64,000 nucleotides of DNA from Haloplanus salinarum (lineage in GTDB: Archaea > Halobacteriota > Halobacteria > Halobacteriales > Haloferacaceae), in NCBI RefSeq assembly GCF_024498175.1, contig NZ_CP101823.1, positions 372,001-436,000 on the forward strand, written 5' to 3'. A model generated the notes under the pieces. It ran no database searches. It was not told the DNA's origin and was given only the letters and a program-made list of their open reading frames with translations. Below are positions 1 through 64,000 of the stretch, piece by piece. Position numbers and translations under genes: made by a program. Position 1 is the stretch's first letter. Each line of letters opens with the position of its first letter.

Positions 1-2
1 GG

Positions 3-242
3 TTCGAGGATCCCCTCGACTCGGAGGCGGCCCTCGTCGAGGCGCTGCGGACGGGGGCGCCGCGGCGCGTCGTCCACCGGGGCGGCGCCGACCACCACCT
101 TCGCGGCCTCGCGGAGTTCGCTCACCTCGGCGTCGAGAACACGTGGGGGAAGCTGGATCGACTCTTCCTCTCGGGCACCGAGCCGACCCACCCCCGACAC
201 ATCGCGTACGACGGTCGGTTCGACGACGTGGCCGTCTACTGA
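3..242 (+). CDS. C-terminal end of a PHP-domain-like protein (partial)
   Basis: An open frame enters from the left edge and stops with TGA at 240-242, giving the last 79 residues of a protein that starts outside the window. The end reads ...SGTEPTHPRHIAYDGRFDDVAVY, which resembles the C-terminus of haloarchaeal PHP-type metal-dependent phosphoesterases. The catalytic part is not in view, so the function is inferred only from this tail. The frame has the acidic, GC3-rich composition of its neighbours. It converges tail to tail with the membrane protein gene that ends at 247, leaving only four bases between the stops. Confidence 0.55.
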   Translation, partial: FEDPLDSEAALVEALRTGAPRRVVHRGGADHHLRGLAEFAHLGVENTWGKLDRLFLSGTEPTHPRHIAYDGRFDDVAVY

Positions 243-246
243 CCGG

Positions 247-753
247 TCACGCCAGGAGGGCGTTCATCGTGGCCGCCGTCTCCCCCAGGGGCACCACGTA
301 GACGTGCACGGCCGCGAGGACGGCGATCTCGAGTCCCGTGACGACGACCGTCACGAGGTCCGCGTACTTGCTGCTGGTCGTCACGCCGCTGGGGAGTCCC
401 CACTCCTGGCTCGTCAGCGGGTAGAAGAGGGCGATCCCTCGACGGCTCCCGACCACGTCGAGGAGGTAGTGGGTCGCGATGCCGATCCAGACGAACTGGA
501 GGTTCCCGAAGACGACGGGGAAGGCGGCGACGACCCCCAGGACGAACAGGTTGTGGAGCGTCTTGCGGTGCTTGCCGAAAGCGGTGTCGACGTCGGGGAA
601 GAGCGCCCCGAGGACCACGGGCACGGAGAGTTCGGCGATCGTTTCGGCGACGGCGAGTGCGTCGGCCGCCGTGAGCGCCGTCGGCGCCGCGAGGACGACC
701 CCCAAGCCGACGCTCAACAGCGCGGCGTTGAGCACGTGTCCTTTCTTGTTCAC
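247..753 (-). CDS. Membrane-bound metal-dependent hydrolase (YdjM/DUF457-like)
   Basis: This 168-residue membrane protein starts at a GTG (753; VNKKGHVLNA...). The frame stays open much further upstream, but that part is Arg/Gly-rich shadow coding. It has about four hydrophobic segments and the family hallmarks: an early HVLNA, then ALFPDVDTAFGKHRKTLHN and ATHYLLDVVG, where clustered His and Asp are thought to bind metal. Members of this family (YdjM, also called LexA-regulated inner-membrane hydrolase) have no firmly established substrate. The start is 84 bases from the divergent aminotransferase gene, so the two probably share a promoter region. Family assignment is fairly sure; the actual reaction is unknown. 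Confidence 0.75.
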   Translation of the reverse strand: MNKKGHVLNAALLSVGLGVVLAAPTALTAADALAVAETIAELSVPVVLGALFPDVDTAFGKHRKTLHNLFVLGVVAAFPVVFGNLQFVWIGIATHYLLDVVGSRRGIALFYPLTSQEWGLPSGVTTSSKYADLVTVVVTGLEIAVLAAVHVYVVPLGETAATMNALLA

Positions 754-837
754 GTCGGCGACTTTGGCGCCCCCCGACACAAGCGTGTCGGCACGGGAGA
801 GCGAAAGAAGGATTTGACGCCCGTCCGGAGGGCGGGC

Positions 838-1938
838 ATGGACTACGACACGCCGCTGTTCTTTCACGTCATGCAGTACGCGGCCGCCGCCGACCGCGAC
901 GTGATCGACCTGGTGAGCGGGGGGCCGGACTGGGAGCCGCCGGCCCCCCTCCGTGAGGGCCTCCGGGAGTTCGCCGACGCCGACCCCGCGGAGTTTCAGT
1001 ATCCGCCGAGCGACGGCCTGCGCGCCCTCCGGGAGGAGATCGCCGCCCGCCGTGGCGTCGACGTCGACCGCGTGGTCGTCACGAACGGTGCGGGCGAGGC
1101 GAACTACCTCGCGATGGCGGGCGCGCTCGAACGCGACGCCGGCAACGAGATACTGCTGACCGATCCCGTCTACCCCTACTACCCGGGCAAGGCGCGGATG
1201 CTCGGGGCGGACGTGCGTCTCGTCCCCGTCGCCGAGGACGGCGGCCTCGACGTGGCGGCGATGCGCGAGGCGGCGAGTGCCGACACCGCCGCCGTCCTCG
1301 TCAACACGCCCAACAACCCGACCGGGGCGGTCTACGACGCCGACACGATGGCCGCGGTCGCCGACCTCGCGGCCGAGCACGACGCCGTCCTGATCTCCGA
1401 CGAGGTGTACGACCACTACGACTTCTCCGGACGCTTCGAGAGCGCCCTGTCGGTCGACGGCGACCGCGCGGTCGTCACCAACTCCTTCTCGAAGTCGATG
1501 GCAGTGACCGGCCTCCGGGTGGGGTACGGGATCTTCCCCCCGGAACTCGCCGACGCCGCCCGCACGCGACACATGCTCGTGAACGTGACGGGCGCCCGCC
1601 CCTCGCAGGCCGCCGTCCTCCGGGCGCTCCGGGAGACCGGCCCCGAGTATTACGAGGCCTCGCGTGACCTGTTGCGCGAGCGCATCGACGCCTTCACCGA
1701 CGCACTGGACGCCGCGGGCGCGGAGTACGTCGTCCCGGAGGGTGCGTTCTACGTCTTCGCTCGCTTCGAGGGGTTCCCCGGCACCTTGGAGAACGTCGAA
1801 CGCCTCGTCGACGAGGCGGGCGTCGCCTGCATGCCCGGCGACACGTTCGGGAGCTACGACGAGTGGGTCCGCTTCGCGCTCGTCAGCCCGCGGGCCGAGG
1901 AGGCCGCCGAACGCCTGGCCGACTACGACGGGTTCTAG
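838..1938 (+). CDS. Pyridoxal-phosphate aminotransferase, class I/II
   Basis: A 366-residue fold-type I aminotransferase starting at ATG 838. It has the usual order of class I/II motifs: a glycine-rich SGGPDWEPP near the start, NGAGEANYLA, the YPYYPG substrate loop, NTPNNPTGAVY (pyridine-ring Asn), SDEVYDHYDF (Asp binding the pyridine nitrogen, Tyr binding O3'), SFSKSMAVTGLRVGY with Schiff-base Lys219, and a C-terminal VRFAL Arg for the substrate carboxylate. Haloarchaeal members of this group are annotated as aspartate/aromatic-type transaminases; the amino donor cannot be told from sequence alone. It stands alone, divergent from the gene at 753. Confidence 0.9.
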   Translation: MDYDTPLFFHVMQYAAAADRDVIDLVSGGPDWEPPAPLREGLREFADADPAEFQYPPSDGLRALREEIAARRGVDVDRVVVTNGAGEANYLAMAGALERDAGNEILLTDPVYPYYPGKARMLGADVRLVPVAEDGGLDVAAMREAASADTAAVLVNTPNNPTGAVYDADTMAAVADLAAEHDAVLISDEVYDHYDFSGRFESALSVDGDRAVVTNSFSKSMAVTGLRVGYGIFPPELADAARTRHMLVNVTGARPSQAAVLRALRETGPEYYEASRDLLRERIDAFTDALDAAGAEYVVPEGAFYVFARFEGFPGTLENVERLVDEAGVACMPGDTFGSYDEWVRFALVSPRAEEAAERLADYDGF

Positions 1939-1946
1939 GCGGTGGC

Positions 1947-2312
1947 CTAACAGACGACGACGCTCGCACGATAGTAGGTTCCCTCGTGGACGACGACGTC
2001 GACGTCGTGCCACGCGTAGTCGAAGCCCTCCACGCTCCCGTTTCGCGCGCGGTCGAACGTCTCGCGCTGTGCGGCCGTGAGGTTCCCGTAGGCGACGGCC
2101 GAGCCGCGATCCGCGGGCTCCGCGTCGAGTTCGTAGACGGTCAGCGCCGGCGGACAGTCCGTGTTGGCGGTGGGACTCGGCGTCAGCGTCGGCGTCGGCG
2201 TCGGCGTCGGCATCGAGGGCGCGGTCGGCCCCGCACCGAGACAGCCGGCGGTCGCGAGCGAGACCACCGCCACGGCGGCGAGGACGGTTCGCCCGGGGGG
2301 ACGGTCGGACAT
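1947..2312 (-). CDS. Small secreted lipoprotein, function unknown
   Basis: A 121-residue protein with a positively charged start, a hydrophobic segment (residues 9-22) and a lipobox-like TAGC at residues 21-24, so Cys24 is the likely lipidated residue. A low-complexity spacer of alternating Thr-Pro (about residues 30-48) follows, typical of the extracytoplasmic linkers of haloarchaeal lipoproteins. The mature domain of about 70 residues holds two Cys (in DCPPAL and at the very C-terminus), which could form a disulphide. I do not recognise the domain. The gene is convergent with the aminotransferase (8-base gap) and divergent from the ArsA-type gene. Confidence 0.75.
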   Translation of the reverse strand: MSDRPPGRTVLAAVAVVSLATAGCLGAGPTAPSMPTPTPTPTLTPSPTANTDCPPALTVYELDAEPADRGSAVAYGNLTAAQRETFDRARNGSVEGFDYAWHDVDVVVHEGTYYRASVVVC

Positions 2313-2392
2313 GCGCGATCGGTGCGCCGCCCACCGGGAACTGTCTTCCCCGTATCGACGGGTACAGGTGTCCGGACCGTCTCGGGCCGGAC

Positions 2393-3511
2393 ATGAGCGA
2401 ACTCGACGTGGAGCCGGTCGACGAGGTCGACGAGGACGACGGTCCCGCGCGGATCGGCGTCGAGGCGGCGACCGACCTCCCCGAGACCGTGGACGCGCCG
2501 GAGTACGTCCTCTACGGCGGGAAAGGCGGCGTCGGCAAGACGACGATGGCGGCGGCGACGGCGCTCGCCTCGGCCGCCACGGGGACGGCGACGCTCGTCG
2601 TCTCGACCGACCCCGCCCACTCCCTGTCGGACACTCTCGACGTCGACATCCCCGCGACGCCGACGCGCATCCGTGACGAGGATCCGCTGTGGGCCGCGGA
2701 GATCGACCCCGAGGCGGCCATGGAGGAGGGACTGTTCGGCGCGGGCGGCATCGGCGTCGGCGAGGACGGGGACGACGACGACGTCGGCGCCGGCGCGCCG
2801 CTCGGCGGCCTCGGCGAACTCGGCGAGGCGCTGGGCGACGACGCCGTCGACCCGCTGATGGGCGGCTCGATGCCCGGCGCGGACGAGGCGGCGGCGATGC
2901 GCCAGTTGCTGGAGTATCTGGACGACCCCCGGTTCGACCGGGTGGTGATCGACACGGCGCCGACGGGCCACACCCTGCGACTGCTCGAACTGCCCGAGGT
3001 GCTCGACTCGATGGTCGGGCGCCTGCTCTCGATGCGCGAGAAGTTCTCGGGGATGATGGAGGGGTTCAAGGGGATGTTCGGCGTCGGCGGCGACGACCCC
3101 GACGCGCCGGACCTGGACGAACTCGGCGACCGGATCGAACGCCTCCGGGCCGTCCTGCAGGACCCCGCCCGGACCGACTTCCGGGTCGTGATGGTGCCCG
3201 AGGAGATGAGCGTCGTCGAGTCCGAGCGCCTCGTCCGCCGACTCGACGAGTTCTCCATCCCCGTGCGGACCGTCGTGGTCAACCGGGTGATGGAGGACTT
3301 GGCGGACGTGGCCGACGTCGACCCCGAGTGGGTCGTCTCGCCGAACCTGGAGGACTGCGAGTTCTGTCAGCGCCGGTGGGACGTCCAACAGCGGGCGCTC
3401 CGCCGGGCGAGCGACCTCTTTCGCGACCACGACGTGAAGCGCGTCCCCCTGCTCGCCGACGAGGTGCGCGGCGAGCGGGCGCTCCGCGTCGTCGCGGCGT
3501 GTCTACGCTAG
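2393..3511 (+). CDS. ArsA/Get3-family ATPase (TRC40-like)
   Basis: A 372-residue single-domain ArsA-type ATPase. The deviant Walker A motif GGKGGVGKTT is at residues 42-51, switch I is STDPAHSLSD, the A-loop/hydrophobic region is DTAPTGHTLRLLELPEVL, and a Cys pair lies in LEDCEFCQRRW near the C-terminus. In Get3-type proteins such a CxxC coordinates zinc at the dimer interface. Archaeal homologues are thought to chaperone tail-anchored membrane proteins rather than pump arsenite, and no arsenic-resistance genes are nearby. An acidic glycine-rich insert (about residues 118-150) and a roughly 35-residue acidic N-terminal extension are present. The gene overlaps the convergent SDR gene by nine bases. 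Confidence 0.88.
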   Translation: MSELDVEPVDEVDEDDGPARIGVEAATDLPETVDAPEYVLYGGKGGVGKTTMAAATALASAATGTATLVVSTDPAHSLSDTLDVDIPATPTRIRDEDPLWAAEIDPEAAMEEGLFGAGGIGVGEDGDDDDVGAGAPLGGLGELGEALGDDAVDPLMGGSMPGADEAAAMRQLLEYLDDPRFDRVVIDTAPTGHTLRLLELPEVLDSMVGRLLSMREKFSGMMEGFKGMFGVGGDDPDAPDLDELGDRIERLRAVLQDPARTDFRVVMVPEEMSVVESERLVRRLDEFSIPVRTVVVNRVMEDLADVADVDPEWVVSPNLEDCEFCQRRWDVQQRALRRASDLFRDHDVKRVPLLADEVRGERALRVVAACLR

Positions 3512-4327
3512 CCGGTCCAGAAGCGAGAAGGCCCGGTCGCGAAGGCGGTCGGGGACGAACCGCCCGAGGACGCTCACCCGGGCGAGCGTGCCGACCGGGA
3601 CGCGGCTGGCGGGCTTGGTCGCGCTCGCGGCGTTCAGCACCTCCTCGGCGACGCGTTCTGGCTGGACGGCGCCCGGCCCCCCGCCGCCGATGGCCTGCGT
3701 GTCCTCGAAGACGTCGTAGAAGTCCTCGTAGGCGCCGGAGCGCTCGACGCCCTCGATTTCCGCCTCGGCCCGGTCGGTAAAGTCCGTGTCGACGGGCCCG
3801 GGTTCGATCAGGACGGCGTCGACGCCGTACTCGTCGACCTCCGCCCGGAGGGCGTCGGTCATGGCTTCGAGGGCGAACTTCGATCCGGCGTAGACGCCGC
3901 CGCCGGGAAAGGAGAGGCGGCCGGCGACGCTGGAGACGTTGACGACCGTCCCCTCGCGGCGCCGCCGCATGTGCGGGAGGACCGCCCGCGTCAGCCGGTG
4001 GGCGCCGTAGACGTTCACGTCGAACTGTCGGTGGACGGCCTCGACGGGCACGTCCTCGATGGGCCCGAACTGGGCGTAGCCGGCGTTGTTGACGAGGCAG
4101 TCGATCCGTCCGTGGTCGTCGAGGATCCGGTCGACGACCCGATCCACGTCGTCGTCCTCGGTCACGTCGAGCGTCGCGACGGTACAGCCGCGGTCGCCGA
4201 GTCGCTCGACGTCGGCGGGGTTGCGCGCCGTGGCGTACACCTCCCAGTCCGCGTCGAGGAAGGCCTCGGCGGTCGCACGGCCGATACCGGACGAACAGCC
4301 CGTGATGAGGACGGTCTTCGGTTGCAC
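3503..4327 (-). CDS. Short-chain dehydrogenase/reductase (SDR)
   Basis: A 274-residue classical SDR. The NAD(P)-binding motif TGCSSGIG lies near residue 9, followed by DVTEDDDV (adenine binding), NNAGYAQFG and the catalytic Ser-Tyr-Lys set in NVSSVAG and YAGSK. EPGPVDTDF follows the active site. The sequence pattern is that of the 17-beta-hydroxysteroid/retinol-dehydrogenase-like SDRs, a group for which bacterial and archaeal substrates are mostly unknown. ATG 4327 was chosen because the protein then begins directly before the first beta strand. The gene stands alone between a convergent ATPase and a same-strand hypothetical gene 30 bases upstream. Confidence 0.88.
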   Translation of the reverse strand: MQPKTVLITGCSSGIGRATAEAFLDADWEVYATARNPADVERLGDRGCTVATLDVTEDDDVDRVVDRILDDHGRIDCLVNNAGYAQFGPIEDVPVEAVHRQFDVNVYGAHRLTRAVLPHMRRRREGTVVNVSSVAGRLSFPGGGVYAGSKFALEAMTDALRAEVDEYGVDAVLIEPGPVDTDFTDRAEAEIEGVERSGAYEDFYDVFEDTQAIGGGGPGAVQPERVAEEVLNAASATKPASRVPVGTLARVSVLGRFVPDRLRDRAFSLLDRLA

Positions 4328-4357
4328 ACGCCATCCCTCGGCCCGACGGCAGTTAAC

Positions 4358-4837
4358 TCATTCCCGCGCCACCGCGAACGGACTGGCCCCCTCGGTCCAC
4401 TCCCACCCCGGGAGCCGGGTCTGGAACCCCGCGGCGAGGGCGGCGTCCAAGTCGTCGGCCCCCGCGACCCCCTCGGTGTGGGTCGTCACGTCCGCGAAGT
4501 GGAACGTGGCCTGGGCGAGCAGGGAGAAAGGCTGTCCGCCGGCGACGGCCGCGGCGAGTTCCCGCCCGAGCACTTCGTCGACGACGAAGCCCGGATAGTC
4601 GCCGGTCACGTCGAGGTCACGGAGGAGGGCGACGTAGGCCGCGACGTTGACCGCGCGGGCGCCGTCCCCGAAGACGACGGCCACCTCCTCGCGGTACTCG
4701 TCCCGGCCGACGTGGCCGACGTCGACGCCGAAGCAGTCGCCGAGGCGGTCCCGCGTCTCGTTGATCAGCGGGACCACCGCCCCGCGCTCTCGCACCCACT
4801 CGTACTCGCGTTCCACGGCGGCCGGGGTGAGTTCCAT
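4358..4837 (-). CDS. Haloarchaeal protein of unknown function
   Basis: A 159-residue soluble acidic protein starting at ATG 4837 (MELTPAAVEREY...); further upstream the frame contains Arg-rich sequence typical of non-coding GC-rich DNA. It has no membrane segments and no motif I recognise. A conserved-looking stretch GDCFGVDVGHVGRDEYREEVAVVFG lies about residues 32-56, and the C-terminus is Trp-rich (LPGWEWTEG). A TATA-like element at 4878-4887, read on the minus strand, sits about 46 bases before the ATG, which suggests a short leader. It probably forms a loose unit with the SDR gene downstream. Confidence 0.7.
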   Translation of the reverse strand: MELTPAAVEREYEWVRERGAVVPLINETRDRLGDCFGVDVGHVGRDEYREEVAVVFGDGARAVNVAAYVALLRDLDVTGDYPGFVVDEVLGRELAAAVAGGQPFSLLAQATFHFADVTTHTEGVAGADDLDAALAAGFQTRLPGWEWTEGASPFAVARE

Positions 4838-4877
4838 ACCGCTACTCCGGCGCCGAACGCCTTCGATTTTGCGAAGG

Positions 4878-4887
4878 CTTTTATAAT
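4878..4887. promoter_or_regulatory. TATA-like element between divergent genes
   Basis: The AT-rich run CTTTTATAAT stands out in otherwise GC-rich DNA. Read on the minus strand (ATTATAAAAG) it is well placed for the gene starting at 4837. Read on the plus strand it would start transcription near 4910 and leave fttA (ATG 5076) a leader of about 165 bases, unusual for a haloarchaeon. Either or both may apply. Confidence 0.5.
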
Positions 4888-4965
4888 GCCCGGCTGATAG
4901 GGTGACGCAAGCGGGTTTTCGCTGCCTCTTCCCGCAGCCGAGCACCTCCCGTACGGAACGTACCT

Positions 4966-5079
4966 ATGCGATTCGGCACGACCACCATCGTCCGACGCCG
5001 ACCGTCCACGCGGACGCCGTCGCGGGCCGAGGATCGAACGGGAACGACCGTGCGGAGGGCTCTCACCCGGTACATATGA
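4966..5079 (+). other. Possible upstream ORF overlapping the fttA start
   Basis: A 37-codon frame begins at ATG 4966, directly after the palindrome GTACG-GAA-CGTAC (4951-4963), and ends at TGA 5077-5079, overlapping the fttA ATG (5076-5078) as ATGA. That overlap is the classic geometry for translational coupling. The encoded peptide is Arg/Thr-rich (MRFGTTTIVRRR...), unlike the acidic haloarchaeal proteome, so it may be non-coding. If real, it would be a leader peptide controlling fttA. Confidence 0.3.
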
Positions 5080-6995
5080 GCTCCGTAGACAAGCAACTCG
5101 AGGAACTGAAAGCAGAGATCGAGGACGAACTACCGCCCGGAATCTCCGTCTCCGACGTCAAATACGAGGGGCCGGAACTGGTCGTCTACACGCGCGACCC
5201 GAAGGATTTCGCCAGCAACGGCGATCTCATCCGCAAACTGGCGAGCAAACTCCGGAAGCGAATCACGGTGCGCCCGGACCCCGACGTGCTGATGGAGGTC
5301 CGCGAGGCCCGCGAGCGGATCCAGGACGTGATCCCCGAGGACGCCGGCGTGACCGACCTCGACTTCCACGCCGACACCGGCGAGGTCGTCATCGAGGCCG
5401 AGAAACCCGGGATGGTGATCGGGCGTCACGGCTCGACGCTCCGTGAGATCACGAAGGAGATCGGCTGGACGCCCGAGGTGGTCCGTACCCCGCCCATCGA
5501 GTCCTCGACGGTCTCGAACGTCCGGAACTTCCTCAAGCAGGAACGCGAGGAGCGCCGCGACATCCTCGAACGCGTCGGCCGGCAGATCCACCGCGAGGAG
5601 ATGGCCGACGACCAGTGGGTGCGTATCACCACCCTCGGCTGCTGTCGGGAGGTCGGCCGCGCGAGTTTCATCCTCTCGACCGCCGAGACGCGCGTCCTGA
5701 TCGACTGCGGCGACAAGCCCGGCGCCGAGGGCGAGGTGCCCTACCTCCAGGTGCCAGAAGCGGCCCCCCTCAACTCCATCGACGCGGTCGTGCTCACCCA
5801 CGCCCACCTCGATCACTCCGCGCTGATCCCCCTCCTGTTCAAATACGGCTACGACGGCCCCATCTACTGCACCGAACCCACCCGGGACCTGATGGGCTTG
5901 CTCACGCTCGACTACCTCGACGTGGCCGTCAAGGAGGGCCGCACCCCGCCCTACGAGAGCGAGATGGTCCGTGAGGCGATCAAACACACCGTCCCCCTCG
6001 AGTACGGCGACGTGACCGACATCGCGCCGGACGTGAAGCTCACCTTCCACAACGCCGGACACATCCTCGGCTCGGCCGTCTCCCACTTCCACATCGGCGA
6101 CGGCCTCTACAACGTCGCCTTCTCGGGCGACATCCACTACGAGGATACGCGCCTGTTCAACGGCGCCATCAACGACTTCCCGCGGGTCGAGACGCTCGTC
6201 CTCGAATCCACCTACGGCGGCCGCAACGACTACCAGACCGACCAGGAGGACTCCGAGCGCAACCTGCTCCGGATCATCAACGAGACCCACGAGAAAGGCG
6301 GCAAGGTCGTCATCCCGGCGTTCGCAGTCGGTCGATCACAGGAGATCATGCTCGTGTTGGAGGAGGCCATGCGGAGCGGAAAGATCCCCGAGATGCCCGT
6401 CCACCTCGACGGGATGATCTGGGAGGCGACGGCCATCCACACCACCTACCCCGAGTACCTCCGGGACGACCTCAGAGACAGAATTTTCCACGAGGACGAG
6501 AACCCCTTCCTCGCCGAGGAGTTCAACCACATCGACGCCGGCGAGGACGAACGCCAGGAGGTATCCGACGGCGACCCGGCGATCATCCTCTCCACCTCGG
6601 GGATGGTCACCGGCGGCCCGATCATGTCCTGGCTTCGCCACCTCGGTCCGGATCCGGACTCCACGCTCGTGTTCGTCGGCTACCAGGCACAGGGAACCCT
6701 CGGCCGGCGCATCCAGAACGGCTGGGACGAGATTCCGATGAACGACCGCGAACGCGGCGGCCGCGGCAACACCCTCTCGCTGAACATGGGCGTCGAGACG
6801 GTCGACGGCTTCTCCGGCCACGCCGACCGGCAGGGCTTGGAGAACTTCGTCAAGACGATGAACCCGCGCCCGGAGAAGGTGCTCTGTGTCCACGGCGACG
6901 AACGCTCCGTGCAGGACCTCTCCTCCGCGCTCTACCACGACTACAACATGCGGACGTTCGCGCCGAAGAACCTGGAGACGTTCCGCTTCAAGTAG
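5076..6995 (+). CDS. fttA: Transcription termination factor FttA / aCPSF1 (beta-CASP ribonuclease)
   Basis: A 639-residue archaeal CPSF-73 homologue that cleaves nascent RNA and triggers factor-dependent termination. The N-terminal 180 residues carry two KH-type domains (GMVIGRHGSTLREI is the GxxG loop). The metallo-beta-lactamase core follows: motif 2 THAHLDHS (about residues 240-247) holds the zinc-binding His and Asp. Later motifs include NAGHILGSA, FSGDIHYEDTRL, ESTYGGRND, the beta-CASP segment with STSGMVTGGP, and GFSGHADRQGL and LCVHGDERS near the end. Start ATG 5076 matches the usual 635-640-residue family length; the frame is open further upstream but does not look coding. The intergenic leader is unusually long. 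Confidence 0.96.
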   Translation: MSSVDKQLEELKAEIEDELPPGISVSDVKYEGPELVVYTRDPKDFASNGDLIRKLASKLRKRITVRPDPDVLMEVREARERIQDVIPEDAGVTDLDFHADTGEVVIEAEKPGMVIGRHGSTLREITKEIGWTPEVVRTPPIESSTVSNVRNFLKQEREERRDILERVGRQIHREEMADDQWVRITTLGCCREVGRASFILSTAETRVLIDCGDKPGAEGEVPYLQVPEAAPLNSIDAVVLTHAHLDHSALIPLLFKYGYDGPIYCTEPTRDLMGLLTLDYLDVAVKEGRTPPYESEMVREAIKHTVPLEYGDVTDIAPDVKLTFHNAGHILGSAVSHFHIGDGLYNVAFSGDIHYEDTRLFNGAINDFPRVETLVLESTYGGRNDYQTDQEDSERNLLRIINETHEKGGKVVIPAFAVGRSQEIMLVLEEAMRSGKIPEMPVHLDGMIWEATAIHTTYPEYLRDDLRDRIFHEDENPFLAEEFNHIDAGEDERQEVSDGDPAIILSTSGMVTGGPIMSWLRHLGPDPDSTLVFVGYQAQGTLGRRIQNGWDEIPMNDRERGGRGNTLSLNMGVETVDGFSGHADRQGLENFVKTMNPRPEKVLCVHGDERSVQDLSSALYHDYNMRTFAPKNLETFRFK

Positions 6996-7007
6996 CTGCG
7001 GACCGCG

Positions 7008-7418
7008 ATGCACGCGATCACCCCCCACCTCCACGTCGGCGACCGGGCGGACGCTCGGGACGTCGAGTCGATGCTCGACGCGGGCGTCACCGCCGTTCTG
7101 CGACTGACACACGGCGCACCTCCAGCGTACCCCGATTCGGTGACCCTCGTCGAGCGCCCACTCGTCGACGGCCCCCAAAACGATCCCTCGAACGTTCGGG
7201 ACGCCGTCGATCGGCTGACGACGTTGCTCGACGCCGACGAGACCGTTCTCGTCCACTGCTCGGCGGGGAGTTCCCGGAGCGTGGCCGTGGCCGCGGCCGC
7301 GCTCGCTCGACTGAACGGGACCGACGTCGAGACGGCGCTCGAGCGTCTGCGCTCGGTACACCCCGATGCCGAGCCACACCCTGCGCTGGTGGACAACGCC
7401 CGCCGTGTCGTGGAGTGA
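7008..7418 (+). CDS. Dual-specificity protein phosphatase family protein
   Basis: A 136-residue compact phosphatase. The P-loop signature HCSAGSSRS places the nucleophile at Cys84 and the phosphate-binding Arg at Arg90 (CX5R); Asp54 in PLVDGPQND is a good candidate for the general acid. The architecture is that of atypical dual-specificity phosphatases, which remove phosphate from Ser/Thr/Tyr. It starts 12 bases after the fttA stop and is probably co-transcribed. The window also encodes two protein kinases, although nothing shows that this enzyme opposes them. Confidence 0.87.
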   Translation: MHAITPHLHVGDRADARDVESMLDAGVTAVLRLTHGAPPAYPDSVTLVERPLVDGPQNDPSNVRDAVDRLTTLLDADETVLVHCSAGSSRSVAVAAAALARLNGTDVETALERLRSVHPDAEPHPALVDNARRVVE

Positions 7419-7421
7419 GCC

Positions 7422-8222
7422 TCAGCCGTCGGAGTCGGCCGGATCGACCACCGTCCCCGCTCCGGAATCGACGCCGACACGGTCACAGCGGTCGGCGAGC
7501 GGGCACGCCTCCGGACCGTCGAGACACGACGGGTTTCTGGCCGAACAGTACTCCCGCCCGAACTGGATCATGGCGGTGTGACCGAAGCCGCACTTCTCGG
7601 TCGGCACCGCCGCCTCCAGGGCCGCCCGCACTCCCTCGTGATCCGCGTCGGGCGGCGCCAGGCCCATCCGGCGGGCGATGCGGTGGACGTGGGTGTCGAC
7701 GGGGAAGACGCCGCCCCGCCCGCCCGAGAAGAGAAGGACGCAGTCGGCGGTCTTCGGCCCCACCCCGCGCAGCTCCAGCAGTCGCTCGCGCACCGCCTCG
7801 GGGTCGCCCTCGCGGACGAAGGAATCGAACGCAGCGGCGTCGCCGAAGTCGGCGAGGACCGCCTCGGCGGCCTCCTGGATGACCCGCGATTTCTGGTTGT
7901 AGAGCCCGGCCGGCTGGATGACCTCGGCGACGACGTCGCGGTCGGCGGCCGCGAGCGTCGCCGCGAGGTCGCCCTCGCCGCCGTACCGTTCGATCAGGGC
8001 GTCGAAGGCCGGTTGGCTGGCGACGTCGCTCGTGTTCTGGCTCAGGATCGTGCGGACGAGACAGGGGAAGGCGTCGCGGCCACCGTAGGCCTTCTGCCAG
8101 TAGATGTCGCCGAGCGCGTCGACGACCGCCTCGGCCCGCGTCTCCGGATCCCCGGTGGCGAAGCGGGCCTCGCTCCCGCCGTCGGTGCCGCCGCTGATGT
8201 TCTCGACGGGTTCGTCGGGCAT
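7422..8222 (-). CDS. Endonuclease III-like DNA glycosylase, variant Fe-S spacing
   Basis: A 266-residue HhH-GPD superfamily protein. It has the helix-hairpin-helix LRGVGPKTADCV with the catalytic-Lys position, and the catalytic-Asp region FPVDTHVHRIARR. At the C-terminus four cysteines occur as C-x6-C-x6-C-x5-C, whereas textbook endonuclease III has C-x6-C-x2-C-x5-C, so the cluster loop carries a four-residue insertion. An N-terminal extension of about 20 residues is not part of the fold. It is a paralogue of the standard nth at 57119-57802. Expected role: excision of oxidised pyrimidines or a related lesion; the specificity may differ from Nth. It converges with the phosphatase gene with a three-base gap. 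Confidence 0.88.
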   Translation of the reverse strand: MPDEPVENISGGTDGGSEARFATGDPETRAEAVVDALGDIYWQKAYGGRDAFPCLVRTILSQNTSDVASQPAFDALIERYGGEGDLAATLAAADRDVVAEVIQPAGLYNQKSRVIQEAAEAVLADFGDAAAFDSFVREGDPEAVRERLLELRGVGPKTADCVLLFSGGRGGVFPVDTHVHRIARRMGLAPPDADHEGVRAALEAAVPTEKCGFGHTAMIQFGREYCSARNPSCLDGPEACPLADRCDRVGVDSGAGTVVDPADSDG

Positions 8223-8259
8223 GGGCGTCCGTTGGCGGCCGATCGGAAAAAGCGCGGCG

Positions 8260-8673
8260 TCACTCGACGGTCAGCGTCAGGGTAGGGTCGGCGCCGTCCG
8301 CGAGGGCGGCGACCATCCCGCGGTCCAGGTCGGCCGCGGCGGCGTCGGCGGCGACGGCGACGGTGCGGTCGTCGACGTAGGTGCTCGTCCGGACGACGGC
8401 GCTCCGGTCGCTGTCGAAGGTGAGGTCGGGGTGCCCGCGGGCGCGCACCTCCTGGGTCGCCCCGTCGACGTCGAGGGTCAGGGTGATCGTCGCCGCGGGG
8501 TCCCGGCAGGCTTCGGCGAAGTCGGTATCGAAGTCGGCGGGCGCCCGGTCGGCCTCGATACCGACGATGCAGTCGCCGGCGGGGGTCAACCAGTCGTCGG
8601 TCGTCACCTCGAAGGTGGTGTCGTGGGTCGCGGCGACGTGTTCGTGGCCGCGGGCGTGTACGACCTCTCGCAT
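8260..8673 (-). CDS. DUF371 family protein
   Basis: A 137-residue soluble protein, beginning MREVVHARGHEHVAATH at ATG 8673; the frame upstream is Arg-rich and unlikely to be coding. The conserved features HARGHENV-like, TTFEVTTDDWLTPAGDCIVG and RGHPDLTF match the archaeal DUF371 family, whose function is unknown. The regular pattern of beta strands and the Asp/His/Cys residues suggest a small globular protein that could bind a ligand or metal, but this is conjecture. It is followed after 37 bases by the endonuclease III-like gene and preceded by a small zinc-finger-like gene on the same strand. Confidence 0.8.
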   Translation of the reverse strand: MREVVHARGHEHVAATHDTTFEVTTDDWLTPAGDCIVGIEADRAPADFDTDFAEACRDPAATITLTLDVDGATQEVRARGHPDLTFDSDRSAVVRTSTYVDDRTVAVAADAAAADLDRGMVAALADGADPTLTLTVE

Positions 8674-8711
8674 GGCGGGTCGTCGCCGGCGAGCCCGTTT
8701 AGCGGTGACGG

Positions 8712-8894
8712 TCACTCCCTGACGACGGTCACCGTCACCGCGCCACAGGCACACTCGTAGGCCCGGCGCTCGCCCCCCTCGGTCCGCATCGCCACCATCA
8801 GGGCGTCGTCGTCAAGGGGTCGATCACAGCCGGCCGCCTCGCAGGTACTCGTGAGGTTCTCGAGCATATCCGGTGGTAGTCGGGCGACCGACAT
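8712..8894 (-). CDS. Small CxxxxC/CxC zinc-ribbon-like protein
   Basis: A 60-residue protein with four cysteines: a pair in TCEAAGCDRP (residues 18 and 23) and a pair in YECACGAV (about residues 48 and 50). Two spaced Cys pairs in a very short acidic protein suggest a zinc ribbon, a common type of small haloarchaeal protein. No known family was recognised. It lies 38 bases upstream of DUF371 on the same strand and may be in its operon. The ATG at 8894 follows a TATA-poor region, so the promoter is unclear. Confidence 0.7.
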   Translation of the reverse strand: MSVARLPPDMLENLTSTCEAAGCDRPLDDDALMVAMRTEGGERRAYECACGAVTVTVVRE

Positions 8895-9195
8895 GAATCC
8901 GCGCCGTCCCCACGGTGAAACTGAAACTGGAGCGGTATTGATGGGGGGTTCTTTATATACTCCGCCGAGGACGTTGTGAACGGTTCACACGGCCGGTACA
9001 GCGGCTTGTGGTACCGTTTCGCACCCCTTCAGCCACCGAAGTGTTTATGTATATGTCGGCTGTATACGTTGTTACCAACGCGTCTCCGGCGCGTGGCGGT
9101 ATCGCTCGCAGAATGATCGGGAACTCTTATCCACGGTTGATTGCGGGACGACCAGCCGTCAGTCCGCCCGGAGCGGTGGTATCGAGGTTTCAACA
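8895..9195. other. 301-base intergenic region with TATA boxes and a palindrome
   Basis: No convincing gene is seen here. It is clearly less GC-rich than its surroundings. It holds a strong TATA-like run CTTTATATAC (8951-8960), a perfect interrupted palindrome TGTGAA-CGG-TTCACA (8975-8989) where transcription from that TATA would start, a second AT-rich run GTTTATGTATATG (9043-9055) and GTATA...TATAC inverted arms at 9050-9068. The latter elements could serve the coiled-coil gene at 9196. An open frame from GTG 9008 is rich in Arg, Ala and hydrophobics and was judged non-coding. Confidence 0.5.
9184..9188 (+). promoter_or_regulatory. Shine-Dalgarno site of the coiled-coil gene
   Basis: GAGGT lies seven bases before ATG 9196 and supports that start. 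Together with the upstream TATA candidates this is a leadered transcript, in contrast to the many leaderless genes around it. Confidence 0.55.
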
Positions 9196-10119
9196 ATGGT
9201 AACAACAGAAGAAGTACTCGACGAATTCGACGTTGCGGCGCTCGAAGAGGAGAACAACGTCGAACTCACCGACGACCAGCTCGAAAACGACTCGAAGGGA
9301 CAGCTCATCAAACTCGCCGGCCAGCTTCGCGACCGGCGTAACGAACTCAACCAGATGGCCTCGGAGCGGGCCTCGAAGCGCGACGACCTGAACGCCAAGA
9401 CCCGCGAGAAGGTCGACGAGGCTCAGGAACATCGCGAGAAGCGCGACGAGCTCAACGAGCAGGTCCAGGAACACAAGGAGAGCCGCAACGAGCTCAACGC
9501 CAAGGCCAACGAGCTCTTCGACGAGGTCGAGGAGATGAAACAGGACCTCGAACTCGGCGACGGCAAGGACCTCGAGGAGCTCGAAGAGGAGATCGAGCAA
9601 CTCGAGTTCCGCCAGCAGACCGAGGTCCTCAGTGCCGAGGACGAGCGCGAACTCATCGAGAAGATCGAGGACAAGCGCGAGGAGTACCAGCAGCGAAAGG
9701 AGAAACTCGACGACGCGAGCGAGCTCGACGAGCTCGTCGCGGAGGCCGAGGAGGTCCGCTCCGAGGCGTCCCAGCACCACCAGAAGGTGACCGAGCTCGC
9801 GGACAAGGCCCAGGAACACCACAACCAGATGATCGAGGCCTACCGCGAGGCCGACGAGATCCGCGACAAGGCCGACGAGATGCACGAGCTCTTCGTCGAG
9901 GCCCAGGAGGCAGCTGACCGCCACCACGAGGACTTCGTCCGCGTCCAGAAGCGCCTGCGCGAACTCGACAAGGAAGAGGAGCAGGAACAGCAGGACGAGC
10001 GCGAGGCCGAGCGCGAGGCCGCCAAGGAGGAGGCCGAGGAGATCTACCAGAAGTTCAAGGAAGGCGAGACCCTCGACACCGAGGACCTGATGAAGCTGCA
10101 GAAGACGGGTCTCCTGTAG
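9196..10119 (+). CDS. Coiled-coil protein (COG1340-like)
   Basis: A 307-residue, extremely charged protein that is coiled coil almost throughout (residues 40-290), with heptad patterns such as LRDRRNELNQM and EKIEDKREEYQQRK and no membrane segment. It resembles the archaeal COG1340 coiled-coil proteins, once labelled phosphoserine-phosphatase-like although no phosphatase motif is present. A structural or chromosome-organising role is often proposed but not shown. The codon use (GAG, CTC, AAG) looks like that of a highly expressed gene. A good Shine-Dalgarno site precedes the ATG, and the gene seems to stand alone. Confidence 0.85.
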   Translation: MVTTEEVLDEFDVAALEEENNVELTDDQLENDSKGQLIKLAGQLRDRRNELNQMASERASKRDDLNAKTREKVDEAQEHREKRDELNEQVQEHKESRNELNAKANELFDEVEEMKQDLELGDGKDLEELEEEIEQLEFRQQTEVLSAEDERELIEKIEDKREEYQQRKEKLDDASELDELVAEAEEVRSEASQHHQKVTELADKAQEHHNQMIEAYREADEIRDKADEMHELFVEAQEAADRHHEDFVRVQKRLRELDKEEEQEQQDEREAEREAAKEEAEEIYQKFKEGETLDTEDLMKLQKTGLL

Positions 10120-10186
10120 ACCGGATACGCCGACGCAGGTGTTTTTATGCCGATCCGTTCCCCAGCAGTGCGTATGGTGACAGAAC

Positions 10187-11185
10187 GTGAGTGAGGACGA
10201 CGTCGGTCGGGGCGCGATCGTGATCGTCGGTGGGATCGTCGCGGCGGTCCTCGGGTTCCTGATCTTCGTGGTCCTCCCGGGATCGCTCGCGGATCTCCTC
10301 GGCCTGCTGGTGACCGTCGGCGTCGTGATCCTCGGGACGCGTGCCGCCGGGGATCTGGCCGACTCGGTCTTCCCGGATTACAACGCCGCGGAGGTCGCAG
10401 TCGAGGGACCGATCACCCGCGACGGAGCGACGCCCGGGCCGATCCCCGGCGGGTCCGTGGGCACCACGGCCGACGACGTGGTCGAACAGATCGAACGTGC
10501 CGACGAGGACGACGCCGCCGAGGCGTTGCTGGTGAAACTCGACACGCCGGGCGGGGAGGTGGTGCCGAGCGACGACATCCGGCGGGCGGCCGCCGACTTC
10601 GACGGGCCGACCGTCGCCTACGCGACCGACGTCTGTGCCAGCGGCGGCTACTGGATCGCCAGCGGCTGTGACGAACTCTGGGCGCGGCAGGCGAGCATCG
10701 TCGGGAGCATCGGCGTCATCGGCTCCCGGGTGAACGTCTCCGAGTTGGCCGACGAGTTGGGCGTTTCCTACGAGCGCTTCGCGGCGGGCGAGTACAAGGA
10801 CGCGGGGATGCCCCTGAAGGAACTCTCGGCGGACGAACGCGAGTACCTCCAGGGCATCATCGACGGCTTCTACGAGGACTTCGTCGAGCGCGTCGCCGAG
10901 GGCCGAGGGATGGACCCCGAGGCGATCCGGGACACCGAGGCCCGCATCTACCTCGGCGACGACGCCCACGAGTTGGGTCTGGTCGACGAACTCGGCGACC
11001 GGGACGATATCGAGGAGCACGTCGCGGATCTGATCGATACGGAGGTGTCGGTCCGCGAGTTCGAACCCGAGCGGGGGTTGGCGGACCGGCTCCGTGGCGG
11101 CGCGGCGGCCGTCGCCTACGCCTTCGGCGCCGGTGTGGCTGGCACCGTGGCCGACGACGAACGGGGCTTCCGGCTCCGCTTCTGA
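10187..11185 (+). CDS. sppA: Signal peptide peptidase SppA-type serine protease
   Basis: A 332-residue S49-family membrane protease. Two hydrophobic segments at the N-terminus (residues 9-30 and 35-50) anchor it; the catalytic domain follows with LDTPGGEV, the nucleophile Ser152 in CASGGYW and the likely general base Lys204 in AGEYKDAG. It is expected to degrade residual signal peptides in the membrane. Start GTG 10187 was chosen since no in-frame start lies nearer the membrane segment. A six-codon frame ATG GTG ... TGA starts at 10174 and overlaps this GTG, with TATA-like GTTTTTATG near 10141 upstream, so a leader mini-ORF is possible. Confidence 0.9.
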   Translation: MSEDDVGRGAIVIVGGIVAAVLGFLIFVVLPGSLADLLGLLVTVGVVILGTRAAGDLADSVFPDYNAAEVAVEGPITRDGATPGPIPGGSVGTTADDVVEQIERADEDDAAEALLVKLDTPGGEVVPSDDIRRAAADFDGPTVAYATDVCASGGYWIASGCDELWARQASIVGSIGVIGSRVNVSELADELGVSYERFAAGEYKDAGMPLKELSADEREYLQGIIDGFYEDFVERVAEGRGMDPEAIRDTEARIYLGDDAHELGLVDELGDRDDIEEHVADLIDTEVSVREFEPERGLADRLRGGAAAVAYAFGAGVAGTVADDERGFRLRF

Positions 11186-11233
11186 CCGGTCGGGGACGGG
11201 AGATATTTATCCCCGTGGATAGTTCTCACGACC

Positions 11234-12352
11234 GTGACGACGCTCGTCCTGTGTGTCGACCGCGCCGACGACATCGGGCGGACGGTCGGCGTGTCGATGC
11301 CCGTCGACGGGTGGGACGCGGTGCAGTCGCTGGTGACGGAGGTGGGCCTCGCGGACCCCGAGGACTCGACGGTCAACTGCCTGCTGGAGGCGCTGCGTGT
11401 CACGCGTGACCTCCGGAGCGACGGCGAGGACGCCCTCGTCGCCGTCGTCTCGGGATCCGGCGACACCGCGGTCGGTGCCGACCGCTCGGTGGCCGCACAG
11501 GTCGACGAACTCCTCGACCGCCACGACCCGGACTCGGCGATCATCGTCACCGACAGCGCCGACGACGAACGTCTCGTTCCCATCGTGGAGAGCCGCCTGC
11601 CGGTCGACTCCGTCGACCGAGTCGTCGTCAGGCAGGCCCGCGACATCGAATCCACGTACTACCTCCTCAAGCAGTTCCTCGCCGACGAGGAACTCCGATC
11701 GACCGTGTTGGTCCCGCTCGGCGTCGGCTTGCTCCTCCTGCCGGTGTTGCTCGTGCGGTTCTCGTTGCCCGTGGCGCTCGCGGGGCTCGCCTCCCTGCTC
11801 GGCGCCGCGGTGCTGTACAAGGGGCTCGCCATCGACACGTACATCGCGCGGCTCCCGGACCGAACCCGGGACGCGCTCTACTCCGGACAGGTGTCGGTCG
11901 TCACCTACGCCGTCGCCGGCGGCCTCGCTCTCGTCGGCGCCTTCCTCGGCGCGCTGGCCGTCGAGACGACGGCGGAGGGCGTCGTCGTTCCAGTCATGCA
12001 GTTCGCGTACAGCGCCATCCCGTGGCTGGCGCTGGCGGCGCTCACGGCCAGCGCCGGCCGTCTCCTCGACGAACTCATCGACTCGGACCGCGTGCCGCGA
12101 CCGTATCTGAACCTCCCCTTCGGCGTCGTCGCCCTCGGCCTCGTCGTCCGTGGATTCGCGGGGTACTTCCTCGAACGCGAGGGCGTCCTCGGGAACCTGC
12201 GGCTGTTCGGACTCACGGTCCCGGCCACCGAACGGCTCGCGCTCTTCGTCGTCTCGGCCATCGTCGTCTCGCTCGTCGGCGTGCGGGTGGCCGCGAACGT
12301 CGCCGATCATCCCGAGGAGGAGGCCGACGTCGACGCGGCCGAGCGCTCGTAA
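11234..12352 (+). CDS. DUF373 family membrane protein
   Basis: A 372-residue archaeal DUF373 protein. The first 160 residues form a soluble domain (MTTLVLCVDRADDIG..., with DPDSAIIVTDSADDE and VDRVVVRQARDIESTYY), followed by about six membrane segments between residues 165 and 355 and a short acidic tail. The family is confined to archaea and has no assigned function; the N-terminal domain looks like a nucleotide- or phosphate-binding alpha/beta fold, which is inference. The start is GTG 11234; a TATA-like AGATATTTATC at about 11201-11211 lies some 28 bases upstream, consistent with a leaderless transcript. Confidence 0.86.
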   Translation: MTTLVLCVDRADDIGRTVGVSMPVDGWDAVQSLVTEVGLADPEDSTVNCLLEALRVTRDLRSDGEDALVAVVSGSGDTAVGADRSVAAQVDELLDRHDPDSAIIVTDSADDERLVPIVESRLPVDSVDRVVVRQARDIESTYYLLKQFLADEELRSTVLVPLGVGLLLLPVLLVRFSLPVALAGLASLLGAAVLYKGLAIDTYIARLPDRTRDALYSGQVSVVTYAVAGGLALVGAFLGALAVETTAEGVVVPVMQFAYSAIPWLALAALTASAGRLLDELIDSDRVPRPYLNLPFGVVALGLVVRGFAGYFLEREGVLGNLRLFGLTVPATERLALFVVSAIVVSLVGVRVAANVADHPEEEADVDAAERS

Positions 12353-12367
12353 CGGCGGTCGTCGCGT

Positions 12368-13189
12368 CTACCAGGGGGCGAAGTCGGGATCGACCATCCG
12401 CTCCCGGCGGTCGATGCCGTCGATCCGCGCCACGTCCTCGTCGTCGAGGTCGAGCGTCCGCGACGCCCAGTTGTCGCGGACGTGCTCCTCGCCGGTCGCC
12501 TTCGGGATGGCGGTCACGTCCTTCTCGCGGAGCCAGGCGAGCGACACCTGCGCCTCGCTGACGCCGTGTTTCTCCGCGACCGCCTGGATCTCCGGGACGT
12601 CGAACACCTCGCCGCGGGCCAGCGGCGAGTAGGCGACCACCTCGATCCCGTGGTCGGCACAGTGGGCGCGCAGTTCCTCCTGTGGGAGCAGCGGGTGACA
12701 CTCGATCTGGTTGGCGAAGATGGGGGCGTCGGCAGTCTCGACGGCCTCGGTCACCTGCGCCGGCTCGAAGTTGCTGATCCCGATCCGGTCGATCAGGCCG
12801 TCGTCGTACAGGTCGTCGAAGGCGCCGAGGGTCTCGGCGGGGTCGTACGCCCGGGCCGGCCAGTGGACGTAGAGCAGGTCGACGGCGTCCACGCCGAGTT
12901 TCTCCAAACTCCGTTCGGTCGTCTCCCGGACGTCCGCCGGCGCGAGGTTGTCGATCCACACTTTCGTCGCCAGGAACACGTCCTCGCGGGGGACCGACGC
13001 CCGTGCGATTCCGTCCCCGACCTCCGCCTCGTTGTCGTAGGCCTGTGCGGTGTCGACGTGGCGGTAGCCCATCTCCAGGGCCGTCGCCACCGTCCCCGCA
13101 CACTCCTCGGGATCGGTGTTCTGCCACGTTCCGAGGCCGAGGACTGGCATTCCCTTCGACCGTTGCACGTCGCTGGAGGATCGAGACAT
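12368..13189 (-). CDS. Aldo/keto reductase
   Basis: A 273-residue AKR-superfamily enzyme with the complete catalytic tetrad: Asp46 and Tyr51 (HVDTAQAYDNE), Lys76 (LATKVW) and His109 (LYVHWP). NADPH contacts are visible in SPLARGE and in IPKATGEEHVRDN. It reduces aldehydes or ketones in the cytosol; similarity is to the 2,5-diketo-gluconate-reductase-like prokaryotic AKRs. The substrate cannot be read from sequence. The gene is convergent with the DUF373 gene (15-base gap). Confidence 0.92.
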   Translation of the reverse strand: MSRSSSDVQRSKGMPVLGLGTWQNTDPEECAGTVATALEMGYRHVDTAQAYDNEAEVGDGIARASVPREDVFLATKVWIDNLAPADVRETTERSLEKLGVDAVDLLYVHWPARAYDPAETLGAFDDLYDDGLIDRIGISNFEPAQVTEAVETADAPIFANQIECHPLLPQEELRAHCADHGIEVVAYSPLARGEVFDVPEIQAVAEKHGVSEAQVSLAWLREKDVTAIPKATGEEHVRDNWASRTLDLDDEDVARIDGIDRRERMVDPDFAPW

Positions 13190-13301
13190 ACGCGAACGGA
13201 GGGTGGAGACGCCGAAAGGAGTTGTGGAAGGGCCGGTTCGTGCCGGTACCGTCGTCCCGCGTCGTCGAACGCTTCCCGTGTGGCCGTTCGGGTGTCGGAG
13301 G

Positions 13302-14540
13302 CTACGGTCCGGCCAGACGTTCGCGGGCGAACTTGCCGAGCAGGGGGATGTCGCCGAGATGGAGGAGCTTCAGCATCGCGCGGACGTTGCCCGCGTTGGC
13401 CTTCGCCAGCGTGTCGCTCCCGGTGCCCTTGAGGTCCGTCATCAGCGTGTCGTACCGTTCGTTGGACGCGAGATAGAGGAGTTCGGTCATCAGCAGCCGT
13501 TCGCGCATCCGGGGGGCGACCTCGCTGTGCCACAGCTTGCTGTAGACGGACATCGCCTCCGCCGAGGTGTCGGGGTCGGCCTCGGTGAAACAGCGGTCGG
13601 CGGTGATGGCGGCCATCCGCCCCGACTTCATCCCCTTGTGGATGCCCTCGCCCCAGAGCGGATCGATCGTCGGCACGGCGTCGCCGATGGCCATGAAGCC
13701 GTCCGTACAGAGCTGTCCGGGCATCTGGATGTGAGCCGAGCCGCGGTGTTGCTGTTTCTCGGAGATGCGTTCGGCGTCGGCAAAGCGCGGGTCGGCATCG
13801 AGCCAGTGGTTGAAGTAGTCGTCGATGCTCGCCCCGTCGCGGCCGTAGCGCTCGTGGCTCTCGTTTTGGATGTAACAGAGGCCGACCTTCGCGGTGTCGC
13901 CGCCGGTGTGGAAGATCCAGGAGTAGCCACCGGGGGCGTACTCGTGGTCCAAGCGGAGCATCATCGTGTCGGTCAGGTCGGCGTAGTTCGGGTGGTCGAC
14001 GTCCACGCCGGACATCTCCCACTCGATCCCGATGGCCTGCTGTTCCCGCCGCAGGTCGCTCACCCCGAGTTCCTTGGCGAGGGGCGCGGCCGGCCCCGTC
14101 GCGTCGACGACGATGTCGGCGTACGCCTCCTCGCCGCCCGCGTACCGGACCCCGGCGATGTCGCCGTCCTCCATGATCGCTCCGTTCGCGCGGGCGTCGA
14201 ACCGGTAGGTCGCCCCCTCCGATCGGCCCTCCCGGACCAGCCACTGCTTGAACTCCGCGAACTCCAGGACTGCACCGGGCTGGTGCTGGACGTAGTGGTG
14301 GTTCGGCGACTCCAACACCACGTCGTCGGTGTAGTTCATCACCACCTCGTCGGGCACGCCGAAGGAGGCCATCATCGAGGGGAAGGTCCCGGCGGTCGAC
14401 TTGTTGCTCTGGCGGGGGAAGGTGTCCTCGGGTTCGGCTTCGAGGACGAGAACGTCGTAGTCCCGCTGAGCGAGGTCGCGCGCACACTGGGCCCCGGCAG
14501 GCCCCGCGCCGGCGACGATCACGTCGAAACGGTCGGACAT
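13302..14540 (-). CDS. Geranylgeranyl reductase family FAD protein
   Basis: A 412-residue FAD-dependent oxidoreductase. The Rossmann motif VIVAGAGPAGAQCARDLAQ lies near the start, VVDATGP mid-protein, and the second FAD motif FMAIGDAVPTIDPLWGEGIHKGMKSG near residue 290. This pattern is that of digeranylgeranylglycerophospholipid reductases, which saturate the isoprenoid chains of archaeal membrane lipids; related enzymes act on isoprenoid quinones or tRNA modifications. It lies alone between an aldo/keto reductase and the Hsp70-kinase gene. Exact lipid substrate uncertain. Confidence 0.86.
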   Translation of the reverse strand: MSDRFDVIVAGAGPAGAQCARDLAQRDYDVLVLEAEPEDTFPRQSNKSTAGTFPSMMASFGVPDEVVMNYTDDVVLESPNHHYVQHQPGAVLEFAEFKQWLVREGRSEGATYRFDARANGAIMEDGDIAGVRYAGGEEAYADIVVDATGPAAPLAKELGVSDLRREQQAIGIEWEMSGVDVDHPNYADLTDTMMLRLDHEYAPGGYSWIFHTGGDTAKVGLCYIQNESHERYGRDGASIDDYFNHWLDADPRFADAERISEKQQHRGSAHIQMPGQLCTDGFMAIGDAVPTIDPLWGEGIHKGMKSGRMAAITADRCFTEADPDTSAEAMSVYSKLWHSEVAPRMRERLLMTELLYLASNERYDTLMTDLKGTGSDTLAKANAGNVRAMLKLLHLGDIPLLGKFARERLAGP

Positions 14541-14641
14541 ATGTTTCCCTACCGGGAGAGCGTAATCAGTCTTGCTGAACCGGACGAGAGCGATACGTCG
14601 GGTGCTCTCGCCGACCGTTCTCGCTTCCCGGTGCCGGTCGA

Positions 14642-17600
14642 TCAGACGTCGCCGTCGCAGACGTTTTCCAACACGTCCCGGAGCGCGTCACGGAGGTAGA
14701 GCGTCGACTCGTAACGATCCTCCCGTTCGGTCGCCAGCGCGGTCAGGACGACGTCGTCGACGGCCTCGGGGACGTCCGCGAGGTCGCTTGGCGGTGCAGG
14801 CCTCTCGGTCCGGGGCCATCCGGCGTCACCGCGGAACGGCGGTCGTCCGGTGGACAGTTCGTAACAGATCGCGCCCAGTTGGTAGACATCGGTGACCGTA
14901 TCGACCGGGGAATCGTCGTCGAACTGCTCGGGCGCGGCGTACGTCGGCGTGTACTCCGCCCGCTCCCGCGCCCCGTCGAGCAGCCGCCGGGAGAGCCCCC
15001 AGTCGGCCACCTTCGGGACGTCCCACCCGTCCTCGACCGACCGGAAGAGCACGTTCGCCGGTTTCAGATCGAGATGGGCGACGCCGTGCCGGTGGGCGTG
15101 GTGGACACCCCGCGTCGTCGCGAGGGCGGTCCAGAGCGCCTGTGTCGTCGACAGTTCCCCCGCCCGGTCGCTCAGATCCCCGCCCTTCATGAACTCCATC
15201 GCGATCCACGGCACCGGCCGCTCGCCCCAGTCGACGACGCCGACGACGTGGTCGTGATCGTCGAGCCCCGCCCACGTCCGTGCCTCCTCGACGAACCGTT
15301 CGCCGATCTCAGCGTGGAGGGTCCCCGAGAACCGCGGTTCCTTGAGCGCGACCGTCAGGTTGCCCCCCTCGACCGTCGCCTCGTAGACGTCGGCGCGGCC
15401 ACCCCGGCCGATCCGGTCGCCCCGCACGAGCGCCCCGTAGTCGAGGCTCCGGTCGGGCGCCCGAGGGACCTCCTCGGGTGGGCCGCGCTCCGCCGTCCCC
15501 GACCCGTCGCTCACGACGACCGTCGCCGGCCGTTCGACCCGTCCGTCCCGCGCGTAGCCGACGCGACGGACCTCGAGGATCGCCCCCTCCGGACGCGTGG
15601 ACTCCACCGTCGTGCCCGCACTGTGCCGATCGGGGTCCAGCGACGTCCCCGGGTCGGGGTCGACGAGCGCGACGCCGATCCCTTCGAGCGCGCTGTCGAT
15701 CCGTCGACGCGTGGAGCGAACCCACCCGTGGAGCCGGTCGACGGTCCCCGGATCGCCGTCGACCGCCCGGTCGATGTCGTCGGCGACCGCGACCACGTCG
15801 TCGGCGATCGTCCCGGTCACCTCCCCGGCCGTCAGCCGGTCGAGCTTCCGACGCGTCGCGCGCAACCCCTCCTGGATCCGTCCGGGGCCGTCGGCGTCGG
15901 CGGCGAGCGCCCGCGTCAGGTCGTCGCGGACGTCGAGGAGGCGTTCGACCTCGTCGCCCGTCGGCGACCGGTCGACACGGCGGGGGGCCACCTCCCCGTC
16001 CCGTCCGTCACCGTCGACGCCCTCGGCGTCGGCCGTCCCCGCGCCGTCGGTGTTCGCGTCGCCGTCCCCCTCGTCCGCCGCCGCGAACGCCCGGAACTCG
16101 GCCGTCTCGGCGGCGCCGTCCGTCTCGGCCGTCGACGAGACGGTCAGGATACCGTCCGCGTCGACCGCGAACTCGATCCCGACCTCGGGGGTGCCCGCCG
16201 GCGCCCGCGGAACCTCCGGGACGGTGAACTCGCCGATCGGTTCCGGGTCGTCCTCGCCGCGCAGGACCCGCACCCGGACGGACGTCCGGTCGTCCTCGTC
16301 CGTGGTGACCGTCTTCGACTCCCGGCAGGGGAGCGGCGTCCCCGCCTCGACGAGCGTGTCGACCCCGCCAGCCGCCGTCTCGACGCCGAGGGCGGCCGGC
16401 AGGAGCGGTGGCCGGGTTATCCCGGGCACGTCGCCGGTGTGAACGCGGTTCGTCGGGAGCGGTTCGTGGGCGTACGCCGGCCTGTAGGCGGCGATCGGCT
16501 CCGGATCGTCCGGCGGGACGTCGGGAAGGTCCGAGTCGTCCAGCCGGACGTCGGGAGGGTGGTCCAGGTAGTCCGGCAACTCCCCGAACAGGACCCACCG
16601 ACTCCAGGCGATCGCCGAGTCGGTGAGTCGCGGTCCCTCCCCGATCGAGAGGCCGCCCAGCGTCTCCCCGTCCGCACTCTCGGCGCCGACGTTGACGACC
16701 TCGCGGCCGACGTCGACGCGAACGTCGATCCGGGGCTCTCCGGCCGGCGCGTCCGGGATACCCGTCGCCACGAAATCGCCGAGGTCGACGCCGTCGGCCA
16801 CGCCGGGGCCTCCCTCGCGTATCCGAATCCGGGCCTCGCGCTGTCCGTCGACCGTCGTCGTGAACGTCTTCGACCTGTCGGTGGGGATCGACGTGTCCCC
16901 CTCGACGATCGGCTCGAAGTCCTCGTCGTCGACCGCGACGCCGATCGGACGCGGACGCTGATCGATCAGGACGACGTCGTCGACCGGTCCGGCGAGGATC
17001 CCGCCCTGGACCGCGGCTCCGAACGCGCCGGCGACGGCCGGATCGACGCCGGTCGAGGGGACCAGATCGACGGCCGCTTCGATCGCCTCCCGAACCGCGG
17101 GCATCCGCGTCGCACCCCCGACGAGGACGACGTCGTCGACGTCGGTAGGCGCGACCCCGGCCGCGTCGAGGACGGCTTCGATCCGCTCGACGAGACGGTC
17201 GCGGAGTTCGGCGGTCATCCCGTCGAGTTGCTCCCGTGTCAGGGTCTCCTCCAGGTCGAGCGGGCCGTCGTCGGTGAAGGTGACGTACGGCAGGCTGATC
17301 TCGTATCGGTCGCGGGCGGTGAGGTCGGTCCGGGCGTCGGCCGCCGCCTCGATCAGCCGTCGCCGGGACCCTGCGTCGTCCCGGAGGTCGACGCCGTGGT
17401 CGGCGTCGAACCGCTCCGCGAGGTGGTCGACGACCGCCCGGTCCCAGTCGTCGCCGCCGAGGTCGCTCCCGTCGGTCGCCTCGGCGATGTACGCACCGCG
17501 GTCGACTTCGAGGACGCCCACGTCGAACGTTCCGCCGCCGAGGTCACAGACGAGTACGTTCGGTTCGGTCCCGTGGCTCGGCTTCGCGGCCATCGCGGCC

Positions 17601-18061
17601 GCGGACGTCGCGAGGAGGATCCGCTCGGTCCGGAGGCCGGCGAGCGAAACCGCGTCTCTCAGACGCCGTCGGTACGCCGACGTCGCACGGTTCGGGACCG
17701 TGAGGACCACGCCGCGCGGCGTCGACTCGTCGCCGTCCGTCGCCGCGGGGACCGCCGTCGCGACGACCGCCGCCGCGAGCGTCTCCGGCGGGTAGGAGAC
17801 GCCGTCGACGACGAGCGCGTCGCCCGTCCGGAGGCGATCGACGAGGTCGGTCGCCCGCCGCTCGGGGTCGATCGTCGCGGCGGTGGCTCGTTTCCCGGCC
17901 AGTAGCGTCCCGTCGTCGCCGACCGCGACGACGGTCGGGGTCGCCTCGCGACCCTCCGCGTTCGTGACCGGCCGGGGACGGTCGCCGTCGTAGACGGCAC
18001 AGCGGGTCGTCGTCGTGCCGAAATCGAGTCCGATGAAACTTCCCTGCAGGGACGGTGACAC
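14642..18061 (-). CDS. Hsp70-like chaperone fused to a Ser/Thr protein kinase
   Basis: A 1139-residue multidomain protein. Residues 1-360 form an Hsp70/DnaK ATPase domain: phosphate-1 GLDFGTTTTRCAV, phosphate-2 VCDLGGGTFDVGVL and adenosine motif VVLVGGATRMPAVREAI. Residues about 365-480 and 545-660 are two substrate-binding-like beta domains; both contain a SKT(F/V)TT segment followed by a PDAPAG or PRAPAG turn. A charged helical region follows, and residues 872-1139 are a protein kinase: GRGGRADVY glycine loop, Lys907 (VALKEP), HLDLKPAN with Asp998, DWGLSRR in place of DFG, and TPTYAAPEQF. No membrane segment, so cytosolic. GTG 18061 is placed just before the Hsp70 domain. Single gene; kinase closely resembles that at 26411. 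Confidence 0.93.
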   Translation of the reverse strand: MSPSLQGSFIGLDFGTTTTRCAVYDGDRPRPVTNAEGREATPTVVAVGDDGTLLAGKRATAATIDPERRATDLVDRLRTGDALVVDGVSYPPETLAAAVVATAVPAATDGDESTPRGVVLTVPNRATSAYRRRLRDAVSLAGLRTERILLATSAAAMAAKPSHGTEPNVLVCDLGGGTFDVGVLEVDRGAYIAEATDGSDLGGDDWDRAVVDHLAERFDADHGVDLRDDAGSRRRLIEAAADARTDLTARDRYEISLPYVTFTDDGPLDLEETLTREQLDGMTAELRDRLVERIEAVLDAAGVAPTDVDDVVLVGGATRMPAVREAIEAAVDLVPSTGVDPAVAGAFGAAVQGGILAGPVDDVVLIDQRPRPIGVAVDDEDFEPIVEGDTSIPTDRSKTFTTTVDGQREARIRIREGGPGVADGVDLGDFVATGIPDAPAGEPRIDVRVDVGREVVNVGAESADGETLGGLSIGEGPRLTDSAIAWSRWVLFGELPDYLDHPPDVRLDDSDLPDVPPDDPEPIAAYRPAYAHEPLPTNRVHTGDVPGITRPPLLPAALGVETAAGGVDTLVEAGTPLPCRESKTVTTDEDDRTSVRVRVLRGEDDPEPIGEFTVPEVPRAPAGTPEVGIEFAVDADGILTVSSTAETDGAAETAEFRAFAAADEGDGDANTDGAGTADAEGVDGDGRDGEVAPRRVDRSPTGDEVERLLDVRDDLTRALAADADGPGRIQEGLRATRRKLDRLTAGEVTGTIADDVVAVADDIDRAVDGDPGTVDRLHGWVRSTRRRIDSALEGIGVALVDPDPGTSLDPDRHSAGTTVESTRPEGAILEVRRVGYARDGRVERPATVVVSDGSGTAERGPPEEVPRAPDRSLDYGALVRGDRIGRGGRADVYEATVEGGNLTVALKEPRFSGTLHAEIGERFVEEARTWAGLDDHDHVVGVVDWGERPVPWIAMEFMKGGDLSDRAGELSTTQALWTALATTRGVHHAHRHGVAHLDLKPANVLFRSVEDGWDVPKVADWGLSRRLLDGARERAEYTPTYAAPEQFDDDSPVDTVTDVYQLGAICYELSTGRPPFRGDAGWPRTERPAPPSDLADVPEAVDDVVLTALATEREDRYESTLYLRDALRDVLENVCDGDV

Positions 18062-18112
18062 GGTCAGAAGGGGAGCGGTCGGCCGTGTTACTTCTTGGGT
18101 GGGTCGGCCGCC

Positions 18113-18976
18113 TCAGTAGAACTCGCGGACGAGGTCCATCGCGTCCTCGGGCGCGCCGTCGGGGATGTCGGACATGTCCGCATCGACGCCGTGGCTCCGC
18201 TCGTAGGGCACCGACTCCTCGTCCCGGTAGAGGACGCCCTGGTACTCCTTGCCCGGATCGAGGATGCGCGAGCGGGCGTCGTCGTAGCTCGTCGGATCGT
18301 GGTCGGTGTCCGCGAGGTCGACGATGTGATCGCGGAAGTAGTCGTAGGTGTCCACGTCGTTGAACGTCACGCAGGGGGAGAACACGTTGACGAAGCCGAA
18401 GCCGTCGTGTTCGACGGCCTGTTTGACGATTTCGGCGTGGCGCTGGGCGTCCGTCGAGAACGACTGCGCGATGAAGGTACCGCTGGCGGCGAGCGCGAGC
18501 GCCAGCGGGTTGACCGGCGGTTGCTGGGGCCCCTCGGGCGTGGTCGACGTCTCGAAGTCCTCGCGACTGGTCGGCGAGGCCTGCCCCTTGGTGAGCCCGT
18601 AGATGCGGTTGTCCATGACCACGTAGGTCATGTCGATGTTGCGGCGGACGGCGTGGATGAAGTGCCCGGCGCCGATGGAGTAGCCGTCGCCGTCGCCGCC
18701 CGCGACCATCACCTCGACGTCGGGGTTGGCGAGTTTGACCCCGGCGCCGACCGGGAGCGCCCGGCCGTGGACGCCGTGGAGGGCGTAGGAACGCATGTAC
18801 GTCCCGATCTTGCCGGAACAGCCGATGCCGGCGACGACGAACGTCTCGTCGGGGCTGTTGCCGGTTTCGGCGAGCGCTTTCATCATCCCGTTCATCGTCC
18901 CGAAGTCGCCGCATCCGGGACACCAGGTCGGCTGTGCGTCGGACTTGAAGTCGGTGAATCGAACGTTGGAACTCAT
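18113..18976 (-). CDS. korB: 2-oxoacid:ferredoxin oxidoreductase, beta subunit
   Basis: A 287-residue beta subunit of a thiamine-diphosphate-dependent 2-oxoacid:ferredoxin oxidoreductase, which oxidises 2-oxoacids to acyl-CoA and reduces ferredoxin. It begins with the cluster motif WCPGCGDFG, followed by AGIGCSGKIG and the TPP/Mg-binding GGDGDGYSIGAGHF with a downstream MDNRIYGLTKGQ. In haloarchaea this two-subunit type handles pyruvate or 2-oxoglutarate; the specificity is not resolved here. Its ATG overlaps the korA stop by four bases (ATGA, 18973-18976), so the pair is translationally coupled. Confidence 0.93.
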   Translation of the reverse strand: MSSNVRFTDFKSDAQPTWCPGCGDFGTMNGMMKALAETGNSPDETFVVAGIGCSGKIGTYMRSYALHGVHGRALPVGAGVKLANPDVEVMVAGGDGDGYSIGAGHFIHAVRRNIDMTYVVMDNRIYGLTKGQASPTSREDFETSTTPEGPQQPPVNPLALALAASGTFIAQSFSTDAQRHAEIVKQAVEHDGFGFVNVFSPCVTFNDVDTYDYFRDHIVDLADTDHDPTSYDDARSRILDPGKEYQGVLYRDEESVPYERSHGVDADMSDIPDGAPEDAMDLVREFY

Positions 18977-20745
18977 GCGGTGGCCTCCTCGGCTCCTTCG
19001 TCGGTCGCTAACACGTCCGCGATCCGCTCGGCGAGTTCGTCCGCCTTGAATCGGACGCCGTCGTACTTGTTGATGCGGGTGACCCGCGTCAGCGTGTCGT
19101 GTTCGATCAGGTCCGCGAACTGCCCGGTCGCGTTACACTCGACGACGATGGTCTCCTCGGCGGCGTCGACGGCGTCCGTCAGGTCCGGCCGCGGGAAGAC
19201 GTAGGGCACCGAGAGATAGCGGGCCTCGATCCCCTCCTCGTCGAGGAAGGACTTGGCCTCGATCAGCGCCCCCTCGTTCGATCCCCACGAGAGCACGAGC
19301 GTGTCGGCGTCGGGGTCGCCGAACTCGCGTGGCTCGAACGGTTCGCGCTCCCGGGCCGTCTCGACTTTCCGGGTCCGCTTGTCGACCTGGCGGACGCGCA
19401 TGTCGGTGTCCTCCGTCCGGCGACCGAGTTCGTCGTGTTCGAGGCCGGTGGACATGTGGACGCCGCCCTCGGTCCCCGGGAAGGCGCGAGGACTGATCCC
19501 GTCCTCGGTGAGGGCGTGGGGTTTGAACCGCCCCGACTCGTCTTGCCACTCGCCGACCGTCCCCTCGTCGACGACCTTGCCGCGCTCGATTTCGACGGCG
19601 TCCATGTCGAACTCCTCGGGCGGGTAGGTCTGTTCGGTGACCGCAAGCGAGAGGTCGGCGGTCAGGTAGACGGGAAGCTGGTACTTCTCCGCGAGGTTGA
19701 ACGCCTCGACGGTCTTGTGGAAACACTCGGCGATGGTCGTCGGCGCGAGGACGAACCGCGGCACCTCGCCGTGGCCGCCGTAGAGCATCGCGTTCAGGTC
19801 GCCCTGCTCCTGTTTGGTCGGCATCCCGGTCGAGGGTCCCGAGCGCATCACGTTACAGATGACCAGCGGCGTCTCGCTGGTGGCGACCAGGCCGAACGTC
19901 TCGGCCATGAGGTCGATTCCGGGCCCGGAGGTGGCAGTCATCGAACGGGCGCCGGCGCGCGCGGCGCCGAGGGCCATGTTGATGGCCGAGAGTTCGTCCT
20001 CGGCCTGGACGACGTGGCCGCCGTACTGTTCGATCCGTCCGGTGAGGTACTCCATCACGTCCGTCGCGGGGGTGATCGGATAGCCGGCGTAGAACCGACA
20101 GCCGGCGGCGATGGCACCCATCCCGATGGCCTCGTCGCCGTTCAGGAGGACGTAGTTCTCGTCGGTGCACTCCAGTTCGAACCCGAACGCCTCGTCGTAG
20201 TTCTCGAGGACGTACTCCCGGCCCTTTCGGGCGGCGGCCTTGTTGTTCTCGACGATGGCGGCCCCCTTGTCGCCGAACCGCTTCTCGAGGGCGCTGTCGA
20301 GGTTCTCGATCGGGAACTCACTCACTGCGCACGCGGCCCCGAGCGCGACGACGTTCCGCATGATCGCGCCGCCGGCCTCCTCGGCGAGGGCCTGCAGCGG
20401 CACGTCCAGGCCGATCATCCCCTCGGGGATCTCGACGTCCTCCATCGTCGTCCGGTCCCCGTCGTAGATGATGACGCTGCCCTCGTGGAGTTCGTCGAGG
20501 TTCTCGTCGATCGTCCGCTGGGTGAGCGCGATGAGTACGTCCAGACGGTCGACGACGCTCTGAACCTGGTCTACGGACGTGCGGACCTTGTACGCCGTGT
20601 ACCCGCCCCGGATGCGGGACGCGAAGTCCTTGGAGGTGAACACGTGCCGACCGGCCCTCGAGAGCGCCTGGGCGAAGATTTTCCCGGTGGAGTCGATGCC
20701 GTCACCCGCTTCTCCACCGATCGCCCAGTTGAAGTCCGCAGGCAT
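18973..20745 (-). CDS. korA: 2-oxoacid:ferredoxin oxidoreductase, alpha subunit (gamma-alpha fusion)
   Basis: A 590-residue fusion of gamma and alpha domains. The N-terminal gamma domain (residues 1-190) starts with IGGEAGDGIDSTGKIFAQ and binds CoA. The alpha part begins near LNGDEAIGMGAIAAGCRF with the YPITPATDVMEYL motif that contacts TPP, QAEDELSAINMALGAARAG and TATSGPGIDLMAE. With KorB it makes the two-subunit enzyme that replaces pyruvate or 2-oxoglutarate dehydrogenase in archaea and passes electrons to ferredoxin; no delta (ferredoxin-domain) subunit is present, as usual for haloarchaea. The gene is divergent from acs across 190 bases, and both enzymes make acyl-CoA. Confidence 0.93.
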   Translation of the reverse strand: MPADFNWAIGGEAGDGIDSTGKIFAQALSRAGRHVFTSKDFASRIRGGYTAYKVRTSVDQVQSVVDRLDVLIALTQRTIDENLDELHEGSVIIYDGDRTTMEDVEIPEGMIGLDVPLQALAEEAGGAIMRNVVALGAACAVSEFPIENLDSALEKRFGDKGAAIVENNKAAARKGREYVLENYDEAFGFELECTDENYVLLNGDEAIGMGAIAAGCRFYAGYPITPATDVMEYLTGRIEQYGGHVVQAEDELSAINMALGAARAGARSMTATSGPGIDLMAETFGLVATSETPLVICNVMRSGPSTGMPTKQEQGDLNAMLYGGHGEVPRFVLAPTTIAECFHKTVEAFNLAEKYQLPVYLTADLSLAVTEQTYPPEEFDMDAVEIERGKVVDEGTVGEWQDESGRFKPHALTEDGISPRAFPGTEGGVHMSTGLEHDELGRRTEDTDMRVRQVDKRTRKVETAREREPFEPREFGDPDADTLVLSWGSNEGALIEAKSFLDEEGIEARYLSVPYVFPRPDLTDAVDAAEETIVVECNATGQFADLIEHDTLTRVTRINKYDGVRFKADELAERIADVLATDEGAEEATA

Positions 20746-20900
20746 GCTGTGTGGGACGTATCCCCGGATCGGTCAAAAGCCTTCTGAATGGTTCGGGTTC
20801 CCGCAATACCAGCCGCGCGCGGGCCGATGCGTCCGCGTTCTCGGCGCCGAACCGACCGCCGGGGCCGGCGTCCACACTGACGCCGGACGCTATGGCGTAG

Positions 20901-20909
20901 GTTTATCAC
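20901..20909 (+). promoter_or_regulatory. TATA box of acs
   Basis: GTTTATCAC lies about 33 bases before ATG 20937, predicting a transcription start only a few bases upstream of the start codon. Confidence 0.5.
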
Positions 20910-20936
20910 GAATGATTGGAAAGTCTATTCTGACAT

Positions 20937-22931
<1,995 letters not shown>

Positions 22932-22972
22932 TCGGTCGTCGCGACCGGTCGATCCCGCTCCGAGGCCCCCGC

Positions 22973-23092
22973 TTACCCCGCGTTTCGTCGCGACTCCCGC
23001 CAGATCGTCGCCAGTTCGTACACGAAGACCCCGGCGACCAGCGCCAGCGATCCCCAGATCAGGACCGCGAAGCCGAGCGCGGAGAGGGTCAC
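22973..23092 (-). CDS. 39-residue single-span partner of the Na+/solute symporter
   Basis: A very short gene (MTLSALGFAVLIWGSLAL..., ending ESRRNAG) with one membrane helix (about residues 4-26) and a charged cytosolic tail. Its GTG start overlaps the stop of the symporter gene as GTGA (23089-23092), so translation is coupled to the transporter. Tiny one-helix proteins next to SSS- or NSS-type symporters are known as small accessory subunits in other prokaryotes (MetS-like). The role here is inferred from position and size. Confidence 0.65.
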   Translation of the reverse strand: MTLSALGFAVLIWGSLALVAGVFVYELATIWRESRRNAG

Positions 23093-24588
23093 CGTCGCTC
23101 ACCCCCCGAGCCGTCGGTCGCCTCGTCGTCGAGGCGTCGGATCGTCCGGTCGAGCCGGTCGAGGTCGAACCGCTCGTCGCCGACGCGAGCGGCCACGACG
23201 GTCAGGGCCGTCGAAAGGGCGGCGGCGCCGATAAAGGAGCGGAAGTAGGTGGCCGCCGGCAGCCCGGAGAGCGGCAGGACACCGCGGGCGGGCGGGAAGA
23301 GGGCCAGTCCGACGACGAGGGCAACCAGACTCGCCGTCAGGGCGCCGGCGGACGTTGCACGCCGCGAGAAGAGGCCGTGCAGGAGCGGGATGAAGGTGGC
23401 CGCCGCGAGCAGGTCGGCGAGGAGAAAGAGCGTGAGCACGGAGTAGCCCTGCGCGCCGACGACCGTCGCGGCCGCGGCGACGACGACGGTCACGCCGCGG
23501 GCGGTCGCGGTGAGGCGGTCCCCCGAGAGGTCGAGGAGCCGCGGAAGATCCGCGGTGACGACGCTCGCGATGGCGTTGAACAGCGTGTCGGCGCTGGAGA
23601 CCACGAGCAGGACGGCCAGGACGGCGACGGCGACGACGGCCGCGTCGGGGAGCACCTCGGTCACGACGAGGAAAAAGGAGACGCTGGCGTCCCCTGGCGC
23701 CTCGACGAGGCCGAGGCCGACGGCGATGGGGCCGAACACGCCCGCCAGGAGGACCATCGGGACGACGGCGACGGCGGCGACGAGGAAGGACCGACGGAGC
23801 GTCCCCTCGTCGCTCGCGGCGTAGACCCGCTGCCACCACGCCTGGTTCAGCATCTCGGCGCCGACGACGGCGACGACGACGTAGGCCCCGAACTCCAGGC
23901 CGGTGGCCGACCCGACGGTCAGGAGTTCGGGCGCGCTGTCGACGACGGCGGCGTGGGCGGCGTCGGTCCCACCCAGCGCGAGCACCGTGACGACGACGCT
24001 CACCATCAGGAGCGGGAGGATGAGCACGGTCTGGACGGTGTCGGTGACGATGCTCGCACGGAGGCCGCCGTAGCCGGTGTACGCGAGGACGGTGACGCCG
24101 ACGACGGTCGCGGTCTGCCAGCCGGGCACCCCCGCGACGAGCGAGAGCGCGCTCGCGATGCCGGTGAACTCCGCGGCGAGGAAGACGAACATGTAGGCGA
24201 CGCTGACGACGAGGACGTACGCGTACATCGCCGTCCCGTAGCGGGCGTAGGCGTACTCGGTGAGGCTGTGGCCGCGGGGGAGGAGTTGCCGGATGCGGGG
24301 GCCGACGACGGCGAAGGCGGCGAGCGCGAGCGCCGACCCGGCCGCGTAGCCGGCGACGGCCGTGATTCCGCCGAAGGCCGCGCCGGCCTCCGCGGGACTG
24401 AACAGGATCCACGCCCCCATGCTCGAGGCGACGAGCGTCGCGGTCAGCGTCCCGCCGCCGGCCGAGTTCCGGGCGGTGAGGTAGTCCTCGACGGTCTCGA
24501 TGCGCCCCCGGGCGTACCACGCGCCGAACGCCGCGAAGGCGAGCAGGACGACGGTCAGCAGTCCGAGCAGCGCCGTCGTGGTCACCAC
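23089..24588 (-). CDS. Sodium:solute symporter (SSS family)
   Basis: A 499-residue membrane transporter with about 13 hydrophobic segments. Family signs: the first helices contain SSMGAWILFSPAEAG and the substrate region GYGGLRASIVTDTVQ, and VVSSADTLFNAIASV near residue 320 corresponds to the conserved Ser pair of the Na2 sodium site. It imports an organic solute with Na+; the substrate is unknown. Start GTG 24588 was chosen since a GGAGGA Shine-Dalgarno site (24595-24600) stands six bases before it; the frame continues upstream but has no membrane-like sequence. A TATA-like ATATAAC (24658-24664, minus strand sense GTTATAT) precedes. It is the first gene of a two-gene unit with the 39-residue protein. 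Confidence 0.9.
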   Translation of the reverse strand: MVTTTALLGLLTVVLLAFAAFGAWYARGRIETVEDYLTARNSAGGGTLTATLVASSMGAWILFSPAEAGAAFGGITAVAGYAAGSALALAAFAVVGPRIRQLLPRGHSLTEYAYARYGTAMYAYVLVVSVAYMFVFLAAEFTGIASALSLVAGVPGWQTATVVGVTVLAYTGYGGLRASIVTDTVQTVLILPLLMVSVVVTVLALGGTDAAHAAVVDSAPELLTVGSATGLEFGAYVVVAVVGAEMLNQAWWQRVYAASDEGTLRRSFLVAAVAVVPMVLLAGVFGPIAVGLGLVEAPGDASVSFFLVVTEVLPDAAVVAVAVLAVLLVVSSADTLFNAIASVVTADLPRLLDLSGDRLTATARGVTVVVAAAATVVGAQGYSVLTLFLLADLLAAATFIPLLHGLFSRRATSAGALTASLVALVVGLALFPPARGVLPLSGLPAATYFRSFIGAAALSTALTVVAARVGDERFDLDRLDRTIRRLDDEATDGSGGERR

Positions 24589-24677
24589 GGTGATTCCTCC
24601 GTTCGCGTCGGTCGTGCCATACTCCCGGCTGGACGGCCGACGAAATAATACTTTGTGATATAACCGGGTAATCGCCG

Positions 24678-25433
24678 CTAGAGGTAGCTGGCGTCCCACC
24701 GGGTCGGCTTGCGTCGGTTCTCGCAGTCGTTACAGACGACACGGCCCATCGTGTCCATCGAGACGGCGAAGCTATCGCAGTTGCCACAGAGGTAGCCGTA
24801 CCGCTCCGAGCGGTCCCGGTCGAGGTACACCGAGTAGAACGGGCCGTCGGCACCGCGGACGCTCTCCTCGAGGGCGACGTACACCTGCCGGCCGTCGGGG
24901 AGCGTCGCCGCCTCGGAGAGCACCTGTCGGCCGCCGGCACCCGGGAACTTGGAGTAGAGCATCTCGACGAACGGCTCGCCGCCGATCTCGACGGTCCGTT
25001 CGCCGATCCGCTCGAAGTCCTCGTTCTCGTAGAAGTCGGTCCCCGCCTCGTTGGCGGACAGCACGCGCCCCTCGATGCGGCCGACGCCGTGTTCGAGCAG
25101 GCGCTGTTCGAGCGTCTCCAGCAGCCGGTCGCCGATCCCGACGCCGCGGCTGTCGGGTTCGACGTGGAGCCAGTCGATCTCGCCGACGGTCTCGCGCCGT
25201 TCGACGACGTAACTCTGGGCGAACCCGACGAGCCGACCGTCGTCGTCCGCGACGAGGAACTCGGTGTCCGGATCGTCGAGGTCGTCGGTGAGCGTCCCCT
25301 CGTCGTACCACCGCTCGACGGCCTGTGCGATGATTTCGTCCTCCAGTGCGTGGCCGTACGACGCGGCGAGGGAGTGGTGTGCGACGGTTCTGATCCCTTC
25401 GATGTCCTCAGCCCGTGCCTCGCGAATGTCCAT
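24678..25433 (-). CDS. GNAT acetyltransferase with C-terminal zinc ribbon
   Basis: A 251-residue protein. Residues 1-160 are a GNAT N-acetyltransferase: DIREARAEDIEGIR at the start, IDWLHVEPDSRGVGIGDRLLETL as the acetyl-CoA motif A, and NEAGTDFYENEDFERIGERTVEIGG (shortened: NEAGTDFYENEDF) as motif B. The C-terminal 90 residues end in a zinc ribbon: CGNC and, 17 residues on, CNDC. The acceptor is unknown; such ribbon-tailed GNATs occur in haloarchaea. It has a TATA-like CTTTAAGG about 30 bases before the ATG (25463-25470, minus strand), fitting a leaderless transcript. Confidence 0.85.
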   Translation of the reverse strand: MDIREARAEDIEGIRTVAHHSLAASYGHALEDEIIAQAVERWYDEGTLTDDLDDPDTEFLVADDDGRLVGFAQSYVVERRETVGEIDWLHVEPDSRGVGIGDRLLETLEQRLLEHGVGRIEGRVLSANEAGTDFYENEDFERIGERTVEIGGEPFVEMLYSKFPGAGGRQVLSEAATLPDGRQVYVALEESVRGADGPFYSVYLDRDRSERYGYLCGNCDSFAVSMDTMGRVVCNDCENRRKPTRWDASYL

Positions 25434-25547
25434 GTTGAAACTGTGTACGGTGACGCTCCTTAAAGTGTCTCGGTGAGCGTGACGGGAGTGTCGAGGAACG
25501 CCGGCCCGTCCTGTCGCCCTTTTGATGATGGCTCGGAACGATCACGC

Positions 25548-26225
25548 TCAGTTCGAGCACGGGTCGTCGGCGACGTCCGGCAGCGTCGTCACCTCGCGGT
25601 CGGGGTGTGCGCCGATGGCCTCCGGCGGGTCGCGCCGACGGTTCACCCACGTCGTCGCCATGCCCGCGTTGCCGGCGCCGGCGACGTCCCAGGCGTTCGA
25701 GGAGACGAGTCGACAGTCGTCGAGCGGTCGGTCGAGGGTCTCGGCGGCGTGTTCGTACACCGAAGGGTCGGGCTTGAAGGTCCGTACCCCGTGGGCGCTG
25801 ACGATTCCGTCGAGGTGAGACCGAAGCCCAGCGTTCTCCGCGAGCCGTTCCAGCATCGCGGGGTTGCCGTTCGAGAGAACCACCACCTCGTGGCCGGCCG
25901 TCGACAGGCGGTCGAGGGTCTCCGCCGCTCCCGGGAACGGCTCCAGATGGTCGTACGTCTCGCGGATGCGTTCGCGGGTCGACGCGTCGGGATCGAGGTC
26001 GAACTGGGCCAGCGCGTACTCGAGCGCGTGGCCGGTGATCTCCCAGAACGGCTCGTAGTCGTCCATCTGTGCGCTCTGGTAGGAGTACTGGAGCTGTTTG
26101 CGGCGCCACACCTCGTCGACCGCCGCCACCAGCCGGTCCGCGACGTCGAGTTCCTCGCCCAGGCGGGCGCGCACGCTACTCGTATCACACAGGGTTCCGT
26201 ACATGTCGAAGCAGATGCCGGCCAT
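25548..26225 (-). CDS. Haloacid dehalogenase, type II (HAD superfamily)
   Basis: A 225-residue HAD hydrolase with the residues that mark L-2-haloacid dehalogenases: DMYGTL with nucleophile Asp7, an SNG loop (LSNGNPAM), FKPDPSVYEHA with the Lys and Tyr, and SSNAWDVAGAGNAGM containing the Ser-Ser-Asn-x-x-Asp set. The reaction would be hydrolysis of 2-haloacids to 2-hydroxyacids, although some family members are general phosphatases. ATG 26225 was chosen because the protein then starts directly at the catalytic strand and has the usual 220-230 length; the open frame upstream does not resemble the family. Divergent from the receptor kinase gene. Confidence 0.85.
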   Translation of the reverse strand: MAGICFDMYGTLCDTSSVRARLGEELDVADRLVAAVDEVWRRKQLQYSYQSAQMDDYEPFWEITGHALEYALAQFDLDPDASTRERIRETYDHLEPFPGAAETLDRLSTAGHEVVVLSNGNPAMLERLAENAGLRSHLDGIVSAHGVRTFKPDPSVYEHAAETLDRPLDDCRLVSSNAWDVAGAGNAGMATTWVNRRRDPPEAIGAHPDREVTTLPDVADDPCSN

Positions 26226-26376
26226 GTCCGGTGGATAGGGGCGATTCGCTTGTATTCGTTCCCCCGCTCGATGGTGCACGAAGACGAACGGATCGGCGTC
26301 GATCAGTGCCGCGTCGTCGACGACGGTATTGCCTCTTCGTGGCCGATTCGAATCCATACCGTCCCCGAGCCCGACA

Positions 26377-26383
26377 TTTTATG
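26377..26383 (+). promoter_or_regulatory. TATA box of the receptor-kinase gene
   Basis: TTTTATG is centred about 28 bases before GTG 26408 and ATG 26411, the spacing of a leaderless haloarchaeal transcript, which suggests the gene is expressed. Confidence 0.55.
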
Positions 26384-26410
26384 ACGATTGTATGATTGTA
26401 TCGGACAGTG

Positions 26411-28884
26411 ATGCCAGGGCCAGCCGACGACGACCGGATCCCGGAGGCGGTCGCCCCGCACACGTTGTCGGACTTCGGGTATGGCGACCTGGAGAAAGGG
26501 AAGCGGATTGGCACGGGGGGCGACGCGGACGTGTACCGTGCGACCCTCGACCAGGACGGCTATACGTACCCGATCGCAGTCAAGGAACCGCGATTCGAAG
26601 GTACGATTCGGAAGCGCGTCTTCCAGAGGTTCGAAACGGAGGCAGAGACGTGGGAAAGCCTAAACCACCACGAAAACGTCGTCTCCGTCTACACGTGGGG
26701 TGCGGAACCACTCCCGTGGCTCGCCCTGGAGTTCATGGACGGTGGGACGCTCGAAGCACAGCTCGGATCGATCGACGTCGCCGAGGCACTGTGGCTCTCC
26801 GGCCGTATCGCCGAGGGGATTCGATACGGCCATCGTCACGGTGTCGCCCACCTCGACATCAAACCCACGAACGTGCTGTTGCGGGATACGCCGGAGGGCA
26901 AGTGGGACTATCCGAAGGTCAGCGATTGGGGCTGGCCAAGATGCTACTGGACCACTCCAATAGCATCGAGGGAATCTCACCGACGTATGCCGCGCCGGAA
27001 CAGTTCGACGCCGAGGAGTACGGAAGCCCCGACGATATCACCGACATCTACCAACTGGGGACGCTAGTGTACGCGTTGGTGGCGGGTGAGCCGCCGTTTT
27101 CCGGATCGTCGACGGCCGTCATGCAGGGTGTTCTACGGGAGGACCCGGACCCGCCGTCGACGGTCAATCCCGAGGTACCGGCGGCCGTCGACGAGGCCGT
27201 GCTGAAGGCGCTGGCAAAGGACAAAGCCGATCGGTACGACGGGGTCCTCACTTTCAGGAAGGAACTGGATCGGCTCTTTGCGGAACACGTCTCGGACGAC
27301 GTGGTCGGCGGGAACCCCCCGACAGCGTCCCCGGCACCCGAACCGACGGATCGGACGACCGAGAGGGATGCCGAAACGGTGGCAGACAGCACCGAAACGG
27401 TTGCCACCGGCTCCCGGACTGGGTCGCGGTCAGCAGTCGACCAGGACGAGGGTTCGCCGGCCTCCGCTACACGACACGGGACGGGGTCGGACGGCGCTCC
27501 GCTGGTGTCGCGCCGATCCGTACTCGGCCTCCTGAGTGTGGGCGTGCTGGGAGGGGGTGGCGTGATGGTCACCCGAATCACCGGCGACGACGAACCCTCT
27601 TCGTCGGGGTCGGCCCCACTCGGGGGTAGCGGTGACGGTGGCGGCGGATCGGAGTATTCCGAACTCGGCAACTACCCCATCGAAGGCGACACAGCGACGT
27701 TCGGGTTCACCGTGCCCCAGTCCGGGCCCTACGCCGCTGAGGGGGAGGACGAACTCCGGGGGTACGAGCTCGCGGTCGATCACCTCAACAACGGCGGCGG
27801 CTGGGTCGACTCCCGGTTCGACGACCTCTCCGGTGACGGCGTCCTCGACTATCGGATCGATTCGGTGAGCGGAGACACGGAGACGGACGCCGACACCGCG
27901 CGCCAGTGGGCGGCGCGGATGATCCGGCGTGACGACGCGATCATGGTGAGCGGTGGCTCGTCCTCGGCGGTGACCATCGCGGTCCAGGACCTGTGCCAGC
28001 AGGAACGGACCGTGTTCATGGGGTGTCTGACCCACTCGAACTACACGACTGGACGGGACTGCTTGCGTTACGGCTTCCGCGAGATGTTCAACGTGCACAT
28101 GACGGGACAGGCGCTGGCGCCGGTCCTCCGTGACGAGTACGGCGAGGGGCTGCAGTTCTACCAGCTCTACGCCGACTACAGCTGGGGACGGACCCAGCAG
28201 GAGTCGATGAACCAGTTCCTCTCCGAGACGGCCGGGTGGAAGCAGGTCGACTCGGTGGCGACGCCGCTCGGCACCAGCGACTACTCCTCGTACCTCTCGG
28301 AGGCATCGAACTCCGGGGCGGACGTCCTCGTGCTCAACCACTACGGACTGGACGGCGCGACGTCGGTCAGTCAGGCGGTCGACGCCGGTCTCGCCGAGGA
28401 CATGGAACTCGTCGTCCCGTTATACAACCGGCCGATGGCCGAGGCCGCGGGTGCCGCCATCGAGGGCGTCTTCGGCACCGTCGCGTGGGACGCCCAGATC
28501 GACAACACGCCGTCCCAGGAGTTCCTCCAAGCGTTCCAGGACGAGTACGACCGCGTCCCCTCCGGCGTGGCACACCTCGCCTACGCCCAGACGCTCCAGT
28601 ACGCGGCGGCCGTCGAGCGCGCCGGCACCTTCTACCCGCCCGAGGTCATCCGCCAACTCGAGGACTACGAGTACGACAACATCGGCATGGGCTCCGAGAC
28701 GATGCGCGCGTGCGACCACCAGGCCCAGCGTGCCGTTCCGGTCGTCCGCGGCCTCCCGGAGTCCGAACAGCGGACGGGGCAGTACTACGAGCTCATCGAC
28801 CTGACCAGCCGCGACGAACTCGGCTACGGCTGTGACGAAGGCCCGGCCGCGGAGTGCGAACTCGGCGAGTACGGCGACGAGTAG
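26411..28884 (+). pseudogene. Receptor-type protein kinase fused to a solute-binding protein, frameshifted
   Basis: The first frame (ATG 26411) encodes residues 1-174 of a protein kinase: GTGGDADVY glycine loop, Lys58 (VAVKEP), Asp149 in HLDIKPTN, ending at SDWG. At the run GGGG (26928-26931) the frame breaks; in the other frame the kinase continues without loss (LAKMLLDHS..., SPTYAAPEQF, DITDIYQLG). One extra G would restore WGLAK. Then come a Ser/Thr-rich linker, SRRSVLGLLSVGVLG (about residue 366: twin arginine plus hydrophobic helix) and a 390-residue type I periplasmic-binding domain like those for branched-chain amino acids, up to TGA at 28884. Predicted topology: kinase inside, binding domain outside. 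It could be a sequencing error, a recent lesion or programmed frameshifting. Confidence 0.85.
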
Positions 28885-29043
28885 TCGTCGCGCTGTCCCC
28901 CGTCGAACACGACCGACCGATACGCAACACAACGCCGGTCACTAGACGGGTCGGGCCCGACGCCGGGGAATCCTGGAGTTTCACATCGAATCTAGGACGC
29001 CGCGTGACGGTCGTGACCGGCGGGGAGTCGCCGCCAGATGCGT

Positions 29044-29442
29044 CTAGTCGTCGGTGTCGCCGGCCACCATCACCGGCCGGTCGGCGTTCAGAATCACCGA
29101 CTGCGTGACGCTCCCGAACAGCGCCTTGCCCGTCGGCGACCGCTTCCGTCCGGCGACGACGATCAGGTTCGCGTCCTCGCTTTCCGCCACGTCGAGGATC
29201 TGCTCGGCGGGGTCGCCGCTGGACTCGGTCACCGTCACCTCGACTCCTTCCCCTTCGAGATACTCGGTCGCCTCGCGGACGGACCCGATCTGGGGGGCCG
29301 AGGCCCCGGTCGGGTTGTCCGTGAAGCTGTGGATGATGGTGACCCGGGCGTCCGAGCCGGCACCCGGCAGGTCGGCGACGGCCTGCGCACACGCGATCGC
29401 CCGCTCCTCGTTGTCGTCGACACCCATAACGGCGTGGTACAT
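29044..29442 (-). CDS. Universal stress protein (UspA family)
   Basis: A 132-residue UspA-domain protein. It begins MYHAVMGVDDNEERA, with the Asp that contacts the adenine in ATP-binding members, and ends with the nucleotide loop VVAGRKRSPTGKALFGSVTQSVI followed by PVMVA (the G-x2-G-x9-G-S/T type pattern is present in a modified form). Such cytosolic proteins modulate stress survival, often by binding ATP. It lies just upstream, on the same strand, of a small membrane gene? No: that gene (29467-29736) is upstream of it, with a 24-base gap, so they may be co-transcribed. Confidence 0.9.
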   Translation of the reverse strand: MYHAVMGVDDNEERAIACAQAVADLPGAGSDARVTIIHSFTDNPTGASAPQIGSVREATEYLEGEGVEVTVTESSGDPAEQILDVAESEDANLIVVAGRKRSPTGKALFGSVTQSVILNADRPVMVAGDTDD

Positions 29443-29466
29443 ATTCGGTCTTGGAGCGGCCAGGTC

Positions 29467-29736
29467 CTAAGTGTCTTCCCTCGAATCCGCCTGCCGGGAA
29501 ACGTAGGCGACGAGCGCGAGCGGGAGGCCGAGTGCGACCGCCACGGTCACGACGCCGTACACCGCGAAGCCGGCGCCGTTCGGCGGGAGCGGAACGAGAA
29601 AGAAGAGTCGGGGCGGTTCGCCCATGTCGACGACCTCGCCGAGGACGACCCCGAGGGCGCCGGCTATCGCCACGATGACGACGTAGAGGTACAACACGAA
29701 CCGGCGGCCGTTCAGGGGCGTCTGCGTCCCGGACAC
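29467..29736 (-). CDS. Two-span membrane protein near the oxidase genes
   Basis: An 89-residue protein with two membrane helices (about residues 13-35 and 53-80) joined by a loop with EPPRLFFLVPLPPNG. No domain was recognised with certainty. Small membrane proteins of this kind recur around haloarchaeal heme-copper oxidase genes, and the position suggests a role in the assembly or stability of the oxidase encoded just beyond it, but this is inference. It could equally be cotranscribed with the UspA gene downstream. Confidence 0.65.
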   Translation of the reverse strand: MSGTQTPLNGRRFVLYLYVVIVAIAGALGVVLGEVVDMGEPPRLFFLVPLPPNGAGFAVYGVVTVAVALGLPLALVAYVSRQADSREDT

Positions 29737-29818
29737 GATCCAGGCTAAGGGAACCGGCCGATTAGCGCTTTCCCTTCGGACCGATGGTCATTTGCCCGCA
29801 CGCACCGTTGGACCCCGT

Positions 29819-29902
29819 ATGAGCAACACGGACCTCCTCGGGATCGTCCTCGGTTCGGTCGCACTCCTGATGTTCGTCACCGGAATCCTGCTTGCGACCT
29901 GA
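29819..29902 (+). CDS. 27-residue single-span membrane peptide
   Basis: A short gene with ATG 29819 and TGA 29900-29902, encoding MSNTDLLGIVLGSVALLMFV and six more residues. It is almost wholly one membrane helix with a short polar start. It sits head-on against the end of coxA (18 bases away) and divergent from the 89-residue membrane gene. Haloarchaeal oxidase regions commonly contain such tiny hydrophobic proteins; here only the clean start, stop and helix can be shown, so the call is tentative. Confidence 0.5.
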   Translation: MSNTDLLGIVLGSVALLMFVTGILLAT

Positions 29903-29920
29903 CGGAGAACGGCGCCGTCC

Positions 29921-31672
29921 TTACTCCTCGGTGCCGCCGTCGGCGACGACCTCCTCGTCGCCGCCGTCCGCGATGGCCGTCTCCTGTTTGTCCTCGAACC
30001 ACTGCCACTCGTTGGTGTACATGCCGTCGTCGCGGAGGTTCCACGGGTCGCCGTCCTGCACCTTGGGACCCTCGAGCCACGAGACGACGAAGTTGTACGT
30101 CCAGACGAGGCCGCCGACGAACATCAGCACCGCCCCGAGCGTGGCGAGTTGGTGGAAGGTGGCGAACTGGGGGAGGTACGTGGCGTACCGGCGCGGCATT
30201 CCGCCGTAGCCCAGCACGATCATGGCGAGGAAGGTGATGTTCGAGCCGATCATCCACGTCCAGAAGTGGATCTTCCCGAGCCGGCGCTGGTACATCCGAC
30301 CGGTGAACATCGGGAACCAGTAGTAGAGCCCGGCGAAGCCGGCGAAGGCGATGGCGCCCATGACGACGTAGTGGAAGTGACCGACGACGTAGTAGGTGTC
30401 GTGAAGCACCAGGTCGACGGGGATGGAAGCGAGGAAGACGCCCGTGACGCCCCCGAGGATGAAGTTCGAGACGAACCCGACACAGAACAGCATCGGAGTC
30501 GTCAGCCGGACCTTCCCGTTCCACATCGTGGTGATCCAGTTGAACGTCTTGACCGCCGAGGGGATGGCGATAGCCATCGACACCGCCATGAACGAGGCAC
30601 GCAGGCGGGGATCCATCCCCGTCGCGAACATGTGGTGTGCCCAGACACCGAACGAGAGCACGCCGATGGCGAGCGTGGAGTAGACGACGAACTTGAACCC
30701 GAACAGCCGCCGCCCCGCGAAGCGCGGGAGGACGTAGCTGACGATGCCCATGGGCGGGAGGACGAGGATGTAGACTTCGGGGTGTCCGAAGAACCAGAAC
30801 AGGTGTTGCCAGAGCATCGTGCCGCCGGCCTCGATGGCGAAGAAGCTCGTGCCGAGGTTACGATCCAGCAGGAGCATCACGAGCGCGCTCCCGAGCAGCG
30901 GGAAGGCAAAGAGGATGAGCCCCGACTGGGTGAGGATGGTCCACGAGAAGATGTCGAGGTTGGCCCAGGTCACCTCCTCGGCGCGTTCGGTGATGATGGT
31001 CGCGATGAAGTTGATCGACCCCATCGTCGCCGAGACGCCGGTGAGGTGGAGGCCGAGGATCATCAGGTCGACGCCCGCGTTGGCCTGATTCCCGCCGCCG
31101 ACGCCGGCCGAAAGCGGCGTGTAGAGCGTCCAGGCGGTCTGGGCGGGGATCACGTCACCGAGCGGGAAGAACCCGGCCCAGATGAGCAGGGCGCCCGGCG
31201 GGAGCAGCCAGAACGCGATGGCGTTGATCCGCGGGAACGCCATGTCGTCCGCCCCGATCAGGAGCGGCACGAGGTAGTTCGCGAACGCCGCGATGATGGG
31301 CGTTCCGAACAGGAACAGCATGGTGATGCCGTGACTGGTCAGCAGGGAGTTGTAAAACGAGTTCGAGATGAGCGTCATCCCGGGGTCGAGCAACTCGATC
31401 CGCATGACCATGATCATCAGGCCGCCGACGACGAAGGCGAGGACGCCGTAGGCGCCGTAGAGGAGCCCGATGTCCTTGTGGTCGACGGTTGTCAGCCAGC
31501 GACTGAGTCCCGTCGGTTTCTCCCGTGAGACGTATCCCGACTCGCCGGCCGCACCGCCGCTCCCGAGCGGCGTGTACGACCGCCAGTCTTCGATCCGCGC
31601 GAGCCACGCGGCGATGATCACGAGGAAGAACCCCATGAGCACCGTCAACGTTAACTGTCCGGTGATCTGCAT
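29921..31672 (-). CDS. coxA: Heme-copper terminal oxidase subunit I
   Basis: A 583-residue integral membrane catalytic subunit of an aa3-type cytochrome oxidase, which reduces O2 to water and pumps protons. It has an N-terminal extra helix, then VDHKDIGLLY (family start), SHGITMLF with a heme a ligand His, WFFGHPEVYILVLPPMG with the CuB His covalently linked to Tyr, VWAHHMFATGMD with two CuB His, and HDTYYVVGHFHYVVMG with heme ligands. The E in HPEVY marks an A-type (K- and D-pathway-like) enzyme. The C-terminus is acidic and soluble. A TATA-like TCTTAAC (31695-31701) is 26 bases before the ATG, so the transcript is probably leaderless. Other oxidase subunits are not in this window. Confidence 0.95.
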   Translation of the reverse strand: MQITGQLTLTVLMGFFLVIIAAWLARIEDWRSYTPLGSGGAAGESGYVSREKPTGLSRWLTTVDHKDIGLLYGAYGVLAFVVGGLMIMVMRIELLDPGMTLISNSFYNSLLTSHGITMLFLFGTPIIAAFANYLVPLLIGADDMAFPRINAIAFWLLPPGALLIWAGFFPLGDVIPAQTAWTLYTPLSAGVGGGNQANAGVDLMILGLHLTGVSATMGSINFIATIITERAEEVTWANLDIFSWTILTQSGLILFAFPLLGSALVMLLLDRNLGTSFFAIEAGGTMLWQHLFWFFGHPEVYILVLPPMGIVSYVLPRFAGRRLFGFKFVVYSTLAIGVLSFGVWAHHMFATGMDPRLRASFMAVSMAIAIPSAVKTFNWITTMWNGKVRLTTPMLFCVGFVSNFILGGVTGVFLASIPVDLVLHDTYYVVGHFHYVVMGAIAFAGFAGLYYWFPMFTGRMYQRRLGKIHFWTWMIGSNITFLAMIVLGYGGMPRRYATYLPQFATFHQLATLGAVLMFVGGLVWTYNFVVSWLEGPKVQDGDPWNLRDDGMYTNEWQWFEDKQETAIADGGDEEVVADGGTEE

Positions 31673-31757
31673 GGAAGTTGCTCAGGAACGCAGGGTTAAG
31701 AAATATTCGGGTGCGGTTCTCGACGGATCCGCCGCCGTGGGTATGATTCCGGCCCGC

Positions 31758-32054
31758 CTACTCCTCGTGTTCGTCCTCGATCGGCTCCGCCCCGTCGACC
31801 GTCGCCGCCCCGGGCATGTACACCGGGCTGGTCTTCTCCGTCGACGCGATCGCCTTCCCCGAGAGGTAGGTCAGAATCGCGAGCAGGGCGAAGGGTGCGC
31901 CCAGTAGCACGTACTGGAGAATGCGCTCGGTCGACCCCAGGGTGAATGGGTTGTATAGGCTGTAGCCGACGATGAAAAAGAAGAGGATGAACAGTGGGAT
32001 GAAATTCACCGTCAGATCGAGCATCGTGTCCCGATCGAACACTTTCGTCGACAT
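31758..32054 (-). CDS. Small membrane protein of the oxidase cluster (DUF6684-like)
   Basis: A 98-residue protein with two membrane helices (about residues 15-33 and 45-65) and a long acidic cytosolic tail. It begins MSTKVFDRDTMLDLTVNFIP, a start shared by a haloarchaeal family found beside cox genes (I recall it as DUF6684, not verified here). It is 85 bases upstream of coxA on the same strand. An AT-rich GTATTTTT (minus-strand sense, 32073-32080) lies about 25 bases before the ATG, consistent with its own leaderless start. Role unknown; oxidase biogenesis is likely by association. Confidence 0.7.
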   Translation of the reverse strand: MSTKVFDRDTMLDLTVNFIPLFILFFFIVGYSLYNPFTLGSTERILQYVLLGAPFALLAILTYLSGKAIASTEKTSPVYMPGAATVDGAEPIEDEHEE

Positions 32055-32131
32055 GGCTCATCAAAAATACCGGCCGAACAAATAGGTTTCCATCCGCTGG
32101 GAACGGCGTCGACGCGGTGGCCGACGGTCGC

Positions 32132-32494
32132 TCAGATCGGTTCCCGCTCGGGGACGAACAGTTCCCCGGCCACGCCGGCGGCGGCGAGGATGGCGCCCGC
32201 GGCGATGACGGCGTAGCCGCGGGTCACGAGTGCGACGTCGGTGAAGGCGAGGACCCCGCCCACGGCGAACAGGAGGACGGCGAAGACCGCAAGCGGCCGC
32301 CAGGCCGTCTCGGCGTAGCCCGCCTCGCGGATCATTCCGGTGAGGCTCCCACAGAACAGGAGCAGTCCCGCCACGGCGACGACGAACACGTCGAACAGGA
32401 TGCCGAGTTCCGCGATGGGGATGCCGAGCGCGACGAAGGGCGGCCAGGGGCTCGCCATCCGGTACTGGTCACTCAGCCCCGGTTGCTCGTCCAT
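32132..32494 (-). CDS. Four-span membrane protein of the oxidase cluster
   Basis: A 120-residue hydrophobic protein from ATG 32494 (MDEQPGLSDQYRMASPWPPF). The short N-terminal stretch with Ser-Asp-Gln-Tyr-Arg and SPWPPFVALG is followed by about four membrane helices and a cytosolic ERE end. Genes of this type (DUF7541-like in my memory, unverified) are regularly found beside oxidase subunit genes in haloarchaea. It lies 77 bases upstream of the 98-residue protein gene on the same strand. Function is unknown. Confidence 0.68.
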   Translation of the reverse strand: MDEQPGLSDQYRMASPWPPFVALGIPIAELGILFDVFVVAVAGLLLFCGSLTGMIREAGYAETAWRPLAVFAVLLFAVGGVLAFTDVALVTRGYAVIAAGAILAAAGVAGELFVPEREPI

Positions 32495-32574
32495 GCCCGC
32501 CCGTTTGCGGTCGAGGGTAGAAAACGCTTCGACCCGTCGCCGTCCGCTATCTCGGACGTCGGCGTTCGCCCGCG

Positions 32575-32778
32575 TCACGCGAGGTTGATCCCGTGCCGGG
32601 CGAGAAATCGCCCGACAGCCTTGATCTCGACCGGACTGCCGACGATCCGACACACGGCGTCGTCCGTCGCGAAGACGGTGACGGCGAACTCGGACTCTAG
32701 CGTCTCCCTGAGTCCGGAGAGCTCCTCGCAGGGGAGGACGATCTGTGTGCTGTCTCGCAGCCGCTCGGGATCCGGCAT
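32575..32778 (-). CDS. Small conserved haloarchaeal protein
   Basis: A 67-residue soluble protein (MPDPERLRDSTQIVLPCEEL...). The alternating pattern IVGSPVEIKAVGRFLARHGI near the end looks like a beta-alpha unit of a small nucleic-acid- or ligand-binding fold. It resembles a short uncharacterised haloarchaeal family (VNG_1110C-like, from memory). It lies 80 bases upstream of the four-span protein on the same strand and is divergent from the Drg GTPase gene. Confidence 0.65.
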   Translation of the reverse strand: MPDPERLRDSTQIVLPCEELSGLRETLESEFAVTVFATDDAVCRIVGSPVEIKAVGRFLARHGINLA

Positions 32779-32893
32779 CGGTAGCTACCCGACACGTCTC
32801 CGTACCCCAGTATAACCGTGTCGAAGTTCTATCACTTGGCGTGGGGACGTCGAAGGAACAGGTTTTTCGACGCCGCCGGCCGAGTGGCGGGTA

Positions 32894-34006
32894 ATGGGTC
32901 TGGAGGAGGAGATCGAGGACCTCCGCGAGGAGATCGCCGAGACGCCGTACAACAAATCCACCGAGCAGCACATCGGTCGGCTGAAGGCGAAACTGGCGGA
33001 GAAAAAGGAGAAACTCGAACGGCAGGCCTCCTCGGGTGGCGGCGGCGGCTACGCCGTCGAGAAGACCGGCGACGCCACCGTCGGCCTCGTCGGTTTCCCC
33101 AGCGTCGGCAAGTCCACCCTGCTCAACGCCCTCACCAACGCCGAAAGCGAGGTCGGCGAGTACGAGTTCACCACCCTCGACGTGAACCCGGGGATGCTCA
33201 AACACAACGGCGCCAACATCCAGATCCTCGACGTGCCGGGGCTGATCGAGGGAGCCGCCGGCGGCCGCGGTGGCGGACAGGAGGTGTTGTCGGTCGTGCG
33301 GACGACCGACCTCGTCGTCTTCCTCCTCTCGGTGTTCGAGATTCAGCACTACGACCGCCTCCGCGAGGAACTGTACGCCAACAAGGTCCGCCTCGACACG
33401 TCGCCGCCGAACCTCTCGATCAACAAGACCGGCAAGGGTGGCCTCCGGGTCACCACTACGGACGACGTGAGCCTCGACGAGGGGACGATCAAGAGCGTCC
33501 TGCGGGAACACGGCTACGTCAACGCCGACGTGACGATCCGGGGTGACTGCTCCATCGACGAACTCATCGACGGCATCCAGGACAACCGGGTCTACCTCCC
33601 CTCCATCGTCGCGGTCAACAAGGCCGACCTGATCGACAAGGACTACCTCCCGACCGTGGAGGAAGCACTCCGCGACCACGGCCTCGACCCCGACGACGTG
33701 GTCTTCATCAGCGCCGAGGACGGACGCGGTCTCGACGCGCTCAAAGAGGAGATCTGGGACGCACTGGGCCTGATCCGCGTGTACATGGACAAGCCGGGCC
33801 GCGGCGTCGACTACGAGGAACCGCTCGTCCTGCGCGACGGGGAACACACCGTCGACGACGCGCTCTCGAAACTCGGCGGGACCCTCGACGAGCGGTTCCG
33901 CTTCGCCCGCGTCACCGGCCCCAGCGCGCAACACGACGAACAGCAGGTCGGCCGCGACCACGAACTTCAGGACGAGGACGTGATGCGCGTCGTCGCCCGA
34001 CGATAG
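32894..34006 (+). CDS. Drg/Rbg1-family GTPase
   Basis: A 370-residue developmentally-regulated-GTPase homologue. An N-terminal helical hairpin (residues 1-45) and a glycine run precede the G domain: G1 GFPSVGKS (residues 67-74), G2 region FTTLDVNPG, G3 DVPGLIEGA, an inserted S5D2L-type domain, G4 NKAD and the TGS domain at the C-terminus (IRVYMDKPGRG...). Eukaryotic Drg proteins act with ribosomes during translation elongation, and archaeal ones are thought to do the same. The stop overlaps the GTG of the next gene by one base. Confidence 0.94.
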   Translation: MGLEEEIEDLREEIAETPYNKSTEQHIGRLKAKLAEKKEKLERQASSGGGGGYAVEKTGDATVGLVGFPSVGKSTLLNALTNAESEVGEYEFTTLDVNPGMLKHNGANIQILDVPGLIEGAAGGRGGGQEVLSVVRTTDLVVFLLSVFEIQHYDRLREELYANKVRLDTSPPNLSINKTGKGGLRVTTTDDVSLDEGTIKSVLREHGYVNADVTIRGDCSIDELIDGIQDNRVYLPSIVAVNKADLIDKDYLPTVEEALRDHGLDPDDVVFISAEDGRGLDALKEEIWDALGLIRVYMDKPGRGVDYEEPLVLRDGEHTVDDALSKLGGTLDERFRFARVTGPSAQHDEQQVGRDHELQDEDVMRVVARR

Positions 34007-34452
34007 TGCCCGCGTCCCCGACCCGCCGACTCGGCGCCATCCTCGCGCTCCTCGCGGTGCCGTGGTCGGTCCAGACCTTCGCCGGCGGGCGTCCGCCGAC
34101 GTTCGTGTTCCCGTGGGGACTGGCCAACGTCGATCCCGTCGGCGTCACTTTCCTCTGGGACTTCCTCCTCCGTTACACGCGCGGTCTGCCACCGTACATC
34201 ACCGCCTGGCCGCTCTCGGTCGCGTGTTACCTCCTCGCGCTCACGAGCGCCGCCGCGGGCTGCCGCGGCCGCGAGGATCGCCGGGTGACTGCCGGCCTCC
34301 TCGTCGCCGCCGGCGTGGCGCAGTTGACCCTCGCCCGCGGCTTCTCGGTCCAGCCCGGACGGGTCGCCTGGCCGCTCGGAACCGTCGCCTGCTGGGCGGT
34401 CGCCTGGTGGTACTACGCACGGCCGTTCCTCGCGTCCGGCGGGAACGGCTGA
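34006..34452 (+). CDS. Membrane protein with four helices (TIGR04206-like)
   Basis: A 148-residue membrane protein, GTG start at 34006 overlapping the last base of the Drg stop codon. About four helices; aromatic-rich motifs (PWSVQTF, FVFPWGLANVDP, LWDFLLRYTRGLPPYITAWPLS) resemble a haloarchaeal family I recall as TIGR04206, unverified. The tight coupling to Drg suggests co-expression, but no functional link is known. Confidence 0.72.
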   Translation: MPASPTRRLGAILALLAVPWSVQTFAGGRPPTFVFPWGLANVDPVGVTFLWDFLLRYTRGLPPYITAWPLSVACYLLALTSAAAGCRGREDRRVTAGLLVAAGVAQLTLARGFSVQPGRVAWPLGTVACWAVAWWYYARPFLASGGNG

Positions 34453-34506
34453 TCGCGACCCGCCGGTTGCGGTACGCTTTTCGCCCCGCCGGTCCACCCG
34501 TCGGAT

Positions 34507-35292
34507 ATGGACGGAACGCTCGATCACGTCATGATGCGAGTCGCGGATCTCGACGACTCGCTGGAGTGGTATCAGTCCACCCTCGACTACGAGGAGAAGG
34601 ACCGCTGGGAGGCCGATGACTTCACCATCGTCTACCTCGGTCCCGAGGACATGCACGAGGAGGGGGCGATGCTGGAGCTCACGCACAACCACGACGGCGG
34701 GCCCACGGAGATGGGCGACGCGTGGGGGCACATCGCCGTTCGCGTCGAGGACGTCTACGACGCCTACGAGGAACTGATGGACGCCGGCGTCGAGGATTAC
34801 CGCGACCCCGACTCCTGTGGCGGGAGTTACGCGTTCGTGACGGATCCCGACGGCCACGAGGTGGAGCTGGTCGAACGGGACCAGGGCGCCCGGTGGAGCC
34901 TGGATCACACCATGATCCGCGTCGAGGACGCCGACGAGGCTCTGGGCTTCTGGACCCGGAAGTTCGAACACGTCCCGACGGGTCGCTGGGAGGCCGGTAC
35001 CTTCGCCAACTACTTCACCAAGCCCGCGGGCGCGGCGCCGGAGGCGATGGCGGTCGAGCTCACCTACAACTACGACGGGCGGAGCTACGACATGGGCGAC
35101 GGCTGGGGACATCTCTGTGTCCGCGTCGACGACCTGCACGAGGACTGGGAGCAACTGATGGAACGCGAGGCGGCTGACTATCGCGACCCCGCCTCCTGTG
35201 ACGACATGTACGCGTTCACGACGGACCAGGACGGTCACGAGATCGAACTCATCGAGCGCGAGAGCCTGTCGCCGCCGCTGTTTCCCGAGTGA
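34507..35292 (+). CDS. Two-domain glyoxalase I-like VOC protein
   Basis: A 261-residue protein with two vicinal-oxygen-chelate domains in tandem (residues 1-130 and 131-261), like the fused glyoxalase I of yeast. Both halves keep all four metal ligands: LDHVM (His), MLELTHN (Glu), GHIAVRV (His) and GHEVELVE (Glu) in the first; LDHTMIRV, VELTYN, GHLCVRV and GHEIELIE in the second. Likely activity: lactoylglutathione-lyase-type conversion of methylglyoxal adducts. Haloarchaea use gamma-glutamylcysteine rather than glutathione, so the thiol partner is probably different (inference). Stands alone 54 bases after the membrane gene. Confidence 0.87.
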   Translation: MDGTLDHVMMRVADLDDSLEWYQSTLDYEEKDRWEADDFTIVYLGPEDMHEEGAMLELTHNHDGGPTEMGDAWGHIAVRVEDVYDAYEELMDAGVEDYRDPDSCGGSYAFVTDPDGHEVELVERDQGARWSLDHTMIRVEDADEALGFWTRKFEHVPTGRWEAGTFANYFTKPAGAAPEAMAVELTYNYDGRSYDMGDGWGHLCVRVDDLHEDWEQLMEREAADYRDPASCDDMYAFTTDQDGHEIELIERESLSPPLFPE

Positions 35293-35415
35293 TCGGCGGC
35301 CGGTCCCGGAACCCGGGCCGAGGGCCCCCAGGGGCCGGCTGCCCGCCGTCGCGGCGAGCGGACACCGAACGGGTTTTAACGCCCGACGCGAAATCCTCGG
35401 TAAGGTAGATTATCT

Positions 35416-35697
35416 ATGCAGATGCCACGCCGATTCAACACGTACTGCCCGCACTGCAACGGGCACTTCGAGCACGAGGTCGAGAAAGTGCGTCGCGGTC
35501 GCGAGACGGGGATGAAGTGGATCGACCGCCAGCGCGAGCGCAACACGTCCACCATCGGCAACGCCGGGAAGTTCTCGAAGGTGCCGGGTGGCGACAAGCC
35601 CACCAAGAAGACCAACCTGAAGTACCGCTGTTCCGAGTGTGGCAAGGCTCACATGCGCGAGGGATGGCGCGCGGGTCGACTGGAGTTCCAGGAATGA
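35416..35697 (+). CDS. rpl44e: Ribosomal protein L44e (eL42)
   Basis: A 93-residue large-subunit protein with the zinc-binding cysteines TYCPHCNGH and YRCSECGKA in positions typical of the family, and an [23 protein letters not shown] basic core (shortened: [10 protein letters not shown]). First gene of the operon L44e-S27e-aIF2alpha-Nop10-PAC2 that is widely conserved in archaea. A TATA-like GTTTTAACG (35374-35382) lies about 40 bases before the ATG, and an AAGGTAG at 35402-35408 could be the ribosome-binding site. Confidence 0.96.
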
Positions 35698-35867
35698 CGG
35701 GGAACTTCGTCACCGTCGAGTGCGCCGACTGTGGCAACGAACAGACCGTCTTCGACAAGGTGTCGACGACGGTGAACTGCGCGGTCTGCGGGAGCACGCT
35801 CGCCCGCCCGACGGGCGGCCACGCCGCCTTCGAGGGCGAGGTCACCGGCACCGTCGAGGCACGCTGA
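35694..35867 (+). CDS. rps27e: Ribosomal protein S27e (eS27)
   Basis: A 57-residue small-subunit zinc-ribbon protein, too short for many gene callers. The cysteines are in [10 protein letters not shown] and [10 protein letters not shown]. Its ATG overlaps the L44e stop as ATGA (35694-35697), so the two are translationally coupled. Haloarchaeal S27e is of this length. Confidence 0.95.
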
Positions 35868-35871
35868 CACC

Positions 35872-36672
35872 ATGAAGTACAGTGGCTGGCCCGAACCGGG
35901 TGAACTCGTCGTCGGCAAGGTCGACGAGATAACCGACTTCGGCGTGTTCGTCGACCTCGAGGAGTACGAGGACAAGCGCGGGCTCGCACACATCAGCGAG
36001 GTCGCCAGCGGCTGGATCAAGAACGTCCGCGACCACGTCCGCGAGGGACAGACGGTCGTCGCGAAGGTGCTCGACGTCGACGAGGGGTCCCAGCAGATCG
36101 ACCTCTCGATCAAGGACGTCAACGAGCACCAGCACAAGGAGAAGATTCAGGAGTGGAAAAACGAGCAGAAGGCCGACAAGTGGATGACACTCGCCCTCGG
36201 CGAGGACGTCGCCGACGAGGAGTACCGGCGGGTCGCCGACGCGCTCCTCGCGGAGTTCGAGAGCCTCTACGACGCCTTCGAGTCGGCGGCCATCCACGGC
36301 ACCGAGGCCCTCGACGACGTCGACCTCGACGACGACGACGTCGAGACGGTCGTCTCCACGGCCCGCGAGAACGTCTCGGTCCCCTACGTCAACGTCACGG
36401 GCTACGTCGACCTGGAGTGTCCGAACGGGGACGGCGTCGACCACATCAAGGAGGCGCTGCAGGCCGCGGAAGGCAACGGCGACGTGAGCGACGAGATCGA
36501 ACTGTCGGTCTCCTACGTCGGGTCGCCGGAGTACCGTATCCAGGTGCAGGCCCCCGACTACAAGCGGGCGGAGTCGGAACTCGAAGCCAGCGCCGAGCGC
36601 GCCCGCGAGGCAATCACGACGGCGGGCGGCACGGCACGGTACCACCGCGAGCGCGAGACCGACGACGAATGA
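35872..36672 (+). CDS. eif2a: Translation initiation factor 2, alpha subunit
   Basis: A 266-residue aIF2alpha, one of three subunits of the factor that brings initiator tRNA to the ribosome. Residues 8-85 are an S1 RNA-binding domain ([34 protein letters not shown]), followed by a helical domain and a C-terminal alpha-beta domain ([16 protein letters not shown]) that contacts the gamma subunit. It starts four bases after S27e. The phosphorylatable Ser of eukaryotic eIF2alpha is not obvious in the S1 loop. Confidence 0.96.
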
Positions 36673-36739
36673 CCGCTCCGATCGCGTGCCGGAGCCGGCA
36701 CACGCTCACCGATGCCGGTGCCCGGACGCGAACGGGAGC

Positions 36740-36922
36740 ATGAAGGCGGACATCCGGGTGTGTGGCTCGTGGGAGCGTGCCCACGACCGCCCGGTGTACA
36801 CGCTCGACGAGACCTGTCCGGAGTGCGGCGCCGAGGCGGTCAACAGCGCGCCCGCGCCGTTCGATCCTGCGGACCCGTACGGGGAGTACCGACGCGCTCT
36901 TAAGCGCCGCGAACGCGAATAG
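36740..36922 (+). CDS. nop10: Ribosome biogenesis protein Nop10
   Basis: A 60-residue H/ACA ribonucleoprotein subunit that assists pseudouridylation of RNA with Cbf5, Gar1 and L7Ae. The C-terminal basic helix and linker (PAPFDPADPYGEYRRALKRR) are canonical. The zinc ribbon is incomplete: the second knuckle CPEC is intact, but the first knuckle has only one Cys (VCGSW), a feature I also associate with haloarchaeal Nop10, so zinc may be bound weakly or not at all. The start at ATG 36740 gives the normal length; upstream frame is not coding. Six bases separate it from the PAC2 gene. Confidence 0.9.
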   Translation: MKADIRVCGSWERAHDRPVYTLDETCPECGAEAVNSAPAPFDPADPYGEYRRALKRRERE

Positions 36923-36927
36923 GCGGT

Positions 36928-37686
36928 ATGGACGCCATCGAGATCGAGACGGTCGCGGAGGCGACGCCGTCGGACCCGGTGTTGATCGAGGGGCTCCCCG
37001 GCGTCGGCCACGTTGGCAAACTCGCCGCGGAGTACCTGCTGGAGGAGTTCGAGAGCGAACTCGTCCGCCGCGTCTACGCCGACGAGTTCCCGCCGCAGGT
37101 GAGCATCGACGACGAGGGTGTCGCCGAACTGGTCTGTGCCGAGTTCCACGCCGTCGAGACCGAGGGCCGCGACCTGCTCGTCCTCACCGGCGACCACCAG
37201 GCCGGGAGCAACGCCGGCCACTACCACCTCACCGAGGCGTTCCTCGACGTCGCCACGGAGCTCGGGACCGACCGGCTCTTCGCCCTCGGCGGCGTCCCCA
37301 CCGGCGAACTCATCGAGGAGTACCACGTCCTCGGCGCGGTGACCGACGCCGACCTGAAGGGGGACCTGACGGACGCGGGCGTCGAGTTCCGCGACGACGA
37401 GCCCGCCGGCGGCATCGTCGGCGTCAGCGGCCTGTTGCTGGGGCTCGGCCGCCGTCGCGGCCTCGACGCCGCCTGCCTGATGGGCGAGACCAGCGGCTAC
37501 TTGGTCGATCCCAAGAGTGCCCGGGCCGTCCTCGAAGTGCTGGAGTCGGTCCTCGGGTTCGAACTCGACTACGAGTCCCTGGAGGACCGGGCCGAGGAGA
37601 TGGAGGAGGTCGTCGGCAAGATCCAGGAGATGCAAAACCAGAGCGCCCAGGTGCCGACCGACGACGACCTCCGGTATATCGGCTGA
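36928..37686 (+). CDS. Proteasome-assembly-chaperone-like protein (PAC2 family)
   Basis: A 252-residue PAC2-family protein. Motifs include LIEGLPGVGHVGKLAAEYL at the start, PPQVSIDDEG, LTGDHQA, and ALGGVPTGEL and GVSGLLLGL in the second half. The eukaryotic relatives assist assembly of the 20S proteasome alpha ring; in archaea the gene is regularly linked to nop10 and aIF2alpha as here, and it is thought to act in proteasome or ribosome biogenesis. The C-terminal 45 residues form a charged helix. Last gene of the translation operon. Confidence 0.9.
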   Translation: MDAIEIETVAEATPSDPVLIEGLPGVGHVGKLAAEYLLEEFESELVRRVYADEFPPQVSIDDEGVAELVCAEFHAVETEGRDLLVLTGDHQAGSNAGHYHLTEAFLDVATELGTDRLFALGGVPTGELIEEYHVLGAVTDADLKGDLTDAGVEFRDDEPAGGIVGVSGLLLGLGRRRGLDAACLMGETSGYLVDPKSARAVLEVLESVLGFELDYESLEDRAEEMEEVVGKIQEMQNQSAQVPTDDDLRYIG

Positions 37687-37738
37687 GCGGGTCGCCGCCG
37701 TCGGGAAACTCTTTACCGCGCGACTCCAACAGGGGGGC

Positions 37739-38338
37739 GTGCCTCTGGAGTGGGTGTCCCTGCTGCCGACGTGGCTGGTCGCCGGGGTCGCCATGGGCGT
37801 CGCCGTCGCCCTCCTGATCGCGGGCATCTTCGTCGCCGGGGATCGGCTCTTCCCCACCCCGTCGCCGGATCGGCGCCGCCGGATCGACGGGACCGACCGC
37901 CGTCGCGCGGAGATCCGGACCTACCTCGACACCGTCGGCGAGCGGTACGTCGAGGATGCGTCGGTCCACGCGGAGACGGTCGCTTTCTACCTGCCCGAAC
38001 GGGCGGTCGCCATCACCTTCGATCCGCAGGCGTACTTCGCCATCGACGGGACGGACACACACGCCGTCCTCTGTGAGCACGAGATGCCCGCGTCGGCGCT
38101 CGGTCGGCGACTCCCCTTCGACGTGCCCGAGGCCGGACGCCGGCGGTCGACGGCGGGAGGCGAGTCGGTCGGCGCCGCGTTCTCGCGGCTCGGCCTCCAG
38201 CCGACGGCCGACGCCGAGGAGGTCCGAGCGGCGTATCGACGGCGCGTGAAGGACGTCCACCCCGATCAGGGCGGGGACAGCGAGTCCTTCCGTCGCCTCC
38301 GCGAGGCCTACGCGACGGCCAAAGAGCACGCTGACTAG
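37739..38338 (+). CDS. Membrane-anchored J-domain protein
   Basis: A 199-residue protein from GTG 37739 (MPLEWVSLLPTWLVAGV). One membrane helix (residues 12-34) is followed by an uncharacterised domain (about 45-125) and a C-terminal J domain with HPD at residues 174-176 (VKDVHPDQGG) and an RLREAYATAKEH helix. J domains stimulate Hsp70 ATPases, so this would recruit an Hsp70 to the membrane. The window also encodes an Hsp70-kinase fusion 20 kb away; a link is only speculation. TATA-like CTCTTTACC (37710-37718) lies about 25 bases upstream of the GTG. Confidence 0.82.
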   Translation: MPLEWVSLLPTWLVAGVAMGVAVALLIAGIFVAGDRLFPTPSPDRRRRIDGTDRRRAEIRTYLDTVGERYVEDASVHAETVAFYLPERAVAITFDPQAYFAIDGTDTHAVLCEHEMPASALGRRLPFDVPEAGRRRSTAGGESVGAAFSRLGLQPTADAEEVRAAYRRRVKDVHPDQGGDSESFRRLREAYATAKEHAD

Positions 38339-38375
38339 CGTCACCGCTTTGGCCGTCGGGTCCCACCGGGCGAGC

Positions 38376-39071
38376 GTGCCCCCCTCGACTCCGCCGACGC
38401 AGGGCCGTGCGGTCCACCTCCCGTCGGCCGCGGCGCTCGTCGTCGCCGACCTCCACGTCGGCCGGGCCGCGGCGTCGAACGCCGGTCCCCTGCTCGACGA
38501 GCGCGCGGACCTCCGGGAGCGCCTCGCCGCGGTCGTCGCGGCGACCGATCCGGAGACGGTCGTTCTCGCGGGCGACCTGCTCCACCGGTTCGGGACGCCG
38601 CGGGCGCGGGCGGTCGGGACGCTCCGGACGCTCGCGGGGCGGATCCGGGCGGCCGGTGCCCGCCCCGTCGCCGTCGCGGGCAACCACGACGGCGGCCTCG
38701 ACGACGCGTGGCCGGGGCCGGTCCACGACGCCTACCGACTCGCCGACGGAACCGTCGTCTGTCACGGTCACGAGGCGCCCGCGACCGACGCCGCGCGGTA
38801 CGTCTGCGGGCACGTCCACCCGGCGCTGACGGTCGAGGGCGACAAGCGCGACTGCTTTCTCTGGACCGAGTCGGGGTACCGCGACCGGCCGACGCTCGTG
38901 CTCCCGGCGTTCTCGGCGGTCGCCGCCGGCGTCCGGGTCGAGCGACGTGACGACGTCGACTCGCCGCTGGTGTCGACCCTCGACGCGGCCCGTCCCGGCG
39001 TGGTCGCCGACGGGGAGACGCTGTGGTTTCCCCCACTTTCCGACCTGCGCCCCCACCTCCGGCGGCGATAG
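38376..39071 (+). CDS. Calcineurin-like metallophosphoesterase
   Basis: A 231-residue phosphoesterase of the archaeal TIGR00024/SbcD-related type. The five metal-binding motifs are present in order: VADLHVGR (Asp25, His27), AGDLLHRFG, AGNHDGG, CHGHEAP and CGHVHPALTV. Related proteins in archaea are often encoded next to Lhr helicases; none is present here. Start GTG 38376 preferred; a TTG 27 bases upstream is possible. The substrate (nucleic acid, nucleotide or phosphoprotein) cannot be decided. Confidence 0.86.
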   Translation: MPPSTPPTQGRAVHLPSAAALVVADLHVGRAAASNAGPLLDERADLRERLAAVVAATDPETVVLAGDLLHRFGTPRARAVGTLRTLAGRIRAAGARPVAVAGNHDGGLDDAWPGPVHDAYRLADGTVVCHGHEAPATDAARYVCGHVHPALTVEGDKRDCFLWTESGYRDRPTLVLPAFSAVAAGVRVERRDDVDSPLVSTLDAARPGVVADGETLWFPPLSDLRPHLRRR

Positions 39072-39200
39072 GATTTACTCGGCGGAGGTTCTCGACCGAG
39101 GTATGCAAGGACGGTCACGGCCACGGCGAAGAGCCGCCCCCCGCGTCGCCCGACGGCGCCCCGGGGAACGAGGACGTGGGCGGGGGTGGGGTGATTGACC

Positions 39201-40295
39201 GTGGACTACGAGGACGCCGACTTCGTCCGGGTGCTGGACGAGGACGGCGTCCCGGTCGACGAGGACGCGATTCCGGATCTGGACGACGGGACGCTCCTCG
39301 ACATGTACCGCGACATGCGCCTGACCCGTCACTTCGACGAGCGGGCGATCAACATCCAGCGGCAGGGCCGACTCGGCACCTTCGCCTCGTGTGCGGGGCA
39401 GGAGGGCGCGCAGGTGGGCTCGACGTACGCCCTCGCCGACGACGACTGGATCCTCTATCAGTACCGCGAACACGGCGCGGTGGTCGTCCGCGACCTGGAC
39501 GCCGGCTACCTGTCGTACTGGATGGGCCACGAGTCGGGCAACGCGACCCTCGCGGACAAACACGTCTTCCCGCTGAACATCACCATCGCCGACCACCTGC
39601 CCCACGCGGTCGGGATGTCGTGGGCGTCGAAGCTGAAAGGCGACGACCGTGCGGCGGTCGTCCACTTCGGCGACGGCGCCACGAGCGAGGGCGACTTCCA
39701 CGAGGCGATGAACTTCGCGGGCGTGTTCGACACCCCGACGGTCTTCTTCTGTAACAACAACGGCTGGGCCATCTCCCATCCGGTCGAGCGCCAGACGGCG
39801 AGCGACACCATCGCGGAGAAGGCGGCGGCCTACGGCATGGAGGGCGTCCGCGTCGACGGGATGGATCCGCTCGCGTGTTACACGGTGACGAAGGAGGCCG
39901 TCGAGCGGGCCCGCGACCCCGACGACGACGAGACGCGCCCGACGCTGATCGAGGCCGTCACCTACCGCTACGGCGCCCACACGACCGCGGACGATCCGAC
40001 CGTCTACCGCGACGAGGAGGAAGTCGAGCGTTGGAAGGACCGCGACCCGCTGGACCGGTTCGCGGCCTTCCTCCGTCGGACCGGCCGCCTGGACGACGAC
40101 CGGGACGACGAGATCAGGGCGGGAGTCGAGGACCACGTCGCGGCGGTCGTCGAGGCGGCGGCCGAGGTGGAGGCCGACCCGGCCTCCATGTTCGATCACG
40201 CCTACGGCGACCTGCCGCCGGCACTCCGCCAGCAGCGCGCGGGCTTTCTCGACATCCTGGACCGCTACGGCGACGAGGCGTTCGTGCGGGACTGA
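39201..40295 (+). CDS. Thiamine-diphosphate dehydrogenase E1 alpha subunit (orphan)
   Basis: About 364 residues of a pyruvate/branched-chain 2-oxoacid dehydrogenase E1 alpha family protein. It has MYRDMRLTRHFDERA, AGQEGAQVGS, and the TPP/Mg2+ motif GDGATSEGDFHEAMNFAG ending in NNNGWAIS, plus TYRYGAHTTADDP, the region phosphorylated in mitochondrial enzymes. It would decarboxylate a 2-oxoacid together with an E1 beta subunit, but no E1 beta, E2 or E3 gene is nearby. A stop codon (39192-39194) directly precedes TTG 39195, so the start must be TTG 39195 or GTG 39201. The last 31 bases overlap the convergent PH-domain gene. Confidence 0.87.
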   Translation: MDYEDADFVRVLDEDGVPVDEDAIPDLDDGTLLDMYRDMRLTRHFDERAINIQRQGRLGTFASCAGQEGAQVGSTYALADDDWILYQYREHGAVVVRDLDAGYLSYWMGHESGNATLADKHVFPLNITIADHLPHAVGMSWASKLKGDDRAAVVHFGDGATSEGDFHEAMNFAGVFDTPTVFFCNNNGWAISHPVERQTASDTIAEKAAAYGMEGVRVDGMDPLACYTVTKEAVERARDPDDDETRPTLIEAVTYRYGAHTTADDPTVYRDEEEVERWKDRDPLDRFAAFLRRTGRLDDDRDDEIRAGVEDHVAAVVEAAAEVEADPASMFDHAYGDLPPALRQQRAGFLDILDRYGDEAFVRD

Positions 40296-40894
40296 TCGTC
40301 GGGGTCGCCGTCCTCCTCGCCGTCCGCGAGCCGACGCTCGACCCGTTCGAACGCCTCGCGGGTGGCCCGGACCTCCTCGATCAACTCGGCCAGCTGGTCC
40401 GCGCTCGCGGGCCGGTCGCCGCCCTCGCCCTCGCCGCCCTCTCGCTCCGTCCGCTGGCGCTTCAACTCGGTGATGCGGTCGCGGACGGCGGGGGCGTCCG
40501 GGATGCCGTCGAAGGATATCTCGGCGCCGCTGCTGCCGGCCGTGCTGATCGAGATGGAGCCGTAGTCGAACTGCTTGCCCCAGAAGCTCCGGTTGAACTC
40601 CGTGTTCTGGATGCGGTCGAGGTCGACCGTCTCGATGTTGGTCGAGAAGATGCCCTGCTTGACGTACAGCGACTGGGTGGTGACCACGTACTCGGTGTTC
40701 TGGATCCGGAAGTAGGCGAAGGGCACCCCGAGGAGGATCAGGAAGCCGATCAACACGACGGTCAACACGAGGCCGGTCGCGATGGTGCCGTAGAGCGTCT
40801 CGAAGGCCGGCTGGCCGGTCCAGACGACCTCCTCGTCGGGGTCGAGCGAGAGCCACTCGGGCGGGGGTCCGTCGTCGACCGACGCCTCGCTCAT
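40265..40894 (-). CDS. PH-domain (YdbT/bPH2-like) membrane protein
   Basis: A 209-residue protein: a short soluble start with WLSLDPDEEVVWTGQPAFETLYG, two membrane helices (about residues 35-57), a bacterial PH-like domain (residues 60-140; YVVTTQSLYVKQGIFS and VDLDRIQNTEFNRSFWGK), then a helical, acidic C-terminus. The ATG overlaps the stop of the upstream paralogue as ATGA (40891-40894). The function of bPH2 proteins is unknown; some are membrane-scaffold or stress related. Its 3' end overlaps the convergent E1 alpha gene. Confidence 0.82.
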   Translation of the reverse strand: MSEASVDDGPPPEWLSLDPDEEVVWTGQPAFETLYGTIATGLVLTVVLIGFLILLGVPFAYFRIQNTEYVVTTQSLYVKQGIFSTNIETVDLDRIQNTEFNRSFWGKQFDYGSISISTAGSSGAEISFDGIPDAPAVRDRITELKRQRTEREGGEGEGGDRPASADQLAELIEEVRATREAFERVERRLADGEEDGDPDDQSRTNASSP

Positions 40895-41526
40895 CCGTCG
40901 CTCACCTCCCGGTCCAGGCGGTCGGCCGCCGCGCGCAGCGCGCCGAACTCGGTCAGGAGCGTATCGGCCGTCGCGGCGTCCAGTCCGGCCCCCGCGGGTC
41001 CCGACGACGCCGCGGCGAGCCCGCTTCCCCTCTCCGCGCCCACCAGCCGTCGGAGTTCGTCGCGGAGGGTCTCGGGGTCGTCGAGGTCGGTGAACCGGAG
41101 GTCGACGCCGTCGGTGCCCGCGGTGCTGATCGAGACGGCCCCGTAGTCGAAGAGGCGCCCCCAGACGTCCTTGTGGAGGGCGGTGCGCTCGACGTCCGCG
41201 AGGCCGACGCGCGTGACGCTCGTCGACAGGACGCCCCGCTTGCGGTAGCAGTTCCGGTCGGTGAGGACGTACTCGACGTTGACCGTCCGCAGGTAGCGCC
41301 ACGCGACCCCGGCGACCGCCGGGAGCGCGAGGAGGACGGCACCGCCGACGACGACCGGCGTGGACAGGACGAGCGTCCGGCCGGCGAGGACCGCGCCGGC
41401 CGCGAGGAGAGCGATCCAGAGGGTCGCCGCGACGACCGCCGGCAGGACGCGACGCACCCGCGGCGCGCCCTCCCAGACGACCGTCTCGCCGGTGTCGAGC
41501 GAGAACCAATCGGGACGAGAGGCCAT
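40891..41526 (-). CDS. PH-domain (YdbT/bPH2-like) membrane protein, paralogue
   Basis: A 211-residue protein with the same plan as its downstream neighbour: DWFSLDTGETVVWEGAPRVRRVLP, two membrane helices (about 28-82), the PH-like core (EYVLTDRNCYRKRGVLS and VGLADVERTALHKDVWGRLFDYG) and a helical acidic tail. The pair is translationally coupled and probably arose by tandem duplication, so the two proteins may form a hetero-oligomer (inference). ATG 41526 is preferred; the longer frame upstream is Arg-rich shadow. Confidence 0.82.
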   Translation of the reverse strand: MASRPDWFSLDTGETVVWEGAPRVRRVLPAVVAATLWIALLAAGAVLAGRTLVLSTPVVVGGAVLLALPAVAGVAWRYLRTVNVEYVLTDRNCYRKRGVLSTSVTRVGLADVERTALHKDVWGRLFDYGAVSISTAGTDGVDLRFTDLDDPETLRDELRRLVGAERGSGLAAASSGPAGAGLDAATADTLLTEFGALRAAADRLDREVSDG

Positions 41527-41617
41527 ACGCGGCGTTCTCCGGCGAGGCTTGTAAACGTTGGTCGCGGGTTTCGGGCCGAGACACGCCCGGGGTCTCCCCG
41601 TTCTTTCGGACCCGCAG

Positions 41618-42895
41618 TCACACCCCCGATAGCGCCGCTGCTGCGGCCTCCCGCCCGCTCCGCATCGCCCCCTGAATCGACGACCACGCCGTGTAATCCC
41701 CGGCGAGGTAGACGGGACCCGACGGGTCGTCGACGGCCGGCAGGTCGTCGTGGACGCCCGGCGGCTGGGCGAACTGGGCGAACTCGATCCGGTCGGTGTG
41801 GACGTGTTCCAGCCCGCCGAACCGCCGCTCGGGGTACCACGCCGCGAGCGCCTCGCGGGTCGCCTCGACGAGCGCCTCGTCGGCCGTATCGAGCGCGTCG
41901 TCGCCGAGGAAGGTGGCACAGAGCAGTCGGCGGTCGTCGGGGGCGTAACTCGGCGCCACCGCGGAGAGCGGGACGACGGCGTTCGGCCGGTCGTCGGCCG
42001 CGTTCAGGTGGATCTTCCGCGCGTCGTCGAGGGCGGGTCCGTCGGGCAGGGAGAGATACGCCGTGACGGACGGCCGGGCGGCCGTGGGAACCGACGGCAC
42101 GCCGGTCAGACGCTTTGCCGTCCGCGGGTCGGTGGCGACGACGGCGGCGTCGGCCTCGACGGTTCGGCGCTCGGTTTCGACGGTCACCCCGCCGCCGTCG
42201 GCCGTGACCGCGGCGACGGGCTCCTCGCGGTGGACCGTCGCCCCGGTCTCGCGGGCCCGCGTCGCCAACTGTTCGGGGACGGCGGCCATCCCCGCCGCCG
42301 GGAGGGCGATCAGCCCCTCGCTCATCGCCTTGAAGGTGTACTCGAAGACGCGCTTGGACGTCGAGAGCGACCGGTCGAGCATGATGCCGCCGTAGAAGGG
42401 CGCGACGAAGTTGTCGAGGTAGTCCGTGGAGAAGCCCCAGTCGCGGAGGTACTCGTCGATGGGGGCGTCGGGGCTCCCGAAGATGGCCGCCTCGTCGCGC
42501 CCGCCGACGTGCTGGCGGAGGGCGAGCGTCCGGAGCTTGTCGGTCGTCGTCACCTCGCGGTTGAACAGGGTGTCGGTGAGCGAGAGGGGGTCGCGCAGGG
42601 GATCCGAGAGCGTCGACCGCTCGCCGGGGCGGGCGATGACGGCGCCCGGCGAGAACGACTGCAGATCGAGCGCGGCGAGGTCGAGTTCCTCCCGGACGGC
42701 CGGATAGGCGGTGAAGAGGACCTGGAAGCCCCGGTCGAGGGTGAAGCCGTCCCGGCGGCGGGTCCGGACCCGGCCGCCCACCTCCTCGCGGCGTTCGAAC
42801 ACGGTGACGTCGGCGCCGGCGTCGGCGAGGTGTCGCGCGGCGACGAGCCCCGCCAGTCCGGCGCCCGCGACGGCGACCGACGGTGTGTCGTCCAT
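41618..42895 (-). CDS. FAD-dependent oxidoreductase (phytoene-desaturase/amine-oxidase-like)
   Basis: A 425-residue flavoprotein from ATG 42895. The dinucleotide-binding motif VAVAGAGLAGLVAARHLADAGADVTVFE (shortened here to its GAGLAGL core near residue 10) is followed by GGRVRT, and the C-terminus carries the second FAD motif VYLAGDYTAWSSIQGAMRSG (shortened: LAGDYTAWSSIQGAM). This arrangement is that of carotenoid desaturases and protoporphyrinogen/amine oxidases; the substrate is not evident. Haloarchaea make carotenoids, but no other carotenoid gene lies near. Divergent from the threonine-synthase-like gene (77 bases). Confidence 0.83.
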   Translation of the reverse strand: MDDTPSVAVAGAGLAGLVAARHLADAGADVTVFERREEVGGRVRTRRRDGFTLDRGFQVLFTAYPAVREELDLAALDLQSFSPGAVIARPGERSTLSDPLRDPLSLTDTLFNREVTTTDKLRTLALRQHVGGRDEAAIFGSPDAPIDEYLRDWGFSTDYLDNFVAPFYGGIMLDRSLSTSKRVFEYTFKAMSEGLIALPAAGMAAVPEQLATRARETGATVHREEPVAAVTADGGGVTVETERRTVEADAAVVATDPRTAKRLTGVPSVPTAARPSVTAYLSLPDGPALDDARKIHLNAADDRPNAVVPLSAVAPSYAPDDRRLLCATFLGDDALDTADEALVEATREALAAWYPERRFGGLEHVHTDRIEFAQFAQPPGVHDDLPAVDDPSGPVYLAGDYTAWSSIQGAMRSGREAAAAALSGV

Positions 42896-42972
42896 ACCGA
42901 TCGGTCGGCCGGCGGGGGTAAAGAAGCCATGCCCATGGACAGGGATTTGCCCCTCCGGTCGCAACCGCCGGC

Positions 42973-44142
42973 ATGGACACCCCCGAACGGCTCCTCGGGC
43001 TCGATTGCACGGCAACCGGCGAACGGTACGACCCCGGCCACGTCGGCCGGAGCGACGCCGGCGCACCGCTCGATCCCGTCTACGACCTCGACGCCGTCGA
43101 TCCCGCGGCCCTGCCGGCCGATCCGGGATCGATGTGGGACTACGACGCGCTCCTGCCAGTCGACGCCGGGGACGCCGTCTCGGCCGCCGAGGGAGCGACG
43201 CCGCTGCTCGACGCGCCCGACCTCGCCGCGGACCTCGGCGTCGGATCGGTCCGTCTCAAGGACGAGGGCCGGAACCCGACGGGGACGGTCCTCGACCGGG
43301 GGCTCTCGGTCGCGGTGACGATGGCCGACCGGCGGGGGGCGGACCTGCTGGCGCTCGCGGCCGCGGGCAACGCCGGCCAGTCCGCCGCGGCCTACGCCGG
43401 CCGCGCCGGCATCGACTGTTACGCCTACCTCCCCTCGCGGGCCCCCTTCCCGAACAAGGCGATGGTGAACGTCCACGGTGCGGACATGCGCGTGACCGGC
43501 GGGCGCTACTCCGACGCGCTCGCCGCCCTCCACGACGACCTGGCCCGCGAGTGGTACTCGCTCCAGGAGTTCACGACGCCGTACCGCCACGACGGCTACC
43601 GGACGCTGGCCTACGAAGTGGCCGGCGCGCGCGACTGGACGGCACCCGACGCCGTCGTCGTCGGCGTCGGCACCGGCGAGACGTTGGTGGGGATCGAACG
43701 CGGCTTCCGCGACCTCGTCGCCCTCGGCTTGACCGACCGAGTGCCCCGAATCCACGCCGTCCAGGCCGAGGGCTGTGCGCCCCTCGTCGACGCCCACGAC
43801 GACGACGGCGGGATCAGTGCGGTCGAGTATCCCGACACCATCTGCGGCGAACTCGAAATCCCCGAGCCCGCGGGTGGCGCCCTTGCCCTCGACGCCCTCG
43901 CCGCGAGCGGCGGCGAGGCAGTCGCCGTCGCCGACGAGGACCTCCTGGAGAGCGCGGTGGCGCTGACACAGCGACTCGGGACCGAAGTGGGCGCGACGGG
44001 CGGCGCCGCGGCCGCCGGCGCTTGGGCGCTCGCCGAGCGGGGGGAACTCGACGACGACGGGACGGTGGTGCTTGTCAACGCCGACGCCGGCGTGAAGACG
44101 GCCGACCTGCTCCGGAGCCACCTGATGGGCCAGGGCGTCTGA
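42973..44142 (+). CDS. Threonine-synthase-like protein lacking the PLP lysine
   Basis: A 389-residue fold-type II (tryptophan-synthase-beta-like) protein closest to threonine synthases: a vestigial N-terminal zinc-knuckle region (LLGLDCTATGERYDPG with one Cys), KDEGRNPTG, AAGNAGQSAAAYAGRAG, GVGTGETLVGI and ATGGAAAAGAWAL. In true enzymes NPTGSFKDRG carries the Schiff-base Lys. Here residues 101-110 read NPTGTVLDRG, with Leu107 where Lys belongs, so it can hardly work as a PLP threonine synthase. It could be a non-catalytic paralogue, a regulator, or an enzyme with a different mechanism. Gene appears intact with normal codon use. Confidence 0.85.
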   Translation: MDTPERLLGLDCTATGERYDPGHVGRSDAGAPLDPVYDLDAVDPAALPADPGSMWDYDALLPVDAGDAVSAAEGATPLLDAPDLAADLGVGSVRLKDEGRNPTGTVLDRGLSVAVTMADRRGADLLALAAAGNAGQSAAAYAGRAGIDCYAYLPSRAPFPNKAMVNVHGADMRVTGGRYSDALAALHDDLAREWYSLQEFTTPYRHDGYRTLAYEVAGARDWTAPDAVVVGVGTGETLVGIERGFRDLVALGLTDRVPRIHAVQAEGCAPLVDAHDDDGGISAVEYPDTICGELEIPEPAGGALALDALAASGGEAVAVADEDLLESAVALTQRLGTEVGATGGAAAAGAWALAERGELDDDGTVVLVNADAGVKTADLLRSHLMGQGV

Positions 44143-44181
44143 GAGTTCCCACCCGCCCACTCCGATATTCGGCGCGACAGG

Positions 44182-44203
44182 TTTATAGATTAGACGCGTC
44201 TAA
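44182..44203 (+). promoter_or_regulatory. TATA box and 14-bp palindromic operator before the DtxR gene
   Basis: TTTATA (44182-44187) is followed directly by the perfect palindrome TTAGACGCGTCTAA (44190-44203). Transcription would start near 44212, just before ATG 44218, so a protein bound to the palindrome would block transcription initiation. The site is the natural operator for autoregulation by the DtxR-family repressor encoded downstream. Confidence 0.7.
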
Positions 44204-44217
44204 ATCGGGCCGAGTAG

Positions 44218-44931
44218 ATGTTGAGCGACGTCATGGAGGACTATCTCAAGGCGATCTATCGGCTCCAGTCGGAGGGGGGGACGCCGGTCGCCACCTCCGC
44301 CATCGCCGACGAGGTCGGCAAGACGGCGCCGACCGTGACCAGCATGGTCGAGAAGCTCGCCGAGCGGGACCTGCTGGAACGCGAGAAGTACAAGGGCGTC
44401 GAACTGACCCCCGAGGGCGAGACGGTCGCTCTGGAGGTGATCCGTCACCACCGGCTGCTCGAAGCCTACCTCGCCGAGCACCTCGATTACTCGTGGACGG
44501 ACGTCCACGCGGAGGCGGACGCGCTCGAACACCACATCTCCGAGGAGTTCGAGCGCCGGGTCGCCGAGGCGCTCGGCGATCCGGAGGTCGACCCGCACGG
44601 CGATCCGATCCCCGGGGCGGACCTGCATCCGCTCGACGGCGACGAGACCACGCCCCTGACCGACCACGACCCGGGCGCGCGGGTGGTCGTCGAGCGGGTC
44701 CGTGACCGCGACGAGGCGGAACTCGCCTACCTCGACGACGCGGGCGTCCGCCCGGGGACGGAACTCGAAGTCGTCGACGTCGCCCCCTTCGGTATGGTGA
44801 CCGTCCGGATCGGCGACGGCGAACAGAGCCTCCCCGAGGGCGTCGCCCGGACCATCCGGGTGCGGCCGGTCGACGCGGACGCCGGCGATGGCTCCGACCG
44901 GGACGAACTCGAGGGGGTGAGCGGTGCGTGA
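44218..44931 (+). CDS. DtxR/MntR-family metal-dependent repressor
   Basis: A 237-residue three-domain regulator. Residues 1-65 form the winged helix-turn-helix (VMEDYLKAIYRL, TSAIADEVGKTAPTVTSMVEKL), 66-140 the metal-binding dimerisation domain (HHRLLEAYLAEHL, HAEADALEHHISEEFERRV, DPHGDPIPG), and 150-220 a C-terminal FeoA/SH3-like domain (LTDHDPGARVVVERVRD, FGMVTVRIGD). It responds to Fe2+ or Mn2+. Linked by the GTGA overlap to a GDT1-type transporter gene, which suggests it controls manganese or iron export, together with itself, through the palindrome at 44190-44203. Confidence 0.9.
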   Translation: MLSDVMEDYLKAIYRLQSEGGTPVATSAIADEVGKTAPTVTSMVEKLAERDLLEREKYKGVELTPEGETVALEVIRHHRLLEAYLAEHLDYSWTDVHAEADALEHHISEEFERRVAEALGDPEVDPHGDPIPGADLHPLDGDETTPLTDHDPGARVVVERVRDRDEAELAYLDDAGVRPGTELEVVDVAPFGMVTVRIGDGEQSLPEGVARTIRVRPVDADAGDGSDRDELEGVSGA

Positions 44932-45638
44932 CGGGCTGGCTGGAGATCCTCACCGTCGCCTTCGTCGCCCAGCTCGTGGTGTTGCCCGGTGAGAAGGTGC
45001 AGTTCATCATCGCGGGGCTCTCGACCCGGTACAACCCGCTGGTGGTCGTGAGCGCGGCGGGCGCGGCCTTCGCGGGGTGGACCGCCCTCGAGATCCTGTT
45101 CGGCGAGGCGCTCCAGCGCGCCCTGCCGCCGCTCGTGCTCGAGCTCTTCACCGCCGGCCTGTTTCTGGTCTTCGCCGTCCTGCTCTACCGCTCCGCGCCC
45201 GAGGGCGGCGACCCCGAGCACGTCGACGCCGCGACGACCGACGGCGGGGTGACCTCGCTGTCGACGGAGTTCGAGCCACGGGTGTTCGGCCGGGAACTGC
45301 CCGACGCACTCGGCGGGTTCGTCCCCATCTTCGCGATGATGGCGGTCGGCGAGTTCGGCGACAAGACCCAACTGGTCACCATCGGCCTCGCCGCGCAGTA
45401 CGGCGCCCACCCGGCCATCTGGGCCGGCGAGATGCTCGCCATCATCCCGGTGAGCCTCGCCAACGCCTTCTTCTTCCATAAGTTCTCCCACCGACTGGAT
45501 CTCCGGAAGGCCCACTACTTCTCGGCGGGTCTCTTTGCCTTCTTTGCGGCGGACACCGTCCTGAGCATCGCCACCGGGTTCTCCGTCTGGGAGACGATCG
45601 TCGAGGCGGCGTCGACGGCCGTTCTGGCGCTGTTCTGA
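44928..45638 (+). CDS. TMEM165/GDT1-family cation transporter
   Basis: A 236-residue membrane protein with about six helices. GDT1 proteins carry two copies of E-x-G-D-(K/R)-(T/S). The second copy is perfect (GEFGDKTQL, about residue 140). The first is degenerate: LPGEKVQF (residues 19-26) in place of ELGDKTQ-like, so the usual two-fold symmetry is broken. Family members export Mn2+ (bacterial MneA, eukaryotic TMEM165) or exchange Ca2+/H+. The GTG start overlaps the dtxR stop, and the regulator-transporter operon argues for a manganese or iron efflux role. Confidence 0.86.
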   Translation: MTGWLEILTVAFVAQLVVLPGEKVQFIIAGLSTRYNPLVVVSAAGAAFAGWTALEILFGEALQRALPPLVLELFTAGLFLVFAVLLYRSAPEGGDPEHVDAATTDGGVTSLSTEFEPRVFGRELPDALGGFVPIFAMMAVGEFGDKTQLVTIGLAAQYGAHPAIWAGEMLAIIPVSLANAFFFHKFSHRLDLRKAHYFSAGLFAFFAADTVLSIATGFSVWETIVEAASTAVLALF

Positions 45639-45694
45639 CACGGCCGACAGGAGAAAACGCCAGCGTTTTTCTCGACGCCGCCGAGGCTCGACCC

Positions 45695-46384
45695 GTGCCG
45701 AACCCCCTCCCGTCGCTCCTAGCCGGCGTCGTCTTCGGCCTCGCGCTCGCGGCGCCGCCGGGACCGATGAACGCCGTCATCGCCGAGGAGTCCGTCAACA
45801 ACGGCTGGGTCGCGGGCGCCCGGACCGGACTGGGCGCGATGACCGCCGACGCCGTCTTCCTCGTCTGCTCGTTGCTCGGCGTCGTCGCCTTCGTCGAGCG
45901 GTTCCCCACCGTCCGCGCCGCCATGGTTGGCGTCGGGGGCGTGCTCATGCTCTACTTCGCGTACGGGGCCGCCGCGGACGCCACCGGCGGGGTGGACGCG
46001 GTCCCGACCGACGGCGCCGCGACCCGCGCGACCACCGGCTTCCGGAAGGCGTTCGTCCTCGCGCTCACCAACCCCTACCAGATCCTGTTCTGGCTGACCA
46101 TCGGCGTCGGGCTACTCGAACCCGGCCGGCTGGACGTCTTCGCGTACACGCCATACGTCGGCGGGGACCTCACGGGCCTGCTCGTGGTGCGGACCGGGAG
46201 CCCGGCGCTCATCGTCGGCTTCTTCCTCGGGATCACCGTCTGGATCACGGGCTTTCCCGCCGCACTCCGGGCGGCCCAGCGGCGGGTCGACGCCTTCGCC
46301 CCGGTCGTCGCCGGCGCCAGCGCCCTCGTCCTCGCCGGGTTCGGCGTGGTCTTCCTCGTCGACGCCGTCCGGACGCTCGCGTAG
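45695..46384 (+). CDS. LysE/RhtB-family translocator
   Basis: A 229-residue membrane protein with five to six helices and the LysE signature at the start, AAPPGPMNAVIAEES, followed by GWVAGARTGLGAMTADAVF; LTNPYQILFWLTIG marks the second half. The family exports amino acids such as lysine, threonine or homoserine; one branch handles metals, so a link with the preceding GDT1 operon cannot be excluded. Start GTG 45695; AT-rich GTTTTTCTC (45664-45672) about 25-30 bases upstream may be its TATA. Confidence 0.86.
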   Translation: MPNPLPSLLAGVVFGLALAAPPGPMNAVIAEESVNNGWVAGARTGLGAMTADAVFLVCSLLGVVAFVERFPTVRAAMVGVGGVLMLYFAYGAAADATGGVDAVPTDGAATRATTGFRKAFVLALTNPYQILFWLTIGVGLLEPGRLDVFAYTPYVGGDLTGLLVVRTGSPALIVGFFLGITVWITGFPAALRAAQRRVDAFAPVVAGASALVLAGFGVVFLVDAVRTLA

Positions 46385-46387
46385 GAC

Positions 46388-46807
46388 TCACCCCGTCGAG
46401 GACTCGTCGCCGTATCTCGCGAACTCCACCAGGTTGTCGTCCGGATCACGGACGTACACCGACGTGAGCGTCCCGACGGCCCCCGTCCGTTCGACCGGGC
46501 CCGCGACGATGTCGATCCCCCGGTCGCGCAGCTGTTCGATCACCGTCGGGATGGGCGTCTCCGTCAGGAGACAGAAGTCCCCGGCTCCGGGCGTCGGCGC
46601 CGCGGCCACGTGGTCGACGTCGTTGTCGACAGGGTGGAGGTTGATCTTCTGTGCGCCGAACCGCACCGCCTTCCGGCCGTCACCGAAGGTTCGGACCTCG
46701 GCGCCCAGATCCGCGTAGAACTCGCAGGTCCGTTCGACGTCCTCGACGGTGAGGACGAAGTGATCGATCCCGGTCAGCGTCGGTCGGTCGTCGGATTGGC
46801 GTGCCAT
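46388..46807 (-). CDS. VOC-family (glyoxalase/bleomycin-resistance-like) protein
   Basis: A 139-residue single-domain VOC protein. Metal ligands can be assigned in GIDHFVLTV (His), INLHPV (His), and DNLVEFARY (Glu). It resembles the FosX/catechol-dioxygenase-like small VOC proteins of unknown substrate. The ATG 46807 was preferred over an upstream frame rich in Gly/Arg. Convergent with the LysE gene (3-base gap). Confidence 0.8.
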   Translation of the reverse strand: MARQSDDRPTLTGIDHFVLTVEDVERTCEFYADLGAEVRTFGDGRKAVRFGAQKINLHPVDNDVDHVAAAPTPGAGDFCLLTETPIPTVIEQLRDRGIDIVAGPVERTGAVGTLTSVYVRDPDDNLVEFARYGDESSTG

Positions 46808-46889
46808 GGGTTCCCTCCCGACGCCAACGGCATAACTGTCGCGCGCCGCCGGACCAAGCGTATTAGTCGCCCGCCCCCCGAGGGGAGGC

Positions 46890-48056
46890 ATGGATCCGGA
46901 TCGCTCCGCCCTCGATGCGGCCCTCGGCGACTGCGACGGCTACCTCGTCGACGCCGACGGCGCCGACTCGACCCAGCGGTATCTCTCGGGCTTCGACGCG
47001 CCCGACCCCTTCGTCACCTGCTACACTCCCGACGGCGTCCACCTCCTCGTCTCGGGGCTGGAGTACGGTCGCGCACGGACCGACGCCCGGGCCGACACCG
47101 TCTCGCGGCTCTCGGCGTACGACTACCGCGACCGGGTGAGCGAGGTCGGTCCCGTCGCCGGCCGGGCCGCCGTGGTGGCCGACTTCCTCGCCGACAGGGA
47201 CGTGGCGTCGGTGACCGTCCCCGCGCGCTTCCCGCTCGGCACCGCCGACGGCCTGCGCGAGGCCGGCGTGACCGTTCGCGTCGACGACGACGACGCGGTG
47301 ACCCGCATCCGCGCCGTCAAGACCGACGCCGAACTCGACCACGTCCGCCGGGCCCAGCGGGCGAACGAGCGGGCGATGGCGACCGCCGAGTCGCTGATCG
47401 AGTCGGCGACGGTCGTCGACGGCGTCCTCCACCGCGACGGCGACCCGCTGACCAGCGAGGCCGTCCGCCGGGCCATCGAGCGGACGCTGCTCGACGAGGG
47501 CTGTGCACTCGACGAAACCATCGTCGCCTGCGGGGCCGACGCGGCCGACCCACACGAGCGGGGGTCCGGCCCGCTGCGCGCCGACGAACCCATCGTCGTC
47601 GACATCTTCCCCCGGGACAAGGAGACGCGCTATCACGCCGACATGACGCGGACGTTCCTGCGGGGCGAGCCGGACCCCCGGCTCCGGGAGTGGTTCGCGT
47701 TGACCGACGAGGCCCGGCGGGCGGCGCTCGACGCCGTCGAACCCGGCGTCACGGGGGAGGCGGTCCACGACGCCGCCTGCGAGGTCTACGAGGCGGCCGA
47801 CGTCCCGACGCTCCGGACCGACCCGTCGACCGAAACGGGGTTCATTCACAGCACCGGCCACGGCGTCGGCCTCGACGTCCACGAACTGCCGCGGATCGCC
47901 CCCGACGGCGACGAACTCGAACCGGGGAACGTGATCACGATCGAACCGGGGCTGTACGACCCACAGGTGGGCGGCGTCCGCATCGAGGACCTCGTCGTGG
48001 TCACCGCGGACGGCGCGGAGAACCTGACGGAGTACCCGGTCGAACTGATCGTCTGA
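46890..48056 (+). CDS. M24 metallopeptidase (Xaa-Pro aminopeptidase-like)
   Basis: A 388-residue pita-bread-fold peptidase with an N-terminal creatinase-like domain (residues 1-145) and a catalytic domain. The five dinuclear-metal ligands are visible: Asp in VVDIFPRD, Asp in YHADMTRTF, His in GHGVGLDVHE, Glu in IEPGLYD, and Glu in RIEDLVVV. It probably removes N-terminal residues before proline in peptides. Starts 83 bases from the divergent VOC gene. The MFS transporter downstream may be co-transcribed (37-base gap). Confidence 0.9.
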   Translation: MDPDRSALDAALGDCDGYLVDADGADSTQRYLSGFDAPDPFVTCYTPDGVHLLVSGLEYGRARTDARADTVSRLSAYDYRDRVSEVGPVAGRAAVVADFLADRDVASVTVPARFPLGTADGLREAGVTVRVDDDDAVTRIRAVKTDAELDHVRRAQRANERAMATAESLIESATVVDGVLHRDGDPLTSEAVRRAIERTLLDEGCALDETIVACGADAADPHERGSGPLRADEPIVVDIFPRDKETRYHADMTRTFLRGEPDPRLREWFALTDEARRAALDAVEPGVTGEAVHDAACEVYEAADVPTLRTDPSTETGFIHSTGHGVGLDVHELPRIAPDGDELEPGNVITIEPGLYDPQVGGVRIEDLVVVTADGAENLTEYPVELIV

Positions 48057-48093
48057 TCGCAAAGCACTTCCTTGCGGTGGATCCAGAGCCCGT

Positions 48094-49263
48094 GTGAACT
48101 GGCGGTACCGCCACACGGTTCTCGCGCTCTGTACGCTCGCGTTCACGTCGACGATGCTGGCGCGACTGGTCATCAGCCCGGTCGTCCCGGACGTGACCGG
48201 CCACTTCGGCGTCTCGACCGGAGCGGTCGGGCTCGCGCTCTCGGGGATGTGGGCCGCCTACGCACTCACCCAGTTCCCGTCGGGGGTTCTCGGCGACCGC
48301 TTCGGCGAGCGACGGGTGATCCTCGCCGCCGTGGGCATCACCGCCGCGGCCAGTCTGTCGCTCTCCCTCTCGCCCACCTTCGCCGTCTTCGCCGTCCTGA
48401 CCGTCGTTCTCGGCGCCGGTGCCGGCCTCCACTACAGCGTCGCCACCACCCTGCTCACCAAGGAGTTCGACGACATCGGCCGGGCCATCGGCGTCCACGT
48501 CGCCGGTGGGCCGCTAGCGGGGCTGATCGCGCCCGTTGTCGCCACCGCCGTCGCCGTCCGCTTCGGCTGGCGGGCCGCCATCGCCGTCGGCGCCGCCGTT
48601 GCCCTCCCCGCGTTCGTGGCCTTCGCCTGGCGGGTCGAGCGGACGACGCCCGACCACCCCGACGAGCCGATGCGCGACCGGATGGCGGTCCGGCCGTTGC
48701 TCGAGTTGCTCTCCCGCCCGTCCATCGCGTTCACGACGCTCGTGGCCGGCATCGGCGCCTTCTCCTGGCAGGCGACCGCCTCCTTTCTCCCCACCTTCCT
48801 CGTCGCCTTTCGGAGCCTCCCCGAGACGACCGCCGGCCTGCTCTTCTCGGCGTACTTCGTCGTCAACGGGCTGGCCCAGCCGACGACCGGGTGGGTGTCC
48901 GACCGGATCGGCCGCGACGGCGCCGCGGCGGTGACGATGGCCCTCGGCGTCGTCGGGTACGCTCTGCTCGTCGCCGGGCCGCGGATCGCGCTCCTCCCCG
49001 CCGTCGTCTGTGTCGGCGTCGCGATGACGTGGGGGGCGCCCCTCCAGTCCCGCTTCTTCGACAAGTTCGAGGCCGACGAGCGCGGCGCCGCCTTCGGCCT
49101 CGTCCGCACCGCGTACATGGTGATCGGGTCGACCGGGAGCGTCGTCGTCGGCGTCCTCTCGGACGTGAGCGGGTGGGCGGCCGCCTACGGCCTGCTCGTG
49201 GGCGTGACGGGGGTGGCGCTCGTGGCCCTGCTGGCCAACCGGGCGTTCCGGCTGGGACTGTGA
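48094..49263 (+). CDS. MFS transporter
   Basis: A 389-residue major-facilitator protein with 12 predicted helices. The loop 2-3 motif GVLGDRFGERRVIL and its counterpart GWVSDRIGRDG between helices 8 and 9 are present. It begins at GTG 48094 (MNWRYRHTVLALCTLAF). Substrate unknown; resembles the efflux-type MFS proteins. The peptidase gene upstream hints at peptide or amino-acid transport, but this is only positional. Confidence 0.88.
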   Translation: MNWRYRHTVLALCTLAFTSTMLARLVISPVVPDVTGHFGVSTGAVGLALSGMWAAYALTQFPSGVLGDRFGERRVILAAVGITAAASLSLSLSPTFAVFAVLTVVLGAGAGLHYSVATTLLTKEFDDIGRAIGVHVAGGPLAGLIAPVVATAVAVRFGWRAAIAVGAAVALPAFVAFAWRVERTTPDHPDEPMRDRMAVRPLLELLSRPSIAFTTLVAGIGAFSWQATASFLPTFLVAFRSLPETTAGLLFSAYFVVNGLAQPTTGWVSDRIGRDGAAAVTMALGVVGYALLVAGPRIALLPAVVCVGVAMTWGAPLQSRFFDKFEADERGAAFGLVRTAYMVIGSTGSVVVGVLSDVSGWAAAYGLLVGVTGVALVALLANRAFRLGL

Positions 49264-49323
49264 GCCCTCCCCGCGACCGCCCGCACCGAACCCCTTTTGA
49301 TCGGTGAGGAGGAAGCACGGCGC

Positions 49324-50055
49324 ATGGAGCTGTTGGTGGTCGGCGCGGGCGAGATGGGCCGCTGGGTCGCCCGGACCGTCGACCGACCCGTCGCCCTCGC
49401 CGACGTCGACGCCGCGGCCGCGGAGCGGGCCGCCGCGACCCTCGGCTCGGACGTTCGGGCGGTGTCGACCGACACGACCGAAACGTTCGCGGCCGTCTGT
49501 CTGGCCGTCCCCATCTCCGCCGTCGACGCGGCCGTCGAGCGGTACGCCCCCCGCGCCGAGCGCGCGATGTGTGACGTCACCGGCGTGATGGCCGCACCGG
49601 TGACGGCGATGCGGGTGGCCCTGCCCGACCGCGAGCGCGTGTCGATGCATCCGCTCTTCGCCGCGTCGAACGCGCCCGGGAACGTGGCCGTCGTCGCCGA
49701 CGCCCCCGGTCCCGTGACCGACGCCATCCGGGCCGACGTCGCCGCCGCCGGCAACCACACCTTCGAGACGACCGTCGAGGAACACGACGCCGCCATGGAG
49801 ACGGTTCAGGCGGGGGCCCACACCGCCGTCCTCGCGTACGCCCTCGCCGCGGCCGACGTCCGCGAGGAGTTCGCGACGCCCGTCTCCGCGGCGATGGACG
49901 ACCTCGTGGCGACGGTGACCGGCGGCACCCCCCACGTCTACCGCGAGATCCAGGAGACGTTCGACGGCGCCGACGCCGTCGCGGCGGCCGCCCGGCGGGT
50001 CGCGGACGCCGAGGGCGAGGCGTTCGAGGACCTCTACCGCGAGGCCGGCGAATGA
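49324..50055 (+). CDS. tyrA: Prephenate dehydrogenase (TyrA-like)
   Basis: A 243-residue archaeal-type prephenate/arogenate dehydrogenase, which makes 4-hydroxyphenylpyruvate for tyrosine. The NAD-binding motif VVGAGEMGRW is at residues 5-14, CLAVPISA follows, SMHPLFA carries the active-site His, and later GGTPHVYREIQ resembles the NPxxYxxI region. ATG 49324 gives the typical length. Together with chorismate mutase and shikimate kinase at 54 kb it completes parts of the aromatic pathway, although in a separate operon. Four-base ATGA overlap with the next gene. Confidence 0.88.
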   Translation: MELLVVGAGEMGRWVARTVDRPVALADVDAAAAERAAATLGSDVRAVSTDTTETFAAVCLAVPISAVDAAVERYAPRAERAMCDVTGVMAAPVTAMRVALPDRERVSMHPLFAASNAPGNVAVVADAPGPVTDAIRADVAAAGNHTFETTVEEHDAAMETVQAGAHTAVLAYALAAADVREEFATPVSAAMDDLVATVTGGTPHVYREIQETFDGADAVAAAARRVADAEGEAFEDLYREAGE

Positions 50056-51446
50056 TCGACCGCGAGGCCGTCCGCTCGAACGCGAAGTACCTCCGACAGG
50101 TGCGGCCGATCGATCCCGACGAGATCGCCGACTACGTCGACGGCCGACCGCATCCGGCGGCCGTCCGCCGGGTGCTCCGGGAGGAGGCCTACGACCTCGG
50201 CCTGTTCGAGCGCGAGGACGGCACCTTCGTCCCCGCGTCCGAGGACCCCGTCCCGGCGACCGACTGGGCGCCGACCCACCTCCCCGACCGGTACGTCGAG
50301 ACCGTCGAGGACCTGCTGGTCGCCCGTTACGGCGCGAACTGGCACCGTGGCGGGACCGGTGACCGCCTGCGGGAGGTGATCCGGCGGCTGAAGGACGACT
50401 ACTACCGCGGGAACCCCGTCGAGTACGACGCGGAGGTCGCGCTCGGCTACGCCCTCTATCACCTCCCCGACTACTACGCCGCCGTCGGCTACCCCCTCGG
50501 CGACCTGGTCGAGCGGTCGCTGCTCCCGCGTCGCCTCCGCGTCCTCGACGTCGGCGCGGGGGTCGGCGGCCCGGCGCTCGGCCTCCTCGATTACCTCCCC
50601 GACGACGCCGTCGTGGACTACCACGCCGTCGAGCCGAGCGCCGCGGCCGACGTCCTCGATACCCTGCTCGACGGAACCCGGCGCAACGTCCGGACGACGA
50701 TCCACCGCGACCGGATCGAGGACTTCGCGTTCGGGGACGCCCCCTACGACCTGATCCTCGCGGCGAACGTCCTGAGTGAACTCGACGACCCGGTCGCCGC
50801 CGTCGACCGCTGTCTGGCGGCCCTCGCCGACGACGGCACCCTCCTCGCGCTCTCGCCGGCCGACCTCGAAACCAGCACGGGCCTCCGACGGGTCGAACGC
50901 GCCGTCGCCGACGACGGGGCCACGACCGTCTACGCCCCCACCCTTCGGCTGTGGCCCGGCGCCGCCCCCTCCGACCGCGGCTGGTCGTTCGACGAGCGGC
51001 CGCCGGTCGGGGCGCCCCGGCCACAGCGTCGCCTCGACGACGCCGGCACGGATGCCGGCACGTTCACCAACGAGACGGTGAAGTTCTCCTATACGCTCCT
51101 CCGGCGGGACGGGACGCGCCGGGTGGACGTCCGTGCCGACGCCGCCCGCCACGCCCGGATGGCCGACATGGAACGCCACGTCACCGAGCGGATCGACCTG
51201 CTGGCGGTGAAGCTCAGCCGGAACCTCGCCGACGACGGCAACCCCCTGTTCAAGGTCGGGGACGGGAGCGAGCGCCTCGAACACTACGCGGTGTTGACGC
51301 GCGAGTCGGGGCTGAACCGTCCGCTCCGGGACGCCGACTACGGGGCCGTCCTCCGGTTCGAGAACGCCCTCGCGCTCTGGAACGACGACGAGGGGGCGTA
51401 CAACCTCGTCGTCGACGACGAGGCGGTCGTCGACCCGGTGGCGTAG
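50052..51446 (+). CDS. Rsm22-like SAM-dependent methyltransferase
   Basis: A 464-residue protein with a seven-stranded methyltransferase core. The SAM motif is VLDVGAGVGGPALGLL (about residue 165), followed by DYHAVEPSAAA, and the acidic loop DLILAANVLSEL. N-terminal helical domain and C-terminal extension (TVKFSYTLLRRDG) match the small-subunit rRNA methyltransferase Rsm22 family linked to mitochondrial and archaeal ribosome maturation. The cysteines of the iron-sulphur/zinc site seen in some homologues are absent. Coupled to tyrA by ATGA. Confidence 0.8.
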   Translation: MIDREAVRSNAKYLRQVRPIDPDEIADYVDGRPHPAAVRRVLREEAYDLGLFEREDGTFVPASEDPVPATDWAPTHLPDRYVETVEDLLVARYGANWHRGGTGDRLREVIRRLKDDYYRGNPVEYDAEVALGYALYHLPDYYAAVGYPLGDLVERSLLPRRLRVLDVGAGVGGPALGLLDYLPDDAVVDYHAVEPSAAADVLDTLLDGTRRNVRTTIHRDRIEDFAFGDAPYDLILAANVLSELDDPVAAVDRCLAALADDGTLLALSPADLETSTGLRRVERAVADDGATTVYAPTLRLWPGAAPSDRGWSFDERPPVGAPRPQRRLDDAGTDAGTFTNETVKFSYTLLRRDGTRRVDVRADAARHARMADMERHVTERIDLLAVKLSRNLADDGNPLFKVGDGSERLEHYAVLTRESGLNRPLRDADYGAVLRFENALALWNDDEGAYNLVVDDEAVVDPVA

Positions 51447-51522
51447 GGTTCGATTCGCCGTGCCGCCCTCGCCCGCCGCCTGGGCCGGAGCGCCTAACTC
51501 GGCGGCTCCCCCAGGGGAGGGC

Positions 51523-52308
51523 ATGGACGAGCCACACGTTCTCCTGACGAACGACGACGGCATCGACTCCGTGGGGTTCCGGGCGCTCTACGATGCGCTC
51601 TCGACGTTCGCCGAGGTGACGGCCGTCGCCCCGAATGGCGACCAGAGCGCGGTCGGACGAGCCATGTCGCGGGAGGTCGACGTCGAGACACACGACCTCG
51701 GCTACGCCATCCACGGGACGCCCGCGGACTGCACCGTCGTCGGCCTGGAGGCGCTCTGTCCCGACGTGGACATGGTGATCGCTGGCTGTAACCGCGGAGC
51801 CAACCTCGGCGCGTACGTCCTCGGACGCTCGGGCACCGTCAGCGCCGCCGTCGAGGCCGCCTTCTTCGACGTGCCCGCCCTCGCCGTCTCGCTGTACGTC
51901 CCCGGCGCGGACGGCGAGTGGCAACACGCCGCCGACGAGACGCGGGACTACCGCAACGCCACCGAGGTGACGACGTACCTCGTCGACCACGCCCTCGGCG
52001 CCGGCGTCTTCGAACAGGCCGACTACCTGAACGTCAACGTGCCCATCCACGAACCCGGCGACGACCTCGCACCCATCGAGATCACCGAACCGTCGAGGCT
52101 CTACGACATGCGCGCCGAACGCGACGGCGACCGGATCAGCCTCACCGACAACGTCTGGGCGCGGATGCACGAGGGGACCCTCCCCGATCCCCAGGGGACC
52201 GACCGCCGGGCCATCGTCGAGGGCCGGGTCAGCGTCTCGCCCCTCACGGCGCCACACACCTCCGAGCACCACGAGGCGCTCGACGCCCTCGCGGAGACCT
52301 ACCGGTAA
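51523..52308 (+). CDS. surE: 5'/3'-nucleotidase SurE
   Basis: A 261-residue SurE. The metal-binding motif LLTNDDGIDSVG is at residues 7-18, followed by VAPNGDQSAVGRA with the metal-ligand Ser, and GCNRGANLGAYVLGRSGTVSAA for the Asn ligand and the substrate site. SurE dephosphorylates nucleoside monophosphates and can trim short polyphosphate. Starts 76 bases after the methyltransferase gene. Confidence 0.94.
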   Translation: MDEPHVLLTNDDGIDSVGFRALYDALSTFAEVTAVAPNGDQSAVGRAMSREVDVETHDLGYAIHGTPADCTVVGLEALCPDVDMVIAGCNRGANLGAYVLGRSGTVSAAVEAAFFDVPALAVSLYVPGADGEWQHAADETRDYRNATEVTTYLVDHALGAGVFEQADYLNVNVPIHEPGDDLAPIEITEPSRLYDMRAERDGDRISLTDNVWARMHEGTLPDPQGTDRRAIVEGRVSVSPLTAPHTSEHHEALDALAETYR

Positions 52309-52341
52309 CTCCTTTGCTCGACCGCTCGCAACCGACGGGCG

Positions 52342-53022
52342 ATGGATGACGCCTTCGTCGACCTGCTGAACCGGAACCTGGAGCACGCCGCGGCGTTCGC
52401 GGATCGGTTCGACGACGTTCAGGACGTCCAGCGCCCGCCGGTCGTCACCGTCTGTTGTTCCGACTCCCGGGTCCTCCAGGACCACATCTGGGGGAACGAC
52501 CGACCGGGCCACCTCTTTACCTGTGGCAACATCGGCAACCGCGTCGTCGAGCGCACCGACGCGGGCGAAGTGGTCTCGGGCGACGTGCTCTACCCGATCG
52601 CACACACGGGGACCGAAACCGTCGTCGTCGTGGGACACACGGGCTGTGGGGCCGTGACCGCGGCCTACGACGATCTGACCGACGGCGTCGACGAACCGCC
52701 GGGGATCGCGCGCTGTCTCGACCTGCTGGAGCCACATCTGGAGGCGGGCATCGACGCGCTCCCCGACGACCTGGGTCGGGCGGCCGCCATCGACCGCCTC
52801 GTCGAGTACAACGTCGACCGGCAGGTCGACGTCCTCGTCCGGAGCGCCGACGTCCCGGCCGCCGTCGACGTGCTCGGCGTCGTCTACGACTTCCGGGACG
52901 TCTACGCCGGCCGGCGGGGCGAGGTCCACGTGATCAACGTCGACGGCGAGCGTGACCCCGCGGCGCTGCGGGCGGCCCATCCCGCCATCGAGGAACGGAT
53001 CGCGCGGCTGTGGACGTACTGA
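52342..53022 (+). CDS. Beta-class carbonic anhydrase
   Basis: A 226-residue zinc enzyme that hydrates CO2. Zinc ligands are Cys39 in VCCSDSRV (with Asp and Arg of the conserved dyad) and His and Cys in VVGHTGCGAV; LFTCGNIGNRV carries the family region that follows. The C-terminus VINVDGERDPAALRAAHPAIEERIARLWTY is normal (shortened: ERIARLWTY). It starts 33 bases after surE. Its stop at 53022 lies 60 bases from the displaced chorismate-mutase end at 53082, which is the spacing expected if no island had entered. Confidence 0.9.
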   Translation: MDDAFVDLLNRNLEHAAAFADRFDDVQDVQRPPVVTVCCSDSRVLQDHIWGNDRPGHLFTCGNIGNRVVERTDAGEVVSGDVLYPIAHTGTETVVVVGHTGCGAVTAAYDDLTDGVDEPPGIARCLDLLEPHLEAGIDALPDDLGRAAAIDRLVEYNVDRQVDVLVRSADVPAAVDVLGVVYDFRDVYAGRRGEVHVINVDGERDPAALRAAHPAIEERIARLWTY

Positions 53023-53081
53023 CCGCGACCCGTCGCGGCGCGCTCGGGACAAGCGCCGCCCCGGCCGTCGCAGCGGTCGTC

Positions 53082-53114
53082 CTACCGGCTCTCGCGCTGC
53101 TCCACCTTGTTCAA
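53082..53114 (-). repeat. Displaced original 3' end of the chorismate mutase gene (attachment-site remnant)
   Basis: Read on the minus strand this stretch encodes LNKVEQRESR followed by TAG, exactly the last ten residues of the chorismate mutase at 53996-54283. The codons are GC-rich (AAG GTG GAG CAG...), as in the host genome, whereas the current gene end uses AAA GTA GAG CAA. Only TTGTTCA (53107-53113, repeated at 54021-54027) and scattered bases are identical between the two copies. It is the expected left-behind end after an element integrated into the gene. Confidence 0.75.
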
Positions 53115-53224
53115 ATGGATAAAATTCACCATACGGAGTGGAGAACCGAACGACCGATCAATCGTGCCAAGCGTGACGAAAATGCACACCCCTCACCGTT
53201 CTCGTGAAAACAGCAGTCGCAATT

Positions 53225-53617
53225 CTACGCGATGAGGTCGCTCGGTTCGGTGGCTCCGCTTTCGAGTAGTTCGCCGTCGAACGTAGCGAGCGTGGCGTCG
53301 AGGTCGTCGGCCAGAGCGAGGAGAACGCAATCGAGTGTGTACAGCAGCGTGTCCTGTTGCAGACTGTACGCGGAGATCTGGTCGCTGATTTCTGGTGCGT
53401 AAATCTCGACTTGCGTGTAAATGTCGGAGAGTACGTCCTCGACTTTGTCCTGTTCGACTTGCTTTTTTTTCGTCATTACCGACCGAATCTCCATGAGATT
53501 CAGGATGGACGTACAGAAGTCGTGATCCTGATTGAGAAACTCCGTCGCAACGTCTCCTCGGGCGGGTTCGTCGGTCAAACTGGCGATGAAGCCGTTCGTA
53601 TCAACCAGGACTTTCAT
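53225..53617 (-). CDS. PIN-domain ribonuclease toxin (VapC-like)
   Basis: A 130-residue PIN protein. Acidic active-site residues: Asp6 (VLVDTNGF), Glu43 (LNLMEIRS), Asp96 (YTLDCVLLALA) and Asp114 (LATFDGE), all four present. PIN toxins of VapBC pairs cleave tRNA or rRNA. Codon use is less GC-biased than in neighbouring genes and includes a run TTTTTTTT-like stretch at 53464-53471, in line with acquisition. It overlaps the upstream partner gene as ATGA (53614-53617), the usual antitoxin-toxin coupling. Confidence 0.88.
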   Translation of the reverse strand: MKVLVDTNGFIASLTDEPARGDVATEFLNQDHDFCTSILNLMEIRSVMTKKKQVEQDKVEDVLSDIYTQVEIYAPEISDQISAYSLQQDTLLYTLDCVLLALADDLDATLATFDGELLESGATEPSDLIA

Positions 53618-53766
53618 CGACGCTCGCGCACGTCTCGAACCGCTTCGACAGAGTCGATATCGACATCTGCCAGCCGTCCGGAGAGTACATCTCCGAGTTT
53701 GGCCGGTGTGCCGTCAGCCTCGTCACCGGAGTTAGCCCAGTCGGGCGGAGTCGCATAACTTCCCAT
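53614..53766 (-). CDS. Small VapB-like antitoxin candidate
   Basis: A 50-residue protein from ATG 53766 (MGSYATPPDWANSGDEADG..., ending VRDVRERR) whose stop overlaps the VapC start as ATGA. It has no classic ribbon-helix-helix or AbrB motif; the C-terminal half (KLGDVLSGRLADVDIDSVEA) could form the toxin-wrapping helices. A TATA-like ATTTATG (minus sense, 53789-53795) lies about 26 bases upstream of the ATG, predicting a leaderless transcript for the pair. Antitoxin function is inferred from position and overlap. Confidence 0.65.
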   Translation of the reverse strand: MGSYATPPDWANSGDEADGTPAKLGDVLSGRLADVDIDSVEAVRDVRERR

Positions 53767-53961
53767 AGATCCGAATAGGACTAACTGACATAAATCCCTT
53801 CGGACAGTACGTGAAGTAAAACCGTTTGTTTGGTAGAGAGCATTCCACCGGCTGGGTCACTCGGTTCAGGGGGTCCGAGACGGGGTAGCATCTTCCGATT
53901 GCCCATCGAGCCCAAAATTCGCAAGGTGGCGTCAAGAAGCGACGAACTAACCCACTAATAT

Positions 53962-53987
53962 GCGGCTATAAGCATTGTAACAGCCGC
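53962..53987. terminator. Inverted repeat at the island edge
   Basis: GCGGCT (53962-53967) and AGCCGC (53982-53987) can pair around a 14-base loop, nine bases from the chorismate mutase stop. It may terminate that transcript or be a recombinase-binding arm of the island. No T-run follows on either strand. Confidence 0.35.
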
Positions 53988-53995
53988 TCTGCCGG

Positions 53996-54283
53996 TTATC
54001 GACTCTCCCTTTGCTCTACTTTGTTCAGCTCGATCAACAGCCGGAAGATGGCCTTCACGAGGTTCGCGTCGACGTCGAAGTGTTCGGCGTTCTCGCCCGC
54101 CCGCTCCATCACGCGGGCCTCCTGTGACTCGTCGGTCGTCGGGAGGTCCCGCTCCTCTTTCACCTCGGCGACCGTGCCCGCGACGTAGGTCCGGCGGGCG
54201 ATGAGTTCGACGAGTTCGCGGTCGATCCCCTCGATCTCCTCGCGGAGTTCCGCGAGGGACATCTCCTCGGTCGCGTCGTTCAT
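53996..54283 (-). CDS. Chorismate mutase (AroQ type)
   Basis: A 95-residue all-helical chorismate mutase, converting chorismate to prephenate for Phe and Tyr synthesis. Key residues of the AroQ fold are visible: ELREEIEGIDRELVELIARRTYVAG with the active-site Arg and the Arg pair, VKEERDLPTTDESQE (Lys, Asp), and the final helix with AIFRLLIELNKVEQRESR (Glu and Gln of the active site). ATG 54283 overlaps the shikimate kinase stop as ATGA. The last ten codons differ from host usage: they appear to have been supplied by the island next door, while the original end lies at 53082-53114. Confidence 0.93.
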   Translation of the reverse strand: MNDATEEMSLAELREEIEGIDRELVELIARRTYVAGTVAEVKEERDLPTTDESQEARVMERAGENAEHFDVDANLVKAIFRLLIELNKVEQRESR

Positions 54284-55248
54284 TCGATCACCCGTGCGCC
54301 GTCCGTTCGTGTCGTCGTCATCCATGTGTCTCCGGTCCGTTGATTCCAGCGTTCGCACACCTGTTCCAGTTCCTCGCGGTCGCCCACGGCGACGACGCTC
54401 GGTCCCGTCCCCGAGAGCGAGACGCCCGCGGCGTGGGGCATCGCCTCGACCGCCGGTTCGGTCGGGAACTCGAGGGCGGCCGAGAACGCGAGTCCGTTGA
54501 CGGTCATCGCCGCGCCGTAGCGCCCGTCGAGCGCCAGGTCGGCGACGAGGCGGGCCATCGGCGCCACCCGCGCGCACCGCTCCACGTCGGCGTCGGCCGA
54601 GAAGGCCCGCGCCGCCGGCGTCCACACGAGGACGTCCCACTCGACGGCCTCGCGAGCGAGCAGGTCGTCCGCGTCGTTGTCGGTGACGGTGACGCCGCCG
54701 AGCATGCTCGCGCTCGCGTCGTCGAACGCGCCGGTGACGGTGACGCCGGCGTCGCGGGCGGCCTCGACGCCGATCCGACAGGCCGCCTCGCGGTCGAGCG
54801 GGGCGTCCGTCGCGTCCGCCGCGGCGGGTGGCTCCGCGCCTCCCGCGGACCGTGACTCCGCGCCTCCCGCGGACCGTGGCTCCGCGCCTCCCGCGGACCG
54901 TGGCTCCGCGCCCTCCACCGGCACGTCGAGCGCCGACAGCGTCGCGAGCACCGTCGCGTTCGCGGCGGCGCTCGAACTCTTCAGCCCCGCGGCCATCGGC
55001 ACCTCGCTCTCGGTGCGGACGTGACCGCCCTCGCCGTCGCCGAACCGCTCGACGACGCGCTCGACGGCGCGGCGGATCAGACGGGTGTCGGCGTCCGGTA
55101 CCCCCGCAATCTCGCCGTCGACGGTCCCGGAGTCGTCGAGTTCGACCCGGGCGGTCGTCTCCGCGTCGATGGCGAAGGCCGATCCCATCCCCGTCGACAG
55201 GGCGTTCAGGATCGTCCCCGCCCCGAGTGCGGCGGCCTCGCCGTACAT
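54280..55248 (-). CDS. aroK: Archaeal shikimate kinase (GHMP superfamily)
   Basis: A 322-residue GHMP kinase that phosphorylates shikimate in archaea in place of bacterial AroK. The N-terminal GEAAALGAGTILNAL, the phosphate-binding loop PMAAGLKSSSAAANATV (shortened: AAGLKSSSAAA) and AFDDASASMLGG and GVSLSGTGPSVVAVG are the family motifs. An unusual low-complexity insertion (about residues 115-145) is made of repeated EPRSAGGA units, encoded by three 24-base repeats at 54839-54910. Coupled to chorismate mutase by ATGA overlap. Confidence 0.9.
   Translation of the reverse strand: MYGEAAALGAGTILNALSTGMGSAFAIDAETTARVELDDSGTVDGEIAGVPDADTRLIRRAVERVVERFGDGEGGHVRTESEVPMAAGLKSSSAAANATVLATLSALDVPVEGAEPRSAGGAEPRSAGGAESRSAGGAEPPAAADATDAPLDREAACRIGVEAARDAGVTVTGAFDDASASMLGGVTVTDNDADDLLAREAVEWDVLVWTPAARAFSADADVERCARVAPMARLVADLALDGRYGAAMTVNGLAFSAALEFPTEPAVEAMPHAAGVSLSGTGPSVVAVGDREELEQVCERWNQRTGDTWMTTTRTDGARVIE
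54839..54910. repeat. Three 24-base tandem repeats inside shikimate kinase
   Basis: Three consecutive in-frame copies of a 24-base unit beginning CCTCCCGCGGACCG differ at one base only; a further half copy precedes. Each encodes an eight-residue unit (SAGGAEPR-type) in a surface loop between GHMP motifs, so the copy number can change without a frameshift. Confidence 0.85.
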
Positions 55249-55288
55249 ACCGAAGCCCCCGCGGAGCGGACAGTTATGTGTGCCGGTC

Positions 55289-55780
55289 TCACCGGACGAA
55301 CCGACATCCCAGCAGTCCCGCCACCCCGCCCGTGGCCGCCGTGGCGACCCCCGCGAGCAGGAGCGGGCCGACGGCGCCCACGAGCGGGTACGTCTGGTCG
55401 GTTCCGGGCCCCGAGACGAGGGCGACCCCCGCGAGGCCCGCCCCGGCCAGCACGAAGAAGCCGACGAGCGAGCCGCCGGCGGCGACGGCGCCGGCCGTGC
55501 CGTCGTCGACGAACCGCGATCCGGAGAGCAGTCCGACCGTCGCGGCCAGGACCGGCCCGGCGAAAAACAGCGTCACCGTGGTCTGCAGGGCCGAGAGCGC
55601 CACGAAGACGGGGCCGAACGTCTCCGGGGCGTTGCCGGTCGCCCCCGTGACGAACTGGGTCCGCGCCCAGTCGGTGCCGACGAAGCCGACGACGCCGAGG
55701 GCGACGCCGACGGCGGCGAAAGCGGTGACGATCAGGGCGACCTGTCGGCGCGCGACGGGGCGGGTCGACTGCCGGGACAC
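55289..55780 (-). CDS. Four-span membrane protein of unknown function
   Basis: A 163-residue hydrophobic protein with about four membrane helices and a short basic N-terminus (MSRQSTRPVARRQVAL). The glycine/alanine-rich helices and long extracytoplasmic loops (residues 35-55 and 125-140) are not characteristic of a family I recognise. It lies 1 base after the Tat lipoprotein gene on the same strand and is likely in an operon with it. Confidence 0.7.
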   Translation of the reverse strand: MSRQSTRPVARRQVALIVTAFAAVGVALGVVGFVGTDWARTQFVTGATGNAPETFGPVFVALSALQTTVTLFFAGPVLAATVGLLSGSRFVDDGTAGAVAAGGSLVGFFVLAGAGLAGVALVSGPGTDQTYPLVGAVGPLLLAGVATAATGGVAGLLGCRFVR

Positions 55781-55781
55781 G

Positions 55782-57008
55782 TCAGGGTCTCCACAGCCAC
55801 AGCCTGTCCAGCGGCTCGGTCCAGTCGACGCGCTCCTCCCACGCCACCTCGGAGGGCGCGGCGACGAGGACGAACGGCCCCGCCCTGATCAGGAAGGCGT
55901 AGGTCACGTCACCGTCGGCCTCGTAGTACACCCGATCCCACCGATCCCGGCCGAACGAGTAGCTCCCCTCGCGACTGACCGCGGTGTCGTAGAGGCGCTC
56001 GGCGGCCTCCCCGGCCGCTGCCACGTCCTCGTACCGTTGGACGAACAGGGACGTGTGATCGTAGTCGAGGGGCTCGAGGTCGGTCGGTTGCTCCGCCTCG
56101 TCCGGGACGGCGTAGCTCACCACGTACGCGAACCCGGTGCGACCGGTCGCCTCGCCCACCGATCCGAACTGCGTCCGCTGGCGGGCCAGCAGCTCCGCCC
56201 CCTCGTTCGTATCGTTCGCGTCGTCGTCGCCGAAGGGGTCGCGTTCGACGTACCGTGGGCCGCCGTAGGCGTACCCCGCGTATCCCGACGAGTGGTAGAC
56301 CTCGAACAGGCCCGGATCCGCCTCGTCGTCGTCCGTCTCGTCCTCGCCGTCCTCCTCGTCAGGCGTGTCGTCGTGGAGGTGTCGGTAGAGCCGCGCGTCG
56401 ACCTGCCGGTCCGAGAGGACGCGGCGGACGAACAGGTCGCTTCGGATCCCCCTGAGGTAGTCGTAGAGCCGTTCGAGTTCCACGTCGACCCGGTCGAGAT
56501 CCCCCCGGCCCCCGAACCGGCGGATCGTCTCGACGTGGGCGTCGACCTCGTCGCGCATCTGTCCGGGGAGACCGAAATGTCCCCCGAGTTCCGCCTCCGC
56601 GGTCGCGACGGCCTGGTCGGTCGCCCGCCGGACGAGTTCGAGGTTGCCGGCGTCGAACTCCGAGGAGTCCCGGACCCGCTGGACGGTCGCCATCGCGTTG
56701 CCGAGGACGCGCCGATAGGTTTCGATCGCGTCGTCGTACTCGGTCGCGAACCACTCGATCTCCCCGTACGCCCGTTCGACTTCGGTCGCGAGCTGCCGGT
56801 TCGGAACCGACGGCTCGGTCTGCTGTGCCGGCTCGTCTCCGTCGTCGGTCGCCGGGCCAGCCGTCTCGGCGTCGACCAGCGCCTCGTCGACCGCGGTTTC
56901 GGTCCCGGCGGCCGTCTCGGGGTAGTCGACGTTCGATCGTCCGGCGGACAGACAGCCGCCGAGCCCGACCGCCGTCCCGGCCAGCAGCGCCCGCCGAGTC
57001 CACTCCAT
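55782..57008 (-). CDS. Tat-exported lipoprotein of unknown function
   Basis: A 408-residue protein with a twin-arginine signal and lipobox: TRRALLAGTAVGLGGC, with lipidated Cys19. An acidic linker (residues 25-70) precedes a helical domain (about 70-200; IEWFATEYDDAIETYRRVLGN) and a C-terminal alpha/beta domain (EVYHSSGYAGYAY, YEADGDVTYAFLIRAGPFVLVAAP). No known domain was identified. It is predicted to sit on the outer face of the membrane. The downstream four-span membrane gene, one base away, could be a functional partner. Confidence 0.75.
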   Translation of the reverse strand: MEWTRRALLAGTAVGLGGCLSAGRSNVDYPETAAGTETAVDEALVDAETAGPATDDGDEPAQQTEPSVPNRQLATEVERAYGEIEWFATEYDDAIETYRRVLGNAMATVQRVRDSSEFDAGNLELVRRATDQAVATAEAELGGHFGLPGQMRDEVDAHVETIRRFGGRGDLDRVDVELERLYDYLRGIRSDLFVRRVLSDRQVDARLYRHLHDDTPDEEDGEDETDDDEADPGLFEVYHSSGYAGYAYGGPRYVERDPFGDDDANDTNEGAELLARQRTQFGSVGEATGRTGFAYVVSYAVPDEAEQPTDLEPLDYDHTSLFVQRYEDVAAAGEAAERLYDTAVSREGSYSFGRDRWDRVYYEADGDVTYAFLIRAGPFVLVAAPSEVAWEERVDWTEPLDRLWLWRP

Positions 57009-57118
57009 GACCGCGACAAGGGAGCCCCCCGGTAAATAATGTCCGGCCCCGGTATCGAACGTGAGAGCGGCCCGGCCCAGCCGACAGACTCAACGGGGAT
57101 CGGTGCCGACCGCGAGCC

Positions 57119-57802
57119 ATGGGTACGCCACTGGCGTCGCGCGAGGCGCAGGCCACCGAGGTGGTCGACCGACTCTCCGCGGAGTATCCCGACGCGACCA
57201 TCTCGCTGAACTACACGAACCGGTTGGAGTTGCTCGTCGCCGTCGTCCTGTCGGCGCAGTGTACCGACGAGCGGGTCAACGAGGTGACGGCCGACCTCTT
57301 CGAGACGTACACCGACGCGGCGGACTACGCCGCGGCCGACGAGGACGAACTCGCCGACGACATCTACGGCATCACCTTCCACAACAACAAGGCGGGTTAT
57401 CTGAAGTCCATGGGCGAGACGCTCGTCGCGGAACACGACGGCGAGGTACCGGACACGATGGCCGAACTCACCGACCTCTCGGGTGTCGGGCGCAAGACGG
57501 CGAACGTGGTCCTCCAACACGGTCACGACGTCGTGGAGGGAATCGTCGTCGACACGCACGTCCAGCGGCTCTCCCGACGGCTCGGCCTCACGACCGAGGA
57601 GACGCCGGAACGGATCGAGGCGGACCTGATGGACCTGGTGCCCGAGTCGGACTGGCAGCAGTTGACACACCTGCTCATCAGCCACGGGCGGGCGACCTGT
57701 GACGCACGGAACCCGGACTGCGAGGACTGCGTCCTCGAGGACGTCTGTCCGTCCTCGAAGTTGGATTCGGACGTCGACCTCGCGAGCGGCGAGGCGTGGT
57801 AG
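57119..57802 (+). CDS. nth: Endonuclease III
   Basis: A 227-residue bifunctional DNA glycosylase/AP lyase for oxidised pyrimidines. It has VVLSAQCTDERVNEVT, the helix-hairpin-helix LSGVGRKTANVV with catalytic Lys, VVDTHVQRLSRRLG with catalytic Asp, and a standard 4Fe-4S ligand set C-x6-C-x2-C-x5-C (CDARNPDCEDCVLEDVC). It is the canonical enzyme; the paralogue at 7422-8222 has an expanded cysteine spacing. Confidence 0.95.
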   Translation: MGTPLASREAQATEVVDRLSAEYPDATISLNYTNRLELLVAVVLSAQCTDERVNEVTADLFETYTDAADYAAADEDELADDIYGITFHNNKAGYLKSMGETLVAEHDGEVPDTMAELTDLSGVGRKTANVVLQHGHDVVEGIVVDTHVQRLSRRLGLTTEETPERIEADLMDLVPESDWQQLTHLLISHGRATCDARNPDCEDCVLEDVCPSSKLDSDVDLASGEAW

Positions 57803-57824
57803 CGTAACGTCCGCGTCTCACACG

Positions 57825-58304
57825 CTACAGGACGTGCAACTGGAAATACCGGAGGACGCCGACGAGGTAGGCTCCGAGCCAGAAGAGGACGTAGCCGAAG
57901 ACGCCGACGCGGAGGCGCCCGCGCCACGCGCTCATGTTCTCGTGGAGGTCGTTCAGATCGACGTCCTGATCGGGGTCGCGATAGAGATCGGCCGCGTATT
58001 TGGCCTGAAAGATGCGGACGATACCCGTCATCGCGAACGCGAGCATCGCGTAGGCCTGGAGGCCGAGGACCGCGTGGAGAACTGCCAACCCGCCGAACTG
58101 GTCCATCAGCCGCGGCGCCATCCAGCCGACCACGGGCACCGTCGTCAACACCAGCCCGACCGAGATGTACTTCAGGTGCCTCGTCAACACGCTCCACGTC
58201 ACCGTGTCGTTGTCCAACACGATCCACGCGCCGTAGAGGTAGAAGGGGAGGCTCGCGGTCACGGCGAGGCCGGCGAGGGTCGCCACCGTCGCGTCCCGTA
58301 CCAT
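57825..58304 (-). CDS. Four-span membrane protein of the cytochrome b cluster
   Basis: A 159-residue protein from ATG 58304 with about four helices. Histidines lie at helix ends (LTRHLKYISVG, AVLHAVLGLQAY), so a heme-binding role is conceivable but not shown. A cytosolic loop DPDQDVDLNDLHENMSAWRGRL separates the last two helices. It is divergent from the gene at 58394 and lies at the left edge of the b6-type cluster, where a gene of this type is commonly found in haloarchaea (recall, unverified). Confidence 0.7.
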   Translation of the reverse strand: MVRDATVATLAGLAVTASLPFYLYGAWIVLDNDTVTWSVLTRHLKYISVGLVLTTVPVVGWMAPRLMDQFGGLAVLHAVLGLQAYAMLAFAMTGIVRIFQAKYAADLYRDPDQDVDLNDLHENMSAWRGRLRVGVFGYVLFWLGAYLVGVLRYFQLHVL

Positions 58305-58393
58305 CGTCGACCGTTGGGATGGGGTGGTTAAAACGGACCCGGCTCGGGGGAGAGGTCGGAAAGCGTATGCCACTCGGGACCCAATGCGAACCG

Positions 58394-59266
58394 ATGGCTG
58401 AACCGTCACCGTCGTCGACCGACGGGTCCGACGACGCACCCGAGGACGTGCCGGCCACGGCCGACTCCGGCGGGGACGACCCGACGGCGGGGGATACGGA
58501 CGTCGAGGCTCTCCGCCGCGAGGTCGAAGAGAAGTACGACTTCGAGGACTTCGGCCCCAGCGACATGGCGAAGATGAGCGCCGAGGAGTGGGAGGCGGCG
58601 TTCGATCCCGAGACGTGGATCGTCGGCGCGGAACTGCTCGACCGGGTGGAGGCTGACCTCAAGAGCCGGATCGCCACCCGCGAGGTGTTCGCCGTCCTCG
58701 AACGCTACGAGGACGAGGGCGAGGAGCGACTGGTCGCCTACTCCGACGAGGGGTACGCCATCGTCGGCCCCGACGGGAGCGTCGAGGGACGGGGGACGGT
58801 CCTCCGGGACGTGAAACCGACGGTGGCGCTGTGTTCGATGGACTCCTACGAGGTGCCCGACGCTCCCGACGACGTCTCCCTGCCAGCCCCCGACGACGTA
58901 CCGGAAGGGACGGGTCAACTGGGGAACAACCTCCTCCAGGTGGTCGCGCTCGCCCAACTGCTGACGGGGATCGGACTGATCGGCGCCTGGCTGTTCACCG
59001 ACGCCGTCCCCGCGCCGGGCGGGTACGTCAACCTCGTGCCGCCGCTCATGGGGCTGATCTTCGTCGGCATCGGCGTCTTCCTCTTTGCGGTCGTCGCCAA
59101 TGCCCGGCTCTCGGATCGCTTCCGGGCCGAGGAGTTCCGCGACCGGCTGCGTGCGACCGGCGTCGACGACGGCGACCGGCCCGATTTCCTCCCGCCGCTG
59201 GAGGGGTCGGAGACGGCGCCGTCGCGGGGGTCGACCGCCGGCGACGAGGCCGGCGAATCCGGCTGA
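58394..59266 (+). CDS. Two-span acidic protein of the cytochrome b cluster (DUF7319-like)
   Basis: A 290-residue protein from ATG 58394. A very acidic start (residues 1-45) leads to a soluble domain (EEKYDFEDFGPSDMAKMSAEEWEAAFDPETW) that ends near residue 160, followed by two membrane helices (about 175-200 and 215-240) and a charged tail. I recall this as a conserved haloarchaeal family linked to cytochrome bc genes. A structural or assembly role in the complex is the likely function (inference). Confidence 0.75.
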   Translation: MAEPSPSSTDGSDDAPEDVPATADSGGDDPTAGDTDVEALRREVEEKYDFEDFGPSDMAKMSAEEWEAAFDPETWIVGAELLDRVEADLKSRIATREVFAVLERYEDEGEERLVAYSDEGYAIVGPDGSVEGRGTVLRDVKPTVALCSMDSYEVPDAPDDVSLPAPDDVPEGTGQLGNNLLQVVALAQLLTGIGLIGAWLFTDAVPAPGGYVNLVPPLMGLIFVGIGVFLFAVVANARLSDRFRAEEFRDRLRATGVDDGDRPDFLPPLEGSETAPSRGSTAGDEAGESG

Positions 59267-59320
59267 CGACCGCTGGGGAGTCGGTGGGTTTAAGCGCGTT
59301 CCATCCTCAGTTTCGACCGT

Positions 59321-59959
59321 ATGAAGAGGCGGGATTTCCTGAGAGTGGCCGGTGGGTCCGCCGCCGCCGGAACGGCCGCCGCGACGGCGACGCCAGCCGC
59401 CGCACAGGCGTCGTTCGACGGGTGGATGAGCGACGTGGGCAACTACAGCGAGGTGGCCGACGCGACCGGCCAGGACGAGGTGACGATCACCGTCGGCGCC
59501 CAGGGCAACGGCGGGAACTTCGGGTTCGACCCCGCGGCCGTTCAGGTCGACCCCGGGACGACCGTCGTCTGGGAGTGGAACGGCGAGGGCGGTCAGCACA
59601 ACGTCGTCGCCGAGGAGGGCGGCGACTTCGAGAGCGAGCTCACCGCCGAAGCCGGCTTCACCTTCGAACAGACCTTCGAGGAGGCGACAGTCGCCAAGTA
59701 CTACTGCCAGCCCCACCGCGGCCTCGGCATGAAAGGCGTCGTCGTCGTCGGCGAGATGCCCGGTGGCGGTGGCGGCGGTGGCGGCGAAGGCGGCGGCGAG
59801 GGCAGCGGCGAGGTCGACCTCCACACCCTCGGCGTCCCGATTCAGGCCCACTGGGTGGGCGGCGCGACGATGCTCGGCATCATCGTCTCGCTCGTGTTCA
59901 CCTTCTACGTCCTGAAGTACGGCGAGTCGCCGAACACCGGAACCGGGAGGGGAGAGTAG
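59321..59959 (+). CDS. Membrane-anchored halocyanin (blue copper protein)
   Basis: A 212-residue electron carrier. The Tat signal KRRDFLRVAGGSAAAG leads to a plastocyanin-like domain with type 1 copper ligands His93 (GQHN), Cys129, His132 (YYCQPH) and Met137 (GLGMKG). A Gly-rich linker (about 146-162) and a C-terminal helix (179-199) tether it to the membrane, so it faces outward. It occupies the position in the cluster where a Rieske protein might be expected; it probably accepts electrons from the cytochrome b subunits or passes them to the oxidase. One base separates it from the next gene. Confidence 0.92.
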   Translation: MKRRDFLRVAGGSAAAGTAAATATPAAAQASFDGWMSDVGNYSEVADATGQDEVTITVGAQGNGGNFGFDPAAVQVDPGTTVVWEWNGEGGQHNVVAEEGGDFESELTAEAGFTFEQTFEEATVAKYYCQPHRGLGMKGVVVVGEMPGGGGGGGGEGGGEGSGEVDLHTLGVPIQAHWVGGATMLGIIVSLVFTFYVLKYGESPNTGTGRGE

Positions 59960-60346
59960 ATGTCGTCCAGCGGCAGTACCTACGGCGACATCCACCGGTA
60001 CGAACCGGCCCGGGAGAGCACGGCCGCGGCCATCGCCATCGTCCTCCTGACGGTCATCGAGGTGGTGTTCGTGTTCATGTTCGCCTACGGCCTCGTGAGC
60101 GGGTGGGGCCTGACCGAGACGGGCAACATGTTCCTCGGCGCCATCCTAGCCGTCATCTTCGTCGACCTCGCGTTCATCCTCGCGCTGTACCGTAAGGAGT
60201 TCCTCCCCGACGTCGTCATCGTCAAGAAGCGACGCCGGAAGTGGGAGGACCTCTACATCCGCGAGGAGGACGTCGACGGGGAGGCCCTCGGCGACGGCGC
60301 GTGGGACACCGTCAAACGCGCAGTGTACCCCTACTACAAGCGATAA
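59960..60346 (+). CDS. Two-span protein of the cytochrome b cluster (DUF7318-like)
   Basis: A 128-residue protein with an N-terminal soluble stretch (SGSTYGDIHRYEPARES), two helices (about 22-45 and 55-75) and a basic, aromatic C-terminus (VKKRRRKWEDLYIREED). It abuts the halocyanin and cytochrome b genes, so it is probably a small structural subunit of the complex. I recall such a family (DUF7318) in this gene order but cannot verify it here. Confidence 0.75.
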   Translation: MSSSGSTYGDIHRYEPARESTAAAIAIVLLTVIEVVFVFMFAYGLVSGWGLTETGNMFLGAILAVIFVDLAFILALYRKEFLPDVVIVKKRRRKWEDLYIREEDVDGEALGDGAWDTVKRAVYPYYKR

Positions 60347-60349
60347 CCC

Positions 60350-61144
60350 ATGAGCTTAGAAAAGAAAGACGAGATGGACCACGAGGGGTGGATGAAACGG
60401 AAGGACCTGACCCCCGTGGAAGCCACCTTCCTGACGGCGCTGATCTGGATGGACAAGCGGCTCCGCATCGTCGACTACCTGGAGCTGCTGGAGAACCTGT
60501 ACTACAAGGTCAACCTCCAGATGCCGAAGAGTCACACGGAACAGTACGACCTGGACAACAAGTTCTGGTACTGGTACCCGCTGTACGCGCTGGGGTCGTT
60601 CTCGACGCTCGCGTACATCGTCGCCGCCGTCAGCGGCGCGTTGCTCGGGTTCTACTACGCCCCGGCACAGGCGGGCGACCCCAGTACGGCGTACAACTCG
60701 ATCACGTTCATCATGACCGACCTCCAGTTCGGGTTCATGCTGCGGTCCATCCACCGGTGGTCGGCACAGGTGATGGTCGCGGCCGTGTTCCTCCACATGC
60801 TCCGCGTGTACTTCACGGGCGCGTACAAGGAACCGCGGGAACTCAACTGGCTGCTGGGCATCGTCCTCATCAGCCTGACGATGGTGTTCGGGTACACCGG
60901 TTATCTGCTCCCGTGGGATCAGCTGGCCTTCTGGGCCGGCCAGATCGGCGTCGAGATGTCGCTGTCGATCCCGCTCGCCGGCGAGTGGATCGCCCAACTG
61001 CTGTTCGGCGGCTTCACGCTCAGTCAGGCGACGCTCCAGCGGATGTACATCCTGCACGTGTTCCTGCTCCCATTCGTCGTGACGACGCTGATCGCCATCC
61101 ACATCGGTATCGTCTGGGTGCAGGGCATCGCGGAACCCCACTGA
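60350..61144 (+). CDS. petB: Cytochrome b6-type subunit (N-terminal half of cytochrome b)
   Basis: A 264-residue membrane protein with four core helices. The two bis-His heme pairs are HRWSAQVMVAAVFLH (13 residues between) and, in helix D, HVFLLPFVVTTLIAIH with 14 residues between: a 13/14 pattern that marks cytochrome b6 rather than mitochondrial cytochrome b. GYTGYLLPWDQ is the Qo-site region. It oxidises quinol and binds two b hemes. The N-terminal 75 residues form a long cytosolic extension. Three bases follow the DUF7318-like gene. Confidence 0.93.
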   Translation: MSLEKKDEMDHEGWMKRKDLTPVEATFLTALIWMDKRLRIVDYLELLENLYYKVNLQMPKSHTEQYDLDNKFWYWYPLYALGSFSTLAYIVAAVSGALLGFYYAPAQAGDPSTAYNSITFIMTDLQFGFMLRSIHRWSAQVMVAAVFLHMLRVYFTGAYKEPRELNWLLGIVLISLTMVFGYTGYLLPWDQLAFWAGQIGVEMSLSIPLAGEWIAQLLFGGFTLSQATLQRMYILHVFLLPFVVTTLIAIHIGIVWVQGIAEPH

Positions 61145-61146
61145 TC

Positions 61147-61923
61147 ATGACCGAGACAGATTCCACCACGGACGACGCGGACGCTCGCACCGACGGCGGC
61201 GGCCCGGGGATCGTCGCCCCGGACGACGAGACGCCGACGTGGCGCGAGCGAAAGGAACGGACGACGGGCCTCTCGCGGCTCACCTACGAGTATTTCGAGC
61301 GCGCACGGCGCGAGGACCAGGACCTGCGGACCGAGTCCGACTACGTCGAGCGTGACGTGCTCGCCTTCCCGACGTGGCCCCACGAGACGGTCCGGAACCT
61401 CTCCATCGCGGCCTTCTTTACCGGGATGATCTTCTTCCTCTCGGCGACGATGCCACCACACATCGGCTCGCCGGCCAACCCGAGTTCGACCCCCGCCATC
61501 ATCCTGCCGGACTGGTATCTCTACTGGTCCTTTGGCCTGCTGAAGCTCGGCCCGCTGAACCCCGACCTCGCCATCCTCGGCGGGCAGAAACTCACGGCCG
61601 ACCGCACCTACGGGGTGCTGGCGAACGTCGTCGTCGTCGGCGTCATCGCCATCGTACCCTTCCTGAACAAGGGTTCCGCGCGGCGTCCCGTCGAACAGCC
61701 GTTCTGGTCGGCCGTCGGCGTCGGCGGCGTCGTCTTCGCGCTGACCATCAGCCTGCTGGCGATCAAGAACCTGATGCCGATGAACGTCCACCTGCTCTTC
61801 GATCTGACCTTCCTCCTCCCCATCGTGGCGACGACGGTCACCTACGCCGTTCTGAAGACGATGCGCGAAGGGTACATGTACGACCTCAACCGTCGGTACT
61901 ACCGGCTTCGGCCGCCGAAGTGA
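61147..61923 (+). CDS. petD: Cytochrome b C-terminal-half subunit (subunit IV-like)
   Basis: A 258-residue protein from ATG 61147. An acidic cytosolic start of about 80 residues precedes the first helix, then PPHIGSPANPSSTPAIILPDWYLYWSFG: the PDWY motif is the subunit IV counterpart of PEWY at the quinol-oxidation site. Three to four helices follow. Together with petB it makes a split cytochrome b as in chloroplast b6f. Two bases separate it from petB. Confidence 0.91.
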   Translation: MTETDSTTDDADARTDGGGPGIVAPDDETPTWRERKERTTGLSRLTYEYFERARREDQDLRTESDYVERDVLAFPTWPHETVRNLSIAAFFTGMIFFLSATMPPHIGSPANPSSTPAIILPDWYLYWSFGLLKLGPLNPDLAILGGQKLTADRTYGVLANVVVVGVIAIVPFLNKGSARRPVEQPFWSAVGVGGVVFALTISLLAIKNLMPMNVHLLFDLTFLLPIVATTVTYAVLKTMREGYMYDLNRRYYRLRPPK

Positions 61924-61933
61924 CCGACGGTCG

Positions 61934-62332
61934 ATGACCGATTCTTCGGACGACGAGGCGAGCGGCGAGTCCGCCGACGTCGACGGACCCACGACCACCG
62001 AGGGCGGCCGCCGCGACGTGGTCGTCCCCATGCGCCTCTACAAGACGGTCACCGTCTTCTCGACGCTCATCGCCGTCGCCGGTGTCGTTTTCGGGTTCGT
62101 CCTGCTCGACGCGGCGACGATCAGGCTCAGCCTCCTGCGACGTCTCCTGATCGGACTGCTCGGTGCTCTCGGCGTCACGCCGCCGTCGACGGTACTGAGC
62201 GCGGTCCTCGCCGTCGCGGGGCTCGTCTCCATCACCGTCGGCGCCGGCGTGTACGTTCTCGGGACGCGGTTTCGCGCCCGCGGAATGGGAAACCCTCAAG
62301 AGGACGCCGACGAATCCTCAGATAATGGCTGA
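61934..62332 (+). CDS. Two-span membrane protein of the cytochrome b cluster (DUF7315-like)
   Basis: A 132-residue protein: acidic, Ser-rich start, RRDVVVPMRLYKTVTVF, then two or three helices (about residues 40-60 and 82-110) and a polar tail. It overlaps the next gene by eight bases and follows petD by ten, so it belongs to the same operon. Its role is unknown; the position suggests a complex subunit or assembly factor. Confidence 0.75.
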   Translation: MTDSSDDEASGESADVDGPTTTEGGRRDVVVPMRLYKTVTVFSTLIAVAGVVFGFVLLDAATIRLSLLRRLLIGLLGALGVTPPSTVLSAVLAVAGLVSITVGAGVYVLGTRFRARGMGNPQEDADESSDNG

Positions 62333-62606
62333 CGAATTCATCAAGGGGCTCGGCATCTTCACCGGCGCCGGCCTCGGCTGGATCGTGCTCGCCGGCTGGT
62401 ACCGCACGCCGAGTTTCGAGAGCACCCGACAGCTCGTGAGCCCGGTGTCGCCCACCCCGGCGAACGCGGACCTGTTCAACCTGCTTGCGATCGGGCTGAT
62501 GGACGTGCTCTTCTGGTTCGCGCTCCTCGGCCCGCTGGCGTTCTGGGTTCTGCTCCCCGCCGCCAGACAGACGCGCAAGGCGGTCGAAGATCGGCGGAAC
62601 GCCTGA
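62325..62606 (+). CDS. Two-span membrane protein of the cytochrome b cluster (DUF7314-like)
   Basis: A 93-residue protein, MADEFIKGLGIFTGAGLGW..., with two helices (about 8-25 and 55-80) and the loop WYRTPSFESTRQLVSPVSPTP. Last gene of the operon, overlapping its upstream neighbour. The strong hairpin at 62735-62770 lies 130 bases downstream. Confidence 0.75.
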   Translation: MADEFIKGLGIFTGAGLGWIVLAGWYRTPSFESTRQLVSPVSPTPANADLFNLLAIGLMDVLFWFALLGPLAFWVLLPAARQTRKAVEDRRNA

Positions 62607-62734
62607 AAGCGGGACGCGAGCGACGGCGCTCTTTTCGACGACCGACGGAACCGGCTTCGGTGCTCGGGCGTCACGACGCCGGAATCCGGTGAAAAAAGCC
62701 GACCCGTCGTCGTACGGATTATTGTACCTGTTCT

Positions 62735-62770
62735 CCGGTGGTTCGCCGGGACAGTCCGGCGAACCACCGG
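62735..62770. terminator. Large perfect hairpin between convergent genes
   Basis: A 15-base arm CCGGTGGTTCGCCGG (62735-62749) and its exact complement (62756-62770) flank the six-base loop GACAGT. A further inverted pair ATTGTA / TACAAT encloses it at 62720 and near 62779. It lies between the petBD operon end and the convergent gene at 62793-63233. A bidirectional terminator is plausible; a small repeat or MITE-like element is the alternative. Confidence 0.6.
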
Positions 62771-62792
62771 TACTGACTTACAATGAACAGTA

Positions 62793-63233
62793 TCAGACGA
62801 TGGCGCTCCAGACGGGTTCGATGACGACGAACAGGCTCTGGTAGCCTGCGTACAGCAGGGCGAGCAGCGACGCCGCGACGGCGCCCTTGGGGCGTTCGAA
62901 GGTCATGTCGTTTCGGGCCTCGACCTGCCGGGACTCGAACTCGAAGAAGTCGGTCAGGAGCAGGCCGACGGCGATGACCGACATGACCATCCCGCCGTGC
63001 GGCTCGACGAGCAGGAACACGAACGAGGCGAGGACGAGCAGGATGGTCGACAGCGAGTGGGGGAGGTACCGGCTCAGTTCATCGGCACCGTCATCGACCT
63101 GCGCGGCATGGACGGAGTGGGCCCGAATCCGCGTGAGCATGTTCACCACCACCAGCGCCAGCACCACGTGCGCGATGTACGGTTCGAGCGCGTCGAGAGC
63201 GCCGACCGGGACGACGAACTGTAGCGGTTGCAT
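62793..63233 (-). CDS. Membrane protein of the cytochrome b cluster (DUF7313-like)
   Basis: A 146-residue protein with four helices. MQPLQFVVPVGALDALEPYIAHVVLALVVVNML is the start (shortened), RIRAHSVHAAQVDDGADELSRYLPHS the cytosolic loop, then SFVFLLVEPHGG. It is convergent with the petBD operon and divergent? It is followed, on the same strand, by none; the NAD kinase-like gene lies upstream of it (42-base gap) on the same strand. Function unknown; conserved position suggests an association with the complex. Confidence 0.72.
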   Translation of the reverse strand: MQPLQFVVPVGALDALEPYIAHVVLALVVVNMLTRIRAHSVHAAQVDDGADELSRYLPHSLSTILLVLASFVFLLVEPHGGMVMSVIAVGLLLTDFFEFESRQVEARNDMTFERPKGAVAASLLALLYAGYQSLFVVIEPVWSAIV

Positions 63234-63274
63234 GGTTCAAACTGGGCCGGTGACTCATTAGAACTTTTCCGTTC

Positions 63275-64000
63275 CTATCCGGTATCGGTGCCGACGCCGG
63301 GGCCATCGGGGCCGCGGCCGACGTCCGCGGTCACCAGGTCGACCGAGCCGACGCGTTCGATCCGGAGGTCGACCCCGGCGTCGACGGTGTCGCGGCGGAC
63401 GCCGTCGGCGAAGAGCGCGACCGCCCCCTCGCGTTCAACCGACAGGTCGAGTCCCGTCCCCGGGTCGACGACGCGGTGGTCCGGCGCCGTCGAGAACGGC
63501 GAAATCGGGACGACGGCGACGCCCGCGCCGGCTTCGAGGACCGCCCCACCCGCCGCGGCGGCGTAGCCGTCGCTGCCGAGCGGCGTCGCGACGACCATCC
63601 CGTCGGCCCGGACGGTATCGAGGCGCGTCCCTCCCGCCGCGACGGCGTACTCCGAGATGCTCGCCGGGGCGTCGGTGACGAGGGCGACGTCCCGGAGCGC
63701 GCGGGCGACGACGGCCCCGTCGCGACGAACGCCGAGGACGGGATGTGACTCGCGACGGCCGTCGCCCGCGACCAGCGCGGCGAGTGCACCCGACAGAGCC
63801 GGACGGGCGACGCGGTGTCGACCCCCCGCGGTCGTCACGGGGAGGACGGGCGCGTCCGGCGGATCGGCCGTGACCGAGCGGACGGCGTCGTCGCCGACGG
63901 CCACGACGACGTCCGCGTGTCGGTCCCCGTCCTCGGCGACGAGCGACGCCCCGGCGACGCCCACCGCCGCCGCGACGGTCCCGTCGTCGCCCCTGACGGC
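63275..64000 (-). CDS. NAD(+)/NADH kinase-like protein (partial)
   Basis: The frame is open to the right edge of the window, so the N-terminus lies outside. Visible are GGRHRVARPALSGALA, VTDAPASISEYAVAAGG, RADGMVVATPLGSDGYAAAAGGAVLE and VPISPFSTAPDHRVV, the last two matching the NAD kinase region that carries the conserved GDG-substitute and the S/T-P-G-S-D motif (TPLGSDGYA). In NAD kinases GTP-S/T-A-Y here binds NAD. The GGDG phosphate motif, expected upstream, is VAVGDDAV in this version (divergent), so activity may be altered. Same strand as the membrane gene at 62793. Confidence 0.75.
   Translation of the reverse strand, partial: AVRGDDGTVAAAVGVAGASLVAEDGDRHADVVVAVGDDAVRSVTADPPDAPVLPVTTAGGRHRVARPALSGALAALVAGDGRRESHPVLGVRRDGAVVARALRDVALVTDAPASISEYAVAAGGTRLDTVRADGMVVATPLGSDGYAAAAGGAVLEAGAGVAVVPISPFSTAPDHRVVDPGTGLDLSVEREGAVALFADGVRRDTVDAGVDLRIERVGSVDLVTADVGRGPDGPGVGTDTG

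Follow-up and report, generated by a model that had tools for sequence, protein, structure and literature searches.

The gene at 26411–28884 of the window, the 64,000-nucleotide stretch of Haloplanus salinarum DNA analyzed here, probably encodes a domain-shuffled chimeric receptor kinase that captured the solute-binding protein (SBP) of a transporter, and that was intact until recently and is possibly now broken. From its ATG at 26411 to its stop codon at 28882–28884, this one gene specifies a kinase, a linker, a twin-arginine (RR) segment and a PF13458 SBP, but its kinase part is split over two frames by a shift of a single base. The locus is organized as follows:

25548–26357, minus strand: HAD-family hydrolase gene, in the opposite orientation to its counterpart in congeners (congener comparison)
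26231–27620, plus strand: inserted kinase-anchor cassette, with no counterpart at the locus in relatives (congener comparison)
26411–26929, plus strand: first part of the kinase, residues 1–173 through HLDIKPTN and DW, in frame 2, which is open only to 27067 (PF00069; the ATG agrees with where sister kinases start)
26924–26935, plus strand: frameshift site, reading GATTGGGGCTGG where intact relatives have one more G (GACTGGGGGCTGG)
26929–27300, plus strand: kinase C-lobe (GLAK...APEQF...), in frame 1 (PF00069, profile 143–251)
27301–27507, plus strand: Ser/Thr/Glu/Asp-rich low-complexity linker, variable among sister kinases (translation)
27508–27570, plus strand: twin-arginine anchor SRRSVLGLLSVGVLGGGGVMV, without a lipobox cysteine (hydropathy; aligns with TRRRVLGVLGVGVVGAGG and others in sister kinases)
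27621, plus strand: fusion junction in a Gly/Ser-rich spacer, the leftmost point of DNA homology to the relatives' stand-alone SBP gene (blastn)
27649–28884, plus strand: SBP domain (Peripla_BP_6, LIV/urea type), 411 residues and stop (PF13458; SBPs of ten congeners)
28901–29000, strand not applicable: scar where relatives hold about 4.3 kb (congener comparison)

An earlier note, made from the letters of the DNA, had described a kinase, a linker, an RR segment and a binding protein in one chain. Profiles and hydropathy bear out this order; the note does not mention that the kinase is split over two frames. In Pfam profile searches the first kinase half matches PF00069 with E 2.2e-18 (profile 2–144) and the second with E 8.6e-6 (profile 143–251). 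The Pkinase profile thus spans both lobes, as in a Hanks-type kinase, in two frame pieces, and the catalytic motifs AVK, HLDIKPTN, DWG and APE are all encoded, yet not in a single frame as sequenced. That the C-terminal part is a binding protein was confirmed by a full-length match to PF13458 Peripla_BP_6 (E 5.5e-65, profile 3–337 of 343); a phmmer match to 3i09 has E 5e-19. An AlphaFold model of the SBP, built with ten aligned homologues, had a mean pLDDT of 44.8 and was discarded. A hydrophobic segment is also present where the note had placed one, near residue 370. The sequence SRRSVLGLLSVGVLG lies at chain residue 367, after the low-complexity linker, in the sole region of the chain with a 17-residue mean hydropathy above 1.5. 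It consists of S-R-R-S-V-L and 17 residues of mean hydropathy 2.05, an RR motif with a weakly hydrophobic segment. No cysteine follows, so that the segment is not a Tat-lipoprotein signal, whereas orthologues of the SBP have LAGC. Chance does not explain the layout, with domain matches far beyond the profile threshold and an anchor that is retained among sister kinases. Upstream of the gene, TTTTATGA at 26377–26384, about 31 bases before the ATG, would fit the TATA box of a leaderless haloarchaeal transcript. A promoter scan of this archaeal DNA with a bacterial model gave no match.

The kinase belongs to a family with interchangeable exported domains. Its closest relative is a plasmid-borne kinase of Halapricum desulfuricans (pHSR-Bgl01, WP_229126546.1), with 76% DNA identity and protein identities of 78.6% in the first part and 72.9% over the aligned C part. 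The Halapricum protein has an intact frame and a C-terminal PQQ propeller, and no RR anchor was seen in its sequence, in contrast to the window protein. The same RR anchor stands before other extracytoplasmic domains in four sister kinases. Three of these, in this genome (G000, at 830.9 kb), in a congener (G007, at 641.9 kb) and in a genome of another family (G082), align lengthwise with the window protein over kinase, linker and RR anchor and share its order of kinase, anchor and exported domain, but their exported domain is a halocyanin-type blue-copper domain (PF00127) instead of an SBP. The fourth, also in G007, exports a LamG-type domain; this protein (L159, G007:C1:2626295) carries a lectin-like domain on the same kind of anchor. 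Since the same RR segment precedes different exported domains, the anchor came with the kinase and not with the SBP. Across the genus, three of 12 genomes carry these kinases in numbers (11–14 matches each) and the other nine have none at the threshold used. Contig C1 of this genome (G000:C1) shows an expanded kinome of about 14 Hanks kinases (e.g., L009, L010, L011, and L015), several of them with a Tat-signal PQQ propeller placed before the kinase. Within the window, a 1139-residue protein at 14642–18061 (minus strand) matches HSP70 with E 3.7e-110, a GrpE-type domain with E 5e-17 and a Hanks kinase with E 1.5e-31, so that a single chain unites a chaperone, the exchange factor of that chaperone and a kinase. 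Congener G007 has a comparable HSP70-like kinase frame (L093), and in G001 a kinase lies in a frame of about this length.

The presence of the anchor in four sister kinases supports the architecture proposed in the earlier note, in which a cytosolic kinase, a mid-chain Tat-type anchor and an exported binding protein would follow one another. The segment is short and weakly hydrophobic and its topology is predicted from homology, which weighs against the chimeric receptor reading. Low hydrophobicity is typical of Tat-dependent segments, and in bacteria and archaea Tat integrates such segments late in multi-spanning membrane proteins (PMC5449189). A long cytosolic domain before a single Tat anchor would be an extrapolation from those multi-spanning proteins.

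The SBP is widespread as a separate gene. Orthologues were found in 72 of 293 genomes of the order, this one included, mostly in frames of 450–550 residues. The gene stands alone in all ten congeners that have it, whose SBPs are 84–89% identical to the domain in the window, and in each of the 71 genomes besides this one that gave a match; wherever the SBP locus of relatives was read, it lacks the kinase. The chimera is therefore seen in one genome and is not a conserved receptor. The earlier note had named separate genes in homologues as evidence against a fused sensor, and half of this is what is observed, with the SBP standing alone in every relative found. The one-component sensor that it proposed would be a chimera of a single genome, with its kinase frameshifted as sequenced. 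Stand-alone SBPs of congeners (e.g., G010 and G004) share the orthologous mature domain with the window protein, but have their own gene and a Tat lipoprotein signal (RRDVLKAAG...LAGC), with transporter genes adjoining in G010, whereas the window SBP is fused and lacks a transporter. The signal of one relative (L058) is of the Tat type but lacks the lipobox cysteine, and no signal was seen in the upstream frame on the contig of another (L059). The search for fusions covered one genome per species for close relatives of this SBP, and PF13458 proteins more widely in 14 other kinase-rich haloarchaea. No fusion-length PF13458 protein was found in these 14, where all are of ordinary length (at most 561 residues); half-length matches (1–186) occur in several relatives. 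Elsewhere in this genome, at G000:C1:1692741–1693940, PF13458 is matched in two pieces in reversed order (190–311 before 1–191) with an internal stop, in an SBP that is permuted, rearranged or broken.

The locus itself has been rearranged. In congeners HAD is followed by the SBP, then by about 4.3 kb, and then by universal stress protein and cytochrome oxidase genes; in G010, where the 4.3 kb were read, they contain a thioredoxin-like gene besides livH, livM, livG and livF. The window has an inverted HAD gene, then 1.39 kb (26231–27620) with no local counterpart ahead of the SBP, and about 100 bp in place of the transporter stretch. Homology to the congener SBP gene starts at 27621–27631 (blastn, five congeners), the Tat signal of the orthologues having been replaced by the kinase cassette. 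Repeats were sought at the breakpoints and none was convincing. The SBP thus has no adjacent or cognate ABC transporter, and no close copy of the lost permease was found elsewhere in the genome. An SBP part still serving as an ordinary receptor for another Liv-type transporter, with the kinase part as a mere membrane anchor, would be in keeping with the other Liv-type permeases of the genome. The best of these is just 35% identical to the lost one, however, and the genome has other PF13458 SBPs, which makes such a role quite improbable.

The history of the SBP segment differs from that of its surroundings. The flanking genes group this genome with G010 (support 100) and the SBP groups it with G004 (support 97). 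The AU test rejected each data set on the grouping of the other (p 0.02 and 2e-29); its 5000 resamplings are, by the program's own notice, too few for a reliable AU value. The conflict between the trees suggests that the SBP segment was probably imported by recombination, either carrying the kinase already or joined to it upon arrival. The SBP has also changed faster. On its own branch dN/dS is 0.26, against 0.08 for the sister G004 at the same synonymous distance, and it holds 29 unique residues (27 with a wider outgroup) against 1–16 in congeners; no comparable surplus of unique residues is seen in the genes that flank it. All-pairs dN/dS values for the SSS transporter (about 2, with failed dS values) were left out. 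The faster change would fit the loss of docking constraint together with a new role, or a partial relaxation before decay.

The frameshift lies in the catalytic DWG motif, at a TGGGG(G)C run from which one G is missing; the frame is continuous only if it is restored. Residues 1–173 are in frame 2 and everything after DW is in frame 1. Both the paralogue in the same genome and the Halapricum plasmid kinase read GACTGGGGGCTGG where the window reads GATTGGGGCTGG. In a 970-bp alignment to the Halapricum kinase, the single frame-changing gap in the catalytic domain is at this site, and the codon-position periodicity of mismatches switches phase exactly there. This periodicity scan served to compare the frames, because shadow ORFs, abundant in so GC-rich a genome, swamped a tblastn comparison of the ORFs. 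Both halves of the kinase are constrained (dN/dS about 0.10–0.12 against Halapricum), and neither shows excess change in the window copy, with 5 against 6 changes at outgroup-fixed sites in one half and 2 against 5 in the other. The frameshift is therefore recent or a sequencing error: either the kinase is newly broken or the missing base was misread. If the four-G sequence is real, translation would end at 27065–27067 and the kinase would be dead. As a sub-case of the chimeric receptor reading, the strain may make an intact 824-residue receptor kinase, with the shift a sequencing error. A one-base difference in a G run is a common kind of indel error and the kinase is otherwise intact and constrained, but assembly completeness is 99.96%, and over the roughly 59 kb of the window aligned with each of two congeners, the two agree on no further single-base frameshift within a gene, which argues that errors are rare in this stretch. 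We place this sub-case somewhat short of an even chance. A programmed −1 ribosomal frameshift at TTGGGGC would join the frames and restore DWGLAK exactly, but the heptamer is not a canonical slippery one. It was rejected as scarcely credible, given that the paralogue and the Halapricum kinase carry the extra G and need no shift.

The main alternative is that the gene is a pseudogene, a recombination product that was non-functional and never selected, made as the operon was destroyed, with the frameshift and the fast SBP change marking decay. The frameshift within the catalytic DWG motif, the raised dN/dS of the SBP, the deletion of the transporter genes and the occurrence in a single genome all agree with it. 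Decay is harder to reconcile with an SBP that has no stop or frameshift at a branch dS of about 0.16 and a dN/dS still well below 1, with the absence of excess change in either kinase half, or with an anchor-SBP junction that is in frame and keeps a usable domain order. A pseudogene is thus rather unlikely, and the chimeric receptor kinase is preferred. Against the latter stand the broken kinase frame in the only copy known and the lack of an orthologous fusion among the genomes searched; the faster SBP evolution also fits decay after transporter loss.

For the chimeric receptor kinase, the following course of events may be envisaged. A kinase-linker-Tat-anchor cassette of the haloarchaeal family would have been fused by recombination, inside the glycine-rich spacer, with the mature domain of an SBP whose stand-alone counterparts serve LivHMGF and are mostly Tat lipoproteins. 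The folded SBP would be exported by Tat and the RR segment retained as an uncleaved anchor, which would give a single-pass topology with the kinase inside and the SBP outside. Closure of the SBP on its ligand could then alter the kinase, which would phosphorylate cytosolic targets. More tentatively, and with somewhat greater weight on the side of doubt, an archaeal one-component receptor kinase may be proposed whose SBP, freed from docking by the loss of the transporter, re-evolved as a sensor, and which moved between species as a unit through recombination.

Fusions of Ser/Thr kinases to solute-binding domains are already known in bacteria. The available part of one survey describes such proteins with a Glu/Gln-type domain in Streptomyces coelicolor (gi|21223285) and with an ANF/branched-chain-type domain in Nostoc sp. 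PCC 7120 (gi|17227840); as archaeal multidomain kinases, that part names fusions of a kinase with a glycoprotease (OSGP) and no others (Krupa and Srinivasan, 2005; PMC1262709). As described there, these two kinases resemble the window protein in that one chain holds both a Ser/Thr kinase and a solute-binding domain of the ABC type, and the Nostoc domain is of the same broad ligand-domain type as the window SBP. Both are bacterial, whereas the window protein is archaeal, has a Tat-type RR anchor and has an SBP donor locus that can be reconstructed. No other archaeal kinase-SBP protein was found in the genomes and open-access literature searched. What is new is thus the archaeal variant, in one genome and frameshifted as sequenced. 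It offers a traceable case of receptor assembly: the locus that donated the SBP, the family of the kinase and the transporter that was deleted can each be named, and sister kinases have exchanged exported domains on the same kind of Tat anchor. If the fusion reading is true, a part of an uptake system would have become a sensor. The exchange of sensor domains in archaeal Ser/Thr kinases, of which little is known, thereby becomes directly testable in culturable haloarchaea.
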